DNA of 58,177 nucleotides, taken from Deltaproteobacteria bacterium. GTDB taxonomy: Bacteria; Myxococcota_A; UBA796; JAFGLY01. Both the position numbers and the translations under genes were made by a program. Numbering within the stretch: position 1 is the stretch's first letter; the number at the start of each line of letters is the position of its first letter. Under the pieces are notes generated by a model. That model saw only the letters and a program-made list of their open reading frames with translations, ran no database searches and was not told where the DNA came from. Shown piece after piece: positions 1 through 58,177 of this stretch. Where the stretch lies: the NCBI GenBank assembly GCA_016927815.1, contig JAFGLY010000157.1:1-58177 (forward strand), in the 5' to 3' direction.

Positions 1-198
1 CAGCATGCCGGCCGTGGCGGCCTCCCAGGAGACGATCACGTCCAGCGCAGGGTCCGCGGCAAAGGAGGGGATCTCGAGATCGAGGTCGAACGTGAGGCTC
101 TGGGCCGGGACGAGCGAGAGCGGTTCGCCTGCCGGTGGCTCCCCGCAGGCCGGAGCGAGGGCCAGGAGGAACCCGGGGAGGGAGAGGCGGTGGGGCAC
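1..198 (-). CDS. Partial lipoprotein (N-terminal 66 codons, runs off the left edge)
   Basis: Reading leftward from a GTG at 196-198 gives an open frame to the window edge beginning MPHRLSLPGFLLALAPACGE. This is a short basic start, a hydrophobic stretch and a Cys about 18 residues in, as expected of a lipoprotein signal peptide (lipobox-like PAC). A purine-rich ribosome site (GGAGAAGAGGA) lies about 8 nt before the GTG. What is visible of the mature part is acidic and beta-like, with no recognisable domain. Function unknown. It lies downstream of the TlpA-like gene on the same strand, with a 129-nt gap in which I see no clear signal. Confidence 0.6.
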   Translation of the reverse strand, partial: MPHRLSLPGFLLALAPACGEPPAGEPLSLVPAQSLTFDLDLEIPSFAADPALDVIVSWEAATAGML

Positions 199-327
199 GG
201 GCGATCCTCTTCTCCGCCTCATCCTACCCGGCGCGGGCCCGCACGCGCACCGCCCGCCGAGGCGTCGGGCCCGCCCCGGCCGCCCGGGAATCGCCGTTTC
301 TCCCTCCCGGCGCAACCGGCGTGTGGG

Positions 328-843
328 TCACGGAGCCGGGGTAGGGGCCTCGGCGGCGGCCACGGCGCGCTCGATTGCAGGTTGATCCATGGTGCCCACG
401 TGGACCGAGGCCACGCGACCGTCCGGGGCCACCACCACGGTCGTGGGCAGGGTGGACACGTCCCAGGCGCGGTCGGTGGCCTCGTCGCTCACGAGGACCG
501 GGTAGGAGATGCCGAACCTCCGGGCCGCCTCGGCCACCTGGTCGGGGCTCCCCGACCGGAGCGCCACGCCCAGGACGGGGACGTCGGGTCGGGCGGCCGA
601 GAAGGCCGCGAACTGAGGGACTTCCACCCGGCAGGGATCGCACCAGGATGCCCAGAAGTTGATCACCACCGGTCGGCCCGAGAGCTCGGAGAGCGACCAC
701 CGTTCTCCGCTGGGCGTGAAGAGCACTAGGGGAGGGGCGATTTCGGGGAGATCCGGCCGGGCCGCGCGGGAGTGCACCCAGAGCCACAACCCTCCCACCG
801 CCAGGGCGAGCACGACCCCGTAGGCGCGCAGGAAGCGCTTCAC
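328..843 (-). CDS. TlpA/ResA-like membrane-anchored thioredoxin-fold protein
   Basis: The 171-residue protein has one N-terminal hydrophobic anchor (residues 8-24) and then a thioredoxin-like fold of the TlpA/ResA/AhpC-TSA type. The active site is WASWCDPC with C68 and C71 (CDPC rather than the usual CxPC with G, P or E). The cis-Pro motif appears later as STLPTTVVVAPDG. Such proteins sit on the outer face of the inner membrane and reduce or exchange disulfides, for example in cytochrome c maturation; the substrate here is unknown. The next gene upstream encodes a second thiol oxidoreductase of the DsbA type, 80 nt away on the same strand, so the two may be co-transcribed. Confidence 0.85.
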   Translation of the reverse strand: MKRFLRAYGVVLALAVGGLWLWVHSRAARPDLPEIAPPLVLFTPSGERWSLSELSGRPVVINFWASWCDPCRVEVPQFAAFSAARPDVPVLGVALRSGSPDQVAEAARRFGISYPVLVSDEATDRAWDVSTLPTTVVVAPDGRVASVHVGTMDQPAIERAVAAAEAPTPAP

Positions 844-923
844 GGTTCCTCTCGTCGAACGTAGAAACGGCAGCGCGGCGGGCCGGCCCGCCTCGAGCGC
901 ACGCCCCTCTCCACCCTCCGATC

Positions 924-2015
924 CTACTTCCCGAGGCGCTCCAGCTCGGTATCGATGGCCGCCTTGAAGTCCTCGAACGGGCGGGCACCGGAGATGAACA
1001 GGCCGTTCAGGAAGTAGGCCGGCGTGCCGGTCACCCCCGCCTCGCTGCCCGAGGTCTGGTCGGCCGCGATCTCCTTCAACTGCGCCTCACGCTCGGTGTA
1101 GCAGGTCTTCCACGCGGCCGCGTCGAGGCCGATCTGGCCGGCGTAGGTTTCGAGATCCGCCTCGGTCATCGCCTTCTGGTTGTCGAAGATCAGGTCGTGC
1201 ATCTCCCAGTACTTGCCCTGCGCGCCCGCACAGTTGGAGGCCACCGCGGCGTTCATGGCGTTGCGATGGAAGGAGAGCGGGAAGTCTCGGTAGACCCAGC
1301 GGGTCTTTCCGGGGTAGGTCTCCATGACCTGCTTCATCGTCTGGTAGCCCCGGGCGCAGTACGGGCACTCGTAGTCCGCGAACTCGATGATGGTCACGGG
1401 TGCGGACGCCTCGCCGCGGACCGGGTCGTCATCGACCGGAACCTCGATGCGGGGCAGCTCGGGAGGAGCCAGGCTGATCTGGACGTCGGACCTGGCACGC
1501 AGCTGCTCTACGAGCGCGGCCCAGGCCTCCTTCTGCCTGGTCCGGACCAGGGCGTCGGTGACGGCCTTCTGGACCTCCTCGAAGGGCTTGTTGCGGTAGC
1601 GCTTCTGGTTCGCGTCGTAGAAGGCCCGGGCCTCGGCGTCGGTGACCGTGGCGTTCTCCTTCTGGACCTGTTCGCGCAGCGCGTCGGCGGAAGCCACACC
1701 GCGCTGCTTCGCCTCGGCATCCAGGAGGGCCTTGTTGATGGTGTTGTTGATCGCGCTCCTCAGGGCTTCGTCACGCTCGTTGAGGTAGCTGACCTCCATG
1801 CGGATCAGGCGGCCTCGGGCCTCCTGTTCCAGCTCGCCCCACGTCATCTGGCCGCCCGTCCAGGTGGCGACCACGGTGTCGGGGGCGGGGCCCACGAGGG
1901 CGGGTGCGCCGCCCGCCTGCACCTGTCCACGCGCCTGGCCGCCGGTCGTCTTTTCGGCCGGAGGAGGACAGCCCAGGAGGAGGAACATGGTGAGGAAGGC
2001 CGAAAGGGAACGCAT
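924..2015 (-). CDS. Lipoprotein with SurA-N-like segment fused to a DsbA-family thioredoxin domain
   Basis: The 363-residue protein starts at an ATG with AAGGAG 7-8 nt upstream; the longer open frame extending further upstream is not needed. Residues 1-16 form a lipoprotein signal ending LLLGC. Residues 50-180 are mostly helical and resemble the N-terminal chaperone segment of SurA/PpiC parvulins (MTWGELEQEA, then many charged helices), but no parvulin catalytic domain follows. Residues 195-363 are a DsbA/DsbG-type thioredoxin_4 domain with EFADYECPYC (C217, C220), RDFPLSFH and the cis-Pro region GVTGTPAYFLNG. Likely a periplasmic disulfide catalyst or isomerase with a built-in substrate-holding arm. 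The fold assignment is sure, the chaperone role is inference. Confidence 0.88.
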   Translation of the reverse strand: MRSLSAFLTMFLLLGCPPPAEKTTGGQARGQVQAGGAPALVGPAPDTVVATWTGGQMTWGELEQEARGRLIRMEVSYLNERDEALRSAINNTINKALLDAEAKQRGVASADALREQVQKENATVTDAEARAFYDANQKRYRNKPFEEVQKAVTDALVRTRQKEAWAALVEQLRARSDVQISLAPPELPRIEVPVDDDPVRGEASAPVTIIEFADYECPYCARGYQTMKQVMETYPGKTRWVYRDFPLSFHRNAMNAAVASNCAGAQGKYWEMHDLIFDNQKAMTEADLETYAGQIGLDAAAWKTCYTEREAQLKEIAADQTSGSEAGVTGTPAYFLNGLFISGARPFEDFKAAIDTELERLGK

Positions 2016-2202
2016 GGAGCACTCCTTTGCCACGATTGTGGGAACAGGGCCTGCCCTGGTAACGCCCCCTGTCCTCGGGTGCACCCCTGGATGTGGTCCC
2101 ACAAACCTCCCCCGGGATAACGGGCCGGAGAGGAGCCATGTTCGAGATGGAACCGGCCAGGGACGATCGCGGAAGCGGGGAGTCCTCCGGTCCGGGGCCC
2201 CG

Positions 2203-4608
2203 GTGAACACCAGGCCCCGACGCGTCGGCCCATGGCACCTGAGAGGGGTGCTCGGTCGGGGGGGCGCCGCGCGGGTCTTCGAGGCCGTACACCCGGAGAG
2301 CGGCCGGGTGGTGGCCCTCAAGGTCCTGCCCGCCCAGGATCGCCTGGCGGCCCGCGTATGGACCGAGTACCAGGTCCTGCTCGGCATCGATCACCCGCGG
2401 ATCGTGCGCGTGCTCGACGTGGGTCGGGACGAGGGGTGGGTGTTCCTGGCCATGGAGCCGCTGGACGGACGCCCGGCCCAGGTCCATGCCCGTTCCACGG
2501 GCCGCCCCGGGAATCCCCGCCGGACGGCCGAGGCAGTGCGGGTCGTGCGGGCCGTGGCCGAGGGCCTCGACGTGCTGCACGGCCGTGGCATCCTGCACCG
2601 CGACGTCAAGTCGTCCAACGTGCTGGTGCTCCGGGACGGCGGCGTGCGCCTCCTGGACCTGGGCGTGGCGCGTTTCGGCCCGCAGGACGGCATCGAGGGG
2701 GGAACCCAGGCCTACGCGAGCCCGGAGCAGCGGCGCGGAGAGGTCCAGGACCCCCGGAGCGATCTCTACGGGCTCGGGGTCCTGCTCCACCGGATGATCA
2801 CGGGTCACCTCGTGACCGAAACAGTGGAGGTTCTGCGGTCCGAGCTCTCCTTTCTGGGGGTGGGCCGCGGGCTCGGGGAGCTCCTGCTGGCCCTGCTCGC
2901 GCCCGAACGCGCAGACCGGCCACCGGACGCCAGGACCGTGGTGAGCGCGCTGGAGCCCTGGGTCCCGGACGATCCCACGGCGCCGCCGTCCCCCAGGTGG
3001 GGCGTGATGCCCCCGATCGGCTGGGAACGCCCCCTGGAAGCCGTCGAGACGTGGGTGCGGCGCATCGTGCCCGGCGCGCTCCTCCTCCTCGAGGGTCCGC
3101 CCGGATCGGGCAAGCGCCGCCTGCTGGACACTGCCGTGAACCAGGCCCGCGCCCAGGGCGCACGGGTGGTGCGCCTGGAGGCGAGCGAGGGGTTTGCCCA
3201 TGGCATCCTGGGGGAGACCCTGCTCGCGTTGCCGCGCCACCGCCGGGTCCACCCGTCCGGAGAGGGGGATCCGGGACCGGAGGCGCGGCAAGTGACGGCG
3301 GTCGCCGAGGCGCTGAGGGGGCTCGTGGGCGGTTCTGCTGTGCCGGGCATCGTGGCCGTGTCCGACCTGGACGGGGCCTCCCCTGCGGATCGGGACGCTT
3401 TGGCCCGGCTCGGCAGGGGAGTCCGAGACCGTGGCATCCCCGTCGGGTTCCTCGTCACCACCGAACGGGCGGGCACGCTCGCGCTGGAGCCCGAGGTCGA
3501 CGTGGTGGGCGTGCCCCCCCTGGAAGGCAGGGGCACGTCCTGCTTCGTCCGGGCGATGCTGGGCGGCCGTGAGCCCGACCCTTCGCTGGTGGGGTTGCTG
3601 CACCGGGAGGCCTCGGGACGACCCGGCACGGTCGGAGATCGGATCGAGGGCATCGTCTCGGCCGGGCTCCTCGTTCCCGCGGCGCTGGCCTCGGGGCGTA
3701 CCTGCTGGATGCCTCGACGCTCGACCGATCTGGAGGGCCCGCCGGGGCCGTTCCCCGAAGCTCGACTGGCCGACGGCCACGTGGGGAGGGCGGTAGAGGC
3801 CTTGAGCCACGAGCTGGCGGTGGAACCGGCCGGCGTCGCGCTGGCCGATCGCGCGGCGGCCGCCTCGGCGCTGGGCACCGCCCTCGCCTGGCAGGGGCGA
3901 TGGAGCGAGGCGTCCACGCTGCTCTACCGGGAACTCGGTCTCCAGCAGTGTGGGGGTCGAGTCCTCGATCTCGTGGACCTCCACCTCGTCCTGGCGGCGG
4001 TGGAGACGGACCTGGAACGCCTGGGGTTCGCTCGCGAGCACCTCGAGGACGTGGAGGTCCTGCTGGCCGGCAGGGACCTCGGGGCGCGGGCCGCACGGCT
4101 GGAGGTGGCCCGCTGTCGCGTGGCGCTGGCGATGGGCGATGCAGATCTCTCGGCCCGGGCGGAGGCGGCTTGTGCCCAGGCCCGGTCCTCAGGCTCGGGT
4201 CCGCTCCTGGCCGAGGCGGCGGGGCTGGCGGCGCTGGCGTGGGCTCGCAGGGGAGCCACGGGTCGTGCGGTCGCCGCGGCCGACGATGCCGTGGCCGCGG
4301 CCGCCGGCCACCTTCCGCTCCTCGCCCGCGCCTGTGCACGGCGCCACGAGGCGCTCGGGGGCGATCCGGATGCGACCTTCGCGCCTGTCCTCGTCTGGCT
4401 GGCCAAGGCGGACGTGCCCGCCCTGGAGATGCCCTGGCGCCTCGCCCGTCTCGAAGCGGCCCGCCGCGTGGGCGCACCCGAGGCCGCCTGCTCGGCGCTC
4501 GTCGAGGCCCGCGCCTGCCTCGACCGCATCCACGGTCGGCTTGCCACCGGCGACCGCGATGCGTTCGCCCGGCACCCCTGGGGCCGCGCGCTGCTCGCTC
4601 GGGCGTGA
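2203..4608 (+). CDS. Ser/Thr protein kinase - AAA ATPase - helical repeat regulator
   Basis: Domains in order: a Hanks-type kinase (about residues 10-260) with a glycine loop (VLGRGGAARV), ATP Lys K40, catalytic loop HRDVKSSN (H132-N139), DLG instead of DFG (D152) and an APE-like SPEQ; then a P-loop ATPase with EGPPGSGKRR near residue 297; then a C-terminal half of Ala/Leu-rich TPR-like helices. Kinase-AAA-TPR fusions are common signalling proteins in myxobacteria. The core catalytic residues are all present, so it is probably active. The GTG at 2203 is the first in-frame start placing the kinase domain at the N terminus; the frame stays open upstream and a GTG at 2038 is an alternative. The ribosome site is weak. 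The gene faces away from the fusion lipoprotein and ends 3 nt from the convergent next gene. Target unknown. Confidence 0.85.
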   Translation: MNTRPRRVGPWHLRGVLGRGGAARVFEAVHPESGRVVALKVLPAQDRLAARVWTEYQVLLGIDHPRIVRVLDVGRDEGWVFLAMEPLDGRPAQVHARSTGRPGNPRRTAEAVRVVRAVAEGLDVLHGRGILHRDVKSSNVLVLRDGGVRLLDLGVARFGPQDGIEGGTQAYASPEQRRGEVQDPRSDLYGLGVLLHRMITGHLVTETVEVLRSELSFLGVGRGLGELLLALLAPERADRPPDARTVVSALEPWVPDDPTAPPSPRWGVMPPIGWERPLEAVETWVRRIVPGALLLLEGPPGSGKRRLLDTAVNQARAQGARVVRLEASEGFAHGILGETLLALPRHRRVHPSGEGDPGPEARQVTAVAEALRGLVGGSAVPGIVAVSDLDGASPADRDALARLGRGVRDRGIPVGFLVTTERAGTLALEPEVDVVGVPPLEGRGTSCFVRAMLGGREPDPSLVGLLHREASGRPGTVGDRIEGIVSAGLLVPAALASGRTCWMPRRSTDLEGPPGPFPEARLADGHVGRAVEALSHELAVEPAGVALADRAAAASALGTALAWQGRWSEASTLLYRELGLQQCGGRVLDLVDLHLVLAAVETDLERLGFAREHLEDVEVLLAGRDLGARAARLEVARCRVALAMGDADLSARAEAACAQARSSGSGPLLAEAAGLAALAWARRGATGRAVAAADDAVAAAAGHLPLLARACARRHEALGGDPDATFAPVLVWLAKADVPALEMPWRLARLEAARRVGAPEAACSALVEARACLDRIHGRLATGDRDAFARHPWGRALLARA

Positions 4609-4611
4609 TCC

Positions 4612-5769
4612 TCACGGAAGGACGGGTGCGTCCTCCTCGAACGTGTAGGTGCGGTCCGAGACGCGCCTCTTGACATCCTTGACGGTCTCCTCCTTCCACT
4701 GGGCGAAGGCCAGCGGATCCACGAACGGCTCGGATGGGAGGAGGACCTCGACGCGACCCTGGCCCTTGCACTTCTTCGCCAGGTTGAGTTTCCACCCGGA
4801 CCGGACCGCCTCGTCCACGGCCGCCTGCATCTGGTCCGGCCACCGGTGGCCGCCCTCGTAGACCGGGGCCCAGTGGATGCCGATCTGGGTCTTGCCGTTC
4901 TTGCACAGGACCGTTTCCACCGCGACCGCGCCCCACAGGAACCGGCCGTCGGGCTGCCGCCGGTCGGCGTACCGCACCGCGACGAGGCGGTTGGAGGCAT
5001 CGGCATCGCCCAGCGCCTGGAGCGTGGTGCGCGCCTGCTCCAGGACCTTGCTCGAGAGCGTCGGCGCGAGTTCCTGGATCGCGAGGACAGCCTCCTTGGC
5101 GGCCTCGGGATTCGTGCCCTCCAGCGAGCCCACTCCGGCCGCGTCGGCGAATGCGCCGATGAGGTGGAGCTGGTTCCCCTCGCGGGCGGTCGAAACCAGC
5201 GCCTTGATCCGCGGGATCGCCTCCTGGCGTGCGTTGCGGCTGTAGACCTCGAGGACCGAGCCGAACCTGGAGGAGTCGCGCTGGACGGTCTCCTCCTCGA
5301 AGGACATGCGCAGCAGATCCTGGATCTCGGGCTCCCGGCAGTCCACGAGGCCCCGGTGCCAGCGGTCCAGCCAGAAGCGATCGCCGAGCGTGCTCTTGGC
5401 GTCCACGAAGAAGCGGACCACGGCGGGGTTCTCGTGGCAGCGCTCCCCCAGCACCGCGAGCGTCTCGGCCCGTTCATCGGTCATGAGGCTGCCGATCCAG
5501 TCCTGCACCGGCTTGGCGATCCCCGCCTGGATGGACGCGATGGAGGCTTCCCAGGTGTCCTTGCCCGGGATCATCTTCTGGAAGGCCTCGGGCGCCACCT
5601 CGACCGCGGCCCGGGCATCGCACTTCAGCAGCTCGTTGTAGAGGGCGGGCGTCTCGCGCGGGGCGGCCTCGGCGATCTTCTTCCTGAGATCCCGGACGTT
5701 GCACGTGGCGGCCTCGACGGGGGCCACCGTGGTGTGGAGCCAGAGCGCGGTGAGCAGGAACGCGGTCAT
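4612..5769 (-). CDS. Exported protein of unknown function
   Basis: The ATG at 5769 has AGGAGA 6 nt upstream and gives a 385-residue protein with a signal peptide (MTAFLLTALWLHTTVAPVEA, cleavage likely near residue 20). The mature part is helical and charged with scattered Cys residues, and its middle looks like irregular alpha-helical (HEAT-like) repeats. The last 110 residues are more beta-like (GRFLWGAVAVETVLCKNGKT, then IGIHWAPVYEG). I do not recognise the family. It stands alone between the convergent kinase gene and the ferredoxin gene, which is 46 nt upstream on the same strand. Confidence 0.75.
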   Translation of the reverse strand: MTAFLLTALWLHTTVAPVEAATCNVRDLRKKIAEAAPRETPALYNELLKCDARAAVEVAPEAFQKMIPGKDTWEASIASIQAGIAKPVQDWIGSLMTDERAETLAVLGERCHENPAVVRFFVDAKSTLGDRFWLDRWHRGLVDCREPEIQDLLRMSFEEETVQRDSSRFGSVLEVYSRNARQEAIPRIKALVSTAREGNQLHLIGAFADAAGVGSLEGTNPEAAKEAVLAIQELAPTLSSKVLEQARTTLQALGDADASNRLVAVRYADRRQPDGRFLWGAVAVETVLCKNGKTQIGIHWAPVYEGGHRWPDQMQAAVDEAVRSGWKLNLAKKCKGQGRVEVLLPSEPFVDPLAFAQWKEETVKDVKRRVSDRTYTFEEDAPVLP

Positions 5770-5815
5770 GGGTATCTCCTGGCGGGGCGCCCCCGGGGCA
5801 GGGGCGGATCCGATT

Positions 5816-6070
5816 CTACACCCCGTCGTCGCCGATGGCGCCGACCGGGCAGTTCTCCATGGCTTCCCGACACCGCTCCAGCTCGGCGGCATCCCTGGGC
5901 TGGCATCGGACCCGGTAGTGGTCCTCCTCGTCGCTGATGCCGAAGTTGTCGGGCGCGATGTCGCTGCACACGGAGCACACGATGCAGTTCCCGTTGGTGT
6001 AGAACACCGGCGCGTCGGCCAGGTGACGTTCGAGGACGTTGTCCTTCCACATCAAAGCGCGATCGGCCAT
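5816..6070 (-). CDS. Small 4Fe-4S ferredoxin
   Basis: The 84-residue protein carries CIVCSVC (C29, C32, C35) and, 39 residues later, CPVGAI (C74), the arrangement of a single [4Fe-4S] cluster in the Fer4_13/Fer4_15 type of ferredoxin. Extra Cys residues at 56 and 67 are not part of the usual set and could form a disulfide or modulate the cluster. A GGGAGGAA ribosome site precedes the ATG. Expected to be a soluble one-electron carrier in the cytoplasm. No obvious redox partner is adjacent; the nearest neighbour is the exported protein downstream. Confidence 0.85.
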   Translation of the reverse strand: MADRALMWKDNVLERHLADAPVFYTNGNCIVCSVCSDIAPDNFGISDEEDHYRVRCQPRDAAELERCREAMENCPVGAIGDDGV

Positions 6071-6215
6071 GGGTTCCTCCCTGGAGGCAGCGAGATCGAG
6101 CTGGGGGAACGGCTCCCATACCCGCGCCTCCCGGCTCGGGCAACGACGGAAGATCCACAGCCCCTGCGGCGCGGAATCCGGTTAGGGGGCGGCCCCCCCA
6201 TTCCAGGGAGCGCCC

Positions 6216-6920
6216 ATGGCCATCCTCAAGGTCGCCCTCATGGGCCACCCCGTGCTCCGCGAGGTCGCCCATCCCATTCCGCCCGATCACGTTCAGGATC
6301 CCGAGATTCAGCGTCTGATCCACGACATGGTCGCCACGCTCGTGGAATGCGACGGAGCCGGCCTGGCCGCGCCCCAGGTGCACCAGGGGGTGCGCCTCGT
6401 GGTGGTGGCCGGAGACGAGGGCACGGCGCCGCTGGTGCTCGTGAACCCGGAGCTGACCTGGCTCACGGACGACCGGGTGCGATCCTGGGAGGGCTGCCTC
6501 TCCGTGCCGGGGGTGCGGGGACAGGTGGAGCGGGTGGCCGGCGTGCGGGTGGATGCCCTGAACGAGGCGGGGGAGCGGGTCTCGTACGATCTCTCGGGGT
6601 TCCCGGCGGTGGTCGTGCAGCACGAGTGCGACCACCTCGACGGCGTGCTCTACGTGGAGCGCTGCGACCTGCGCACGCTGTCGTTCATGGACGAGCTGCG
6701 CCGGTTCGGGCTCGCAAGTCCGCCCGGAGACGCCGACGAGGGTTCCGCGGAGGAGGATGCCGAGAGCGGATCCGCCTCGGATCCGGGGAACACCGGCGCC
6801 ATGGGCCGGCAGGCGGTCGAGCGCCTGATCAGCACGCGGTCCCGCCCAGCCGAGCGCGTGCCCACACCGGTCCGGGGCACCCGCCTGCTCCGGGGTCGGG
6901 CCGTCCTGCAGGAGAACTGA
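6216..6920 (+). CDS. def: Peptide deformylase with C-terminal extension
   Basis: All three signature motifs are present: GAGLAAPQV (residues 47-55), EGCLSVPG (metal ligand C94) and QHECDHLDG (ligands H136 and H140, catalytic E137). It removes the formyl group from the N-terminal Met of new proteins in the cytoplasm. At 234 residues it is longer than the usual 165-190. About 60 extra C-terminal residues are acidic and then Arg/Pro-rich, without a recognised domain. The start follows GGGAG upstream. It converges with trmH, with 3 nt between the stops. Confidence 0.95.
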   Translation: MAILKVALMGHPVLREVAHPIPPDHVQDPEIQRLIHDMVATLVECDGAGLAAPQVHQGVRLVVVAGDEGTAPLVLVNPELTWLTDDRVRSWEGCLSVPGVRGQVERVAGVRVDALNEAGERVSYDLSGFPAVVVQHECDHLDGVLYVERCDLRTLSFMDELRRFGLASPPGDADEGSAEEDAESGSASDPGNTGAMGRQAVERLISTRSRPAERVPTPVRGTRLLRGRAVLQEN

Positions 6921-6923
6921 GAC

Positions 6924-7601
6924 CTACGTCCCGGGGGGTGGATCGAGCCCGTGGCGCACGCGGGCCGCGGACATCCAGGTGGACTCGCGCCGCACCCACG
7001 CCTCCAGGGCGGCTCGGCGGGCCACCGGATCGAGATCGGCACCCGCCACGGCCCGCCGTCGCTCCGCCACGCTCCGGGTCACCAGCGCGGCGGCGACCGA
7101 CACGTTGAGCGACTCCACGAACCCGTGCATCGGCACGTGCACCGTACCGTCCGCCAGCGCGTGGGCCTCGGCCGACACGCCCGTCAGCTCGGATCCGAAC
7201 AGGATGGCCAGCGGCCGGTCCACCGGCACCGTCTCGGGCGTCCAGCACGCCGGCCCCAGGTCCGCCACGGCGATCCGGAACCCCCGGGTCCTCAAGCCCG
7301 ACACGCTGGCCGCGATCGACGGGCAACGCACGAGGTGCAGCCACCGCTCGGAGCCCCGCGCCGCGCCGTGGCTGGGCCGGAAGCCGCCCGAGACCAGGTG
7401 GACCTCGTGGAGCCCGAACGCGTCGGCCGTGCGGAGGATCGCGCTCACGTTGTGACGCTTTCGCACCGCCTCCACGACCAGCACCACGCTGCCCAGCCGG
7501 CGGTCCAGGACGTCGAGCATGCGCGCCACCCGGCGAGGCAGGAGGGTCGCCGCGAGGGGCCGGAGATCCGGTGGAAGACGCTCCAGGACCGCGTCGGTCA
7601 T
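6924..7601 (-). CDS. trmH: TrmH-type tRNA/rRNA 2'-O-methyltransferase (SPOUT family)
   Basis: The 225-residue protein has the SpoU/TrmH motifs: motif 1 HNVSAILRTADAFG, motif 2 ILFGSELTGVS and motif 3 VPMHGFVESLNVSVAAA. These form the trefoil-knot SAM site. The N-terminal helices and basic C-terminal tail are like those of TrmH, which methylates G18 of tRNA, so this is the most likely target; a relative acting on rRNA cannot be excluded. The ATG at 7601 is the natural start. The gene is divergent from the large exported protein at 7953. Confidence 0.88.
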   Translation of the reverse strand: MTDAVLERLPPDLRPLAATLLPRRVARMLDVLDRRLGSVVLVVEAVRKRHNVSAILRTADAFGLHEVHLVSGGFRPSHGAARGSERWLHLVRCPSIAASVSGLRTRGFRIAVADLGPACWTPETVPVDRPLAILFGSELTGVSAEAHALADGTVHVPMHGFVESLNVSVAAALVTRSVAERRRAVAGADLDPVARRAALEAWVRRESTWMSAARVRHGLDPPPGT

Positions 7602-7725
7602 GTCCTGCCCCTAACTCCGCTCCCGCGGATTTGCCCAGAAACGCAAAAGACCCAAATAACGAAAAAAACAACAGAGACCCGAGCCAAGCTGCCGAAGGGT
7701 CCCCCCGCCCGGCGCGCCACGGCGT

Positions 7726-7741
7726 GCAAGGCAATCCTTGC
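7726..7741. repeat. Perfect 6-bp hairpin
   Basis: GCAAGG and CCTTGC pair around a CAAT loop. It lies between divergent genes and no T-tract follows on either strand, so it is not a usual terminator. It may be a protein site or part of a leader. Confidence 0.3.
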
Positions 7742-7796
7742 GGGGCGCTCCCGAGCCGAGCGATCTCGAACGAAGAGAGACCGAACCATAAAACTG

Positions 7797-7813
7797 AATG
7801 AAAGCGATTCATT
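7797..7813. promoter_or_regulatory. Inverted repeat, possible operator for the exported protein gene
   Basis: AATGAA and TTCATT are separated by AGCGA, in an AT-rich island about 140 nt before the ATG at 7953. The spacing would suit a dimeric repressor, and it is loosely Fur-like, but the match is too weak to name a regulator. Confidence 0.25.
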
Positions 7814-7952
7814 TCATGCCGGGCTTGGGGCCGGGAGCCCCGCTTCGAGCCGTCGGCGACAGGCCTCTTGAACCGGGCGTGGGCGAGGCGGTAGCCTCTC
7901 CTTCGCAGCAGGTCTTCCATCCCGGTCCATCCTCTGCAATGGGAGGTGTTCC

Positions 7953-9830
7953 ATGTCGTTCAACGGATCCGTGCGCATGCCCTCCGGCGTCGTGCTCACC
8001 GCGCTCGCACTCGGTGTGGCCACGGTGGCCGGAGCGGCGCCCCCGCTCTCCGGGGCGATCTTCACCACCACCGAGGACGGTACGATCGTCAACGAGAACA
8101 CCCACTACACCAAGAAGACGGACGTCTACCTCGACGGCGGGCCGGGACCCCACGCCCCTTCGGGCGCGGCCGGGCTCCCGGAGGGCGACTACTACTTCCA
8201 GGTCACGGACCCGAGCGGGAAGGATCTGCTCTCCGAGGACCACATCTCGTGCCGCAAGATCCACGTGGGAGCCGACGGCTTCATCACGGAGGTCTACGCC
8301 GGGACGAACGAGGCGTACAGCAAGAGCGCCAGGGACTGGGTTTCCGAGGACTGTCTGCACGAGCAGGGGGTCGACATCGACTACGGGCCGGACGGCGCCA
8401 TCACGGTCCAGCTCTACCCCTACGAGGACACCCCCAACCCCGGCGGCGTCTACAAGGTCTGGATCACGCCCACCGACGACTACATCGGGGAGGTGGATCT
8501 CTCCTGCGTCGGCGAGGGCAAGGACTGCTCCATCGCCGGCGAGTACTGGGAGCCGGGGAACTACCACGGCTTCGTGCCCGCCGCGTCCAAGACCGACAAC
8601 TACAAGGTCAAGAGGACCAGAATCTACCCGGCCCTCATCACGGTCTCCAAGTTCAACGACGCCAACATGGACGGCGATCCGACGGGCGAGGAGTACGTCA
8701 CCGGCTGGGCGGTGGACGCCGTGGACCCGCTCGGCGGCGAGACGACCGAGTACACCACCGCCTACATCCTGGCCGCCGAATCCGGCACCTACGCCTTCAC
8801 CGAGGCCCTCTGCGAGGGTACGCTGCAGACGGTCTCGATCCTCGACGACGACGTGCTGTCCTTCTACCCGGACGCCGATCCGTACGTGGAGGTGGAGGTG
8901 GCGGGCACGTCGGGCGAGACCCACGACGTCGTCTTCGGCAACGTGGGCTGGGCCGAGATCGACCCCTGCAAGGTCTACGACGTGAACGGCAACGGCGTGT
9001 GGGACGAGGGCGAGGAAACCATCCCGGGCTGGAGGTTCACGCTTTCCGGGTACGATGTGCTGGAGCACTACGTGGAGGTGGAGATCACCACGGGATCGGA
9101 CGGCTGCGGGGAGTTCCCTGCCGTGCTGCCGGGCAGCTACACCATCGAGGAGAGCATGCCGGTCGATGACGGGGTGTACGAGTGGTTCAGTTCGGTCAGC
9201 ACGCCCATCACCGTGGAGGTGGAGTCCATTGTCGATGGCCCGTACATCGTCGCGGAGGTCACAATGTCCTCCAGCAACTTCCTGAACTACGCCTTCGGGT
9301 ACGCGGACTTCGACACCAAGGGCTACTGGCACAACAAGAACGGGATGAACGAGATCACCGACGAAGACATCGACTACGTGAACGGCCTCCTTCCCTACAT
9401 GTGCCCCTCGGACTACTTCGACGACGGAGACGAGCCGTTCGATGGGGCGTACGAGGATGCCTCCTGCGTGGAGGCGGCCTACTCGGACGACGACAGCCTG
9501 ATCTGGGGCGCGTGCGAGGACCGCGCCGAGATCTCGCTGTTCCTGGTGGACTCGGACGAGGGCTTCGGCTCCCAGGACCAGCTCGCCCAGCAGTTGCTCG
9601 CCTTCCTCTTCAACGTCCGCCACCGCCTGCTGTGCGACGATCCGGCCGACGCCTGGTTCGAGTACGAAGACGGGTCGTACAACGCGGGCGCCCTCATCGA
9701 CGCGGCCATCGACGCGTGGGCCTCCGGCGACGAGACCGACTGGAACGCGTATTCGTCCCTCATCGACGGGATGAACAACAGCGACTCCATCCCCTTCATC
9801 CCCTGCGAGCCGCCCGAGTTCTCCTTCTGA
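7953..9830 (+). CDS. Large exported protein with SdrD/Cna-B-like beta modules
   Basis: A 625-residue protein with a signal peptide (hydrophobic residues 11-28, cleavage after VAGA). The mature part is strongly acidic. It contains at least two modules of the SdrD-B/Cna-B type (KFNDANMDGDPTGEEYVTGW and, later, VYDVNGNGVWDEGEETIPGW), each with Ca-binding-like DxNxNG turns. After them comes a segment starting FDTKGYWHNKNGMNEITDED, a pattern seen at the end of other SdrD-like surface proteins. No C-terminal sorting tail is visible, so it may be fully secreted. A GGGAGG ribosome site supports the start. Likely an extracellular or surface structural protein; ligand unknown. Confidence 0.75.
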   Translation: MSFNGSVRMPSGVVLTALALGVATVAGAAPPLSGAIFTTTEDGTIVNENTHYTKKTDVYLDGGPGPHAPSGAAGLPEGDYYFQVTDPSGKDLLSEDHISCRKIHVGADGFITEVYAGTNEAYSKSARDWVSEDCLHEQGVDIDYGPDGAITVQLYPYEDTPNPGGVYKVWITPTDDYIGEVDLSCVGEGKDCSIAGEYWEPGNYHGFVPAASKTDNYKVKRTRIYPALITVSKFNDANMDGDPTGEEYVTGWAVDAVDPLGGETTEYTTAYILAAESGTYAFTEALCEGTLQTVSILDDDVLSFYPDADPYVEVEVAGTSGETHDVVFGNVGWAEIDPCKVYDVNGNGVWDEGEETIPGWRFTLSGYDVLEHYVEVEITTGSDGCGEFPAVLPGSYTIEESMPVDDGVYEWFSSVSTPITVEVESIVDGPYIVAEVTMSSSNFLNYAFGYADFDTKGYWHNKNGMNEITDEDIDYVNGLLPYMCPSDYFDDGDEPFDGAYEDASCVEAAYSDDDSLIWGACEDRAEISLFLVDSDEGFGSQDQLAQQLLAFLFNVRHRLLCDDPADAWFEYEDGSYNAGALIDAAIDAWASGDETDWNAYSSLIDGMNNSDSIPFIPCEPPEFSF

Positions 9831-9882
9831 CGGCATGCCCGCACCCCCCTCCCGCCCCCCAATGCGGGAGGGGGCCGCTGGC

Positions 9883-11076
9883 TCACCCCTCCACGTCGGT
9901 GACGGAGGCGCTCGCGCTCCCGGAGGCGAAGCGGATGCTCAGCGTGTCCCCGGGCACGAGGTCGGCGGCCTGCCGGACGGCCGCGCCGTGCTTGAAGGCG
10001 ACGGCATAGCCGCGGTCTAGCACGGCGAGCGGGGAGAGGGCCGCCAGGCGGCCGCCTCGTGCCTCCAACAGCGCACGGCGCCGCTCCAGGAGACGACGGG
10101 CCGCGGCGACGAGGCGGGCGTCGAACTCGTCGCACCGCTGGCGGGCCTGGCCGAGCCGCCGGCGTGGATCCGCCGCCTGCAGCCGACCCTCCAGGACGTC
10201 CACGTCCCGGGCCAGGCGCTCCAAGCGACGGCGGGCCGCGGCGGCGAGGGCCTCGGCGAGGGCGTCCACGCCGTCGGACAGCCCCGTGCGGTCGGGCACG
10301 ACGATCTCGGCCGCGTGGCTGGGGGTGGCCGCGCGCACGTCGGCTGCGAGGTCGCAGAGCGAGACGTCCACCTCGTGACCCACGGCGCTCACCACCGGCA
10401 CGGGGCACGCGGCTACGGCCCGCACCAGGGCCTCGTCGTCGAAGGCGGACAGGTCCTCGGCCGATCCGCCACCGCGCCCAACGATGATCACGTCGGCCAC
10501 GCCGTGGCGGACGAGGAGACCGAGGGCGTGCGCGATCTCGGCGGCCGCACCCTCGCCCTGCACCCGGCAGGGCGAGAGGATCACCGGCAGGCCGCAGAAG
10601 CGCTGGCCCGCCACCCGGAGGATGTCGTGGAGCGCCGCTCCGGTGGGCGAGGTGGCCACGCCGACGGCACGGGGCAGCGGGGGGAGGGGGCGCTTCCGGG
10701 CGGGGTCGAAGAGTCCCTCGGCGGCGAGCTTGCGTTTGAGGGCCTCCAGGCGTGCCGCGGCGTCGCCCGCACCGGCCCGCGCCAGCCCCTGCACCACGAG
10801 GTTGTACCGGCCAGAAGGGGGATACACGTCGAGGCTGCCGGTGGCCACCACCCGGTCGCCGACCTGGGGCTGCCAGGAGAGGAGCCGGTTCACGCGGGCG
10901 AACATGACCGCGTTGAGCACGGCCTCGTCGTCCGCGAGCTCGAGGTACCAGTGGCCCGAACGGTGTGCGGTGAACCGCGAGATCTCCCCTTCGACGCGCA
11001 CCCGTCCGAACCCCGCCTCCAGCAGGTCACGGATGGCCCGGGTCAGGGCGCCCACGGTGTAGCGAGGAATCTCCAT
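9883..11076 (-). CDS. xseA: Exodeoxyribonuclease VII large subunit
   Basis: The 397-residue protein has the N-terminal OB-fold (VRVEGEISRFTAHRSGHWYL, residues about 25-45) followed by the catalytic domain with PTGAALHDIL, the VGRGGGSAEDLSAFDDE motif and PVVSAVGHEVDVSLCDLAAD. It ends with the expected long helices and the GYAVAFKHG segment. XseA with XseB degrades single-stranded DNA to oligonucleotides. Length is near the family norm (400-450). xseB is not in the window, although the two genes are often adjacent elsewhere. Confidence 0.95.
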   Translation of the reverse strand: MEIPRYTVGALTRAIRDLLEAGFGRVRVEGEISRFTAHRSGHWYLELADDEAVLNAVMFARVNRLLSWQPQVGDRVVATGSLDVYPPSGRYNLVVQGLARAGAGDAAARLEALKRKLAAEGLFDPARKRPLPPLPRAVGVATSPTGAALHDILRVAGQRFCGLPVILSPCRVQGEGAAAEIAHALGLLVRHGVADVIIVGRGGGSAEDLSAFDDEALVRAVAACPVPVVSAVGHEVDVSLCDLAADVRAATPSHAAEIVVPDRTGLSDGVDALAEALAAAARRRLERLARDVDVLEGRLQAADPRRRLGQARQRCDEFDARLVAAARRLLERRRALLEARGGRLAALSPLAVLDRGYAVAFKHGAAVRQAADLVPGDTLSIRFASGSASASVTDVEG

Positions 11077-11225
11077 CGAGGCTCCGGCCCGGGAACGTGC
11101 CCCGTCGGGCCGGGCCCGTCCAGCGTGGGCATCGCCGGCTCGCGGAGCGTGGGCAGATCGGGGGATCGCGGCATAGGGAAAGCCGCCCGCCCGGGCGATC
11201 GTCCACCCCCACAGCCGGAGCGTCC

Positions 11226-11807
11226 ATGACCACCGCCCTTCAGCCCTACGGCGATCGTTTCGTGGCCAGACGAGCCTTCTTCAAGATCTTCGGCGCGGCG
11301 TTCCGCATCTACGGACCCGAGGGGAACCTCAAGTTCTACGTCCGCCAGAGGGCGTTCCGCTTGAGGGAGCAGATCACGGTCTACGCGAACGAAACCCGGA
11401 AGCAGGCCCTGCTCGGGATCCAGGCGCGCCAGATGCTGGACGTCTCCGCCACCTTCGACGTCATCGACCTCGCCACGGGTGAGACCGTGGGCGCCTTGAA
11501 GCGCAGGGGCCTTCGCTCCATCCTGCGCGACCAGTGGTCCATCCTGGGCCCGGACGACGCCGAGATCGGCTCGGTCCGGGAGGACAGCAAGGTCCTCGCG
11601 TTCGTCCGCCGGTTCCTGTTCCACCTCGTGCCCCAGGCCTTCGTCGTGACCCTCCACGGCCGGCAGGCCGGGACGATCCGGCAGCGGTTCAACCCCTTCG
11701 TCCTCACCTACGACGTGGAGCTCAGCCAGGGGCCCGGCGCGATCGACCCCCGCCTGGGCGTGGCCCTGACCGTCCTGCTCCTCGCGATCGAAGGGCGTCA
11801 GGACTGA
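11226..11807 (+). CDS. LURP-one/scramblase-like beta-barrel-fold protein
   Basis: A 193-residue protein beginning MTTALQPYGDRFVARRAFFK. The pattern of short strands (FRIYGPEGNLKFYVRQRAFR, LREQITVYANETRKQALLGI, then FDVIDLATGETVGALKR and WSILGPDDAEIGSV) fits the LURP-one-related/Tubby-C/scramblase fold found in many myxobacteria. There is no signal peptide, and only a mildly hydrophobic C-terminal stretch (GVALTVLLLAIEG) that could dip into a membrane. Biochemical role unknown. The open frame runs upstream to 11097, but the ATG at 11226 is the natural domain start. It is divergent from xseA and converges with the M50 protease gene. Confidence 0.65.
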   Translation: MTTALQPYGDRFVARRAFFKIFGAAFRIYGPEGNLKFYVRQRAFRLREQITVYANETRKQALLGIQARQMLDVSATFDVIDLATGETVGALKRRGLRSILRDQWSILGPDDAEIGSVREDSKVLAFVRRFLFHLVPQAFVVTLHGRQAGTIRQRFNPFVLTYDVELSQGPGAIDPRLGVALTVLLLAIEGRQD

Positions 11808-11843
11808 CGCCTGCCGCGGGGACGGTGTCCGCCCGGGCCGTCC

Positions 11844-12992
11844 CTACACGTGAAACTCCATCTGGTTTCGGAGCACCCCGAGGAGGTGCTCGCGGGAAAG
11901 GGCGCCCACCATGCGACCTCCCTGCAGCACCGGCACCTGGCTCACACCGGCCTCGTCCATGGTACGGAGTGCCGTGAAGACGTCGGTGTCGGGCTCCACC
12001 GTGACCAGGTCCGCCACCTTGACCATGGCACCCTGCGCAGAGGTGACGCCCCAGTCCTCGCGGGGGACCTCCCGGATCTGGTGCAGCGTGATCATGCCCA
12101 CGAACGCGTCGTCCCGCACGACCATGAAGCAACGCTGGCCGCGGCGCAGGACGCCGTCCTCCACGACCTCCTGAAGCGACACCCACGGGGGTACCGTCGT
12201 GCAGGAGGGGCTCATCACGTCGGCCACCCGCATGCGGCGGAGCACCTCGGCGGCTACGGTCTGGACGGCGCTGGAGCGCGCGGCGGAGAGCAGGAACCAG
12301 CCGATGAACGCGAGCCACAGGCCCCCGAAGAGGTTGCCGCCGAAGAGCGCGGTCAGGACGCCGAAGGCCATGAACCCGTAGGCCACCAGCGAGCCGATGC
12401 TGGCCGCGACGGTGGTGGCGCGGGCGAGGCTCTTCTTCTTGGCCCACAGCGCCGCGCGGAGCACCCGGCCACCATCGAGCGGAAACCCCGGGATGAGGTT
12501 GAAGGCGAAGAGCGTGAGGTTGATCACGCCCAACCAGTGGGCCGTCTCCCCGAGGAGCGTGTCCTGTCCGAGACCGAGGCCCACGAGCCAGAAGATCACG
12601 CCGAGCGCGAGGCTCACCGCGGGGCCGGCCAGGGCGATCAGGAACTCGTCGCGTGGCCGGGCGGGCTCACCGCCGAGCGCCGCCACCCCACCGAAGATGA
12701 AGAGCGTGATGGAGCGGACCGGCACGCCCAGCCGGATGGCCGTGAGGCTGTGCCCGAACTCGTGGAGGATGATGGAGAGGAAGAAGAGAGCGCTCGTCCC
12801 GATGCCCAGGATCCAGTAGTGGACGGGCGACCACCCGGGGTGGCTTCCCGCGAAGCGCTGGGACAACGAGAGCGTGACCAGCAGGAAGACGATGAGCCAA
12901 GTGCCGTCTGCGCCGACCTGGATCCCGGCCCAGCGGCCCAGGGGGATCAAGGGGCCGGACCTGGCACGGGCGTTGGCTGGGGCACGGGCCAT
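11844..12992 (-). CDS. Site-2-type M50 membrane metalloprotease with CBS domain pair
   Basis: The 382-residue protein has several membrane helices with the zinc motif HEFGH (H77, E78, H81) in an early helix and the third ligand motif NLIPGFPLDGG (D173) further on. These are the hallmarks of S2P/SpoIVFB-type intramembrane proteases. Residues about 255-380 form two CBS modules (VADVMSPSCTTVP and VADLVTVEPDTDV), which usually sense adenine nucleotides and gate activity. The ATG at 12992 follows GGAGGGATC. It is the last gene of the long leftward run, 44 nt after the preceding stop. Substrate unknown; anti-sigma factors and membrane-bound regulators are typical. Confidence 0.9.
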   Translation of the reverse strand: MARAPANARARSGPLIPLGRWAGIQVGADGTWLIVFLLVTLSLSQRFAGSHPGWSPVHYWILGIGTSALFFLSIILHEFGHSLTAIRLGVPVRSITLFIFGGVAALGGEPARPRDEFLIALAGPAVSLALGVIFWLVGLGLGQDTLLGETAHWLGVINLTLFAFNLIPGFPLDGGRVLRAALWAKKKSLARATTVAASIGSLVAYGFMAFGVLTALFGGNLFGGLWLAFIGWFLLSAARSSAVQTVAAEVLRRMRVADVMSPSCTTVPPWVSLQEVVEDGVLRRGQRCFMVVRDDAFVGMITLHQIREVPREDWGVTSAQGAMVKVADLVTVEPDTDVFTALRTMDEAGVSQVPVLQGGRMVGALSREHLLGVLRNQMEFHV

Positions 12993-13036
12993 GATCCCTC
13001 CGTTCGCTCCCGCGACGATGTGGGCTTCGTCGGAAG

Positions 13037-13924
13037 CTAAGCACCGGAGGAGGGATCGTCCTGGGTTTCGGGCCGGCCCGGGAGCCGGCGCCCGAGCAGG
13101 ATCGCGAGGTGGGGTGGGGTGAACGCCAACGCCCAGGCCACCAGGTCGGGACGTCCCCGTCCGTGCGCCGCGAGCAGGCCGAGGAAGAGCAGCCCGGGAG
13201 GCGCCCGGGAGAGGGCCAGCCAGAGGGGCACGCGGCGCCCGACGCCGCGTGCGACGACAAGGACCACGAGTGCAGAAGACACGATCCAGGCTACGCCCGC
13301 CGCCGGTCCGCCCGGGACCGGGAGGGAGATCCATCGGAGGAGGATCCACCACGCGGCGCACACGCCAGCGTGCAGGCCGAGCGGCACCGCCAACGGGAGG
13401 AGGAGGAGCCAGGCCCGGCCACGCCGGTCGGCGAGCTCCAGGACCCCAGCGGCCAGGGCGCCGAAGAGACCCCAGCCGAAGACCGCTACCGGCGGCACGC
13501 CGAACAGGCCCGGCTCGGACCACGACCAGAGGCTCGCGGCCACGGAGACCGGCTCGATGAGCGCCGCATCGGCCAGCACCAGCGCGCCCACGAGGAAGGG
13601 GGAGGCCCGCCTGGGACGGAGCGCCTGGAGAAGCGCCCGGTCCGAGAGGATCACCGCCGGCCAGATGCACACCACCGTCACGGGTACCCGATCCAGGAAG
13701 CAGCCCCAGGACGGATCGTAGGCGTAGACACCGTAGAAGTGGATGCAGGTGTCCTCCGCGATCCACGCCGCGATCGCCACGGCCGCTGCCTGGAGCGCGA
13801 GCCGCCCGGGCTCGCGGGCCTGCGACACCGCGAACCACAGGCCCACGATCCCCAGGCAGGCGATCTCGAAGGCGATCACGGCCAGGGCCGTCCCGAAGCG
13901 CACGGCAGTCCGAGCGCCTCCCAT
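13037..13924 (-). CDS. Polytopic membrane protein, weakly resembling the CruF/carotenoid-hydratase family
   Basis: The 295-residue protein is almost entirely hydrophobic, with roughly seven or eight membrane helices. The segment EDTCIHFYGVYAYDPSWGCF, followed by LDRVPVTVVCIWPAVILSD, recalls the FGxYxY...VP...W core of the CruF/DUF422 carotenoid family, but this is a weak by-eye match. It directly follows a UbiA-type prenyltransferase and overlaps it by 49 nt if the ATG at 13924 is used (a GTG at 13903 would still overlap), so translation is probably coupled. A UbiA plus CruF pair makes modified C50 carotenoids in haloarchaea; without phytoene genes nearby, that role here is only a hypothesis. 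Confidence 0.6.
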   Translation of the reverse strand: MGGARTAVRFGTALAVIAFEIACLGIVGLWFAVSQAREPGRLALQAAAVAIAAWIAEDTCIHFYGVYAYDPSWGCFLDRVPVTVVCIWPAVILSDRALLQALRPRRASPFLVGALVLADAALIEPVSVAASLWSWSEPGLFGVPPVAVFGWGLFGALAAGVLELADRRGRAWLLLLPLAVPLGLHAGVCAAWWILLRWISLPVPGGPAAGVAWIVSSALVVLVVARGVGRRVPLWLALSRAPPGLLFLGLLAAHGRGRPDLVAWALAFTPPHLAILLGRRLPGRPETQDDPSSGA

Positions 13925-14778
13925 GCGTGGTAGACCGCGAACAGGCCCGCCCCGGCCCAGGTGATCACCACGCAGTCCACGCCCCGTATGCCCCTCGGGG
14001 CCACGCGCAGGAACCACGCCGCCTGCAAGAGGGGGGCCAGGCCCATGACCGCGATCCGCCACGGGAGGAGGCTCGTGGCCCAGGCCACGACCATGAGGGA
14101 CGCGGCGAGGGCGAGCAGGCCCAGGACCACCCGGCCGGCCGCTCGGGATCCATGGACCACGGGGAGGGTGGGGATGCGCCGTTGGGCGTCTCCCTCTCGA
14201 TCGCGCAGGTCGTAGATCACCTCGTAGGAGAGCTCGAACGCCAGGAAGAATCCGAGGGCCGCCCCGATGCCCGCCGGGGGGACGTCGGAGAGGAGAGGGG
14301 CGCCGCCCGACAGGAGCGAGACGAGGGGGTACGCGAACACGGTGATGCCCATGCCTGCGGCCGAGGCGAGGTTCTTCCAGCCGTACAGGTGCTTGATCCT
14401 GCGACGGCCCGGCAGGAGCGGCCAGTTGTAGGCCAGCCCCAGGAGGTGGCCCGCGATCCGCCACCCGGTGAGCTCGGGCGCCACGAGGTGGATGGCCACC
14501 AGCGAGAGAACGAGGACGGCGAGGCCGGCGGCGACCAGCGCCCTCCGGTGGCGGCTGGCGACCTCGGCCGCGAGCACGGCGTTGGCCCGATCCTCGGGAA
14601 CGTCCACCGTGCGGTTGAGCAGGTTGACGAGGAACCAGTCGAGTGCGGCCACGCCGGCGGCAAGGAGCGGCCAGCGACCGGTGAACATCCAGCCGAAGGT
14701 GAGGCAGGCGGCCGTGGCGATGGCCACGATGTGCAGGCGGCCGAGCGAGGCGGCGAGGAGCGGCAGGCGTGGGGACAC
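13876..14778 (-). CDS. UbiA-family prenyltransferase
   Basis: The 300-residue membrane protein has both Asp-rich motifs of the UbiA superfamily: NLLNRTVDVPEDRAN in the first half and YDLRDREGD in the second, which bind the Mg-diphosphate of an isoprenoid donor. It is expected to attach a prenyl chain to an aromatic or lipid acceptor in the inner membrane. The acceptor cannot be told from motifs. I chose the GTG at 14778, preceded by AGGTGGG. An alternative GTG at 14826 would overlap the RND stop as GTGA, adding 16 residues but lacking a ribosome site. It follows the second RND system and precedes the CruF-like gene, so a lipid or pigment role is suggested. Confidence 0.85.
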   Translation of the reverse strand: MSPRLPLLAASLGRLHIVAIATAACLTFGWMFTGRWPLLAAGVAALDWFLVNLLNRTVDVPEDRANAVLAAEVASRHRRALVAAGLAVLVLSLVAIHLVAPELTGWRIAGHLLGLAYNWPLLPGRRRIKHLYGWKNLASAAGMGITVFAYPLVSLLSGGAPLLSDVPPAGIGAALGFFLAFELSYEVIYDLRDREGDAQRRIPTLPVVHGSRAAGRVVLGLLALAASLMVVAWATSLLPWRIAVMGLAPLLQAAWFLRVAPRGIRGVDCVVITWAGAGLFAVYHAWEALGLPCASGRPWP

Positions 14779-14822
14779 GCGCCCACCTAACGGGGCCGAC
14801 CGAGCACCGATCCCTCTCCCCC

Positions 14823-17800
14823 TCACCCCGCGATCCGGGCCTTCATCTTGTCTGCGGCGTCCCGGAGCAGGCTGTAGGTCACCGGCGTGATGAGCAGGGT
14901 GACGGCGAGCGAAAGGGCCTGCCCGAACACGATGACCTTGGCCATGGAGGCCCGGTTCGCGGCGCCCGGACCCTGCCCCAGGGCGATGGGGAGCATGCCC
15001 GCGATGAGCGTCAGGGTGGTCATGAGGATGGGGCGCAGGCGCTGGTGGTTGGCCAGCAGGATGGCCTCGATCCGTCCCATGCCCTCCGCCTCGAGCTGGA
15101 GCGTCCGATCCACCTGGAGGATGCCGTTCTTCTTGACCACGCCGGCCAGCAGGAAGAGACCGAAGATGCTGTAGACGTTGAGGGCGTCTCCGAGCGCGAG
15201 GAGCGTGACCAGCGCGAACGGCATGGCCAGCGGCAGGGCCATGAGGATGGGCACGGGCAGGAGCAGGCTCTCGAACTGGGCTGCGAGGATCATGTACATG
15301 AACAGGAGCGAGAGCGCGAAGGCCACGGCGAAGTTGACGTACGCGTCGGCGAAGGCCTTGGACCGCCCGGTGAGCTGGGCGTCGAGCGTGGGAGGGGGAT
15401 CGAGGCGTTGGAAGGTGCTCCGCATCGCGTCGAGCGCGGCCCCCAGGTCGAGGCCGACCAGGTTGGCGTAGACCGTGACCTGCCTCAGCCGATCGATGCG
15501 ATCGATCTGGACCGGGCCCAGGCCCTGCTCGAGAGTGGCCACCGAGGACAGCGGGATCGTGCCTCCTGCCGAGGGGATCCGGAGGACGCTGCCCGCAGCG
15601 TCGTTCAGGCGCAGCTGGGTGCCCGACGCTGCCGGGATCCGCACCGAGTGCAGGATCGAGGGGTCGCCCCGGAAGGGCCGATCGAGCCTGAGCCAGACGT
15701 CCATGACCTCGTCGCCCTCGCGGTAGCGCGTGGCGATCGAGCCGCCGACGAGGGTGGCCAGGGCCCCGCCCACGTCGGACGCTCGTGCCCCGAGATCCGC
15801 GGCGCGGCGACGATCGAGGTGCACGCGGACCTCGGGCCGCTGGACCGCTGCGGTGGAGTCCACGTCCACGAGGCCGGGGATGGCCCGCGCCGCCTCCAGG
15901 TAGCCAGGCAGGAACGCATCGAGATCCTCGGGCTCGAAGGAACGGATCGTGAGGTTCACGTCGCCGCCCCGACTCCCGCCTCCCCGGTTGAGGACATGCT
16001 GGATGGAGGGCCGCAGGCGCGCGTACGGCGCGAGGGCCTTGCGGGCCATCCGCATGATCTCGAACTGGGAGACGTCACGGTCCTCGAGATCGGTCAACTG
16101 GACGAGAATCGTGCCCGCCGCGCGGTTGCCCCCCTCGCCGAGGGTGGTGAGCAGCCCCCGCACTTCGGGCAGCTTGCGCAGGCGGTCCTCGAGTTCCGCG
16201 AAGAGCGTCTCGGCGCCCTGGAGCGAGGTGCCCTCGGGGGCCTCGGCGGCCACGATGAACTCGCTGCGGTCGTCGTTGGGCATGAAGTCTTTGCCCACCG
16301 CGAGGTACAAAGGCACGCTGGAGGCCGCGAGGAGAAGGGCCCCCGCGGCCACCCACCCACGGTGCCTGAGCGCCCAGGCGAGCAGGCCCCCGTAGGCGGT
16401 GTCCACCGCCCGGTAGAGCCGGCCCGGCGCGTGCCCACCCAGGCCCCGCCGTCCGGCAGCGAGCGCGGTGAAGGGCGGGGTGAGCACCATGGCCACGAGG
16501 AGGGACACCAGCACCGCGGCCGTGAGCGTGATGCCGAAGGAGAAGAAGAAGCGGCCGATTCGACCCTCCAGGAACGCCGTGGGGAGGAAGATGACCGCGA
16601 GCGAGAAGGTGGTGGCGGTGACCGCGAGGCTCACCTCGGACGTGCCGTCGATGGCCGCCTGGACGGCGCTCTTGCCCAGGTCGCGGGCATGGCGGAGGAT
16701 GTTCTCCAGGACGACGATGGCGTCGTCGATGACGATGCCCGTGGCCACGGTGAGCGCAAGCAGCGTCATGTTGTTGAGCGTGAAGTTCGCCCACCGCATG
16801 ACCGTGAACGTGGCGACCAGCGAGGCGGGGATGGACAGCGCCGCCACCAGCGTGGTCCGCCAGGAGCGCAGGAACAGCAGCACGGTCAAGGCGGTGAAGG
16901 CGGCTCCGAGCAGGAGATGGTGCTCCACGGCCTGGACCGACCGCCGGACGAAATCCGACTGATCCCGCACCACGTCCACCGAGACCCCTGCGGGCAGCGC
17001 CTGGCGGAGCCGGTCCACCCGGGCGAAGACCTCGTCCACCACGGCCACGGTGTTGGCTCCCGACTGCTTCCTTACCTGGACGGTCACCGCGCGTCGGCCC
17101 TGGTAGCGGGCGAGCGTGGAGGGGTCCTCCAGGCCGTCCACCACGGTCGCCACGTCTTTCAAGAGGACGGGTACGCCGCCCCGCTTGGAGACGAAGATGT
17201 CTCCGAAGTCCGGGACCCGCTCCACGCGGCCGAGCGTGCGCAGGAACGCCTCGCGCTCCCCCATGTCCACGCGGCCCCCTGCCGTCTCGGCGTTTTCGGA
17301 TGCCAACGCACGCGCCACCTCGGTGACCGGGAGGTCGAAGGCCGCGAGGCGATCGGCGTCGAGGCGCACCTCCACGGCCCGCGTCTCTCCGCCCACCACC
17401 TCCACCGCGCCCACGCCGGGCAGGGTCTCGATGGACTCCTTGACCGTGCGGCGCGCGATGTCCGTGAGCACCCGCATGGGCAGGTTCCCCGACACCGTGA
17501 GGCCGAGGACCGGGAAGTCCTCGGTGTCGAACCGGGTGATGACGGGCGCTTCGCATCCCTCGGGCAGGCGGCCGACCACCGCCGCCACCTTGTCCCGGAC
17601 GTCCTGGGCCGCTTCGAAGGCGTCGCGCTCCAGGTCGAAGGTGACGGAGACGCGGGAACGGCCCTCGTAGGAGGAGGATCGCAGCTCGTCGATGCCCTCG
17701 ATGGTGTTGATGACCTCCTCGAGGGGGCGAGTGACGCCCGCCTCGACCTCCTCCGGGCCCGCGCCTCTGAGGATCGTGGACACCGAGACGATCGGCAGGT

Positions 17801-17924
17801 CCACGTCGGGCATGAGGTCCAGCCCGAGGCCTCGGAAGGACAGCCACCCCAGGGTGACGAGCAGGGCTGCCACCATGAAGGCGGCCACCGGCCGCCGGAC
17901 GAAGAGCTCGACGACCGGTCTCAC
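14823..17924 (-). CDS. RND efflux transporter, inner-membrane pump (system B)
   Basis: A 1033-residue HAE1/AcrB-type permease. It has an N-terminal membrane helix with the MPDVDLPIVSVST loop, two large periplasmic domains and twelve predicted membrane helices, with the proton-relay pair in GIVIDDAIVVLENI. The GTG at 17922-17924 overlaps the membrane-fusion-protein stop as GTGA. Length is normal for the family. It would use the proton gradient to export lipophilic compounds together with the fusion protein and outer-membrane channel encoded just upstream. Substrate unknown. Confidence 0.95.
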   Translation of the reverse strand: MRPVVELFVRRPVAAFMVAALLVTLGWLSFRGLGLDLMPDVDLPIVSVSTILRGAGPEEVEAGVTRPLEEVINTIEGIDELRSSSYEGRSRVSVTFDLERDAFEAAQDVRDKVAAVVGRLPEGCEAPVITRFDTEDFPVLGLTVSGNLPMRVLTDIARRTVKESIETLPGVGAVEVVGGETRAVEVRLDADRLAAFDLPVTEVARALASENAETAGGRVDMGEREAFLRTLGRVERVPDFGDIFVSKRGGVPVLLKDVATVVDGLEDPSTLARYQGRRAVTVQVRKQSGANTVAVVDEVFARVDRLRQALPAGVSVDVVRDQSDFVRRSVQAVEHHLLLGAAFTALTVLLFLRSWRTTLVAALSIPASLVATFTVMRWANFTLNNMTLLALTVATGIVIDDAIVVLENILRHARDLGKSAVQAAIDGTSEVSLAVTATTFSLAVIFLPTAFLEGRIGRFFFSFGITLTAAVLVSLLVAMVLTPPFTALAAGRRGLGGHAPGRLYRAVDTAYGGLLAWALRHRGWVAAGALLLAASSVPLYLAVGKDFMPNDDRSEFIVAAEAPEGTSLQGAETLFAELEDRLRKLPEVRGLLTTLGEGGNRAAGTILVQLTDLEDRDVSQFEIMRMARKALAPYARLRPSIQHVLNRGGGSRGGDVNLTIRSFEPEDLDAFLPGYLEAARAIPGLVDVDSTAAVQRPEVRVHLDRRRAADLGARASDVGGALATLVGGSIATRYREGDEVMDVWLRLDRPFRGDPSILHSVRIPAASGTQLRLNDAAGSVLRIPSAGGTIPLSSVATLEQGLGPVQIDRIDRLRQVTVYANLVGLDLGAALDAMRSTFQRLDPPPTLDAQLTGRSKAFADAYVNFAVAFALSLLFMYMILAAQFESLLLPVPILMALPLAMPFALVTLLALGDALNVYSIFGLFLLAGVVKKNGILQVDRTLQLEAEGMGRIEAILLANHQRLRPILMTTLTLIAGMLPIALGQGPGAANRASMAKVIVFGQALSLAVTLLITPVTYSLLRDAADKMKARIAG

Positions 17925-18997
17925 GGCCGCCCGCCCGGTGACCCTTCCCGACCCGACCCGCCGTGGGCGGGCGCGGGGGCACCGGCCTTCGCCTCCTCAC
18001 CGGACCGCTCCTCCACGACCGCGACGCCGTCGGAGAGGCGTGCGGCACCCCGCACCGCCACCTGGGCGCCCGGCGCGACCCCGGTCACCACGGTCCGGTC
18101 GCCATCGGTGGCCATCACCTCGACGGGCCGCTCGACCGCGTGCCCGTCGGCCACCTCGAACACGCGAGAGAAGCCCGAGGTGGTGAGCACCGCGCGGGTC
18201 GGGACCGCCACCGTGCCGGGCCGGTCCCCTACGCGGAGGCGCACGCGCGCGAAGGTCCCTGCCTTGAACCCGCCGTCGGAGTTGGGGATCCGTGCCTCCA
18301 CCGGGAACGTGCGGGAGGACTCCACGACCGCCGGCCCCACGCGGTCCACCGTCACCTCCACCGGCGGGAGCCCCTCCACCACCACGGTCGCAGGGGTGCC
18401 TACCTCGACCTGGCTCGCCCAGGCCTCGGGCACGTCCGCCTGCAGGCGCAAAGGGTCCACCTGGACGACCGCGAACGCGACGGTGCCCGCCCGGACCCAG
18501 TCCCCCACGCTCACGCTGCGCGCGGCCACCACGCCGTCCCAGGGGGCGCGGATCACGGTGCGCGCGAGCCGGGCCTCGGCCTGGGCGACCGCGGTGCGGG
18601 CGGCGTCCGCCCGGGTGCGGGCCACGTCGAGGTCTGCGGGCGCGGCCATGGCGGAGGCGAGGAGCTGCTCGGTACGGGCGAGCTCCCGCTCGGCCTCGGC
18701 ACGGTCCACCTCGGCCCGGGAGAGCGCGAGGCGCCAGTCCTCGTCGAGCACGGCGGCGAGGGGTTCACCCCGGCGGACCGGCTGGCCGAGGTCCGCGTGG
18801 ACCGCCACCACCCGCCCGTCCAGGTCCGCGGCGATGTCCGCCTGCTCCAGGGGGGCCAGTGTGGCCGGCACCTCGAGCGTGTCCGCCCAGGCCACGGCCT
18901 CGGCCGACGCGAGGCCGACCGTGAGCGGCGCCTGCCCCCCGCCGCCCCGCGCCGAGGGATCGCCGCAGGCCGCGAGGAGGAGGAGCAGTCGGATCAT
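17921..18997 (-). CDS. RND periplasmic membrane-fusion lipoprotein (system B)
   Basis: The 358-residue protein begins MIRLLLLLAACGDPS, a short lipoprotein signal (LAAC). It has the HlyD/AcrA layout: a barrel-sandwich half motif (ADLDGRVVAVHADLGQPVRR), an alpha-helical hairpin (about residues 95-145), the second lipoyl half (TVIRAPWDGVVAARSVSVGD), and a beta-barrel with a C-terminal domain. The 30-residue tail is Gly/Pro/Ala-rich. It links pump and outer-membrane channel. The ATG overlaps the preceding TolC-like stop as ATGA and its own stop overlaps the RND start as GTGA. Confidence 0.92.
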   Translation of the reverse strand: MIRLLLLLAACGDPSARGGGGQAPLTVGLASAEAVAWADTLEVPATLAPLEQADIAADLDGRVVAVHADLGQPVRRGEPLAAVLDEDWRLALSRAEVDRAEAERELARTEQLLASAMAAPADLDVARTRADAARTAVAQAEARLARTVIRAPWDGVVAARSVSVGDWVRAGTVAFAVVQVDPLRLQADVPEAWASQVEVGTPATVVVEGLPPVEVTVDRVGPAVVESSRTFPVEARIPNSDGGFKAGTFARVRLRVGDRPGTVAVPTRAVLTTSGFSRVFEVADGHAVERPVEVMATDGDRTVVTGVAPGAQVAVRGAARLSDGVAVVEERSGEEAKAGAPAPAHGGSGREGSPGGRP

Positions 18998-20229
18998 GGC
19001 GGGGCTCCGGGCGGAGGGAGGCCGAGCGCCTCCCAGGCCGCCAGCGTGGCCAGGTCGCGGTCGAGACGGGCCCGGATCGCGTCCGCGGCCGAGCGGGCGA
19101 GGGAGGCGCCGGCGTCCGACACCTCGAGGGCGGTGGCCCGCCCCGCCACGAGCAGGGCCCGGACCCCGGCCAGGTGCTCGCGGGCGGCGGCCTCCGCGTC
19201 GGCCGCAGCGGCTGCCCGCTGGACGGCCGCCTGCTGGACGGCCAGCGCCCGGTCGCGGTCGAGGTCCGCGTCGCGGCGCGCGGCATCGAGGTCCGCCCGG
19301 GCGGCGACGAGGCCGGCCCGAGCGGCGTCCGTCGCGGCCGACACGGATCCCCCTGCGAGGAGGGGCACCGTGGCCTGGAGGCCTCCCTCCCAGGTCAGCG
19401 ACGCGTCGCCGCCTGCGGCGGGCTCGCTGGCGCCGGCCTCGCCCCAGGCCTGGACCTCCGGGATGCGTGCCATCCGCGTGGCCCCGAGGCCGGCCTCGGC
19501 GGCCCTTACCCGGGCCTCGGCGGCCCGCACCGCGGGCGGCGGCTCGCCCACGGCGGCCGGATCCGGCACCGGGCCGGGGTCTGCGAGCGATGCCTCCTGG
19601 AGGTCGAGGCCCGCCAGCCGGCCGAGCGCGAGGCGCGAGAGGGCCCGGTCGGAGCGGGCGCCCGCGAGAGCGGCCCTGGCCTCGGCCACGCCCACCCGTT
19701 GCCGCGTGATTGCGAGGGGGATGGTCGCCCCCGCGGTGACCTGGGCCTCCACGCCCGCGAGCAACGCCTCCTCCACGGCGAGCACCTCCTCGCGAGCAAC
19801 GACCTGGGCGTCGGCCGCGAGCGTAGCGTACCAGGCCTGGGCCACCGCGTGCAGCAGGGAGGTCCGGATGGCCTCGCCTCCGGCCACGGCCGCATCCACC
19901 CGCGCCACCCCGGCGCGCGTGGCGGACCAGGCCGGGAGGTCCACCAGGGCCTGGGAGGCCGTCACCGTGGTGTACAGCGTAGAGGCGCCGCCGCCGGACG
20001 CCTTCCAGCCGCCGGACGCGCCGATCCAGGGGAGGAGATCGGCCCGGACATCGTCGCGGGCGGCCCGAGCGGCGTCCACCCCGACACGGGCGGCGACCCC
20101 GTCCTCGTGGGTTCGAAGCGCCGACGCCCAGGCGTCGGAGAGGGACGCCGAGCCCACGGAAACGGAGTCCTCCTCCGCTGCGAGGGTCGCAACGGCCGCG
20201 AGGAGGAGGGCAGTGAGGGCGAGACACAT
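18994..20229 (-). CDS. TolC-family outer-membrane efflux protein (system B)
   Basis: The 411-residue protein has a signal peptide (MCLALTALLLAAVATLAAEE) and two tandem helix-rich halves typical of OEP/TolC channels, with very Ala-rich coiled-coil stretches. It would form the trimeric exit duct of the adjacent RND system. It starts 12 nt after the stop of the other TolC-like gene and its stop overlaps the fusion-protein start. Two OEP genes in a row suggest one per RND pump. Confidence 0.88.
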   Translation of the reverse strand: MCLALTALLLAAVATLAAEEDSVSVGSASLSDAWASALRTHEDGVAARVGVDAARAARDDVRADLLPWIGASGGWKASGGGASTLYTTVTASQALVDLPAWSATRAGVARVDAAVAGGEAIRTSLLHAVAQAWYATLAADAQVVAREEVLAVEEALLAGVEAQVTAGATIPLAITRQRVGVAEARAALAGARSDRALSRLALGRLAGLDLQEASLADPGPVPDPAAVGEPPPAVRAAEARVRAAEAGLGATRMARIPEVQAWGEAGASEPAAGGDASLTWEGGLQATVPLLAGGSVSAATDAARAGLVAARADLDAARRDADLDRDRALAVQQAAVQRAAAAADAEAAAREHLAGVRALLVAGRATALEVSDAGASLARSAADAIRARLDRDLATLAAWEALGLPPPGAPP

Positions 20230-20241
20230 CGAAGGGTCGCC

Positions 20242-21585
20242 CTAGCGCGTTCCCGCGATCCCCTCCAGCGGCCGTACCGGCATTCCGAGCGCCTCCTGAG
20301 CCCTCGCCACGGCCAGCAGGTAGTCGAAGGTCGCGGACAGGCCGTCGGCCTCGGCCTTGGAGCGCAACGTCTCGGCCTCCAGCAGGTCGGTGGCGGGGGC
20401 CACGCGGGCGTCGAACCGGGCGGTCACGATTCTCAGGTTCTCCTCGGCCTGGTCCACGGTGGTGCGGCTGGTCTCCACCGCAGCCCGCGCCACGCGGGCG
20501 TCCACCAGCGCGGCGTCGGCTTGAAGGCGCGCGCCCCGCTCCATGGCCGCGAGCCCCACGGCCGCCTGCTCGGCCTGGAACCCGGCCTCCTTGGCGGCGT
20601 ACCAGTGGCGTCCCCAGTCGAGTGCCTCCCACTCGAGGCCCAACCCGACGTACCACTCGTGCTCGGCCGAAAACGTGCCCAGACCCCAGTTCCGGGTCCA
20701 GGAGGCGATGGCTCCCACCTGGGGCAGGAGGTCGCTGCGGAGCCGGTTGCGGTTGGCCAGGGCGGCTTCGCGCCGGGCCGCGAGGGCCGTGAGTGTGGGC
20801 AGGGCGGTCGGCACCGGGAGCGCCTCGGGGAGGGGGGGGAGGGCACCCAGGTCCAGGTCCTCGGGCTGCAGGGCCGCCTCGTCGGATCCGGCCACGAGTG
20901 CGAGCCGCCGCTCGGCGAGGCCCACGCCCGTCTCGGCCCTGAGCAGGTTCACCCGGGCCTCCGAGAGGGCCACCTCGATCTGCAGGAGCTCGTTCCGGCC
21001 GAGGAGTCCCACCTCGTGGAAGGCCAGGGACCGCGTGCGGTGGGCCTCCAGCGCCTTCACGCCCCGACGCGCGACGTCCACCATGCGGCGCGTCTCGAGC
21101 GCGGTGAACCACGCGTCCACCACCTCCACCGCCGTGGCCGCACGCACCGCCTCCGCGTCGGCCCTGGCTGCCCGGACGGCCGCCCGCCCGGCCCGCCACC
21201 CCTCGGACACCCCGTACAGGCCGGTGAGCGGCTGGCGGGCCTGGAGGGACACCTGCTGGGTCCGGGCGTTCCTCAACAGGATGGGCTCCTGGTAGGGCCC
21301 CACCATCTGCTCGCAGAACCCCCGGAGCACCTCGTCGAGCGAGGCGCACGGATCCCCCTCGATGAACACTGCCTCCAAAGAGTCATTCCACCACAGAGCT
21401 GCGCCCGAGGCCGTGACCGTGGGCAGCAGCCAGGTGCGCACGCCCGCGGCTCGTGCCTCGGCCACGCGGGCCTCGAGATCCGCGATCCGCACCTCGGGGT
21501 TGGCTCGCGCGGCCAGCGACAGCGCCTCGTCGAGCGCGATCGGGGCTGCGTTCACGGCCGCGGCCAGCAGGATCGCAACGATCAC
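20242..21585 (-). CDS. TolC-family outer-membrane efflux protein (system A)
   Basis: The 447-residue protein has a cleavable signal (MIVAILLAAAVNAAP) and the OEP repeat starting LDEALSLAARANPEVRIADL, repeated in the C-terminal half with GLGLEWEALDWGRHWYAAKE. There is a Cys-containing insertion (EGDPCASLDEVLRGFCEQM) that could form a disulfide in an extracellular loop. The GTG start overlaps the TetR stop as GTGA. Probably the channel of the RND pump encoded upstream, with the TetR gene between them. Confidence 0.9.
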   Translation of the reverse strand: MIVAILLAAAVNAAPIALDEALSLAARANPEVRIADLEARVAEARAAGVRTWLLPTVTASGAALWWNDSLEAVFIEGDPCASLDEVLRGFCEQMVGPYQEPILLRNARTQQVSLQARQPLTGLYGVSEGWRAGRAAVRAARADAEAVRAATAVEVVDAWFTALETRRMVDVARRGVKALEAHRTRSLAFHEVGLLGRNELLQIEVALSEARVNLLRAETGVGLAERRLALVAGSDEAALQPEDLDLGALPPLPEALPVPTALPTLTALAARREAALANRNRLRSDLLPQVGAIASWTRNWGLGTFSAEHEWYVGLGLEWEALDWGRHWYAAKEAGFQAEQAAVGLAAMERGARLQADAALVDARVARAAVETSRTTVDQAEENLRIVTARFDARVAPATDLLEAETLRSKAEADGLSATFDYLLAVARAQEALGMPVRPLEGIAGTR

Positions 21586-22178
21586 CCGTCCTCCTCCGCG
21601 GGCCGGGCGATGAGGCCCGCGAGCAGCGCCTCCCAGAGCAGGAGCGCGCCGTCCCGGGCCGCCTCCGCACCCTCGAACACGAAGGCCTCGTCCAGCCCGC
21701 GGAGCGCGGCCTGCAGGGCTCCGGCCAGAGCGTGGGTGTCCACCGAACGGAATCGGCCGCTATCTACGCCCTCTTGGAGGGTGGCCGCGAGGAACGCTCG
21801 GACGTCCTTGTCGAACCCGGTGATGAAGTCCTGCACCATGGGCATGACGTCCTTCGCGGCGATCTGGTTCACGGAGTAGAGCGTACGGATGGCGCGCAGG
21901 TGACGGAAGTGGGTCCGCACGAAGTCCATGAGGCGCTCCTCCGGGGCAGACTCGGGATCCGCGGAGGCCAGCATCACCTCGCGCAGGATCTCCACCTCCC
22001 GCTGGATGATCGCCTGGAACACCTCCTCCTTGCTGGTGAAGTAGTTGTAGACCGTGGCCCGCGACACCCCGGCCTCGGCCGCGATGTCCTCGAGCGTGGC
22101 CTTGCGGTACCCGAACCGGAGGATGATGTCGCGCGCGGCATCGAGAAGGGTGGTGCGTCGTTCGTCGCGCGTGGTCAT
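21582..22178 (-). CDS. TetR-family repressor of the efflux operon
   Basis: The 198-residue protein has a TetR N-terminal HTH (TTLLDAARDIILRFGYRKAT, followed by LEDIAAEAGVSRATVYNYF and TSKEEVF) and an all-helical ligand domain. The ATG overlaps the stop of the RND gene as ATGA, so the repressor is encoded inside the operon it probably controls; a longer upstream start would overlap the RND gene far more. It likely binds near the operon promoter at about 26410-26460 and releases on binding an exported drug or lipid. Confidence 0.92.
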   Translation of the reverse strand: MTTRDERRTTLLDAARDIILRFGYRKATLEDIAAEAGVSRATVYNYFTSKEEVFQAIIQREVEILREVMLASADPESAPEERLMDFVRTHFRHLRAIRTLYSVNQIAAKDVMPMVQDFITGFDKDVRAFLAATLQEGVDSGRFRSVDTHALAGALQAALRGLDEAFVFEGAEAARDGALLLWEALLAGLIARPAEEDG

Positions 22179-25100
22179 GGCCGGCTCTCCACAGGTGCCC
22201 GCTTCCATCGCGCCCGTACCCGCTCCACCCACAACCAGGCCACCGGCACCACGAAAAGCGTGAGGAGGGTCGAGGCCACGAGGCCGCCGATTACAGGCAG
22301 GGCGAGGGGCTGCCAGATCTCGCTGCCCGACCCCTGTGAGAGCGCCACGGGTGCCATCCCGAGGATCATGGCGAACGAGGTCATGAGGATGGGGCGCAGG
22401 CGCACCTGGCCCGCCTCGAGCATCGCCTGCCGCGGGTCGCAGCCTTCCCGGAGGCCCTGAAGTGCTCGATCTACGAGGAGAATCGCGTTCTTGGTTACGA
22501 TGCCCATGAGCAGGATCACCCCGAGAACGGTGGGGATCCCCACCGGCCAGCCGGCGAGGAACACGGTGGAGACCGCGCCGACGATGGCGAGCGGCAGGGA
22601 CAGCATGATCGTGAGCGGGTGGACGAACGACTCGAACTGCGCGGCCAGGACGGCATAGACCAGGGCCACGGCCAGCCCGAGCGCGACGAGCATGCTGCCC
22701 ATGGCGTCCCGCGCCAGGTCCACGTCGCCGCCGACGAAGGTGCTCACGCCCTCGGGCATCTCGATGCCGGCGAGCAGCTTCCTCACGTCCTCCTCCACGT
22801 TCGACAGCGCCCGGCCCACCACGCCGCAGGAGACCACGAGCGTGCGCATCCGTTCGTGCCGCTCGATCGTGCCGGGCGCGCTCGACCAGACCAGGCGCGC
22901 CACGTTTTGAAGGGCCACCGGCGTACCCCGGCCCCAGGGATCGTCGAGCCGTGGGATGGGGGAGAGCAGGAGCACGCAGGGGAGCAGGGTCTCGGGCGTA
23001 CGATCCTCGGGCCGGGCGAGCAGCCGGAGGTCGTAGAACCGGTCGCCGTCGGCGAGCGTGCCCACGACCTGACCGGCCACCGCCGTGCGGAGCGCGATGC
23101 CCGCCTGGCCGACGGAGAGGCCTGCCGCGGCCGCCTGCTCCCGGTCCACGTCGAGGGCGAGCTCCGGGCGGAGCGGACGCCAGGTGGAGGTCACGTCCGA
23201 GGCGCCGGGGATGCGCCTCATGCCTGCTCGAACGACCTCCGCCACCGGACCCATGGCGGACAGATCCTCGCCCCGGATCTCCACCTGGACGGCGTCCTCC
23301 ACTGCCATGCCCTCCCAGAGGGGAGGATCGCGGACGGCCACCACGACGCCGGGCAGATCCGCGAGCCGCTCGCGCACGTCCGGCTGGATCTCGTATACGC
23401 TGCGGTTCCGTTCCCCCTTGGGAACCGTCTCCACCCTCATCTGGATGCGATCCGCCGCGCCATCGGGGCCCACCAGCGTGTGGATCCGACGGACCTCGGG
23501 GATCTGCCGAAGCCGGTCCTCCACGTCCGCCGCCACCTGCTCCGCGGCGTCGAGCGAGGTGTAGGGTGCGAGGTCGAGGTCCACCTGGAAGCCGCTCCGA
23601 TCGTACCGGGGCATGAACTCGAAGCCGGTGAGCGCCGCCATCACCAGGCTCGTGAGGAAGAGCGCTGCGGACACGCCTGCGATCGCACGGCCATGATCCA
23701 GGGCCCAGGTGAGCGCGCTCCGGTACCTCTCACCGAGCCGCTCCCAGGTGGCCAGCAGCGCCCGCGCCAACCGCCCCCGGTCCTCCAGGGGGAGGGTCCG
23801 GCCGATGCGTGCGGACAGCATCGGGATCACGGTGAACGCGATGAAGAGCGAGACCGACACCGCGATGGCGATCGTGAGGCCGAACTCGGTGAAGAACTGG
23901 CCGACCAGCCCTCCCACGAATCCGACGGGCACGAACACGGCGAGGATGGACAGGGTGGTGGCGAGGACCGCGAGCGCCACTTCCTTCGTGCCCGCGAGGG
24001 CCGCCAGGGTGGGTGCCTCGCCCGCCTGCCGGTGCCGGTGGATGACCTCCTGCACCACGACGGCGTCGTCGATGAGGATGCCGATGGCGAGGGTCATGGC
24101 GACGAGCGTGAGGATGTTGAGGCTGAATGCGGCCAGCCACATGAAGAAGAAGGTCGTGACCACCGAGGTGGGGAGCGCCACGCCCGCGATCACGGTGGAG
24201 CGCCAGTCCACCATGAACAGGAACACGACGAGAACGGCCATGGCGGCGCCCGCGAGCAGCGAGCGCAGCATCTCGTGGAGCATGTCCCGGGCCATCCGCG
24301 AGCCGTCGGTCACGGGCGATACAGATACGCCGGCGGGCAGGTCCAGATCCGCGAGTTGCTCGCGCACCCCATCCACCACGGCGACGGTGTTGGCGCCGCT
24401 CTCCTTGACGACGTCCAGGGTGACCGCCCTCTGGCCGTCCACCCGGGCGATGGTTTCCAGATCCTTCCGGCCGTCCTCCAGGCGTGCGACGTCCCGCAGG
24501 TAGATCGGCTGCGGAAACCCCTGGACCACGATGGATCCGAGCTCTTCGAGGCTCTCGACCTGGCCGCGGGCACGCAGCGACACGTTGGCGGGGCCCAACT
24601 GCAGCGTCCCGCCCGGAATGTCGCGGGTGTCGTAGCCCAGGAGCTGCGCCACCTGGAGGAGCGGGATCCGCAGTTCCGCCATCTTGGGCAGGTCGAGGAG
24701 GATTCGGACCTCCCGCTCCTCGCCGCCTTGTAGAGTGACCGCCCCCACGCCCTCCACCTGCTCCAGGGAGGGCTTCACGATGCGCTCGGCGAGGTCCCGA
24801 GTGGCCAAAGGATCGAGGTCCGAGGCCACGGCGAGCGTGAGGACGGGCGTCGCGCCGATGTCGGTCCGGCGCAGGAACGGCTCGCCCACGTTGTCGGGAA
24901 AGGTCGGCTCGAGCGCGTCGACCCGTTCCCCGATCTGGTCCACGACCTCCTGCATGGACACACCCATCTCGAAGACGCCGGTGACCACGCCCACGTGCTG
25001 GCGAGCGATGGCGTAGGTGCCGTCCAGGCCGCCGATTCCGGAGAGGGCGTCCTCCACCGGCCGGACGACGTCACGCTCCACCTGGCCGGGATCGGCGCCC

Positions 25101-25255
25101 GGGTAGGGCACGATCACGCTCACGATAGGCGTGGAGACGTCGGGGAAGGTGTCCAGTGGGAGGCGGCCGAGCCCGATGAGCCCGAGCAGCATGAGCACGA
25201 TCGCCACCATGGTGGCGAGCACGGGCCGGCTCACGGAGAGGCGGGAGAGCCACAT
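22175..25255 (-). CDS. RND efflux transporter, inner-membrane pump (system A)
   Basis: A 1026-residue HAE1/AcrB-type permease beginning MWLSRLSVSRPVLATMVAIV with the FPDVSTPIVSVIV loop typical of these pumps. The proton-relay pair lies in GILIDDAVVVQEVIHRHRQA. It has the two periplasmic halves and a C-terminal helix bundle ending in a basic tail. It shares only general family resemblance with system B, so the two pumps are not a recent duplication. It starts 12 nt after the fusion-protein stop and its own stop overlaps the TetR start. Confidence 0.95.
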   Translation of the reverse strand: MWLSRLSVSRPVLATMVAIVLMLLGLIGLGRLPLDTFPDVSTPIVSVIVPYPGADPGQVERDVVRPVEDALSGIGGLDGTYAIARQHVGVVTGVFEMGVSMQEVVDQIGERVDALEPTFPDNVGEPFLRRTDIGATPVLTLAVASDLDPLATRDLAERIVKPSLEQVEGVGAVTLQGGEEREVRILLDLPKMAELRIPLLQVAQLLGYDTRDIPGGTLQLGPANVSLRARGQVESLEELGSIVVQGFPQPIYLRDVARLEDGRKDLETIARVDGQRAVTLDVVKESGANTVAVVDGVREQLADLDLPAGVSVSPVTDGSRMARDMLHEMLRSLLAGAAMAVLVVFLFMVDWRSTVIAGVALPTSVVTTFFFMWLAAFSLNILTLVAMTLAIGILIDDAVVVQEVIHRHRQAGEAPTLAALAGTKEVALAVLATTLSILAVFVPVGFVGGLVGQFFTEFGLTIAIAVSVSLFIAFTVIPMLSARIGRTLPLEDRGRLARALLATWERLGERYRSALTWALDHGRAIAGVSAALFLTSLVMAALTGFEFMPRYDRSGFQVDLDLAPYTSLDAAEQVAADVEDRLRQIPEVRRIHTLVGPDGAADRIQMRVETVPKGERNRSVYEIQPDVRERLADLPGVVVAVRDPPLWEGMAVEDAVQVEIRGEDLSAMGPVAEVVRAGMRRIPGASDVTSTWRPLRPELALDVDREQAAAAGLSVGQAGIALRTAVAGQVVGTLADGDRFYDLRLLARPEDRTPETLLPCVLLLSPIPRLDDPWGRGTPVALQNVARLVWSSAPGTIERHERMRTLVVSCGVVGRALSNVEEDVRKLLAGIEMPEGVSTFVGGDVDLARDAMGSMLVALGLAVALVYAVLAAQFESFVHPLTIMLSLPLAIVGAVSTVFLAGWPVGIPTVLGVILLMGIVTKNAILLVDRALQGLREGCDPRQAMLEAGQVRLRPILMTSFAMILGMAPVALSQGSGSEIWQPLALPVIGGLVASTLLTLFVVPVAWLWVERVRARWKRAPVESRP

Positions 25256-25267
25256 GGCCGGAGCCGG

Positions 25268-26389
25268 CTACTGCACGGCGAGCCCCGGATGTACCACCCG
25301 GACCCGCTCACCGTCTCCGAGCCTCTGCGCTCCGGGCACGATCACGGCGTCGCCAGGGGACAGACCGTTCACCGCCACCGTCTCTCCGGACTGGCCGACG
25401 ACCGTGACCGGCACCGTGGCGACCACGTCGTCGCGAGCCAGGCGCACCCGATCGCCTTCCTCGGATCGCTCCACGGTTTCCTGGGGAAGCACGAGCGCCT
25501 GGGACTCGACGCCAACCACGATTTCTCCTCGGGTGAAGAGGTTTCCGACGACCGCACCACCAGGATTGGGCACCTCGATCTCCACCGGCGCGCGCCGGGT
25601 CATGGCGTCGAGGGTGGGCGAGACCGCCGCAACGGTGCCGGCGAGCACGAGACCGGGATGGGTGTCGGTGCGCAGGCGGACACGCTGGCCCGGCTCCACC
25701 CACGGCAGGTCGGCGTCGCCCACCTGGCAGCGCACCACGAAGGAGGAGAGGTCGTCCACGTGGAAGGCCGGGTACTCCGACCCCACCATGGCGCCCTCGC
25801 GGGCATCGACGCGCGAGACCACGCCGTCGATGGGGCTGGTCATGGTGGCGTTCTCCACCATCCGGCGGGCGAGATCCCGCTGGTAGCGCGCCACCTCGGC
25901 CTGGGTGGCCGCACCCTCGGCCTGGACGCGGGCCTCCTCGTAGTCCTGCTGGGAGAGTGCGTCGCTGCCCAGACGCTCCCGGACCTCGTCGAGGCGGGTC
26001 AGGGAGCGGCGCGCGGTCTCGGCCGCAAAGCCGGCGATGGAGAGGCCCGCCTCGGCCTGGCCTGCCTGGAGCGCGTACTCGGTGGCCTCGACCGACGCGA
26101 GCGGCTGGCCGGCCTGGACCCGGTCTCCGAGGCCCGCGTAGACCCGCACGACCCGGCCTCCCACCTTGGGGAAGACGTCCACCGACCGAACCGGTTCCAG
26201 GGTGCCCGCGATGGCCACCGTGCGCTCGAAGGGCGCCGGCTCCACCCGCACGACGGCAACCGGGACGGGGGGAGGCTCCAGGAGAGGCTCGCTTGCGAGT
26301 CGCTCCCAGAACGCCACGCCCGTACGGGCGAGAAGCGGGACGCCGACGAGACATCCGAGGACGATGGCGAGGGTGCGGGTGCGAGCCAT
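25268..26389 (-). CDS. RND periplasmic membrane-fusion protein (system A)
   Basis: The 373-residue protein has an N-terminal membrane anchor or signal (RTLAIVLGCLVGVPLLA) and the HlyD/AcrA layout: a lipoyl half (VFPKVGGRVVRVYAGLGDRV), a helical hairpin, the second lipoyl half (ATMTSPIDGVVSRVDAREGA), and a beta-barrel with a membrane-proximal domain. The ATG at 26389 places the signal correctly; the frame is open further upstream but that part reads across the promoter. First gene of the long efflux run, with a 40-50 nt leader. Confidence 0.92.
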   Translation of the reverse strand: MARTRTLAIVLGCLVGVPLLARTGVAFWERLASEPLLEPPPVPVAVVRVEPAPFERTVAIAGTLEPVRSVDVFPKVGGRVVRVYAGLGDRVQAGQPLASVEATEYALQAGQAEAGLSIAGFAAETARRSLTRLDEVRERLGSDALSQQDYEEARVQAEGAATQAEVARYQRDLARRMVENATMTSPIDGVVSRVDAREGAMVGSEYPAFHVDDLSSFVVRCQVGDADLPWVEPGQRVRLRTDTHPGLVLAGTVAAVSPTLDAMTRRAPVEIEVPNPGGAVVGNLFTRGEIVVGVESQALVLPQETVERSEEGDRVRLARDDVVATVPVTVVGQSGETVAVNGLSPGDAVIVPGAQRLGDGERVRVVHPGLAVQ

Positions 26390-26412
26390 GGATCGGACAG
26401 GTTGAACGAGTT

Positions 26413-26426
26413 GGACTTTATTGTCT
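26413..26426. promoter_or_regulatory. Possible TetR operator (GGAC/GTCT inverted repeat)
   Basis: GGAC and GTCT flank TTTATT just downstream of the -10 of the efflux promoter, between promoter and first gene. The position is right for a repressor and the AT-rich centre stands out from its surroundings, but the arms are short and imperfect. The TetR encoded in the operon is the obvious candidate ligand. Confidence 0.3.
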
Positions 26427-26431
26427 GAATC

Positions 26432-26460
26432 TGTATAACACGAACAGATGGTTGCTTCAA
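26432..26460 (-). promoter_or_regulatory. Sigma-70-type promoter of the efflux operon
   Basis: On the minus strand TTGAAG (-35, 26455-26460) and TATACA (-10, 26432-26437) are separated by exactly 17 nt, 43 nt before the ATG of the fusion protein. Each hexamer matches the consensus at four of six positions, and the region is AT-rich against a very GC-rich background. Confidence 0.6.
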
Positions 26461-26590
26461 TCCTGACCACACGTCAAGCCTCCCCGGAGGTGGACATGAC
26501 AGTTCCGTGAAGGAAGGCGCGGCAGGCGTCGCGCCTCCCGGCCGAGCCCGGCAGGATTCGCCCGGATCTTAAGGGTTCCATCCCCCTCCA

Positions 26591-26606
26591 CGGATGATAT
26601 CATCCG
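26591..26606. promoter_or_regulatory. Perfect 16-bp palindrome upstream of the MYXO-CTERM-like gene
   Basis: CGGATGATATCATCCG is a perfect palindrome without spacer, 41 nt before the ATG at 26648. Its position suggests an operator overlapping the promoter of that gene. I do not recognise the regulator. Confidence 0.45.
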
Positions 26607-26647
26607 GCATGTGCCCTTCGCCCGACTCGTCACGCACGGGAGGTTCC

Positions 26648-28465
26648 ATGCGCGCCCTGGTCCTCGCCCTCCTCGTCCTGCCGTCCCCCGCCCTCGCGGA
26701 TCTGCAGATCGACGGCGACTACGTCCGGATCTACTACTGGGAGGCCGGTGTCTGGAACAACACGGCGCGTGCGGGCTTCCAGATGCGGGAGGAGGTCGAC
26801 GGCGCCTGGGTCGACGTGACCTACCCCGGCAACCCATGGCAGGTCATCGGGTTCGCCTTCACGTACAACGACGAGGCGTACGACTACTACGGCAACTACC
26901 ACGGGACCACGTACGACTGGACGGTGCTGGACGAGTCGGACCTCTCCAAGGGCACCACCAACGTGGCGCACCACGAGTGGAGCGCCGGTCCTTTGCTCAT
27001 CGCCAAGACCGAGACCTGGGAGGACGACGCTCGCCTGGTGTTCCTGTCGTTCGAGGTCACCAACGCCGCCTCCTCCGACGTCACCGACTTCCGCCTCCAG
27101 CACGCGATGGACCCCGACCAGGACTCCTCGGTCGGCAGCTACAGGACCTACATCGACAGCGTGGACCTCGACGACGACGGCGTGTCCGACTGGGTCGAGG
27201 CCGAGGGGACCGCCTCGGGTTGGACCATCGCCTACGGCACCTGCGACCCGGCCGACGAGGTGGGGGGCACCTACTGGGGCACCGACACCGACTCGACCTA
27301 CTACGACTACGAGGGGGTCAGCTACGACTACCAGATCCACTGGCGTCACAGCGAGGACACGATCGCGGCGGGCGACACCGTGACCTTCGGGGTCGTGGTG
27401 GCGACGGACACCACCGCGGCGGGTGCTGCGCGCGCGTACCTTTCCGGGGCGGGCCCGTTCTGCCTGTGGGACCGCGACGAGGACGGCTTCACGGCCGACG
27501 TGGACTGCGACGACTCCACCGAGCGGGTCTACCCGGGCGCTCCCGAGGAATGCAACGGCGTGGACGACGACTGCGACGGCGTGGTGGACGAGGACGACGC
27601 CGTGGACGCCCCGACCTGGTACACCGACGCGGACGGCGACACATTCGGGGACCCGGAGGTCTTCCAGACGGCCTGCGTGCAGCCCAAGGGCATGGTGGAC
27701 AACGGCGACGACTGCGACGACACGAACCCGGACATCCACCCCGGCGCGTGGGAGACCCCCTACGACGGCATCGACCAGGACTGCGACGGGTCCGACTGGT
27801 GCGACGTGGACGGCGACGGCTACGACGCCGAGATCTGCGGAGGCGACGACTGCAACGACGCCAACCCCGCGGTCTACCCCGGGGCGCCGGAACTGCCCGA
27901 CGGCATCGACAACGACTGCAACGGCGTGGCGGAGGACGACGACACGGACGGCGACGGCCTGCCCGACGAGGTGGAGTACGTGGTGGGCACCGACCCCTTG
28001 AACCCCGACTCGGACGGCGACGGCGTGCCGGACGGAGAGGAGATCGGGTCCGTGGATTCCCCACGAGACACGGACGGCGACACCGTCATCGATGCCCTCG
28101 ACCCCGACGACGACGACGACGGCATCCCGACCACCGTCGAGATCCAGGACTACGACTGGACGCAGACCGGGTCCGCGCCTCCCGACACGGACGGAGACCA
28201 CGTCCCGGACTACCTGGACGAGGACTCGGACGGCGACGGGACGCCCGACGCCGACGAGGGGACGGACGACGCCGACTGCGACGGCCTCCCCAACTACGTG
28301 GACGACGACGACACGGACGGTACGTGCGAGGACACCGCCATCCCCGACACCGGGGAGGACGGGTCCGAGGCGGGCGGATGCGGGTGCGCCCAGGCGCGCC
28401 CGGCGTTCGGTGGCTGGCTGCTCCTCGGACTCCTGTTCCCGTTCCTCCGGCGACGGCGCCCCTGA
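26648..28465 (+). CDS. Surface protein with MopE-type metal-binding repeats and MYXO-CTERM-like tail
   Basis: The 605-residue protein begins with a signal peptide (MRALVLALLVLPSPALA). Residues 18-270 form a beta-rich domain with many Tyr and Asp, possibly sugar- or peptide-binding. Residues 272-430 contain three MopE-type motifs (CDDSTERVYPGAPEECNGVD, CDDTNPDIHPGAW, CNDANPAVYPGAPE), each with DxDGD loops and paired Cys. Residues 430-565 are thrombospondin-3-like DTDGDGLPDE repeats, expected to bind calcium. The end is GCGCAQAR, then a hydrophobic helix, then RRRRP. That is the tripartite MYXO-CTERM sorting signal, where the Cys are processed and the protein is anchored outside the cell. A GGGAGG site supports the ATG over an upstream in-frame one. 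Confidence 0.88.
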   Translation: MRALVLALLVLPSPALADLQIDGDYVRIYYWEAGVWNNTARAGFQMREEVDGAWVDVTYPGNPWQVIGFAFTYNDEAYDYYGNYHGTTYDWTVLDESDLSKGTTNVAHHEWSAGPLLIAKTETWEDDARLVFLSFEVTNAASSDVTDFRLQHAMDPDQDSSVGSYRTYIDSVDLDDDGVSDWVEAEGTASGWTIAYGTCDPADEVGGTYWGTDTDSTYYDYEGVSYDYQIHWRHSEDTIAAGDTVTFGVVVATDTTAAGAARAYLSGAGPFCLWDRDEDGFTADVDCDDSTERVYPGAPEECNGVDDDCDGVVDEDDAVDAPTWYTDADGDTFGDPEVFQTACVQPKGMVDNGDDCDDTNPDIHPGAWETPYDGIDQDCDGSDWCDVDGDGYDAEICGGDDCNDANPAVYPGAPELPDGIDNDCNGVAEDDDTDGDGLPDEVEYVVGTDPLNPDSDGDGVPDGEEIGSVDSPRDTDGDTVIDALDPDDDDDGIPTTVEIQDYDWTQTGSAPPDTDGDHVPDYLDEDSDGDGTPDADEGTDDADCDGLPNYVDDDDTDGTCEDTAIPDTGEDGSEAGGCGCAQARPAFGGWLLLGLLFPFLRRRRP

Positions 28466-28476
28466 AGGCCTGCGGC

Positions 28477-30195
28477 CTACGGCCCGTCCAGCCGCCAGAC
28501 GCGCACCTCGCCCGGGAAGACCTCGGGCGGACCCAGGCTCGCTTCCAGCGAGGCCGCGACGACGGCCCGCGACTCCGGGGCCACGAAGGCGCCGTGGAGC
28601 ACGAGCCAACCGAAGCCGGCCTCCACCAGGGGCCGGGCGTCCCAGCCGTCGGCGAGCGCCGCGTCGTGGAACCGGGGCGGCCGGCGGGGCGTGAGTCCCA
28701 GAGCCTCCGGGTCCCATGGGAGGGCGAACTCGATTGCGTCCAGGACGTCCGCGGGGTCGTGGGAGAGCCCCGTGCCCACCGCGGCGCGTATGGGGCGGCC
28801 GTGGAGGGTCTGCTCGTAGAGGTACCGGCTCAGGACGGCCTTGGCGGCGGTGGGGTTGGCCCCCGCCATGGCCGGAAGGTCCAGCACGGCGCCCGGCCCG
28901 GCGGTCGCGAGCCAGCGGGCGTGAGGGGCGTCCGGGACCTCGAACGAGGGGTTCGGGAAGCCGTGCGGCGCGGCCATCCATCCCTCCGCGAGCCACGCCG
29001 CGATCGTCACGGGTGCGATCACCCGGCCGAGGCGGGGCAGACCCTGCCTGGCCAGCGCGCGGGCGACGGCCTGGACCCCATGGGCGGCGGCAAGAGGAAG
29101 GAGCAGGTACAAGGGGAGGAGGCGGCGATCTCCCACGTGCTCCAGGAGCGTCGCCGCGAGCCCGCACACCCCCTCCGGCGGTCCGGGGACCGTGCGGAGG
29201 GGGATCCAGGGAATGGGCAGGAACCGGTCCAGCAGGAAAGGCACCAGCGCGAGGGCCCAGAGTCGGCCCGAGCGCGACGCGAGGGCGGCCGCTGCGCCGG
29301 CCAGCCCCACCAGGACCACGAAGTGGCTGCGCCACTGGTGCGCGCTCGAAACCAGGAGCGGTCGGGTGCCGGGAGGCCCCCCCAGGTGCGTGAAGTGAAA
29401 TTCCGACGCCTTCAGGCTGCAGATGTCCAGCACGGGCGACGGGAGGTGGGTGGGGGCGGGGAGCAGGATCCGGCTCGCGCCCCAGGACGCGGCCAGGCCT
29501 GCGAGGAGGCCGAGGGCTGCCCAGGGTGTCCGCCGGGGGGTGCGAAGCGCCACCACCACGGTTCCGACGAGCGCCACACCCGCCCACGTCACGGCCGCGG
29601 GCCAGGAGGCGAGGGCCTGCAGGAGGAGGCCAGCCGCCACCGCGAGCGCGGCGAGGGGTGGCCAAAGCCCCCCGGGACGAACCATCTCCACGAATCCCAG
29701 GAGGACGAGGGGAGGCCACGGACCCGGGAGGACCTCGTAGGATCCTCCGTGAAGCAGGCTCAGCGCGAACGGGGACACGGTCCAGCCCACGGCCACGAGC
29801 GCCGCCGGGCCCGAGGAGAGGCCAGTGCGGACGGCCAGGACGAACGCGAGCGCGGCGCCGGAGGCCACGGTGAACGCGATCCAGGTGTTGACGCCGGCCA
29901 CAGGACCCCAGAACCGCGTGATCGGGACCACCAGGGCCGCATCGAGGAACCCCGCCATGAACCAGCCCACGTCGAAGCCGCCGGGAAAGGCGAGGAGGGA
30001 CGTCGTGGCCGGAAGCACGTGGAGATCCGCCACGGCGTGGGCGGTCCACCACGTGCGCCACACGTGGGAGTACGCCCCCACGAACGGGGTCCCCGGGAGG
30101 CGGCCGTTCGGGTCCAGGAGCACCGGTCCCAGGAGGACTGCCGTGAGGACCGCACCCAGGCCGGCGGCGACGAGCAGGCACCGGCCGCGGGTCAT
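28477..30195 (-). CDS. Polytopic membrane protein with GT-C glycosyltransferase-like topology
   Basis: The 572-residue protein has about ten to twelve membrane helices in the first 410 residues and a soluble C-terminal domain. An acidic pair early in the first outer loop (residues 22-60) and many Trp/Pro-rich loops recall the GT-C fold of lipid-linked-sugar transferases and YfhO-like proteins, but no signature motif is certain. The ATG overlaps the stop of the preceding 740-residue gene as ATGA, so the two are translated together and probably act on the same envelope polymer. It converges with the MYXO-CTERM-like gene, 11 nt apart. Function not established. Confidence 0.6.
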   Translation of the reverse strand: MTRGRCLLVAAGLGAVLTAVLLGPVLLDPNGRLPGTPFVGAYSHVWRTWWTAHAVADLHVLPATTSLLAFPGGFDVGWFMAGFLDAALVVPITRFWGPVAGVNTWIAFTVASGAALAFVLAVRTGLSSGPAALVAVGWTVSPFALSLLHGGSYEVLPGPWPPLVLLGFVEMVRPGGLWPPLAALAVAAGLLLQALASWPAAVTWAGVALVGTVVVALRTPRRTPWAALGLLAGLAASWGASRILLPAPTHLPSPVLDICSLKASEFHFTHLGGPPGTRPLLVSSAHQWRSHFVVLVGLAGAAAALASRSGRLWALALVPFLLDRFLPIPWIPLRTVPGPPEGVCGLAATLLEHVGDRRLLPLYLLLPLAAAHGVQAVARALARQGLPRLGRVIAPVTIAAWLAEGWMAAPHGFPNPSFEVPDAPHARWLATAGPGAVLDLPAMAGANPTAAKAVLSRYLYEQTLHGRPIRAAVGTGLSHDPADVLDAIEFALPWDPEALGLTPRRPPRFHDAALADGWDARPLVEAGFGWLVLHGAFVAPESRAVVAASLEASLGPPEVFPGEVRVWRLDGP

Positions 30196-32414
30196 GCCTC
30201 GGGGACCGACCCGACCAACTGGATCCCCCGCAGGAGTGCGCTCACCGCGTGCTGGACGAAATCCATGCGGACCTCCTGCTCCACGGGCGATCGTCGGACG
30301 GCGCCTCGGGCGAGCAACGGCTCGGGCATCATCCAGGCGTTGTCGGGCCGGATCTGCTCGCGGACCAGGGCATCGAGCGCGAGGGTGGCCTGGCGCTCCA
30401 ATTCGGGGGCCGGTTGCCCCGTGCGCCGGGCGAGGATTGCGGTGGCGGTGACCGCCTCGCCGAAGCCACCCGCCGCGGGCGCCTGGGGGAACAGGAGGGC
30501 TCCGAACCCGTAGTGACCGGCGAAGTCGGCGTTGTCCCACGCGCCCGGTTCGTACTGGAGGCGACCCAGGAAGCGGGCGTAGCCCTCGCAGAAGTCGAGC
30601 CAGCCCGGGTCCTGCAGCCTGGGATACGCCTCCTCGGCAGCCAGGCAGGTCCAGACGTCCGCTCCATAGATGAAGTGCCCGAGGAAGTCGGAGTACTTGG
30701 GGCCCGTGAGGTGGTCCAGCGCGCGGCGGGCCGCGACGCGGTACCGCTCCTCTTCGAGCACGCGGTGGGCCAGGACCAGGGCCAGGGCGGCCTCCTCGGA
30801 GGCGAACATGGCCCGAGCCGTGGGGTCGATGGCCCCGGTCGTGCGGTCGTAGCCGTGGTGGAACTCCCCGTCCTCGCGCTGAAGGGCCATCAAGAGCCCG
30901 AGCAGGCCCTCGACGGTGGTCCGGAGCTCAGGATCGGGTGCGAGGGCGTAGGTCTCGATGAGCGCGACCGCCGCGATGGCGTTCGTCCCGAACGAGACCT
31001 CGGGCTTGGAGGCGATGCACGCTCCGCCCAGTGGGCCGCAGGGTGTCCTCATGGCGGCCTCCAGCCAGGCGGCGCCGGCTCGGGCCCCGGCGAGGCAGCG
31101 CGGATCCCCCGTGGCCTCGTACAGCAGTCCGAGTACCCAGACCACGCCGGCGTGGCGGGCGACGGAGTACTCCCTGACCTTGCGGTTCCGGCCGTCGCGA
31201 AGCCGGGACAGGGGATGGTACAGGTACCGGAAGCGGCCGTCCTCCGCTTGGTGCTGCAGGAGCCACGCACCTCCCTCCCGGGCGGCCTGGGACCAGCGGG
31301 CCACGCGACCGGGCGAAGCGGGCAGCGGTGTGTTCCCCCGTGTCACGGGCAGGGCCTGGCCCTCCCACTCCACCCAGGTCTCGGTCCGCACGCGGATCGG
31401 CCGATCCCGAGGCTCCAGGTGCGCGGCCGCACGGGCCCGCGCCACGTCCATCCCCAGGCGCAGCTCTCGGATGTCCGGGATGAGAGGGGTCTTGCCGAAG
31501 ACCTGCTTCTTCAGGAGGTCGGTGGGGAGGACCAGGAGATCCGGATCCCGGTCCTGCCTCCAGAGCCCCTCCACGCCCGGGTTCACGGAGAGGGCCAGCA
31601 CCGGATCCGCTGCCGAGGCCACCGGCGCGAGGGCCGTCACCCGGTCCACCTGCAGGCGTGCCTCGGGTCGGGGACCCGAGGACGCGATCTCGTCCGCTGA
31701 CGCGCGAACGGCCTCGGCCAGGTCCCCCTGGTCCGACGTCACGCGGAGGGCTGGGCGGCCGCGCTCCCAGGCCGTGACCACGAGCGGACCGGGCCCTCGG
31801 GGGATCCCCTCGAGCGCCGGTGTTTCGGGGCGAACGCGGCCCTCCAGGGCGGCCCGGAGGTGATCCAGGGCCTGTTGCCGGGCGTCCGGCGGAACGGGCG
31901 CGAGCGGCCGAGGCGCGAACCGGAGGGGCACGGCCAGCACCACCGCGAGGGGCACCAGCGAGATCCCGACCAGGAACCGGACCCACCCGCGGCCGGCACC
32001 GAGATCCCGACGCACCTCGCGGCGCAGGAGCGCGCACAGCTTGAGCGCGGGGTAGAGACCCAGGACCTGGAGGGCACCGCTCGCGGCCAGGAGCGCACCG
32101 ATGGACGCGCCCACACCAAAGTCGCCGTAGACGGACCTCAGGTAGGCCCACGACGCCACGAGCCCGCCGACCACGCCCACACAGGCTGTCCACCCCACGA
32201 TGCCCCCGGTCACGGCGAGGCGCCAGCCCCAGCGCCGCCGGCGGGCGAGGCCGGGCACGGCCGCGAGTGCCAGGGCCGCGTAGGCCAGGCCGAGCGCGTT
32301 GGCCCAGGGGGTCTTCCAGGGCACCAGCACCGAGACCGCGAACGCCACGACGAGCGCGTAGACTCCCTCGGCAACGGCCCAGAAGGCGAGGGTCCGACGG
32401 GTCAGGTCCTGCAT
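30192..32414 (-). CDS. Membrane protein with (alpha/alpha)6-barrel glycosidase- or cyclase-like domain
   Basis: The 740-residue protein has four to six membrane helices in the first 190 residues, then a beta/helix linker (190-360), then a C-terminal helical domain of about 370 residues. The latter repeats pairs of helices with GGAWLLQHQAEDGRFRYLYH, LMALQREDGEFHHGY and WLDFCEGYARFLGRL, the pattern of six-hairpin glycosidases and prenyltransferase/terpene-cyclase toroids. The QxEDGxF motif is typical of squalene-cyclase-like repeats and also of sugar epimerases and lyases. Possibly a polysaccharide-acting enzyme in the envelope. The ribosome site GGAGAGAGGG precedes the ATG. It lies 15 nt after the small unknown gene. 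Confidence 0.65.
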   Translation of the reverse strand: MQDLTRRTLAFWAVAEGVYALVVAFAVSVLVPWKTPWANALGLAYAALALAAVPGLARRRRWGWRLAVTGGIVGWTACVGVVGGLVASWAYLRSVYGDFGVGASIGALLAASGALQVLGLYPALKLCALLRREVRRDLGAGRGWVRFLVGISLVPLAVVLAVPLRFAPRPLAPVPPDARQQALDHLRAALEGRVRPETPALEGIPRGPGPLVVTAWERGRPALRVTSDQGDLAEAVRASADEIASSGPRPEARLQVDRVTALAPVASAADPVLALSVNPGVEGLWRQDRDPDLLVLPTDLLKKQVFGKTPLIPDIRELRLGMDVARARAAAHLEPRDRPIRVRTETWVEWEGQALPVTRGNTPLPASPGRVARWSQAAREGGAWLLQHQAEDGRFRYLYHPLSRLRDGRNRKVREYSVARHAGVVWVLGLLYEATGDPRCLAGARAGAAWLEAAMRTPCGPLGGACIASKPEVSFGTNAIAAVALIETYALAPDPELRTTVEGLLGLLMALQREDGEFHHGYDRTTGAIDPTARAMFASEEAALALVLAHRVLEEERYRVAARRALDHLTGPKYSDFLGHFIYGADVWTCLAAEEAYPRLQDPGWLDFCEGYARFLGRLQYEPGAWDNADFAGHYGFGALLFPQAPAAGGFGEAVTATAILARRTGQPAPELERQATLALDALVREQIRPDNAWMMPEPLLARGAVRRSPVEQEVRMDFVQHAVSALLRGIQLVGSVPEA

Positions 32415-32429
32415 GGGCCCTCTCTCCGG

Positions 32430-32687
32430 CTACAGCGTGCGCTTCACGTTGCCGTCGGCCGGGCCCGGCGGCTCGATCCCTGTCTCGCGCGGGACGTCGG
32501 CCTCCGTGGTCGCGTCGGGATCCGGCACGATCCGATCCTCAGGCACGCCGTACCGTACCTGCCGGGGCCCAGGGCCAGCCAGTTCCGCCTCGAGGGCCGC
32601 TTGGGCCGCGGTCGCGTCGGGATCGGGATGCAGCCGGGCCCTCACCCAACCTCGGGCGACGTTGGCAAACCGCTGGAGTACGGACAT
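32430..32687 (-). CDS. Small conserved-looking protein of unknown function
   Basis: The 85-residue protein starts MSVLQRFANVARGWVRARLH, an amphipathic basic helix that could sit on a membrane. After it come an Ala/Glu helix and an acidic Pro-rich tail. It has only a weak ribosome site (AGGAC), but it lies in line between the FmdB gene (55 nt upstream) and the 740-residue gene (15 nt downstream) and its codon use looks coding. I do not recognise it. Confidence 0.5.
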   Translation of the reverse strand: MSVLQRFANVARGWVRARLHPDPDATAAQAALEAELAGPGPRQVRYGVPEDRIVPDPDATTEADVPRETGIEPPGPADGNVKRTL

Positions 32688-32742
32688 GCGGGCGTCCTAT
32701 CCCGCGGTCCGTCGCCTGCCCTCCCCGAGGCCCCCTCGGGCT

Positions 32743-32979
32743 TCATCGCTCGCAGCGGCCCGTACCCTGGCAGGGCGGTGTCTCGCAGCGCTCCTCCCGT
32801 CCGCAGCAGGTCCGACCCGAGGCTCGCGGAGGCAGGTTCCGGTGGGGCGCGGCGGCCGACAGCAGGCGCTCGACCGGGGCCCCGCAGCAGGGAGAGGTCG
32901 AGGGGTCGGGCTCCTCGGGCCCCTGCAGGTGCTCGAACACGGTGGCGCAGGCGGTGCAGCGATACTCGTAGAGAGGCAT
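32743..32979 (-). CDS. FmdB-family zinc-ribbon protein
   Basis: The 78-residue protein begins MPLYEYRCTACATVFEHLQG and has the second knuckle SPCCGAPVERLLS, the defining arrangement of the FmdB/CxxC_CxxC_SSSS family of small putative regulators that bind zinc through four Cys. The C-terminal 30 residues add a further Cys-rich stretch (TCCGREERC, PPCQGTGRC), which is unusual. It starts 12 nt after the sigma-54 activator stop, so it is probably the next gene of that operon. Confidence 0.85.
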   Translation of the reverse strand: MPLYEYRCTACATVFEHLQGPEEPDPSTSPCCGAPVERLLSAAAPHRNLPPRASGRTCCGREERCETPPCQGTGRCER

Positions 32980-32991
32980 CGGGGCTCGCGT

Positions 32992-34347
32992 TCAGGGGAT
33001 GAGGCCGGCCGTCTTCATGCGCCGCCAGAGGGTGACCCGGCTGATGCCGAGGGCACGGGCCGTATCCTGGCGGTTCCATCGATGCGCCTCCAGGGCGGCG
33101 AGGAGATCGACGTCATCGACCTCGACGGCGTGAGCCAGGAAAGCCCGCTCGGACGACGTCGGGTCGCGGGTGGGCTGCCAGCGGGCGATCTCCGGCGGGA
33201 GGTCGCCCACCTGGATGGACGGGCCCGAGGTGAGCGCCACGGCGCGCTCGATGGCGTTCTCCAGTTCCCGCACGTTGCCCGGAAACGGGTAGTCGTACAG
33301 GACCCGCAACGCCGCGGGGGAGATCCCCATCACCGGGCGGCCTCGTCGGATCGCCACCCGCTCCAGGAGGTGCTCGGCGAGGAGCGGGATGTCCTCCCGG
33401 CGGTCGCACAGGGGGGGCAGGTCGAGGGCCACCACGCGCAGGCGGTAGTAGAGGTCCTCCCGGAATGTCCTCTGGCGGACCATTTCGGAAAGGTCCCGGT
33501 TGGTGGCGGCCACGAGACGCACGTCCACCTTCCGGGCGACGCGGTCTCCGAGGGGCTGGATCTCCCCGTCCTGCACGGCCCGGAGCAGCTTCACCTGAAA
33601 GGAGGGGGAGGTCTCGGCGATCTCGTCCAGGAACAGCGTACCCCCGTCGGCCACCGCGAAGCGGCCCGGCGCATCCTCGCGGGCATCCGTGAAGGCTCCC
33701 TTTCGATGGCCGAACAGCTCGCTCTCCAGGAGCGTGTCGGGGAGGGCCGCGCAGTTGATCTGGACGAAGGGCCGATCGGCCCGGGGGCTCAGGCGGTGGA
33801 TGGCACGCGCCACGAGCTCCTTGCCCGTGCCGCTGGGTCCCTGGAGGAGCACCGTGGCGCCCGACCGGGCCACGTCGGGCAGCACGCGGAACAGCTCCCG
33901 CATGGGCGGGCTCCGGCCTACGATGTCCTCGAAGATGGCCTGGCCGTGGAGCTCCCTGCGCAGCGCCTCCACGTCCGAGATGTCCCGTAGGATCTCGACC
34001 CCGCCCACGACCCGCCCGGACGCGTCGCGGAGCGCTGCGGTGGAGATGGTGACGGGCACCTCCCTCATGTGCCGGTCGAGCACCGTGACCCTCAAGTCCC
34101 GCGCCGGAGGCCCTCCCTCCAGCGTGCCCTTCAGGGGGCACCGGCCGTGGCACACGTCCGCGCGGAACACGTCGCGACAGCGCATGCCGATGGCCTCGGA
34201 GCGGTCGAGCCCGACGAGCCGCTCGGCCGCGGCGTTGAACGAGGTCACCCTCCATTCCAGGTCGACCGTGAAGACGGCCTCCCCGATGCTTTCCAGGATC
34301 TGCCCGTAAAGCCGGCACTCGGAGGTGGCGGGATCGGGTTCAACCAC
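32992..34347 (-). CDS. PAS-containing sigma-54 enhancer-binding protein, predicted ORP-operon activator
   Basis: Starts at GTG 34347, with GGAGG 9 nt upstream and an 8-nt overlap of the preceding MinD-like stop. The 451-residue protein has a PAS domain (about residues 12-125) with a Cys cluster, C57, C66 and C70 ([20 protein letters not shown]). Then comes an AAA+ domain with GPSGTGKE, a GAFTDA version of the sigma-54-contacting GAFTGA loop, and [10 protein letters not shown]; last is a Fis-type HTH ([20 protein letters not shown]). There is no receiver domain, so it is controlled by the PAS signal. In Desulfovibrio vulgaris the ORP operons carry a cognate sigma-54 activator in the same place; a consensus -24/-12 promoter heads this operon. 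Confidence 0.9.
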
Positions 34348-35215
34348 GCTCTGTGGCCTCCGACACCGCCTTCCAGGTCTCGCGGATGGCTTCGGCCGTC
34401 GCGGGACGGGCGTCCAGGGGGAGGCGCCCCTGCGCCAGCAGACGCGGGACCAGGGGATCGAAGGGAATTTCGCCGAGGACGGGAACGCCCCGGCCGTGGC
34501 AGACCCTGCGGATGCGGGTGGACACCTTGGGCGCGAGATCCGCCTTGTTGATGACGACGGAGATCGGGCGCCGGAAGTGCTCGGCCAGGTCCAGCAGGCG
34601 GATGAGGTCGTGCTCACCCGAAACCGAGGGCTCGGTCACCGCGACCACGAGGTCCACCCCGCCGATGGCTGCGTGAACCGGGCAGCCGATGCCGGGCGGG
34701 CCGTCGATGAGCAGGTAGGGCATCTGGGCGCGTTCGCCCAAGGTCTCGGCCTCGCGGCGCAGGTGGGCCACCAGCTTGCCCGAGCTGTCCTGGGCGATGC
34801 CCAGTTGCGCGTGGACGAGCAGGCCCGTCGCCGTGTGCCGGATCCGCCACGTGCCCGCGAGGTTGTCCTCGAACGTGATCGTGTCCGGGACCGGGCAGAC
34901 GAGGCCGCAGACGCCGCATCCTTCGCAGGAGATCGTGTGAATCTCGAAGCGCGTCCCCACGGCCCGAACCGCTCCGAAGCGGCAGGCGTCCCGGCAGGCA
35001 CCGCACCCGGTGCAGCGCTCGGGATCGATGCGGGCGCGACGGCCCGAGTAGAAGGCCTTCTCGGAGGTGTCCTCGCCCGGGAGGAGAAGGGCCAGGTTGG
35101 CGGCGTCCACGTCCGTGTCCACCGCGACCGCACGCCGGGCGAGCGCGGCGAACGAGGCCACCAGGGAGGTCTTGCCCGTGCCTCCCTTTCCACTGAAGAC
35201 GGCGATCTGCTTCAC
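34340..35215 (-). CDS. MinD/ParA-type ATPase with inserted 2x[4Fe-4S] ferredoxin domain
   Basis: The 291-residue protein has the deviant Walker A KGGTGKT at residues 10-16, a DTDVDAANL switch, and an insertion (about residues 65-110) with [11 protein letters not shown] and [12 protein letters not shown] binding two [4Fe-4S] clusters. The later [12 protein letters not shown] and VVINKAD motifs complete the ATPase. Such ATPases partner with orange protein/NifX-type proteins in anaerobes, probably in building or transferring a metal-sulfur cluster. The GTG start overlaps the neighbouring ATPase stop as GTGA. Confidence 0.9.
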
Positions 35216-36072
35216 GACGGCCCTCCCGGGCTCTCGAGCAACTCGATGAGCCGCTCCACGGCCTCCTTGAGAGCCGGAGAATCGGCCAGGGGGATGCGAC
35301 CTTCGGAAACGGCGACCGCTATCTCGCGTTCGAAGGGAATCTCTGCCACGAGGGGCACGTCGTTTTCCGCGAGGTGATCCCGGACCCCGCCATCGCCCAG
35401 GTCGGCCCGGTTGAGCACGGCGACGTGTGGCAGGCCGAGCACCCTGCAGAGACGGATGGCCAGGTCCAGATCGTGGAGCCCGAACGGCGTGGGCTCGGTG
35501 ACCAGCACCACGCGGTCGGCGCCCTCCAGGGCAGCCAGGACCGGGCAGGAGGTGCCCGGCGGACAGTCCACCACCGTGAGGGCCCCCTCGGGTGCGGACT
35601 CCAGCACCGCGCTGACGAGCGGCGTGGAGCGGGCTTCCCCCACGTCCAGGCGGCCCGAGTGCCACGCCAGGCCGCCGGTCGTGCCGAACGACAGGCTACC
35701 GATGCTGCGCATCTGCTCCCTGAGCGCCCGGTCCGGGCAGATCTGGATGCAGCCGCCACAGGCGTGGCACAGTTCCGGAAGGACCATCACCCGGTTCCGG
35801 AGGGCGATGATGGCGTGCCAGGCACAGAACCGCTGGCACGCACCGCAGCCCCTGCAGCGCCCATCGACGAGCACCGGGATGGGCACCGAGAACCGCGTGG
35901 TCGTGACCTTTTCCGGGTGCAGGAACAGGTGGCCGTTGGGTTCCTCCACGTCGGCGTCCACGTACGCGACGCGGCCGGGCTCGCGGTCGGCCAGGGCACG
36001 GGCGAAGGCGGTGGACAGGAGCGTCTTGCCCGTCCCGCCCTTGCCGCTGGCGAACGCGACCCTCAACGCCAA
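35212..36072 (-). CDS. Second MinD/ParA-type ATPase with ferredoxin domain
   Basis: The 286-residue protein is a paralogue of its downstream neighbour: SGKGGTGKT at the N terminus, YVDADVEEPN switch, CRGCGACQRFC and CHACGGCIQICP cluster motifs, then VVDCPPGTSCPV. Tandem copies of this ATPase are a hallmark of ORP clusters, where they may form a heterodimer. There is no ATG near the P-loop. I use TTG 36072 (overlapping the NifX gene by 10 nt); TTG 36066 (TTGA overlap) is equally possible. Confidence 0.9.
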   Translation of the reverse strand: MALRVAFASGKGGTGKTLLSTAFARALADREPGRVAYVDADVEEPNGHLFLHPEKVTTTRFSVPIPVLVDGRCRGCGACQRFCAWHAIIALRNRVMVLPELCHACGGCIQICPDRALREQMRSIGSLSFGTTGGLAWHSGRLDVGEARSTPLVSAVLESAPEGALTVVDCPPGTSCPVLAALEGADRVVLVTEPTPFGLHDLDLAIRLCRVLGLPHVAVLNRADLGDGGVRDHLAENDVPLVAEIPFEREIAVAVSEGRIPLADSPALKEAVERLIELLESPGGPS

Positions 36073-36419
36073 CCCCGGGTTGCCTTTCTCTCGAGGGTGC
36101 CCTCGGTGAACCGCCGGTGCGCCTCCGAGACGCGCAAGCCCGGCGGGGCGGTGAGGGGCGTGATCCCGAGCGCGTTCAGCGAGGCCAGGGCCTTGGGCCC
36201 GAACTCGCCAGAGATGACGGTTTCGACGCCCAGATCGCGCATCCAGCCGGCTACGGCGGGGCCCGCACCGTGCCCCGCGTTCCGGTGGGGGTTCGACACC
36301 CGCTGGACCACCTGTCCGGTCTCGTCGAGCACGAGAAAGGCCTCGGCACGGCCGAACCGGGGATCCAGGAGGGGATCCGGATCCGCCGGCGTGGCCACGG
36401 AAATAGCGGCCCGGGTCAC
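36063..36419 (-). CDS. NifX/NafY-type dinitrogenase-cofactor-like protein (ORP-like)
   Basis: The 118-residue protein has the NifX/NifB-C/MTH1175 fold: TRAAISVATPADPDPLLDPR with FGRAEAFLVLD near the start, then AGPAVAGWMRDLGVETVISG and a final GEFGPKALASLNALGI. In orange protein this fold holds a Mo-Cu-sulfur cluster. Here it may carry Fe-S or Mo-Cu material passed on by the MinD ATPases. The GTG overlaps the DUF5320 stop as GTGA. Confidence 0.85.
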   Translation of the reverse strand: MTRAAISVATPADPDPLLDPRFGRAEAFLVLDETGQVVQRVSNPHRNAGHGAGPAVAGWMRDLGVETVISGEFGPKALASLNALGITPLTAPPGLRVSEAHRRFTEGTLERKATRGWR

Positions 36420-36664
36420 GGTTTGCCCGTCCCGCTGCGCAGGGCTGCCAGCTCCCGCTCGAGCGCCTCGAGGCGCTCGAGGAGCGCCGCACGGTCGTCG
36501 TCGACCGGCAGCGGCCCCCAGCCTGCGCGCGCCCACCCCCGTCCTCCCCGTCCGCCGCCCCATCCACCTCCGCGGCCGTAGCGAGCGCCGCCACCGCACG
36601 GTCCGAGGCCACGGCCGGTCATGGGTCCACGACCCAGGGGTCCGGTTCTGTCGAATCCAGGCAT
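36416..36664 (-). CDS. DUF5320 family small protein
   Basis: The 82-residue protein begins MPGFDRTGPLGRGPMTGRGL, the signature of DUF5320, followed by a Gly/Arg/Trp-rich stretch and a coiled-coil tail (LLERLEALERELAAL). Proteins of this family regularly sit beside NifX/MinD genes in anaerobes; their role is unknown. AAGGAG precedes the ATG at a good distance. The tail suggests oligomerisation. Confidence 0.85.
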   Translation of the reverse strand: MPGFDRTGPLGRGPMTGRGLGPCGGGARYGRGGGWGGGRGGRGWARAGWGPLPVDDDRAALLERLEALERELAALRSGTGKP

Positions 36665-36683
36665 GATTGACTCCTTTGTTCCT

Positions 36684-37049
36684 TTACGGACGACGACCCC
36701 GACGCGCCCGCTGCCGGCGGCCTCCCCCAAACCGCCCCCGTGCCGTGGGATCCAGACCCTCCATGCGGCGTTGGAGAACGGCCTCGGCCGGTCCCCACAG
36801 GCCCCAGAAGACGCGGAGCCCGAGGGACTCGGCCAGGGGAAGCCAGCAGCGGTTGAAGCCCCCGCACAGGAGCTCCCGCACGCCGAGATCGCGGAGCAGG
36901 ACCAGGCGGTCGAAGAAGTCGGCGGGCACCGGATCGACGACGTGTCGGCCGGTCTCCCTGCCCTCCTCGATGTCCACCACGAGGATGCGATCCGCCCCGC
37001 AGAAGCGGGGGGAGACGTCATCCTCGAAGAGGGGGAGGGCGAGGCGCAT
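36684..37049 (-). CDS. NifX/ORP-like protein, first gene of the sigma-54 operon
   Basis: The 121-residue protein starts MRLALPLFEDDVSPRFCGAD, the usual opening of NifX/MTH1175 proteins (small-molecule or cluster-binding RNase H-like fold), and continues ILVVDIEEGRETGRHVVDPV and LRDLGVRELLCGGFNRCW. Cys residues at 17, 62 and 68 could bind a cluster. The last 20 residues are Arg/Gly-rich. No clear Shine-Dalgarno is seen; with the -12 element centred at 37076 the leader would be only about 14 nt. First gene behind the -24/-12 promoter. Confidence 0.85.
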   Translation of the reverse strand: MRLALPLFEDDVSPRFCGADRILVVDIEEGRETGRHVVDPVPADFFDRLVLLRDLGVRELLCGGFNRCWLPLAESLGLRVFWGLWGPAEAVLQRRMEGLDPTARGRFGGGRRQRARRGRRP

Positions 37050-37073
37050 GGTCGATGCTCGTGCACGATCTTA

Positions 37074-37089
37074 AGCAATTTACGTGCCA
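37074..37089 (-). promoter_or_regulatory. Sigma-54 (-24/-12) promoter of the ORP-type operon
   Basis: The minus strand reads TGGCACG, TAAA, TTGCT, a full match to the sigma-54 consensus TGGCACG-N4-TTGCW with the GG and GC elements at canonical spacing. It is 25 nt before the ATG of the first NifX-like gene. Expected to need the enhancer-binding protein encoded downstream in the same operon. Confidence 0.85.
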
Positions 37090-37151
37090 AACCTATGGAC
37101 GGCCTCGAGAGGAGGATATCGGGCGGATCGCACCATCGGCGGGAATCCGAA

Positions 37152-37190
37152 TGTTTCAGGGAGACACCATTTCGTATCCCGTCTGAAACA
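37152..37190. promoter_or_regulatory. Inverted repeat, candidate enhancer (UAS) for the sigma-54 activator
   Basis: Perfect 8-bp arms TGTTTCAG (37152-37159) and CTGAAACA (37183-37190), centres 31 bp apart (about three helical turns), 65-100 bp upstream of the -24 element. This is where NtrC-type activators bind. The inner bases (GGGA and TCCC) also partly pair. A transcription terminator for the upstream DsbA-like gene was considered, but no T-tract follows. Confidence 0.6.
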
Positions 37191-37195
37191 AAACG

Positions 37196-38035
37196 TCACC
37201 GAGATCCAACCAGCCGTTCGTACTCCTCGTCGAGCACGTCGAGCAGCATCTCCAGAGTCGGGTTGCCCTGCCACATCCGGCCCGAGATGAAGAACGTGGG
37301 CGTGGCCTTGACCCCGTTGGCCATGCCCTCCTTCTTGCTGGCCACGAGGCGGTCCCGCAGCTCGGGGGAGGCCACGGCCGTGTCGTACCCCGTGACCCCC
37401 ACCTCGGCGGCCCAGCGGGGCAGATGGGTCGGGCTGAAGGCGTCGAACCTCTGGTAGGCGAGGAGGAGAAACTCCCAGAACCGGCCCTGGTCCTGGGCCG
37501 CCAGGGCTGCGAGGCCGGACTCGGCGGAGCCCGGATGGCCCTTGATCGGGAACTGCTTGAAGTACATCCGGACCCGCCCCTTCAAGCTGCCCTCCCGGAT
37601 CTCGCGCACGAGCACGGGCGTGACCTTCGCGCAGAAGGGGCAGCGGGCGCACGCGTACTCCACGAGTACGACGGGGGCGGTCGGATCGCCCACCATGGGG
37701 AGGCCGGCGAGGTCGATGGAGGCCGGCGGCGAGGGCATCATAGAGCGCGCGCGGAGGTCCAGGGCCCGGGCGACGGCCTCGTCGGGCATACCGGCCCTCA
37801 CGTGTCGGCAGACCTGGGCCGCGAGGCGCTCGGCCAGGGGTACGGAACGGTCGAGGCAGGTCGAGATGGTGTCATCACAGCCGTCGTAGACGAAGAGACG
37901 ATCGTTGAGCTCCCGGACACGATCCATCTGGTCCTCCGAGAGGTCCGCGCAGCAGGCGATGGACCCCAGATCGGCCGCTCGGGCGATCCCGGGCACGAAC
38001 AGGGAGGCGACGAGGAGTCGCGGCAGCACGTTCAC
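37196..38035 (-). CDS. Exported DsbA-family oxidoreductase with CcmH-like N-terminal segment
   Basis: The 279-residue protein has a signal peptide (residues 1-20). Residues 25-100 hold five or six Cys (IACC, YDGCDDTISTC, VCRHV) and the phrase QVCRHVRAGMPDEAVARAL, reminiscent of CcmH/CycL helix hairpins. Residues 110-279 are a DsbA/thioredoxin_4 domain with YACARCPFC (C132, C135) and cis-Pro motif VKATPTFFISG. The GTG overlaps the MauE-like stop as GTGA. Probably a periplasmic thiol oxidoreductase whose partner is the membrane protein encoded just before it. The CcmH likeness is a by-eye inference. Confidence 0.85.
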   Translation of the reverse strand: MNVLPRLLVASLFVPGIARAADLGSIACCADLSEDQMDRVRELNDRLFVYDGCDDTISTCLDRSVPLAERLAAQVCRHVRAGMPDEAVARALDLRARSMMPSPPASIDLAGLPMVGDPTAPVVLVEYACARCPFCAKVTPVLVREIREGSLKGRVRMYFKQFPIKGHPGSAESGLAALAAQDQGRFWEFLLLAYQRFDAFSPTHLPRWAAEVGVTGYDTAVASPELRDRLVASKKEGMANGVKATPTFFISGRMWQGNPTLEMLLDVLDEEYERLVGSR

Positions 38036-38505
38036 GAGGTCCTCCGGGTGAGCAGGCGGTCCAGTCCCAGCGGCCGACGGTCGAGCCACTGGACATACAA
38101 CCCCATGGCCAGCCAGGTTCCATCCCGGACCAGGGTGCGCCACGTGATGGGGTCGTCTCCGCCCTCCGAGGCGAAGCAGCCACATCCCATGTCGAGGCCC
38201 CGGGCGAGGGCGATGGCGAGCGCCACCATGAACATGACCATCATGGCGTTGACGAGCAGCACGGCGGCCCGCGTGCGCAGCCCGAGCACCAGCATCAGGG
38301 CGACGAACAGTTCCACCCAGGGCAGCACCAGGGCCTGGAGGTTGACGAGTTCGAGCGGCAGGATCTGGTAGGTGGCCACGTCCAGGGCGAACGAGGCCGG
38401 ATGCAGGATCTTGTGCCAGCACGCGAGCAGGAACACGACCCCCAGGTAGAGGCGGAGGCCCAGCGCGATCCACCCGTGACCGTTCCAGTCGAGGAAGCGG
38501 CTCAT
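38032..38505 (-). CDS. MauE/DoxX-like membrane protein
   Basis: The 157-residue protein has four predicted membrane helices of the MauE/DoxX type, starting near LRLYLGVVFLLACWHKILHP. A GCGCFASEGGDDPI loop lies between helices 3 and 4. MauE-type proteins supply reducing equivalents or a disulfide relay to periplasmic DsbA-like partners (MauD), and here the next gene is such a partner. The ATG overlaps the previous stop as ATGA. Confidence 0.8.
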   Translation of the reverse strand: MSRFLDWNGHGWIALGLRLYLGVVFLLACWHKILHPASFALDVATYQILPLELVNLQALVLPWVELFVALMLVLGLRTRAAVLLVNAMMVMFMVALAIALARGLDMGCGCFASEGGDDPITWRTLVRDGTWLAMGLYVQWLDRRPLGLDRLLTRRTS

Positions 38506-38987
38506 GGCGTCACCTGGGCGCCCAGGTGGGTACGGACCGCGGCCACACCGCCGGGCACGAAGTGGACGTTGCGCACGCCATGCCCCGAGATTTCCCGGGC
38601 CAGTTCCTCGCCGGAGTCGGGTCGATCCCCGTCCCCGTACACCACCACGCGGTCGCAGCGGGTCGAGAGGAGGTCGGAGAGCTTGTCGTCGGAGACCGGA
38701 TCCAGGTAGTCGAAGGGGACGTTTTGGGCGCCGGGCGCAGACCAGGAACCGGCCTCGGCCACGGGTCGGGCGTCGATCACGAGGTCGGCCGCGTCTCCCC
38801 ACCGCACGTCGGCGGGAGCGAGCGGGATCACGTCCCCTCCCGGTTCCGGGCAGGGTACGAGGATGCGGTAGGGCTCCTTCGCGACGATCGGGATCCCGTC
38901 GTGACGAAGGGCGTTCACGGAAAATGCGGCCACGGTCGAGATCGCGACCACGATCCCGGCGTCCCGCACCAAGGTCAGTCCACGCAT
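38502..38987 (-). CDS. Membrane-anchored rhodanese-like protein lacking the catalytic Cys
   Basis: The 161-residue protein has an N-terminal helix (residues 9-26) and a rhodanese-like fold: DLVIDARPVAEAGSWSAPGA, then QNVPFDYLD, then the active-site loop region RVVVYGDGDRPDSGEELARE. In true rhodaneses the position after VVVY is a Cys; here it is Gly, so sulfur transfer through the usual persulfide is not possible. The only Cys residues (46 and 109) are elsewhere. It may be a binding or structural version. The ATG has AAGGGGATC ahead and overlaps the preceding gene by 13 nt. Confidence 0.8.
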   Translation of the reverse strand: MRGLTLVRDAGIVVAISTVAAFSVNALRHDGIPIVAKEPYRILVPCPEPGGDVIPLAPADVRWGDAADLVIDARPVAEAGSWSAPGAQNVPFDYLDPVSDDKLSDLLSTRCDRVVVYGDGDRPDSGEELAREISGHGVRNVHFVPGGVAAVRTHLGAQVTP

Positions 38988-40555
38988 GACGATCCCCTTC
39001 GAGCGCTGTCCTCCTGGCGCAGCAGATCCTGTACCCGGTCGAGGCCGCTGTCCGCCGCGCTCCCGATCCCGTAGGGAAGGGGCAGGTAGTCCGGTCCCAC
39101 GGGGGCGAGGGGGGCGGGTTCGTGCCCCCAGGACGGCTGCCAGCGGGCCTCCACGAGAACTCGGTGATCCGTGTAGGACCAGGCCTCGTCGGTGCTGGTG
39201 CGGTCGGTCCACGTCCAGGACAGACCCCAACGGACACCCCCCAACGGGCGCGTCCACGGCGCCACCTGCAGGCCCCAGGTCCAGTCGCGCCGCCCGGCGG
39301 GGGTGTCGAGGTCGAACCGATCCGCGAGCACGAGCGCACGGGCCAGGACGAGACCCGAGCGGGGCAGGGGCGCCGCCACCCGGAGCAAGGCGGATCCGCC
39401 GACCAGGTCCCACTCGGGGAGGCGCGCATCCTGCAGGCGACCCGAGAGCACGCCGGTGAGGTTCCAGCCGCCGCCGAGCGGCAGCACCAGGGCCGCCCCC
39501 ACGTCGCCCTCCGTACGGGTGCGTGGCGTGTCGCGGTAGAGTCGCCGGCCCGCGCCCCCGAAGACCTGTACCCGCTCGCCCAGGTCCGCCTCGATCTCGG
39601 CCCGGTGGGCCTCCATGTACCAGCGCTGGCCCGACCAGGAGTCGTCCTCCAGAAGCGTGCCGCCCGAGTACGCATCGCCGCTGTTCACGCCCAGGAGTTC
39701 GAGGCTGTAGAGCAGGCGCCCGCGGGTGGCCGTGCGGGGTCCCGCCTCCACGCCGGCCCGGCCGCCCAGGTCGAGCCAGGCCGAGGAGCGCGTGGGGCCC
39801 GAGACCGGGAGGAGGCCCTTCACCCGCGCCTCGGCCACCGGACGCAGGCCGGGGCTGGACCAGGGCTCGTAGCGGAGCACCCCGTCGAGGCTCGCGACCG
39901 GGGATCCGGTGTTTTCGGCAGCGCCCGAACCGAGGTCCTGCGGAGCGCTCTGGACCGCGTTGGAGGTGTAGCCCGCGCTCCCCTGGATGCGGGCGGAGTA
40001 CGGGTTTCCCGTGTCGCCCAGCACCCTCCGGCGCAGCTCCATCTTGAGCACCTCGTCTCCGGGCAGGAGGGGAGCCGTGGGCCGGAGGAGCCTTTCGCGC
40101 GCCTCGTCCGGGTGCCCTTCCAGGTCCGCCAGGGTGGCCCGGAGGAGGGCCTCCCGCTCTCCGAGCGGGCCCGGTACCTCCCGGGTGCCCAGCCAGGCGC
40201 GTGCCCCCGTGAGATCGCCCTCGTCCAGGGCTCGCCAGGCCGCCCAGGTGCGGGTCTCCGCGTCGGTGGGGTCCGCACGGACCTGGTCGGCAAGGACCCG
40301 CCGGGCCCAGGTGTCGTTCCCGGCGCCTGCGTACGCGAGGGAGAGGAGGCGGGCCAGCGTGCCGGCCTCGGCCGCCGTGACACTCGCCCGGGCGGCCTTC
40401 AGGACCTCGAGCGCCTGGGTCCACGCCTCCCGTTCCACGAGGCAGCGTCCCGTCGAGAGGGCACACGCGACGTCCTCGCCGCAGGGTCCGCCGCAGTCCG
40501 CGACGGGATCGTCCGCACGGGCGGCGAGGATGGCCAGGAGGAGAGGGAGGATCAC
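38975..40555 (-). CDS. Outer-membrane beta-barrel protein with periplasmic TPR domain
   Basis: The 526-residue protein has a short signal (MILPLLLAILAARA) and Cys-rich start (CGGPCGEDVACALSTGRC). Residues 45-170 are TPR-like helices (AWTQALEVLKAARASVTAAE). From about residue 185 a beta-barrel of alternating strands begins (YSARIQGSAGYTSNAVQSAP), ending RVLVEARWQPSWGHEPA before a tail. The TPR-plus-barrel layout resembles surface-lipoprotein-assembly modifiers (Slam) and some export porins, but the likeness is structural only. GTG start and stop overlap both neighbours, so it belongs to the same operon as the lipoprotein upstream. Confidence 0.7.
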   Translation of the reverse strand: MILPLLLAILAARADDPVADCGGPCGEDVACALSTGRCLVEREAWTQALEVLKAARASVTAAEAGTLARLLSLAYAGAGNDTWARRVLADQVRADPTDAETRTWAAWRALDEGDLTGARAWLGTREVPGPLGEREALLRATLADLEGHPDEARERLLRPTAPLLPGDEVLKMELRRRVLGDTGNPYSARIQGSAGYTSNAVQSAPQDLGSGAAENTGSPVASLDGVLRYEPWSSPGLRPVAEARVKGLLPVSGPTRSSAWLDLGGRAGVEAGPRTATRGRLLYSLELLGVNSGDAYSGGTLLEDDSWSGQRWYMEAHRAEIEADLGERVQVFGGAGRRLYRDTPRTRTEGDVGAALVLPLGGGWNLTGVLSGRLQDARLPEWDLVGGSALLRVAAPLPRSGLVLARALVLADRFDLDTPAGRRDWTWGLQVAPWTRPLGGVRWGLSWTWTDRTSTDEAWSYTDHRVLVEARWQPSWGHEPAPLAPVGPDYLPLPYGIGSAADSGLDRVQDLLRQEDSARRGSSCVD

Positions 40556-41382
40556 CGGATCTCTCCGTCCGAGCAGCACCGGAAGCCCTTGGCCGAGGGG
40601 TTCCAGGTGGCGTCGTAGTCGCAGCGGGTGTTCCTCTCGGAGTCGACGCAGTTGTAGGCCCCACCCCGGTAGTGGTCGAGGCCGTCGTCCGTGGCCACCA
40701 CCTCCCACACGTTGCCGCTCACGTCCCAGGCACCCCAGGCGGTCTCGCACTCGGGGAAGGACTGGGTGGGCATCACGTGGAAGGACGCCCCGCAGTCGTG
40801 GTAGCAGTGCGGGTACGGGTCCTGCCCGTCGCAGGTGCAGTACGTGTCGATCCCGTTGCAGAGCACGGGGTCGTAGGCATCGCCGTAGGGGTAGACGAGC
40901 CCGTCGAGCCCGGTGCAAGCGAGCTTCCACTCGGCGGTCGTGCAGAGTCGCCGGCCGGCGGCCTCGCAGGCGGCTCGGGCGATTGTCTGGTTCATGCCCT
41001 CGATGGCATCCGCGGAGAACCAGGGGATCACGTCCGGCCGGCTGGTGGCCATCGACCCGTCGGTGCCCGGGTGGGTGTCGGTGGCGTCGGGCCGGGAGGC
41101 CTCCCAGGTGTCCATGCAGAACGCGCCGCAGACCTCCACCTGGTCGCTGGCGCAGATCACGGTGCCCTGGGGCTCGCAGTCGGGCACGCACACGCCGTCC
41201 TCGCAGGCGAAGCCGACCTCGCCGCAGTCCGAGGCCACCACGCACTCGGGCTCGGAGGTGACGCAGACGCCCAGAACGAGGTCGCAGTCCTGCCCGGGCG
41301 GGCAGTCGTCGTCCTCGAAGCAGTGCTCCTTCACCACGCATCCAGCGAGGAAGGAGAGACCCAGGAGGATGGATGCCCGCAT
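40552..41382 (-). CDS. Lipoprotein with FGE/SUMF1-like (formylglycine-generating-enzyme) domain
   Basis: The 276-residue protein starts with a lipoprotein signal (MRASILLGLSFLAGCVVKEH). Residues 20-75 are Cys-rich and EGF-like (CFEDDDCPPGQDCD, CVVASDCGEVGFAC). From about residue 85 comes a short FGE-sulfatase domain with AACEAAGRRLCTTAEWKLAC, GAWDVSGNVWEVV and the RGGAYNCVDSERNTRC end motif. Enzymes of this fold oxidise Cys or modify residues; here the catalytic Cys pair is not clearly conserved, so it may only bind. No Shine-Dalgarno is evident upstream. It overlaps the next gene as GTGA, a pairing consistent with an exported surface protein handled by the barrel. Confidence 0.8.
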   Translation of the reverse strand: MRASILLGLSFLAGCVVKEHCFEDDDCPPGQDCDLVLGVCVTSEPECVVASDCGEVGFACEDGVCVPDCEPQGTVICASDQVEVCGAFCMDTWEASRPDATDTHPGTDGSMATSRPDVIPWFSADAIEGMNQTIARAACEAAGRRLCTTAEWKLACTGLDGLVYPYGDAYDPVLCNGIDTYCTCDGQDPYPHCYHDCGASFHVMPTQSFPECETAWGAWDVSGNVWEVVATDDGLDHYRGGAYNCVDSERNTRCDYDATWNPSAKGFRCCSDGEIR

Positions 41383-41392
41383 GGGGGGAAGG

Positions 41393-41758
41393 CTACCCGT
41401 GTCCGTGCCCGGCGCAGGCGGTGGACGGATCCACGAGGGGCAGCGTGCCGGCCTCGAGGGCTGCAAGCGCGTCGGCCACCGTGCCGCCCATGGCCTGGTA
41501 GACCCGGATGCCGGCCTCGTGGAACCTCCGGATGGCGCCCATGCCGATCCCGCCGACCACGATGGCGTCCACGTTGTGGTCGGCCAGGGCGTCGACCGGA
41601 CGGCACTGGCCGTGACCATCGTGGTCGTCGCGGTTCACCAAGGAGGTGACCTCGCCGGTCGTGCTGTCGGCGATGGCGAAGTACGGGGCGGCGCCGAAGT
41701 GCATGGAGACCGGGCTTTCGCGGCCCAGATCCTGGTCGATGGGGACACAGATGCGCAT
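41393..41758 (-). CDS. NifX/MTH1175-type cofactor-binding protein
   Basis: The 121-residue protein begins MRICVPIDQDLGRESPVSMH and has FGAAPYFAIADSTTGEV, GGIGMGAIRRFHEAGIRVYQ and a His/Cys-rich end (CAGHGHG). It is a third member of this fold in the window, closest to the DUF134-linked subgroup. AAGGAG stands 8 nt before the ATG. It is 5 nt downstream of the DUF134 regulator, so the two form one transcription unit. Confidence 0.88.
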   Translation of the reverse strand: MRICVPIDQDLGRESPVSMHFGAAPYFAIADSTTGEVTSLVNRDDHDGHGQCRPVDALADHNVDAIVVGGIGMGAIRRFHEAGIRVYQAMGGTVADALAALEAGTLPLVDPSTACAGHGHG

Positions 41759-41763
41759 GGGGA

Positions 41764-42219
41764 TCACTCCTTTCGGGTGGACGGGGCGGCGGGGTGGGGC
41801 GTCCCGTCCGCCTGGGTGGGGTCGGTGAGCGGGTATCCCACGGAGGGGTTGCCGCGCAGGTGGGGACAGTCGTCGGGCACCCGAACGCCGGGCTCCGCGC
41901 TCCCCGGGCAGCGCCACCCGGGGTGGAAGGGCGGACAGACCGGTCCGCCCTCGATGTGCAGACCGTGCCCCTCCACGAGGGCCCTGGCCACCGTGCCGCG
42001 GGCGATCTCGAGGATGCGGCCGAAGGTCTGGCGGGAGACCCCCATGTGCCCTGCGGCGTCTTCCTGCGAGAGCCGCTCCAGGTCCGCGAGCCTGAGCGCC
42101 TCCCAGGCGTCGAGGCCCAGGTGCAGGCACCGGATCGACCGGGCCGGGACGCCCGATGGCTCGAACCGGTCGTGGGGCGGGAGATGGGCGATGCGGCGGC
42201 AGCAGGGAGGGCGGGACAT
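41764..42219 (-). CDS. DUF134 family DNA-binding protein
   Basis: The 151-residue protein has MSRPPCCRRIAHLPPHDRFE, then LHLGLDAWEALRLADLERLS and the HTH QEDAAGHMGVSRQTFGRIL, the DUF134 signature. A Cys-rich stretch follows (CPPFHPGWRCPGS, DDCPHL) which may bind a metal or Fe-S cluster. The last 25 residues are disordered. Such regulators regularly sit beside NifX-type genes. It is divergent from the predicted Sec-peroxiredoxin, with a 24-bp palindrome in between that is a likely binding site. Confidence 0.88.
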   Translation of the reverse strand: MSRPPCCRRIAHLPPHDRFEPSGVPARSIRCLHLGLDAWEALRLADLERLSQEDAAGHMGVSRQTFGRILEIARGTVARALVEGHGLHIEGGPVCPPFHPGWRCPGSAEPGVRVPDDCPHLRGNPSVGYPLTDPTQADGTPHPAAPSTRKE

Positions 42220-42238
42220 GGCCGTGCGGACGGGAACG

Positions 42239-42262
42239 GGTTATGAGCGGATGCTCATAACC
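42239..42262. promoter_or_regulatory. 24-bp palindrome in the DUF134/peroxiredoxin divergent region
   Basis: Two perfect 10-bp arms, GGTTATGAGC and GCTCATAACC, flank GGAT. It lies 20 nt from the DUF134 start and 38 nt from the peroxiredoxin start. Its strength and position suggest an operator controlling both genes, with the DUF134 protein as the obvious candidate. Confidence 0.65.
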
Positions 42263-42299
42263 GCAGCGCAACGCGGCGGCGAGCCCCCCGGAGGCGAAC

Positions 42300-43007
42300 A
42301 TGCCAGAATCGCAGGAGGAAGCCGGTTGCGACCGGCCTGTCAGCGAGGTTCCCGCACCACCCCCGCCCCCGTCCTCCCCCTCACAGCCCGAGGCACCCCC
42401 CATGCAGCAGGTCAAGGTCGGCAAGCCCGCGCCGGAGTTCGCCGCTCCGGCCTACCTGAACGGCGGTTTCACCAGGGTCTCGCTCGCGGAGAAGCGCGGG
42501 CGGTGGCTGCTCGTGTGCTTCTACCCGGGGGACTTCACCTTCGTTTGACCCACCGAGGTGTCGGCGGTCGCCGACGCATTCTCCCGGCTCCAGGAACTGG
42601 AGACGGAAGTGATCGCGATCAGCGTGGACAGCCAGTTCGTCCACAAGATCTGGTTCGAGGAGGAGTTGTCCAAGATGGTCCCGGCCGTCCCGTTCCCCCT
42701 GGCCTCGGACGCGGGGGGGCACATCGGCCGGCTCTACGGCGTATACGACGAGGCTTCGGGCGTGGACATCCGGGGCCGGTTCCTCATCGATCCCGACGGC
42801 GTGGTCCAGGCCATGGAGGTCATGACTCCGCCGGTGGGCCGCAGCATGGTGGAGACCATCCGCCAGATCCAGGCCTTCCAGCACGTGCGTGCCGCCAAGG
42901 GCGCGGAGGTCTGTCCCGCGGGCTGGCGGCCCGGAAAGCCGACCCTGCGCCCCGGCCCGGACCTCGTGGGCAAGGTCTGGAAGGTCTGGAAGCCAGGCGA
43001 CGAGTAG
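42300..43007 (+). CDS. Predicted selenocysteine peroxiredoxin (AhpC/typical 2-Cys type)
   Basis: One reading frame from 42300 to 43007 is interrupted only by TGA at 42546-42548. Decoded as Sec (U83) it gives GDFTFV-U-PTEV, where all AhpC/2-Cys peroxiredoxins have the peroxidatic Cys in FTFVCPTE. The rest is full-length peroxiredoxin: SVDSQFVHKIW, PFPLASDAGG, RGRFLIDPDG and the resolving-Cys motif EVCPAGWRP (C205). A SECIS-like hairpin follows the TGA. The 235-residue protein has a Pro-rich N-terminal extension if the ATG at 42300 (GGAGG 6 nt upstream) is used; ATG 42402 would start at the domain. It should reduce peroxides in the cytoplasm. Confidence 0.88.
42546..42580 (+). promoter_or_regulatory. 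UGA(Sec) codon and bacterial SECIS-like hairpin
   Basis: After the in-frame TGA (42546-42548), 17 nt later, GTCGGC (42560-42565) pairs perfectly with GCCGAC (42570-42575) around the loop GGTC. The lower stem continues with T-G, G-C and two more pairs after one mismatch. Bacterial SECIS elements carry a small apical loop with exposed GU, about 16-22 nt after UGA; the E. coli fdhF loop is GGUCU-like. This match is strong. Confidence 0.78.
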
Positions 43008-43052
43008 CCCGACGCAGGCCTCTGATCCCCGCGTGGACGCGCAGAGGGGATG

Positions 43053-43080
43053 GTATTACTGAGCGGTCCAACCGTAATAC
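43053..43080. promoter_or_regulatory. Inverted repeat upstream of the TonB receptor (NikR-like layout)
   Basis: Perfect 7-bp arms GTATTAC and GTAATAC separated by 14 nt, ending 15 nt before the TTG start. The form GTRTTAC-N14-GTAAYAC recalls the NikR operators described in deltaproteobacteria. It probably overlaps the promoter and would repress transport genes by metal. Confidence 0.5.
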
Positions 43081-43095
43081 AACGGGCCCGCTCCC

Positions 43096-45120
43096 TTGGT
43101 CGTCCCTTCGCTCCTGCCAGGCCTGCTCCTGCTCCTTCCCCCGGCTGTGCGGGGGGAGGAGCGCGACGAGACCGAGAAGGCCCCGGACGCAGAGGTCGTC
43201 GTGGAGGACCGTCGTGTATCCGAGAGCCTCGCCCAGGTGAGCCTGGACCGGGACGCCCTCGAGGCCTTCCCCGCCTCCTCTGCCGACGAGATGCTCAAGG
43301 CCATGCCGGGCCTCCACCTCTCCGCCCACGGAGGCCACGGCAAGGCGTACCAGTACTTCGTGCGCGGGTTCGACGCCGTGCACGGCTCGGACCTCGCGGT
43401 CTCGCTGGAGGGCATCCCCCTCAACGAGGTGAGCCACATCCACGGGCAGGGCTACCTGGACCTCCACTTCCTGCCCACCGTGCTGGTCCGGGGGCTGGAC
43501 CTCTGGCGGGGATCCAGCCGCCCGGAGGCGGGCGACTTCGCGCTGGCGGCCTCGGCGGAGCTCCATCTCGGCCTCGCGGATCCGGGGTTGCTCGTCCAGG
43601 TGGGCGGGGGCACCGATCGGTCGGGCCACGGCCTCGTGGCCTGGCGCCCGGCCGGAGGCGGGCCCACGGACTTCGCGGTCGCCGAGGGCGAGGCCGGTGA
43701 GGGCGTGGGGGATCGTCGTGCCTTCCGCGAGGTCCGCCTGGCCGGCGGCAAGGGCGGATGGCTGGGGCCGGCACGGGTGCGCGCCTTCGCACTGGCCAGC
43801 GACAATACGTTCGAGTCGCCCGGCGTCGTCCGCGAGGACGACGTGGGGTCGGGCGAGGTGGACTTCTACGGTGCCTACCCGGAGGCCGGGGGCGGCCGCT
43901 CGTCCCGCCTGCTGGCCGGCGTCGAGGTCGCCCGGTCCCTCGAGGCCGGTGGCTGGCAGTTCCTCGGGTGGGGTGGTCTCAAGGCCCTGGAGCTGAGGAG
44001 GAACTTCACCGGCTACGCCCAGTACGCAGATCACGGGGACGGCGTGCTGCAGGCCCAGGAGGGCGGAGCGGCGGGCCTTCGGCTGCGGGGCTGGAGGCAC
44101 CTGGAGGGGGTCGGCTCGATCCTCGAGGGAGGGGTGGACGTGAGAGGGGATCGCTTCGACCAGTGGGAGCAGGGCCTGGAGCCCGATGGCACGATCTGGG
44201 CGGAGCGCGTGGACGCCCGCGTGTCCCAGGGCTCGGCGGGGGCCTGGGCGGACCTCGGCCTCGATCCCTGGCCCTGGCTCTCCGTGGAGCCCGGGGTCCG
44301 GGCCGAGGCGCTCGCCATCCGGCTCCTGCGCCGCATCGATGACCTCGGAACGCCCGTCCTGAATCCCCGGCCTGCCCACGCCTGGGCGCCGGTGCTCTGC
44401 CCCAAAGCGCGCCTCTCGCTCTTCGGGGATCGGCCGTGGAGCGCGTTCGCCACCTGGGGGCGCGGATTCCGCTCTCCCGAAGCCCGCGGGGTGGAGGACG
44501 GGGATCGGGCGCCGGTGGCCACGGCCGATACCGCGGAGCTGGGGGTGCGCTGGGCCGCGCCCGACGCCTCGGTGACGCTGGTCGGCTTCCACACCATCGT
44601 CAGCAACGAGATCGTCTTCGATCACGCCGCCGCGCGGTTCCTCTCCTCGGGGGCCACCCGGCGGCTGGGTGGCGAGGTCGTGGCCAGCCTGGAGCCCTTC
44701 CGTTTTCTCCGCGTCGAGACGGAGGTCACCTGGGCCGACGGGCGCACCCTCGCGTCCGGCGAGGCCCTTCCCTATGCCCCCCGCTGGCTCGCCTCGACCG
44801 GCCTGTACGCCCGCCGTGCCGGGGCCGAGGGGCGGGCGACCTGTGGGCTGCGGGGCTGGTTCCTGGGGCCGCGCCCGCTGCCCGAAGGCTTCTACAGCCA
44901 CCCGGCCTTCGTGGTGGACGCCACGGGTCACGCCGAGTGGCGACGCTGGGTCCTCGACGTCGATGTGGACAACCTGCTCGGCACCCGCTGGAGGGACGGC
45001 GAGTTCGTGTACCCCTCCTGGTTCGACCGGAGCCGGCCCGAGAGCGAGCTGCCCGCCCTCCACGTCACGGCCGGGGATCCGTTCGCGATCCGGATCGCCG
45101 TCGGAAGGAGGTTCTCGTGA
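43096..45120 (+). CDS. TonB-dependent outer-membrane receptor
   Basis: The 674-residue protein has a signal peptide (PSLLPGLLLLLPPAVRG), a plug domain (about residues 35-150: VSLDRDALEAFPASSADEML, then KAMPGLHLSAHGGHGKAYQY, FVRGFDAVHGSDLAVSLEGI) and a 22-strand-type barrel ending AIRIAVGRRFS with a C-terminal Phe-Ser close. It imports a scarce ligand across the outer membrane using TonB. His-rich stretches in the plug (HIHGQGY, HGGHG) suggest a metal complex. The TTG at 43096 is the only start that keeps the signal peptide; the ribosome site is weak. The adjacent binding protein and permease suggest metal import. Confidence 0.85.
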   Translation: MVVPSLLPGLLLLLPPAVRGEERDETEKAPDAEVVVEDRRVSESLAQVSLDRDALEAFPASSADEMLKAMPGLHLSAHGGHGKAYQYFVRGFDAVHGSDLAVSLEGIPLNEVSHIHGQGYLDLHFLPTVLVRGLDLWRGSSRPEAGDFALAASAELHLGLADPGLLVQVGGGTDRSGHGLVAWRPAGGGPTDFAVAEGEAGEGVGDRRAFREVRLAGGKGGWLGPARVRAFALASDNTFESPGVVREDDVGSGEVDFYGAYPEAGGGRSSRLLAGVEVARSLEAGGWQFLGWGGLKALELRRNFTGYAQYADHGDGVLQAQEGGAAGLRLRGWRHLEGVGSILEGGVDVRGDRFDQWEQGLEPDGTIWAERVDARVSQGSAGAWADLGLDPWPWLSVEPGVRAEALAIRLLRRIDDLGTPVLNPRPAHAWAPVLCPKARLSLFGDRPWSAFATWGRGFRSPEARGVEDGDRAPVATADTAELGVRWAAPDASVTLVGFHTIVSNEIVFDHAAARFLSSGATRRLGGEVVASLEPFRFLRVETEVTWADGRTLASGEALPYAPRWLASTGLYARRAGAEGRATCGLRGWFLGPRPLPEGFYSHPAFVVDATGHAEWRRWVLDVDVDNLLGTRWRDGEFVYPSWFDRSRPESELPALHVTAGDPFAIRIAVGRRFS

Positions 45121-45812
45121 GTCGCATGCACCCTTGCGCCTGGGCCTTGGCGGTCCTGGCCTCCTGCAGCCCGGAGTCTCGAGGCAGCCTTCAGATCCCG
45201 GTTCACCTCGCCGGATCGGACCCCGCCACCTTCGTCGGATCGGACGGGGCCGAGGTCCGGCTGGACCGCGCGCTCCTGGTCCTCTCGGACCTGAGGCTCG
45301 AGAGCCCGCCAACAGTCGCACGCCTGCGACTGCCCTCACCGCTCCGATCCGCCTGGGCTCACCCTGGCCACGACTTTTCCGGGGACACCGCGTGCGAACT
45401 GCTCGGAACCTGGGAGCTGGACCTGCTCTCGGACAGCGGCCTGGACCCGGGAAACGCCACCTGCCTGGAAGGAGACCTGGCCACGGGTCGCGTGCGACTC
45501 TCGGCCGAGCCGGCCCTGGACCTGGCGGGTGAGGTCACGCTGGAAGGCGGCGAGAAACGGTCCTTCCACTTCGAAGTCTTCCTCGATGAGGAGGTCGCTG
45601 GCATCCCCATCGAGGCCCGGCTCGATGCAGACGCGCCGCCCGCGCTCCTGGATCTGGCCGCCAGCCCCGCCACCATGCTCTCCTGGAGCGACTGGTCCAC
45701 CGAGGACGAGGACCAGGACGGCCTCCTCACCCTGTCCGACGGCGCCCTCGGCAACACCGTTCCGTTTGGTGTCGTGAGCACCGCTTCCTTCACCCTCGAC
45801 CTGGACGAGTGA
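45117..45812 (+). CDS. Lipoprotein of unknown function in the receptor operon
   Basis: The GTG at 45117 has a strong AAGGAGG site and overlaps the receptor stop as GTGA. The 231-residue protein starts MSRMHPCAWALAVLASCSPE, a lipoprotein signal. The mature part is beta-rich and acidic with SIGNIFICANT repeats of Leu-Asp strands and a Ca-binding-like stretch (DEDQDGLLTLSDG). His residues in WAHPGHDFSGDTACE could bind a metal. Family not recognised; it is probably a helper of the receptor. Confidence 0.75.
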   Translation: MSRMHPCAWALAVLASCSPESRGSLQIPVHLAGSDPATFVGSDGAEVRLDRALLVLSDLRLESPPTVARLRLPSPLRSAWAHPGHDFSGDTACELLGTWELDLLSDSGLDPGNATCLEGDLATGRVRLSAEPALDLAGEVTLEGGEKRSFHFEVFLDEEVAGIPIEARLDADAPPALLDLAASPATMLSWSDWSTEDEDQDGLLTLSDGALGNTVPFGVVSTASFTLDLDE

Positions 45813-45835
45813 GCCTCGTCCTCGGAGACGTCCCC

Positions 45836-46621
45836 ATGCACCGCATCCTTCCCCTGCTGTCCGTCCCCCTCCTCGCCACCGGCTGTGCGGGTGAGGGCAC
45901 CTGGGTCCTGGAAACCTGGGGAGAGTCGTACATCGAAGCATCCATCCCGGCCGGCGACTTCGCCGACGGGTGCGAGGTCGTCTACGACGTCTTCCTCGTG
46001 GTGGACACCCGCATGGCCCTGCTCGACGGCGACGGCGAGGCCGTGGCCGAGGTCCCCGAGGCTCGGGTCTACGACATGACCCGGACCGGTCCCCACGCCA
46101 TCGCGGCCCTCGACGTGCCCGCGACCCACTACGACACCGTCCGATGGCGGATCGCCCCGGCACCGGACACGGTGGCCGGCAATGCGACGACCGACCAGGT
46201 CGCGCTCGTGAGCGACCTCGCTGCTTCGGTGTACGTGGCCGGCACGCTCGCCTGCGGAAGCGACGCGGTCGCTTTCGACTGGGCGTTCGACACCGACACG
46301 ACCTACCTGTGCGAGCCGGAGGACCTGACCATCCCCGCGGGGGGCGAGGACGGCACCCAGCTCACGGTGCACGGAGACCACCTGTTCTACGACGGCCTCG
46401 AGAACGCGGACGCCGTGGTCCGCGGGCAGGCCATCCTGGACGCGGACGCGGACCAGGACGGCAGGGTCACTTTAGAGGAACTCGCGGCCATGTCCGTGGC
46501 CACGCTGGGGTACGACGTGGGTTCCCGTTCCGAGGTCTCCGACCTGGGCGCCTTCGTCGCCTTCTTGAGCCGGACGCTCGGCCACATCGACGGCGAAGGA
46601 CACTGCCAGGTCGATCTCTAG
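45836..46621 (+). CDS. Second lipoprotein, with EF-hand-like loop
   Basis: The 261-residue protein starts at an ATG with GGAGA 8 nt upstream; an in-frame GTG at 45809 would overlap the previous stop. It has the lipoprotein signal PLLSVPLLATGCAGEG, a beta-rich middle (YDVFLVVDTRMALLDGDGEA and VPATHYDTVRWRIAPAP), and a C-terminal EF-hand-like loop DADADQDGRVTLEELAAM. The HYDTVRWRI stretch resembles small periplasmic metal-associated lipoproteins. Role unknown; third gene of the receptor operon. Confidence 0.72.
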   Translation: MHRILPLLSVPLLATGCAGEGTWVLETWGESYIEASIPAGDFADGCEVVYDVFLVVDTRMALLDGDGEAVAEVPEARVYDMTRTGPHAIAALDVPATHYDTVRWRIAPAPDTVAGNATTDQVALVSDLAASVYVAGTLACGSDAVAFDWAFDTDTTYLCEPEDLTIPAGGEDGTQLTVHGDHLFYDGLENADAVVRGQAILDADADQDGRVTLEELAAMSVATLGYDVGSRSEVSDLGAFVAFLSRTLGHIDGEGHCQVDL

Positions 46622-46626
46622 GACAC

Positions 46627-46641
46627 TTACGGTCTGCGTAA
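46627..46641. promoter_or_regulatory. Inverted repeat, candidate binding site of the NtrC-type regulator
   Basis: TTACG and CGTAA flank GTCTG, about 97-111 bp upstream of the -24 element at 46738. That is the expected place for a sigma-54 enhancer. The arms are short, so this is a suggestion. Confidence 0.4.
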
Positions 46642-46643
46642 TT

Positions 46644-46660
46644 CCCTGACCCCTTCAGGG
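46644..46660. repeat. Perfect 6-bp hairpin
   Basis: CCCTGA and TCAGGG flank CCCCT, 22 nt after the lipoprotein stop. No T-tract follows, so a factor-independent terminator is doubtful; it could also be a second half of an enhancer. Confidence 0.35.
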
Positions 46661-46737
46661 CTCGGACCGGCGGGTTCCGGACGGGCCTCGGAGGGCGAAG
46701 ACGACGAAGCAGGGAGAGATTCCAGCTCGGATCCTCC

Positions 46738-46753
46738 TGGCAGGATCCTTGCA
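46738..46753 (+). promoter_or_regulatory. Sigma-54-type promoter of the porin/metal transport cluster
   Basis: TGGCAG, GATCC, TTGCA matches the -24/-12 consensus with one change in the -24 block (G for the final C) and canonical spacing. It ends 25 nt before the ATG at 46779, with GGAGGG in the short leader. The NtrC-type regulator gene lies in the same cluster. Confidence 0.65.
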
Positions 46754-46778
46754 TACCTCCTCTGCGGAGGGTACCGGT

Positions 46779-48050
46779 ATGACCCGAATCGCCCGATCCG
46801 CCTGTCTCGCGCCGCTCCTCGTCCTTGCAAGCCGAGCCGTGCAGGCCAGCGAAGCCCCGGCACAGGCGGGTGACGACGCCGACGAGAAACGGATCCGTAC
46901 GTTGGAGGAGCAGGTTCGGTCGCTCCAGGACCAACTCGCCCAGGCCGAGATGGCCCGCATCCTCGACCGCGCCGAGATCGAGGCGCTCGCGCCGGTGGCC
47001 GAGGAGCGACCCGAGGACCGGGTCTTCACGGAGAAGGGTCGCTCGCTCCAGGCGGCCAACCCGGAGATCTCGGTATCCGGAGATTTCGTCGCCTCCCTCG
47101 ACGCCGACGCGGTGGCCCTGGAGGGCAGCCCGGGGGAGAGCGGGCTCCCGCTCCGCTCGTTGGGCCTGACCTTCCAGTCCGTGCTCGATCCGTTCTCGTT
47201 CACCAAGATCGCCATCGACTTTACGCCGGATCCGGAGGAACCCGTCGCCCTCGAGGAGGCCTACATCACCTGGTCCGGCCTGGTCCCCTCCCTGTCTTTG
47301 AGTCTCGGGCGCTTCCGCCAACAGTTCGGCGTGGTCAACCGGTGGCACGAGCACGATCTCGACCAGGTCCAGTACCCGCTCCCCCTGGAGGCCCTGCTCG
47401 GTCCGGAGGGGCTCGTGGGCAACGGCCTCAATGCCCGCTGGTTCATGCCGCGGCTGTGGGCCGACGCCCAGGACCTCACGATCGAGGTCGTGGACGGCGA
47501 CAACGCGACCCTCTTCTCGGGCGAGGCGTTCTGTGTCCCCGCGGGTCTGGCCCACCTGAGGAACTACTGGGATCTGTCCGAGAGCACCTACCTCGAGCTC
47601 GGCCTGACCGGGATGGGAGGGGCCAACCGACCCCCCGAGGGGATCACGGGGGACGGCTGGGGCCGTACCTGGGTCGGTGGGGCGGATCTCATGGTGACCT
47701 GGGTGCCTCCCTCGCGGGCCCGGTACCGCTCCTTCACGTGGCGCAGCGAGGCGCTCCTCGTGGAGCGCGAGGAGGTGGACGGGAGCCGCTCTCGTGGACT
47801 GGGAGGCTGGTCCTACGTCGTGAACCAGTTCGGACCCCGCTGGTACGGGGGGGTCCGGGGTGAGGCCTTCCGGCTGGAGGGGGACGACTGGACCTGGCGC
47901 GTGGGGCCCACGGCCACCTTCTGGCAGAGTGAGTTCGTTTTCATAAGGTTAGAATATGGTTTTACAGCGAATACCCTCAACGGGGACGACCACCGCGTGC
48001 TCCTCCAGGCGAGCTGGGCGGCGGGTCCTCACAAGCACGAGAAGTACTGA
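46779..48050 (+). CDS. Outer-membrane porin-like protein with coiled-coil N terminus
   Basis: The 423-residue protein has a signal peptide (residues 1-24), an N-terminal coiled coil (EKRIRTLEEQVRSLQDQLAQ) and a beta-barrel with strands such as LGLTFQSVLDPFSFTKIAID, RFRQQFGVVNRW and VLLQASWAAG. The layout fits carboxylate/phosphate-selective and zinc-regulated porins. GGAGGG precedes the ATG. It probably forms an outer-membrane channel for the ligand handled by the next two genes. The C-terminal HKHEKY is slightly unusual for a barrel end. Confidence 0.78.
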   Translation: MTRIARSACLAPLLVLASRAVQASEAPAQAGDDADEKRIRTLEEQVRSLQDQLAQAEMARILDRAEIEALAPVAEERPEDRVFTEKGRSLQAANPEISVSGDFVASLDADAVALEGSPGESGLPLRSLGLTFQSVLDPFSFTKIAIDFTPDPEEPVALEEAYITWSGLVPSLSLSLGRFRQQFGVVNRWHEHDLDQVQYPLPLEALLGPEGLVGNGLNARWFMPRLWADAQDLTIEVVDGDNATLFSGEAFCVPAGLAHLRNYWDLSESTYLELGLTGMGGANRPPEGITGDGWGRTWVGGADLMVTWVPPSRARYRSFTWRSEALLVEREEVDGSRSRGLGGWSYVVNQFGPRWYGGVRGEAFRLEGDDWTWRVGPTATFWQSEFVFIRLEYGFTANTLNGDDHRVLLQASWAAGPHKHEKY

Positions 48051-48063
48051 CCCGGAGCCATCC

Positions 48064-49116
48064 ATGACCGCCTTTCGAGCCCCGTTTCTCAGCCTCGTCC
48101 TCCTGTTCCTGCTCCTCGCCCCGGCGTCGGCCTGGGCGAAGCTGCAGGTGGTGGTCACGTGCTCCTCCTACGAGCCCATCGTGGAATACCTGGGCGGGGA
48201 TCACGTGGAGGTGATGCACCTGGTCGAGGGCTACCAGGATCCTCACATCGTGCGTCCCAAGCCGAGTCTTGCGGTCCATCTCGCCAAGGCCGACCTGTTC
48301 GTGGAGACGGGTCTCGACCTCGAGGCGTGGGTCCCGGCCCTGGTGGACCAGGCGGGCAACCCCGACATCCGCAGCGGGCAGAAGGGATTCGTCTCCGTGA
48401 GCACGGGCGTGAAGGTCATCGAGGTCCCCAGCGCGATCAACCGCGCCGAGGGCGACGTGCACCTGTTCGGCAACCCGCACATCCACACCAGTCCGATCAA
48501 CGGCAAGATCATCGCCGAGAACATCGCCACCGGGCTCAAGCGCGTGGACCCGGCGCACGCGGCCGAGTACGATGCGAACCTCGCGCGGTTCAAGGCCGAG
48601 ATCGACACCCGCCTCTACGGCTCGGAGCTCGTTCGCATGGTCGGGTCCGCCACCCTCGACCGGCTCGCCCAGTCCGGCCGGCTGGTGGCGTTCCTCGAGA
48701 GCCAGACGTACCAGGGCCGATCCATGTCCTCCTACCTCGGCGGCTGGATGGCCCAGGCCGCCCCGCTCCGCGGTCGGAAGCTCGTGAACTTCCACAAGAA
48801 CTGGGGGTACTTCGTAGATCTCTTCGGGATCCAGGTCGTCGGGTACATGGAGCCCAAGCCGGGCCTGCCGCCCAGCCCCGGCCACATCACGAGCCTCGTG
48901 GACAGGATGCAGCACGAAGACGTCCGGGTCATCTTCGACGCCAACTACTTCGACCCTGCCAAGATGCGGCTCGTAGCTGATCGCACCGGCGCCGTGGCGG
49001 TCCAGGTGGGCCTCGCCGTCGGCGGCCAGAGCGGCATGGACGATTTCTTCGACCAGTTCGACATCTGGATTGCCACGCTGCTCGATGCGTACAAGCGCGC
49101 GGGCGTGATCTCCTGA
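48064..49116 (+). CDS. Metal ABC transporter periplasmic binding protein (ZnuA/TroA family)
   Basis: The 350-residue protein has a signal peptide (LSLVLLFLLLAPASAWA) and the cluster A-I fold: VVVTCSSYEPIVEYLGGDHV, VEGYQDPHIVRPKPSLAVHL, the metal-binding NPHIHTSPINGKIIAENIAT (His ligands), LVNFHKNWGYFVDLFGIQVV and a later VRVIFDANYF. It binds Zn or Mn, or another divalent ion, in the periplasm and passes it to the permease. There is no long His/Asp loop of the ZnuA kind, which is compatible with other metals. Confidence 0.88.
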   Translation: MTAFRAPFLSLVLLFLLLAPASAWAKLQVVVTCSSYEPIVEYLGGDHVEVMHLVEGYQDPHIVRPKPSLAVHLAKADLFVETGLDLEAWVPALVDQAGNPDIRSGQKGFVSVSTGVKVIEVPSAINRAEGDVHLFGNPHIHTSPINGKIIAENIATGLKRVDPAHAAEYDANLARFKAEIDTRLYGSELVRMVGSATLDRLAQSGRLVAFLESQTYQGRSMSSYLGGWMAQAAPLRGRKLVNFHKNWGYFVDLFGIQVVGYMEPKPGLPPSPGHITSLVDRMQHEDVRVIFDANYFDPAKMRLVADRTGAVAVQVGLAVGGQSGMDDFFDQFDIWIATLLDAYKRAGVIS

Positions 49117-49189
49117 GCCCCGCGCCCGCGGACGAAGTCCCGGGTCCCTTCCGGAACCGCCCTACGGGCCTCGCCCCCAGGATCCTCCC

Positions 49190-50491
49190 ATGCAGCAGTT
49201 CCTCTCGGTCATGCTGGCCCCGTTCGTGGAGTGCCTCCTCGTCGTCGGGTTGCACACCTACCTGGGCATCCACGTGCTCAAGCGCCGGGTCGTGTTCGTA
49301 GACCTCTCGCTCGCACAGATCGCCGCCCTGGGTACCACGATCGGCATCCTGTTCGGGATCCACGACACCGAATCGCCCGCGTCGTTCGTGATGTCGGTGG
49401 GGTTCACGCTGGTCGGCGCGGCCATCTTCACCATGACGCGGACACAGCGCGAGCGGGTGCCCCAGGAGGCCATCATCGGGCTGGTGTACGCCATCACCGC
49501 CGCGGTGGCGGTGCTCATCGTCCAGAAGACCCGAGGCATGGAGCACCTCATCGACATCATGCACGGCCGCCTCCTGTGGGTCTCCTGGGGCGAGGTGGCC
49601 GAGGCCGCGATCCTCTACACCATCCTGGGGGCGCTCCACTTCCTCTTCCGGCGGCGGTTCCTGCTCATCTCGGAGGATCCCAAGGCGGCCTTCGCCCAGC
49701 GGATTCACGTCGGGATCTGGGACTTCTTCTTCTACTTCACGTTCGGCGTGACCATCAGCGTCTCGGTCAAGGTGGCCGGCGTATTGCTCGTCTTCGTGTT
49801 CCTCATCGCTCCTGCCATCCTGGCCCTGCTCGTGTCCCACGACCTCAAGGTGCAGCTCCTCGTCGGCTGGACCGCGGGGACGCTCGTCACGGTGGTCGGA
49901 CTCTCGCTCTCCTGGGTGCTGGACCTCCCCTCGGATCCCCTCGTCATCGCGTGCTACGGGGTGGTCCTGCTCGTCGCGGCCGTCATCGCCTACGTCGTGC
50001 GGTCCCAAGCCCGATGGAGGGCCCTGGCCCGGGTGGGGATGGCCGTTGCCGCGACAGGGGCGGTCGCGGCGCTCGTGTTCGGGGGAGGTCGGTTCCTCGC
50101 GGCTTCACCCCTCGCGGGTCACGAGGAGGACCTGATGCTGGACGCGGACGCCGTGTTTGCGGCCGAGCCCGCCCCGGTGCCCGTGGACGACGCGCCCGCT
50201 CCGGCCCATCCCGACGACCCGGTCGCCTGCTTCCTCGCGGCCGCGACCCCCTTCGATCGCCTGGAGATGGCGGAGTCCCTCCTGTCCACGGATCCGGACC
50301 TCGGCGTGGACCTGCTCGTCACGATGCTCCACTGCAGCCTGACGCCCCCGCTGTGCCGGTCCACCGCGGTGGAGATCCTGGAGGAGAGGGCCGGACGGAC
50401 CTTCGGCTACGACCCCGATCGCCTTCCGGCGGAAAACCACCTCGCCTTGCGAGACATCCGTCGTTGGGCTGCGAAACGGAAGTCGCGATAG
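49190..50491 (+). CDS. Metal ABC transporter permease with long C-terminal extension
   Basis: A ZnuB/TroC/MntB-type permease: eight or so membrane helices in residues 1-310, with VFVDLSLAQIAALGTTIGIL and HDLKVQLLVGWTAGTLVTVV typical of the family. Residues 310-433 are an added soluble domain with a Pro/Ala linker and a helical end (CFLAAATPFDRLEMAESLLS), which is not usual. No ATP-binding subunit gene lies next to it; it must come from elsewhere. It is 73 nt after the binding-protein gene and 25 nt before the kinase. Confidence 0.88.
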   Translation: MQQFLSVMLAPFVECLLVVGLHTYLGIHVLKRRVVFVDLSLAQIAALGTTIGILFGIHDTESPASFVMSVGFTLVGAAIFTMTRTQRERVPQEAIIGLVYAITAAVAVLIVQKTRGMEHLIDIMHGRLLWVSWGEVAEAAILYTILGALHFLFRRRFLLISEDPKAAFAQRIHVGIWDFFFYFTFGVTISVSVKVAGVLLVFVFLIAPAILALLVSHDLKVQLLVGWTAGTLVTVVGLSLSWVLDLPSDPLVIACYGVVLLVAAVIAYVVRSQARWRALARVGMAVAATGAVAALVFGGGRFLAASPLAGHEEDLMLDADAVFAAEPAPVPVDDAPAPAHPDDPVACFLAAATPFDRLEMAESLLSTDPDLGVDLLVTMLHCSLTPPLCRSTAVEILEERAGRTFGYDPDRLPAENHLALRDIRRWAAKRKSR

Positions 50492-50516
50492 GACCCGAAG
50501 GAGGTTCCTCCGCACG

Positions 50517-52052
50517 ATGCCTGCCGCCCGGTGGCCCAGACCCCACCGATCCCTCAAGACCCGGTACGCCCTGCGTCTGTCTCTGGTGATCGGTGCGTTG
50601 CTCGCCGCCTACTTCGTCGTGGAAGCCCGTCTCGACCGCCAGCACATCCTCCAGGACCGCCTCGCCATCCTGGGCAGCATGACCGATCTCCTCTCAAGCG
50701 CCATCCTCCTGGAGGGGAACGAAGGGTGCCCGGGCGTCCAGGCGTTGCTGGAGACCTTTCGGCGCCAGCACCCCGAGTTCGATGTCCTGGTTCTCGACCC
50801 CGAGGCCCGCGTGGTGGCTGCGACCGAAGTCGATCGGATCGGGAGGGTGTGGGAGGAACCGTCCATCCGGAAGGTGATCTCGGGTCGGGCGGATCGGTCC
50901 TGGGGCGTGAGCGTGCACGCGGACATCCCGGTCCTCGACATCACGCACGCCATCTGGGGCGCTCCGCGGCAGGCGGGGCTTCCCTATGCCATCCACCTCG
51001 CCGAGCCCCAGACCACCCTCGCCAAGGAGGTGCAAAGCGCCGTGCTGAGAGACACGGTATTCGTGGTCCTGCTCCTCCTCCTCCTGACCGGCACCGTCTA
51101 CTTCGTGACCCACCAGCTCGTGCTCCGGCCGCTCTCCCGCATCACCGGGGACCTGGACCGATCCGGTTGGATGGACGACCTGGATCCGCCCGAACGGCCC
51201 GTCGACGAGGTGGAGTCTCTCCGCACCGCCCTGGAGACGATGATGGCGCGGATCCATCGCGTGACGGGGGAGCTGCGGGCCGCCCTGGAGGACCGGAACG
51301 CCTGCCTTCACAGGATCGAGGGCTTCAACGAGGAGCTGGCCGCCCAGGTGGAGGCAACCCGAACGGAGTTGGGCGTGGCCCAGGAGGCGCTCATCGAGAA
51401 GGAGCGCCTCTCGGCCATCGGGGAGCTCGCGGCCGGGCTCGCCCACGAGGTCCGCAACCCCCTCCAGATCCTCCGGGGGACCGTCCAGGCCCTCCAGGCC
51501 GGCCGGTTGGACCTCCGGCCCGCCTGTGACGATCTCCTGGAGGAGGTCGACCGCATGGAGATCCTCATCCGCAAGCTCCTCGACTATGCCCGTCCTCTCT
51601 CGATCCACTCGGAGTCCTTGCGGCTGGGGGATCTCGTCCAGCGTGCCGTGGCCAGCCTCGATCCGGGCCGGCCCACCTCGGCGATCCGCTTGGTGCGCGG
51701 AGCCGACCTGGAGATCCTGGGAGACGCCATCCTTCTCCGCTCGGTGCTGGTGAACCTCTTGGAGAACGCCCTTCACGCCATCCGCAATACGGGCGGGCGG
51801 GTGGAGATCGCCGGCTGGTCCGACGACGGGGAGAGCGTCGTCGAGGTCTCCGACGATGGGAGGGGCATCGCGCCCGAAGACCTGCCCCTGGTCTGCCAGC
51901 CGTTCTTCAGCCGCAAGGAGGCGGGGATCGGGATGGGGCTCGCGCTGGCCCAGCGGATCGTCGAGCTGCACCAGGGCCGCTTGGAGGTCGCATCCGAGCT
52001 CGGCCGGGGCACTGGGATCCGGATCCACCTGCCCGAGTCCGGGAGATCCTGA
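50517..52052 (+). CDS. Sensor histidine kinase (ZraS/NtrB-like)
   Basis: The 511-residue protein has two membrane helices (about 18-36 and 177-200) around a periplasmic sensor of some 140 residues, a HAMP-like linker, a long coiled coil, the H-box AAGLAHEVRNPLQILRG with phospho-acceptor H310, an N-box LLENALHAI and the G-boxes DDGRGIAPED and GIGMGLALAQ. It phosphorylates the NtrC-type regulator encoded 1 nt downstream. The layout is that of ZraS, which senses zinc in the periplasm; its position after metal transport genes agrees with that. Confidence 0.9.
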   Translation: MPAARWPRPHRSLKTRYALRLSLVIGALLAAYFVVEARLDRQHILQDRLAILGSMTDLLSSAILLEGNEGCPGVQALLETFRRQHPEFDVLVLDPEARVVAATEVDRIGRVWEEPSIRKVISGRADRSWGVSVHADIPVLDITHAIWGAPRQAGLPYAIHLAEPQTTLAKEVQSAVLRDTVFVVLLLLLLTGTVYFVTHQLVLRPLSRITGDLDRSGWMDDLDPPERPVDEVESLRTALETMMARIHRVTGELRAALEDRNACLHRIEGFNEELAAQVEATRTELGVAQEALIEKERLSAIGELAAGLAHEVRNPLQILRGTVQALQAGRLDLRPACDDLLEEVDRMEILIRKLLDYARPLSIHSESLRLGDLVQRAVASLDPGRPTSAIRLVRGADLEILGDAILLRSVLVNLLENALHAIRNTGGRVEIAGWSDDGESVVEVSDDGRGIAPEDLPLVCQPFFSRKEAGIGMGLALAQRIVELHQGRLEVASELGRGTGIRIHLPESGRS

Positions 52053-52053
52053 G

Positions 52054-53433
52054 ATGTCGAGACTCCTCGTCGTGGACGACGAAGCGAAGCTCCTGAAGCT
52101 CCTCCGGGCTCTCTTCGAACGGGCCGGGCACACCGTCCGGGCGTCCACCCGCGCCGAGGAGGCGGAGGAGCTCCTCGCTCGGGAGGTGTTCGACCTCCTC
52201 GTCACGGACGTTCGCCTTCCCGGGCGCTCGGGTCTGGACCTGCTCAAGACCGCACGGGATCTCCAGCCCGATCTTCCCGTGATCGTCATGAGCGCCTACG
52301 GGACCGTGGACGGTGCGGTGGAGGCCATGCGCCTCGGGGCGTTCCACTACCTGCTCAAGCCCTTCGACCTCGACGGGCTGCGCCTCGCCGCCGAGCGGGC
52401 GCTGGAGAGCCTGAGCCTGCGTCGGGAGAACGCCTACCTCCGGTCCAGGGATCCGACCTCGGCACCCGGCCGGGACCTGGTGGCGCGGTCGCGGGCGATG
52501 GTGGAGGTGGTCCGGCTGGCGGAGCAGGTGGCGCCCACCAAGACCACCGTCCTGGTGCTTGGGGAGAGCGGCGTGGGGAAGGAGTGCGTGGCGGAGCACA
52601 TCCACCGGTGCAGCCCCAGGGCAGGACGGTCGATGATCCGGGTGAACTGCCCTGCCATCCCGCGGGACCTCCTGGAGAGCGAGCTCTTCGGCCACGTGCG
52701 GGGGGCCTTCACGGGTGCGCTCGACGCCCGGAAGGGCAAGTTCGAGATGGCGGACGCAGGTACGCTGTTTCTCGACGAGGTGGGCGATCTCCCGCTCGAC
52801 CACCAGGGAAAGCTGCTCGGCGTACTCGAGAACCAGCGCTTCAGCCGCGTGGGTTCGTCCGAGGACATTCACGTGGACGTCCGGGTGATCGGGGCGACCA
52901 ACCAGGATCTCCCCGCGCTGGTCACGGCCGGCCGGTTCCGGGAGGACCTCTACTATCGCCTGGCCGTGTTCCCGATCCGGGTGGCGCCGCTTCGAGAACG
53001 CACGGAGGACCTCCCGGACCTCGTCGAGCAGCTCCTGAAACGGATCGCCTTCCAGATCGGTCGGCCGAGCCTCTCCATGGATCCTGCCCTGCTGGACCGA
53101 CTCGGCGCCTATCCCTGGCCGGGCAACGTCCGGGAGCTCAGGAACGTGATGGAGCGGGCCGCGGTGCTGAGCCCCGGACCGGTCATCCGATCGCTGCCGC
53201 TCGAAGCCGTATCGGCCTCCCGCCCTCCGGTGGACTCGGAGGACGGGGACTTCCAGGAAGCCGTGGACAGCTTCAAGGTCCGTCGGCTGGTGCGCGTACT
53301 GGAGGAAACCGGCTGGTGCAAGCAGGAGGCAGCCCGGCGCCTGGGTCTGTCGCCTCGGGCGCTGAGCCACTACGTCCGCAGGTACGACCTGGACCGGTTC
53401 CGCGGGCATGGAGGCGAGCCGACCCCTTCCTGA
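52054..53433 (+). CDS. NtrC-family sigma-54 response regulator (ZraR-like)
   Basis: The 459-residue protein has a receiver domain (DD at 8-9, phospho-acceptor D52, K at the KPFD motif), an AAA+ domain with LGESGVGKE, the exact GAFTGA loop and GTLFLDEVGD, and a Fis-type HTH (CKQEAARRLGLSPRALSHYV). ATG 52054 is 1 nt after the kinase stop, with GGGAGATCC ahead. It should activate the sigma-54 promoter at 46738 and perhaps others. Confidence 0.93.
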   Translation: MSRLLVVDDEAKLLKLLRALFERAGHTVRASTRAEEAEELLAREVFDLLVTDVRLPGRSGLDLLKTARDLQPDLPVIVMSAYGTVDGAVEAMRLGAFHYLLKPFDLDGLRLAAERALESLSLRRENAYLRSRDPTSAPGRDLVARSRAMVEVVRLAEQVAPTKTTVLVLGESGVGKECVAEHIHRCSPRAGRSMIRVNCPAIPRDLLESELFGHVRGAFTGALDARKGKFEMADAGTLFLDEVGDLPLDHQGKLLGVLENQRFSRVGSSEDIHVDVRVIGATNQDLPALVTAGRFREDLYYRLAVFPIRVAPLRERTEDLPDLVEQLLKRIAFQIGRPSLSMDPALLDRLGAYPWPGNVRELRNVMERAAVLSPGPVIRSLPLEAVSASRPPVDSEDGDFQEAVDSFKVRRLVRVLEETGWCKQEAARRLGLSPRALSHYVRRYDLDRFRGHGGEPTPS

Positions 53434-53463
53434 GCGACCGGGGATCGACGAGGGTGGGTCGCT

Positions 53464-54123
53464 TCAGGGATGGCACACCACCTCGCGTACCGTGGCGACG
53501 GACAGGCCGGCGGACCGCCGCAGGCGGCCCAGCGTCACGCCGGGGTTCGTGCCTGCCGGAAGCCCCAGCCGCTCCTCGAACGCCGCCAGGTCCAGGCCGC
53601 TCGCGCGAGCGGCCTCGGCCAGCGTGGTCTGGCCGTTGATGGACTCAGCGGCCGGGCAGTCCGCGGCGTCCGCGTGGTGAGCCCAGGCGCCGTCGCCCTC
53701 CTGCGACGCTCGAGCCTCCCGACCCCGGTGGGGGGCACCCTCAGAGGGCGTGGCCGGGACCGTGACGTGGCCGGACGCCCACCACAGGCCACCCCCCAGG
53801 AACAGGATGGTGAACGCGAGGAAACCCAGACCCCAGGCCGTCCGGGCCCGGCGCGAGGGGTGGGGCCGCCCCACGGCCCGCCCCACCACGCAGCAGATCC
53901 ACTCCCAGTGCAGCAGCACGTGGAGGGCGAGCAGGACCACGGTGAGGACCGAGAACCAGAAGTGGATGTCCCCGTAGCCGTGGCGATCGAGGCCGAACAG
54001 TTGGTGGGTGTGGCCCGTGTAGGCGGGCAGCACCCAGTGCATGATGCCGCCCGTGGTGGCCAGGGCCACCATCACGAGCAGCGAGACGAGATCGAGCCAG
54101 AAGTTCAGCGTGCTGCGCTTCAT
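53464..54123 (-). CDS. DUF4405 membrane protein with helix-hairpin tail
   Basis: The 219-residue protein has four membrane helices. His residues in helices or loops (GGIMHWVLPAYTGHTHQLFG, HFWFSVLTVVLLALHVLLHW) fit the DUF4405 family of cytochrome-b561-like proteins and could ligate heme. The C-terminal 65 residues (INGQTTLAEAARASGLDLAA then GLPAGTNPGVTLGRLR) form the small helix-loop-helix tail often found with DUF4405. GGGAAGAA precedes the ATG, which overlaps the radical SAM stop as ATGA. Possibly moves electrons across the membrane. Confidence 0.82.
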   Translation of the reverse strand: MKRSTLNFWLDLVSLLVMVALATTGGIMHWVLPAYTGHTHQLFGLDRHGYGDIHFWFSVLTVVLLALHVLLHWEWICCVVGRAVGRPHPSRRARTAWGLGFLAFTILFLGGGLWWASGHVTVPATPSEGAPHRGREARASQEGDGAWAHHADAADCPAAESINGQTTLAEAARASGLDLAAFEERLGLPAGTNPGVTLGRLRRSAGLSVATVREVVCHP

Positions 54124-55127
54124 GGGGTGTTCTTCCCAGGTCGGGCGACCCTCCCGGAGCGAGGCGTCCTGGGCCCGGTTTCGGGGACGGCGCGGACCGG
54201 CTCGTAGTAGATGGCCCCCCCGCGCCTGCGGGTCCGCACGTCGCCCTGTGCGGCCAGCACGTCGAGGTGCTTCAGCACGTCGTTGGGTGGGATCGCCAGG
54301 CCCGTGGCGATGCCCTGCACGGTACACGGCCGCCGAGACAGCAGCGCGAGCACCTCCGCCCGTCCGGCGGCCCGATCCCGCGTGGTCCCGGGGTCCGGAC
54401 TGGCTCCGATCACCTCGGTGGGGACGTTGAAGAGCTCCGCCAGCCGGTGCAGATCCGCGTTGGAGACGGCGCGGGCTGCCCAGGCCGCCGACGGGCGCTC
54501 GACGGTGCCCAGTTGGACCCGATCGAGCCGCATCCGCTCCGCCATCGCGGCGATGACCCGTACCTCGTCGGTCGAGTCGGTGATCCCGCCGATCAGGAGG
54601 ACTTCCAGCCAGATCATGCCCGCGAAGTCACGGCTGAAGGCGACCAGGCCCTCGACCACCTGTTCGAACGAGAGGTCGGGGTGAGGGCGGTTCACGCGGC
54701 GGAAGGAGCGGGCGTTGCCCACGTCGAGGGAGGGGATCACCAGGTCGGCCTGCGCCAGGTCGGCCTGTACGTCCGGTCTCCAGAGGAGCGAGCCATTGGT
54801 GATCACGCACACGGGCACGTCCGTGAGCCTCCGGATTCCCGCGATGAGCTCGCCCAGCCCGTCATGGAGGGTCGGCTCCCCGGAGCCCGCGAGCCCGATC
54901 CAATCGGGCCGGGGCCCTTCGGTCAGGGCCCGTTCCAGGTCGGCCAGCACCTCTGGGACCGGCACGTACGCCTTGCGCTCCAGGGTCCGGTCGGTGGTCC
55001 GGCCGAGCTGGCAGTAGATGCAGTCGTAGGAGCAGGTCTTGTAGGGGATGAGGTCGACCCCCAGAGAGCGCCCCAAGCGGCGGGAGGGGACCGGGCCGTA
55101 GACGTGACCGGTTGGATGCGTGCTCAT
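54120..55127 (-). CDS. Radical SAM protein (COG0731-like) with C-terminal winged helix
   Basis: The 335-residue protein starts with the clear phrase GPVPSRRLGRSLGVDLIPYK, then CSYDCIYCQLG, the CxxxCxxC site for the SAM-cleaving [4Fe-4S] cluster. GLAGSGEPTLH is the SAM-binding GGE-like motif. Residues about 245-310 look like a winged helix (LALLSRRPCTVQGIATGLAI). Members of this group occur with Mrp and NifX genes in anaerobes. Substrate unknown. It is overlapped on both sides (ATGA). Confidence 0.88.
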   Translation of the reverse strand: MSTHPTGHVYGPVPSRRLGRSLGVDLIPYKTCSYDCIYCQLGRTTDRTLERKAYVPVPEVLADLERALTEGPRPDWIGLAGSGEPTLHDGLGELIAGIRRLTDVPVCVITNGSLLWRPDVQADLAQADLVIPSLDVGNARSFRRVNRPHPDLSFEQVVEGLVAFSRDFAGMIWLEVLLIGGITDSTDEVRVIAAMAERMRLDRVQLGTVERPSAAWAARAVSNADLHRLAELFNVPTEVIGASPDPGTTRDRAAGRAEVLALLSRRPCTVQGIATGLAIPPNDVLKHLDVLAAQGDVRTRRRGGAIYYEPVRAVPETGPRTPRSGRVARPGKNTP

Positions 55128-56020
55128 GCGTCGTCCTCCCTCCTGGCGGAATCCCGTGGAGCGTAAGGCGCCCCGGTCCGCAGGAGTGCGTGTGCCCCCA
55201 GGGGCAGCCCGGTATGGGCGGACACGAGGGCGCACTTGACCTTGAAGAGACAGTAGACCTCTCGATCCGCGTCGGAGAGCGTCTCGTAGTTTCCCTGACC
55301 CTTGGCCAGCACCAGGTCCGCCCGGCGAAAGCGATCCCGGAAGGTGTCGCTGCAGTCGGACAGGAGGGTTCCGGGTGCGTCTGAGCCGTTGTCGATCACC
55401 TCGACACGCTCTGACAGGCCCACGGCGCGTGCATCGTCCAGGACCGCGTCGTTGAGAACGGGTGCGCCGCGGACGACCAGGGTGACGCGCGCCGGGCCGA
55501 GGCGCTCGACGAGCAACCGATCGACCGCGATCTCTCCGGCGTTGTCGGCCAGGAACAGGATGTCGCCCCCTCGGGCCTCGGCCTCCCGGAACGCTTCCGG
55601 GTTGCCGTGGAGCGGCTGGTCTTGGGCCGCCTCGAGGGCCTCCAGGATCTCCGCTGAGGTGAGCGACCCGTGGGGCCCCAGGTCGATGGTGTTGGCGGCC
55701 ACCGAGAGCGCGAGCGCGGCTCCCAGGGGATCCTCGGCTCGATCCACCCGGGCTGCGAGGGCGGGCAAGGCTTCCAGGACCAGTCGGTTGAAGCGCTGCC
55801 GGGTCTCCCGGTAGGGGTCGTCCACGCCGGTCCAGGCCCGGAGGCGACGGTGGACGATCTGGCCCAGGGCCGGGGGGGGACGAGCCAGGTCCATGCTGGC
55901 CGCGAGCGCCAGGGTCTCGCGCACGACCCGCTCGTGCACGCGCGGATCCGATGTCGTGGCGCGGGCCGCGTCGAGGGCTTGCCGAACCAGGCAGGGGATG
56001 CAGTCGAGCCATGTACGCAT
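55124..56020 (-). CDS. DUF89 family (damage-control phosphatase ARMT1-like)
   Basis: The 298-residue protein opens with MRTWLDCIPCLVRQALDAAR, the Cys pair of the prokaryotic DUF89 group, and has LADNAGEIAVDRLL (metal/phosphate site), VIDNGSDAPGT and AKGQGNYETL. DUF89 enzymes hydrolyse damaged or overflow sugar phosphates with a divalent metal. AGGAA precedes the ATG; its stop overlaps the radical SAM start. The pairing with a radical SAM gene is recurrent in anaerobes. Confidence 0.9.
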   Translation of the reverse strand: MRTWLDCIPCLVRQALDAARATTSDPRVHERVVRETLALAASMDLARPPPALGQIVHRRLRAWTGVDDPYRETRQRFNRLVLEALPALAARVDRAEDPLGAALALSVAANTIDLGPHGSLTSAEILEALEAAQDQPLHGNPEAFREAEARGGDILFLADNAGEIAVDRLLVERLGPARVTLVVRGAPVLNDAVLDDARAVGLSERVEVIDNGSDAPGTLLSDCSDTFRDRFRRADLVLAKGQGNYETLSDADREVYCLFKVKCALVSAHTGLPLGAHALLRTGAPYAPRDSARREDDA

Positions 56021-56036
56021 CGGGGTTCCTGGGAGG

Positions 56037-57254
56037 TCAGTGGGCCGTGCCGTCCAGCAGTCCCTGGAGGGTCCCCTCGGGGATGCGCCCGCGGTACGCT
56101 CGGCTGCCCACGACGAAGGTCGGGGTTGCCGTAAGCTTCAGGGATACCGCGTCCTCGAGATCCTCGGCAACCCGGGAGGCGGCCTCGCGATCCGCGAGGC
56201 AGCGCTTGAACGCCGATCGGTCGAGCCCGATGCGGACGGCGAGATCCACCGGGTCCACGCTGCGGGCCTTGTGCGTCTCCTGGGTCGAGAACAACGCGTC
56301 GTTCATCTCCCAGAACCGACCCTGGAGCGCCGCGCACTCGGCGGCCTCGGCGAAGTGGCAAGCCCGGGTGTGGAACGGCCGCCGCATCCTGGGGTGGCAG
56401 CTCTGGTCGAGGGGCAGGTGGCGGTGCACGAGGCGGACCCGGTCCGGGTACTCGGCGGCCAGGAGCCGGACGGCCTTGTGCGCCGCCCGGCAGTGAGGGC
56501 ACTCGTAGTCCGAGAACTCCACGACGGTCACCTCGGGGTCCTTGGCGCCGATCCAGTGGCGGCCGGCATCGTCCGTGCCCGACGGCAGCCTGGGCAGGTC
56601 GGACCATCCCGGGGTGCGCCAGTACGAAGGGACCCACACCTGGGCCCCCACGAGCACGGCAACGCCGAGGAGGACGGCGGACGCCACGAGCGCGGGCCGG
56701 CGGACCAGCGCCTTCAGGTCGAGGGCCAGGAGCCGATGGATGCGGACGCCCGACCGGCGCCCAGCCAGGAGCGCAAGCCCCAGCAGCAGGAAGTTGACCC
56801 CGTAGGTGGCCATGCAGTAGAGGCACACGGAGTCGATCCGGGTGGCGCACAGGACCCAGAGGGTGATCGAGACGCAGGTCGCCACGCCGGCCAGGGCCGT
56901 GAGCAGGCCCCAGGGCCAGGCCGGGTGGAGCCGCCACGACGTCCCTCCCCAGACCGTCAGGGCGCCCATGAGCAGGTAGGCGCCGACGCCCCAGGCCGAC
57001 ACCGGCAGCCCGGCGAACACCGACCAGGGCGAGAGCGCCACGGTGGCGCAGTTCACGCCCTCGCTCACGGCGCAGACGGGGACGAATTCCGGCCGGGTGA
57101 ACACCAGGAGGTGGATCCGCGTGAGCTCGACGGAAAAGCCCAATCCCGTGAGAATCGCCAGGAGAGCGAGCAGGGGGATCCACCGCGCGGGCGCACGGGG
57201 AATCGAGTCGCTGCCGGTCGGGCCGGGGGCAACCCCGGTCGGGGTGGGGTCCAT
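56037..57254 (-). CDS. VKOR - DsbA fusion, membrane thiol oxidoreductase
   Basis: The 405-residue protein has a VKOR domain in residues 27-165 (loop Cys C61 and C69, conserved Ser S75, and CLYC at C144-C147) with four membrane helices. After another membrane helix (about 188-204) it carries a DsbA/thioredoxin_4 domain with EFSDYECPHC (C252, C255), RHLPLDQSCHP and cis-Pro motif LTATPTFVVGS. The VKOR part reoxidises the DsbA part, passing electrons to quinone, so the whole protein makes disulfides in the periplasm. AGGAAG precedes the ATG. It starts 1 nt after the Mrp stop. Confidence 0.93.
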   Translation of the reverse strand: MDPTPTGVAPGPTGSDSIPRAPARWIPLLALLAILTGLGFSVELTRIHLLVFTRPEFVPVCAVSEGVNCATVALSPWSVFAGLPVSAWGVGAYLLMGALTVWGGTSWRLHPAWPWGLLTALAGVATCVSITLWVLCATRIDSVCLYCMATYGVNFLLLGLALLAGRRSGVRIHRLLALDLKALVRRPALVASAVLLGVAVLVGAQVWVPSYWRTPGWSDLPRLPSGTDDAGRHWIGAKDPEVTVVEFSDYECPHCRAAHKAVRLLAAEYPDRVRLVHRHLPLDQSCHPRMRRPFHTRACHFAEAAECAALQGRFWEMNDALFSTQETHKARSVDPVDLAVRIGLDRSAFKRCLADREAASRVAEDLEDAVSLKLTATPTFVVGSRAYRGRIPEGTLQGLLDGTAH

Positions 57255-57255
57255 G

Positions 57256-58137
57256 TCACTTCCTGGAGAGGGACGCCCCACTCTGCAGCGAAGCGGAGAG
57301 CCGGTGGAAGACCTGCGCGGTCTCCGAGTCCGGGCGGGCCAGCACGATGGGCGTGCCCTGCTCCCCCGAGCGCACGACTTCGGGGTCGATGGGGAGGGAT
57401 CCCAGGAAGGGCACGCCCATCTCCTGGGCCATGTTCCGCCCTCCGTCCGCACCGAAGATCCGGACGACCTCGCCGCACTTGGGGCAGGTAAAGCCGCTCA
57501 TGTTCTCGATGACGCCAATCACCGGGAGGTCGAGCTGCCGACAGAACACCACGCAACGGCGGACATCCTGGACGGCCACCTCCTGGGGCGTGGTGACGAC
57601 CACGGCGCCGTCCGCCCGCTCGAGGAGCTGGACGACCGCGAGGGGCTCGTCCCCGGTTCCCGGCGGGGCGTCCACCACCAGCCAGTCCAGATCCCCCCAC
57701 TGGACATCCTCCAGGAACTGACGAATGAGGTGGTATTTCCGTGGGCCACGCCAGATCACCGCTTCGTCCCGGTTCTGGAAGAGGAAGCCGATGGATATCA
57801 CGCGGATGCCGTGAGGCCCGCACGGGTACCCCTTCGGTTGGAGCCCGGTCTCGTCTCCGGTGAGGGCCTGGCCCTCCATGCCGAGGAGCTTGGGCGTGCT
57901 GGGGCCGTGGATGTCGATGTCGAGCAGCCCGACCCTCTGGCCGGACTGGGCCAGCGCAGCCGCGAGGTTGACCGCCACCGTGCTCTTGCCCACGCCGCCC
58001 TTGCCGGAAAGGACCAGGATCTTGTGGGCGACCCGGTCCATCCTGGCCCGCAGGGCCCGGTGGTCGTCCTCACCTGGCCCGGATCGGGGGGCTCCGGGCG
58101 AGGGGGAATCGGATGCGCGTCTGGGATCGACCGCCAT
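57256..58137 (-). CDS. mrp: Mrp/ApbC/NBP35-type Fe-S cluster carrier ATPase
   Basis: The 293-residue protein has the deviant Walker A SGKGGVGKST (residues 44-53), the IDIHGPSTPKLLG switch, VVDAPPGTGDEPL and the CxxC site GFTCPKCG, which binds a bridging [4Fe-4S] cluster in the dimer. The first 30 residues are a disordered extension. It delivers Fe-S clusters to apo-proteins in the cytoplasm. Mrp proteins are part of several ORP gene sets; here it heads a separate leftward operon. Confidence 0.95.
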   Translation of the reverse strand: MAVDPRRASDSPSPGAPRSGPGEDDHRALRARMDRVAHKILVLSGKGGVGKSTVAVNLAAALAQSGQRVGLLDIDIHGPSTPKLLGMEGQALTGDETGLQPKGYPCGPHGIRVISIGFLFQNRDEAVIWRGPRKYHLIRQFLEDVQWGDLDWLVVDAPPGTGDEPLAVVQLLERADGAVVVTTPQEVAVQDVRRCVVFCRQLDLPVIGVIENMSGFTCPKCGEVVRIFGADGGRNMAQEMGVPFLGSLPIDPEVVRSGEQGTPIVLARPDSETAQVFHRLSASLQSGASLSRK

Positions 58138-58177
58138 GGTGCTGCCTCGAGAGAGGAGGGTGGGGGATCAGGCTCCG

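Follow-up and report, generated by a model that had tools for sequence, protein, structure and literature searches.

Gene content of the ORP-type operon

The minus strand of the window (the whole stretch of 58,177 nucleotides analyzed here) carries a tightly packed operon, in which the genes downstream of the promoter described below overlap or almost touch. In reading order, and starting with the upstream neighbor, the genes are as follows.

37196-38473, minus strand: preceding ORF on the same strand, thioredoxin-like, with its stop at 37196
36684-37049, minus strand: gene 1, divergent Nitro_FeMo-Co / MrpORP Di-Nase-like protein (PF02579, E 0.098, below the cut-off)
36416-36664, minus strand: gene 2, DUF5320 protein (PF17253, E 2e-5; 26.1 bits, below the cut-off of 27)
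36063-36419, minus strand: gene 3, Nitro_FeMo-Co (dinitrogenase iron-molybdenum cofactor) protein (PF02579, E 2.8e-16)
35212-36066, minus strand: gene 4, MinD-type P-loop ATPase with a 4Fe-4S ferredoxin domain, Orp3/Orp4-like (CbiA/ParA and Fer4)
34340-35218, minus strand: gene 5, second MinD-type ATPase with a ferredoxin domain (CbiA and Fer4)
32992-34347, minus strand: gene 6, PAS-AAA (sigma-54 interaction)-Fis activator (PF00158, E 1.6e-67; PF08448; PF02954)
32743-32979, minus strand: gene 7, FmdB-type zinc ribbon protein (PF09723), 12 bp after gene 6

The presence of two MinD-ferredoxin ATPases (Orp3/Orp4-like) together with a Nitro_FeMo-Co protein (Orp8-like) identifies the cluster as ORP type. 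The product of gene 5 shares 54 to 56% identity with its relatives, the start of gene 6 overlaps the end of gene 5, and gene 7 is possibly the end of the operon. A preliminary description of this DNA had proposed this gene order, with a PAS-AAA-Fis activator as the sixth gene (34347-32992), and both were confirmed. None of the operon proteins tested reached the 450-bit cut-off for MrpORP (Orp9, in which a P-loop NTPase is fused to a Di-Nase domain). What genes 1 and 3 have in common with it is limited to the Di-Nase part, gene 1 aligning to just the C-terminal part of the NCBIfam model (E 0.007). Since no full MrpORP was found among the operon proteins tested, we use the term ORP-type rather than full ORP operon.

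Two other regions of the window may be mentioned. At 41393-42219, a Nitro_FeMo-Co gene adjoins a DUF134 (HTH) gene, and the two may form a metal-cofactor unit of their own. The ORF at 26594-28465 encodes a large acidic repeat protein whose C-terminal tail we take to resemble a MYXO-CTERM sorting signal, a feature that would point to Myxococcota.

The intergenic region ahead of gene 1

Between the preceding gene, which stops at 37196, and the ATG of gene 1 at 37049 lies a gap of 146 bp that contains both a sigma-54 promoter sequence and an inverted pair of short arms. The elements recognized in it are the following.

37089-37074, minus strand: predicted sigma-54 promoter TGGCACG-TAAA-TTGCT (-24/-12), TGGCACGTAAATTGCT, exact consensus match
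37173-37190, minus strand: distal predicted activator site TGTTTCA-gacg-GGATACG, TGTTTCAgacgGGATACG, 18-bp dyad with a perfect outer half
37152-37169, minus strand: proximal predicted activator site TGGTGTC-tccc-TGAAACA, TGGTGTCtcccTGAAACA, 18-bp dyad with a perfect outer half

The promoter sequence has the GG of the -24 element and the GC of the -12 element (consensus TGGCACG-N4-TTGCW), and in a scan of the window with TGGCACG-N4-TTGCT it was the only full-consensus site of the 58 kb, with 0 mismatches, all other matches having 2. At the genome scale (3.99 Mb), pattern searches retrieved 3 exact matches, against 1 for the reversed control pattern. The other two exact promoters are located on contigs C86 and C115, and the sequence read around them lacks TGTTTCA arms. 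The genome encodes rpoN (Sigma54_DBD, 205.6 bits), and no sigma-70-like promoter was found within 32300-39700. Transcription is predicted to start at about 37063. The full-consensus match on the minus strand that had been claimed earlier was therefore recovered at 37089-37074, close before the first gene, but the spacer to the ATG counts 24 bases instead of the 25 given.

The arms, TGTTTCAG and CTGAAACA, span 37190-37152 as read on the minus strand, with their centers 31 bp apart. TGTTTCAG has exactly two exact occurrences in the window, at 37190-37183 (minus) and 37159-37152 (plus), while shuffled sequences gave an expectation of 0.19, and the pair is unique in the whole genome even when up to 3 mismatches are allowed (control, 0). 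We prefer to read these arms not as a single operator but as the outer halves of two 18-bp activator sites in tandem, predicted to be centered about 108 bp upstream of the start. The distal dyad has the single best 18-bp dyad score of the whole window (11/14), the proximal one is joint second best (10/14), and the two, 21 bp apart, form the top tandem pair in the 58 kb (21/28), a ranking that is not independent of the arms because the motif was partly seeded by them, whereas the N4 spacing and the 21-bp step were derived from relatives. The inner half-sites of both dyads are weak (4/7 and 3/7).

Two other registers were considered. A 15-bp reading of the proximal arm, TGTYTC-N3-GARACA (37166-37152), was the first one and was dropped in favor of the 18-bp N4 register on the strength of the perfect N4 dyads and the 21-bp steps of relatives. 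The unit TGAAACA-N3-TGTTTCA is frequent in relatives (10 near-perfect cases) and was not chosen because in the window it lands on the two weak inner halves. The 18-bp dyad is thus a provisional choice of dimer unit.

Conservation of the predicted promoter and operator in relatives

Clusters with the MinD pair were gathered within the order and the phylum to which the window belongs, and 80 loci of other species were added; ORP-type MinD-ferredoxin clusters were found across many bacterial and archaeal lineages. Sigma-54-like sites were counted with up to 2 mismatches, a tolerance that implies that some of them are not real promoters. In clusters with a related activator or a gene-1-like gene, such sites recur, as a qualitative observation, a short distance ahead of gene 1 or of whichever gene comes first after the activator (among others, L036, L038, L046, L057, L070, L073, L076, L081, L086, L102, and L122, as well as L123, L131, L134, L164, L171, and L172), and the gene-1-like proteins of relatives likewise stand behind them. 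This recurrence spans many lineages and differing upstream neighbors. It bears on whether the operon might instead be read through from the same-strand genes upstream, the consensus match being incidental. The preceding gene (37196-38473) does have the same orientation, and the 146-bp gap yielded no terminator-like site, but exact matches to the consensus are few in the genome and homologous clusters keep a sigma-54-like site at the equivalent place behind other neighbors; we give read-through hardly any credence.

The operator was assessed by sorting whole loci according to the recognition helix of their activator and counting perfect TGTTTCA/TGAAACA half-sites 40 to 150 bp upstream of the sigma-54-like sites. 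In loci with a TLWRRM or TLWRWM helix (n = 17), 13 of the 32 sites had at least one such half-site. The total was 25 half-sites, where their density predicts 1.0, and the mirror-image interval downstream contained none. The figures were 5 of 66 sites (9 half-sites versus 0.92 expected) for loci with other activators, a group that takes in L165, whose TLWRRM activator crosses the edge of the sequence analyzed, and 4 of 51 sites (4 versus 0.98) for those without an activator in view. A separate group of 15 sites had been partly picked after the arms were seen, so the whole-locus count (25 versus 1.0) is the figure to use. The arms thus recur ahead of clusters of relatives whose activator has one of these helices, which is where the preliminary description had proposed to look for them.

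The architecture of these sites is also conserved. Perfect 18-bp TGTTTCA-N4-TGAAACA dyads are found in L123 and L164, both of which also show the 32-bp start-to-start spacing of the 7-mers seen in the window, and 21-bp half-site steps appear in L122, L123, and L164. L156, from the same order, has a near-identical layout, TGTTTCAG-N22-CTGAAACA ahead of TGGCACGCGTATTGCC. Sites and promoters are weaker in L038 and L041. In loci with non-TLWRRM activators, the dyads found ahead of sigma-54-like sites are different ones, for example, GGGTTGCATTTTTGCAACCC in L073 and AGTCGCATTCCTGCGACT in L102. In L170 (1961-2055), half-sites and a sigma-54-like site, TGGCACCTCTTTTGCT, lie immediately before the activator gene, a layout suggesting that in this relative the activator is autoactivated from its own promoter.

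The activator and its clade

Gene 6 has the domains of a sigma-54 activator, that is, an AAA domain with a GAFTGA-type loop and a Fis-type DNA-binding domain. Its loop is the GAFTDA variant, which PMC4641369 reports for DVU2106, the orp activator of Desulfovibrio vulgaris, and lists as compatible with activation. The PAS region of gene 6 holds the cysteine motif C-x8-C-x3-C, and a looser pattern, C-x6-10-C-x2-4-C, is present in 49 of the 51 activators compared here.

In a tree of these 51 activators, with operator labels assigned by hand and L038 counted on imperfect half-sites, 12 of the 13 operator-bearing activators, including that of the window, fell in one clade of 17 rows (support, 100/99). 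The operator label required 5 changes on the tree, compared to a mean of 11.8 for shuffled labels, and none of the 500 shuffles gave a value as low. The exception, L156, branches outside the clade, yet its activator has the TLWRRM helix. Within the clade, L152 has the variant half-site TGTTCCA, and no such operator sites lie close to a sigma-54-like site in L168 or L174. L037 and L169 are truncated at contig ends and could not be scored. These data support the view that the operator goes with the clade of the regulator.

A perfect 8-bp inverted pair would suit many regulator families, and the weak inner half-sites leave room for another reading, in which a repressor or some other transcription factor uses the repeat as its operator and activation of the sigma-54 promoter comes from elsewhere. 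The location of the arms (upstream, about 108 bp from the predicted start), their 21-bp tandem register, and their co-occurrence with sigma-54-like sites and one specific activator clade make this very unlikely. An enhancer, the role that had been assigned to the arms together with the 31-bp distance between their centers, agrees better with dyads placed some 70 to 150 bp upstream and conserved along with the cognate activator. The exact pair was found as claimed and the half-sites and activator clade of the relatives support that role; what has changed is that the single operator is now read as two tandem dyads.

A second activator in the same genome

The genome holds a second ORP-type activator on contig C59 (L159), with 50% identity to gene 6 and the recognition helix HKSTFFRLV. 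It adjoins a gene-1-like gene and, as in the window, is accompanied by a sigma-54-like site and a dyad (L159:7447-7614), but the dyad is GCGACT-N14-AGTCGC, located 98 bp upstream of the sigma-54-like site CGGTACGGGGCTTGCA that precedes the neighboring gene-1-like gene. With such a paralog at hand, the promoter and enhancer of the window could be real and still be used by another activator of the same genome, such as that of C59, with gene 6 acting elsewhere. We regard this as unlikely, as the C59 activator differs in its helix and has a different dyad at its own locus, while the TGTTTCA sites track the TLWRRM-type clade. The different helix and different dyad fit two insulated circuits, the C59 case coming from one locus. 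Contig C141 (L035), which ends within the cluster, carries another MinD-ferredoxin pair together with a Nitro_FeMo-Co-like gene, and no sigma-54-like site was found before the genes of this copy.

Proposed mechanism and comparison with known systems

We consider it highly probable from the sequence features that 37190-37050 comprises a sigma-54 promoter and the enhancer belonging to it and that the operon is activated by its own sixth gene. Sigma-54 RNA polymerase would bind TGGCACG-N4-TTGCT and wait there, while dimers of the gene 6 protein would bind the tandem pair of 18-bp sites, which are of the TGTTTCA-N4-TGAAACA type and 21 bp apart, and assemble into a larger ring, which would open the promoter through ATP hydrolysis. 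As the transcript to be activated includes the activator gene itself, the operon would form a positive feedback loop. The PAS domain, with its C-x8-C-x3-C motif, probably reads the signal.

Enhancers of the NtrC/NifA type consist of dyad sites on one helix face, with a -24/-12 promoter about 100 bp downstream. The predicted sites of the window resemble such tandem upstream activator sites in layout but have another half-site sequence, and the sensor of the activator is a cysteine-bearing PAS domain instead of a receiver or GAF domain.

The closest comparison is with D. vulgaris Hildenborough, where orp1 and orp2 are two divergent operons that need sigma-54, DVU2106, and IHF, the last of these between the activator sites and the promoter (PMC3897727). 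Judged by PMC3897727 and PMC4641369, the two systems share sigma-54 promoters ahead of MinD-ferredoxin / Nitro_FeMo-Co genes and a single-component activator with a GAFTDA loop. Palindromic activator sites are also found upstream in both (-131 and -88 in D. vulgaris versus about -108 in the window), the comparison being one of positions. The window differs in having one operon with the activator as its sixth gene, not outside the sigma-54 operons. The analogy drawn in the preliminary description thus holds for sigma-54 with a cognate activator but probably not for the expression of the latter, since PMC3897727 reports DVU2106 as sigma-70 expressed and self-repressing. The genome of the window encodes four IHF/HU-like proteins, none of them above the himA cut-off.

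The TGTTTCA-N4-TGAAACA operator was not described in the open-licence literature found on the orange protein system with sigma-54, which dealt with D. vulgaris; this scope makes the absence weak evidence of novelty. A switch made of sigma-54 and a cognate activator is known in one sulfate-reducing bacterium; in the window the activator gene lies within the cluster that it would control, and the predicted operator is newly described. More tentatively, and with somewhat less than even confidence, we propose a TLWRRM-helix clade that combines a distinct tandem TGTTTCA-N4-TGAAACA operator with 21-bp steps, in this genome a positive-feedback activator within the operon, and an Fe-S or thiol signal perceived via the conserved PAS cysteines.

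As far as the literature found indicates, D. vulgaris is the only organism in which the control of ORP-type clusters has been elucidated. With an operator sequence defined, two activators of one genome differing in helix and operator, and an activator inside the operon, the signal that is read would become directly testable, and likewise how paralogous activators stay apart.

Follow-up and report, generated by a model that had tools for sequence, protein, structure and literature searches.

Peroxiredoxins with selenocysteine (Sec) in a PxxxTxxU motif form a well-established family of bacterial selenoproteins (PMC13188914, PMC1794560). PrxU was originally reported from Eubacterium acidaminophilum (Sohling et al. 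2001, as cited in PMC13188914), and it has been reported in Desulfotignum (PMC4046663). Sec peroxiredoxins of the Bcp/PrxQ type (COG1225) have the motif TxxU (PMC9312934). Reviews place Sec peroxiredoxins under Bcp/COG1225 or PF00578, so that less attention may have been paid to the AhpC-like branch. Here, we analysed a contig of 58,177 nucleotides from a member of the Deltaproteobacteria (assembly GCA_016927815.1, contig JAFGLY010000157.1; the whole stretch is referred to as the window), which carries a gene that almost certainly encodes a Sec-containing, AhpC-like peroxiredoxin of the PrxU family, with UGA decoded as Sec.

The gene lies on the forward strand at 42300-43007 and extends from an ATG to a TAG (235 residues), with a single in-frame stop, the TGA at 42546-42548. 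This TGA takes the place of residue 83 in the context CFYPGDFTFV-U-PTEVSAVA, that is, the peroxidatic position of the PxxxTxxU motif characteristic of PrxU. In the read-through protein, the Pfam domains AhpC-TSA and Redoxin both span the TGA, and 1-cysPrx_C is found at the C-terminal end; sequence and Pfam thus agree with the initial annotation, which had described a frame open except for a TGA at the AhpC-type peroxidatic site. The NCBIfam equivalog model for PrxU (NF040737) matched residues 8-232 with 354.5 bits (cut-off, 270). Since the protein scores above this curated cut-off, it adds a member to an already catalogued family, and the novelty is modest. It had also been expected that an automatic pipeline would annotate the gene as two fragments, but since NCBIfam has a dedicated PrxU model, this may not happen.

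Compared via the NCBIfam model, the likeness to PrxU consists of a near full-length profile match, the predicted peroxidatic Sec and a SECIS element directly downstream, whereas the window protein differs in having some 35 additional, proline-rich residues at its N terminus, which the model aligns from residue 8 onward. This extension is likely real and the start at 42300 is supported, since the ATG is preceded by GGAGG (42290-42294, forward strand), the likely ribosome-binding site, and since the profile alignment begins as early as residue 8. With AhpC and other typical 2-Cys peroxiredoxins (TIGR03137; PDB 1n8j, 4fh8 and 5jcg) the protein shares the fold, the active-site motif and a C-terminal VCPAxW element, but it would have Sec in place of the peroxidatic Cys, and its score with the AhpC equivalog TIGR03137 (186.3 bits) is below the cut-off of 272. 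The Bcp/PrxQ-type Sec peroxiredoxins are alike in the peroxidatic Sec but belong to another subfamily.

Relatives were sought in 84,980 species genomes with peptide patterns that excluded the Sec codon. The scan gave 19 loci with identities of 46-69%, from about nine phyla (among Myxococcota/Deltaproteobacteria, Thermodesulfobacteriota, Zixiibacteriota, Calditrichota, Actinomycetota, Chloroflexota, Bacillota and KSB1), and the TGA was present in 19/19. The window protein is 57-70% identical to 18 of them and 46% identical to the remaining one, from KSB1. Together with a second copy, carried by a different contig of the window's genome, and two further loci in the window's phylum, the relatives number 22, all with the TGA (22/22). 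When 379 genomes of that phylum were searched, only the genome's own two copies and these two others scored above 270 bits, again with TGA in all, and the next-best proteins, from 221 bits down, were Cys proteins. Lower-scoring AhpC matches that were flagged with one TGA turned out, where checked, to be Cys proteins with an ordinary terminal stop. When 23 Sec and 35 Cys proteins were placed in one tree, a branch supported at 96/93 had all Sec proteins on the same side, as a single clade. The neighbourhood of the Sec peroxiredoxin genes is mostly variable among the relatives; a rubrerythrin gene adjoins the gene at two loci (L073 and L091), and a hemerythrin is found nearby at a third (L075). 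Separately, we noticed that related genomes carry Bcp-like peroxiredoxin genes whose peroxidatic codon is TGA (FTPTU/YTPTU; G001:C406:5462-5890, L051; G019:C94:803-1249, L050).

A misread TGC or TGT could have produced the TGA of the window, since a single base change gives Cys and the sequence comes from a single draft metagenome-assembled genome. However, the same codon is TGA, followed by a covarying hairpin, in 21 relatives and in a second, independent copy from a different contig; a sequencing or assembly error is therefore very unlikely, even more so than the other alternatives considered below.

This apical SECIS hairpin lies directly 3' of the UGA, as is typical of bacterial selenoprotein genes. 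In the window it occupies 42560-42575 (forward strand) and is built from the stem halves GTCGGC (42560-42565) and GCCGAC (42570-42575), which form six perfect pairs, and the loop GGTC (42566-42569). The stem begins 12 nt and the loop 18 nt after the TGA, exactly as the initial annotation had placed them. All 23 members of the clade have a hairpin in the identical register with compensatory changes, the loop being GGTC or AGTT only, and 92% of the stem cells are paired across the Sec relatives. Over 21 Sec genes, 116 of 126 stem pairs were formed, compared to 88.7 ± 4.3 (maximum, 100) in 500 sets in which synonymous codons were redrawn, and no other offset within the gene gave more than 95; the pairing is thus above what the codons alone produce. 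Stem covariation in the 23 genes was 0.406 versus 0.128 ± 0.029 in shuffled sets (0 of 500 reached the observed value), and sliding the register gave no more than 0.143.

If the TGA were a real stop, the gene would be a pseudogene or two fragments. The failure to find a tRNA-Sec in the assembly, described below, is in line with this reading, but the 152 codons after the TGA show no decay: GC3 is 0.93 there and 0.94 in the core before the TGA, and the nearest Sec relatives, which share 0.50-0.67 identity with the window protein before the TGA, share 0.67-0.74 after it, as much as or more than before. In addition, the TGA and the hairpin are universal in the clade. We consider a real stop very improbable. 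A genome-wide reassignment of TGA is not indicated either, since several ordinary genes in the window end in TGA.

Of the machinery for Sec synthesis and insertion, whose presence had been proposed as a check, the genome encodes selA (497 bits; cut-off, 268), selB (290 bits, or 313 with its neighbours; cut-off, 242) and selD (367 bits; cut-off, 125), all without internal stops; tRNA-Sec was not found in the assembly. The Rfam model RF01852 yielded only tRNA-Ser, tRNA-Leu and other ordinary tRNAs among the matches checked in the genome, ARAGORN and Rfam detected no tRNA-Sec around selA, selB and selD, a relaxed-threshold ARAGORN run returned only noise, and two generic patterns plus one derived from the relatives' tRNA-Sec gave nothing convincing in the genome. 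Other selenoprotein classes were not seen, and formate dehydrogenase matches were free of internal TGA. Both the missing tRNA-Sec and the lack of further selenoproteins weigh against decoding. The organism could have lost tRNA-Sec, so that decoding of a true selenoprotein gene has ceased, and the outcome of the model and pattern searches in an assembly with an estimated completeness of 97% speaks for this. On the other hand, the genome retains selA, selB, selD and both Sec genes in intact form, a search of 57 related genomes and the window's own detected tRNA-Sec in 44 of the 58, and a gene of about 97 bp is easily lost in a gap. Such a loss is unlikely in our view. Since the assembly is an incomplete draft in 216 contigs, the tRNA-Sec gene is probably missing from the assembly. 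Taken together, the clade-wide TGA, the covarying SECIS, selA/selB/selD, the second Sec copy and the match to a curated family argue for Sec at the peroxidatic position, as first proposed.

The surroundings of the gene contain two further repeats. A perfect 10-bp inverted repeat with a 4-nt spacer (42239-42262, GGTTATGAGC-GGAT-GCTCATAACC, not assigned to a strand) separates the peroxiredoxin gene from a divergently oriented DUF134 gene; its core occurs once in the genome, and it is a possible operator. Downstream, an inverted repeat GTATTAC-N14-GTAATAC (43053-43080) precedes a TonB receptor gene (43096-45120) and resembles the operator of a NikR-like metal regulator. ZnuA-like and ABC-3 metal transporter genes follow farther downstream at 47956-50491.

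An AlphaFold2 model of the window protein has the peroxiredoxin fold (pLDDT, 90.6), and its best PDB matches all fall within Prx3, Prx4 and AhpC. Cys205 (TGT, 42912-42914, forward strand) lies in EVCPAGW, which corresponds to the resolving-Cys motif VCPxxW of typical 2-Cys peroxiredoxins, and can act as the resolving Cys in the window copy, judging from this motif. The proposed designation as a Sec/Cys typical 2-Cys peroxiredoxin thus suits the window copy but does not hold as a rule for the clade: the resolving Cys is kept in only 7 of the 23 Sec members, in contrast to 29 of the 29 Cys proteins compared. Instead, a Cys ten residues N-terminal of the Sec (Cys73 in the window, codon 42516-42518, forward strand) is invariant in the Sec clade (21/21 tabulated proteins and two further ones) and absent from the 29 Cys homologs.

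From these sequence data, we infer the following route for decoding, peroxidase activity, resolution and reduction. Selenophosphate made by SelD would be used by the synthase SelA to form Sec-tRNA, and SelB with Sec-tRNA would bind the GGUC-loop hairpin just 3' of the UGA, so that Sec would be put in at residue 83 in place of termination. The Sec selenolate would attack hydroperoxides and become a selenenic acid, which in the window copy may be resolved by Cys205 of the partner subunit; the resulting selenenylsulfide would be restored by thioredoxin or a similar reductant.

The second copy (C195:11240-11980, reverse strand, L046) contains FTFV-TGA-PTE and the covarying hairpin GTCCGC-GGTC-GCGGGC at the identical distance from the TGA. 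By eye, its N terminus looks like a signal peptide, after which comes QVLGPCG, and the KSB1 relative (L091) has a matching arrangement, an apparent signal peptide and then QVLGLCG. Neither has the resolving Cys, and their scores of 219-229 bits fall below the PrxU cut-off. We predict that the second copy is exported. On its 5' side, on the same strand, are genes for a Fur-family protein and a catalase, and the catalase gene ends some 30 nt ahead of the start of the peroxiredoxin; this apparent operon, again read by eye, supports a role in peroxide defence. We tentatively suggest, as possible rather than probable, that the clade largely gave up the canonical resolving Cys, that its Sec is reduced directly by an outside thiol or via the invariant Cys ten residues before it, and that it includes an exported branch, made up of the KSB1 relative and the copy behind the Fur-family and catalase genes.

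The window gene is therefore a well-supported addition to PrxU with unusually clean comparative SECIS evidence. Least familiar is the second copy with its catalase/Fur context, which points to an exported Sec peroxidase with a link to catalase. Throughout the clade, Sec is retained without exception, most members have no resolving Cys, and another Cys never varies, which raises a testable question: how does Sec affect the second half of the peroxiredoxin cycle?
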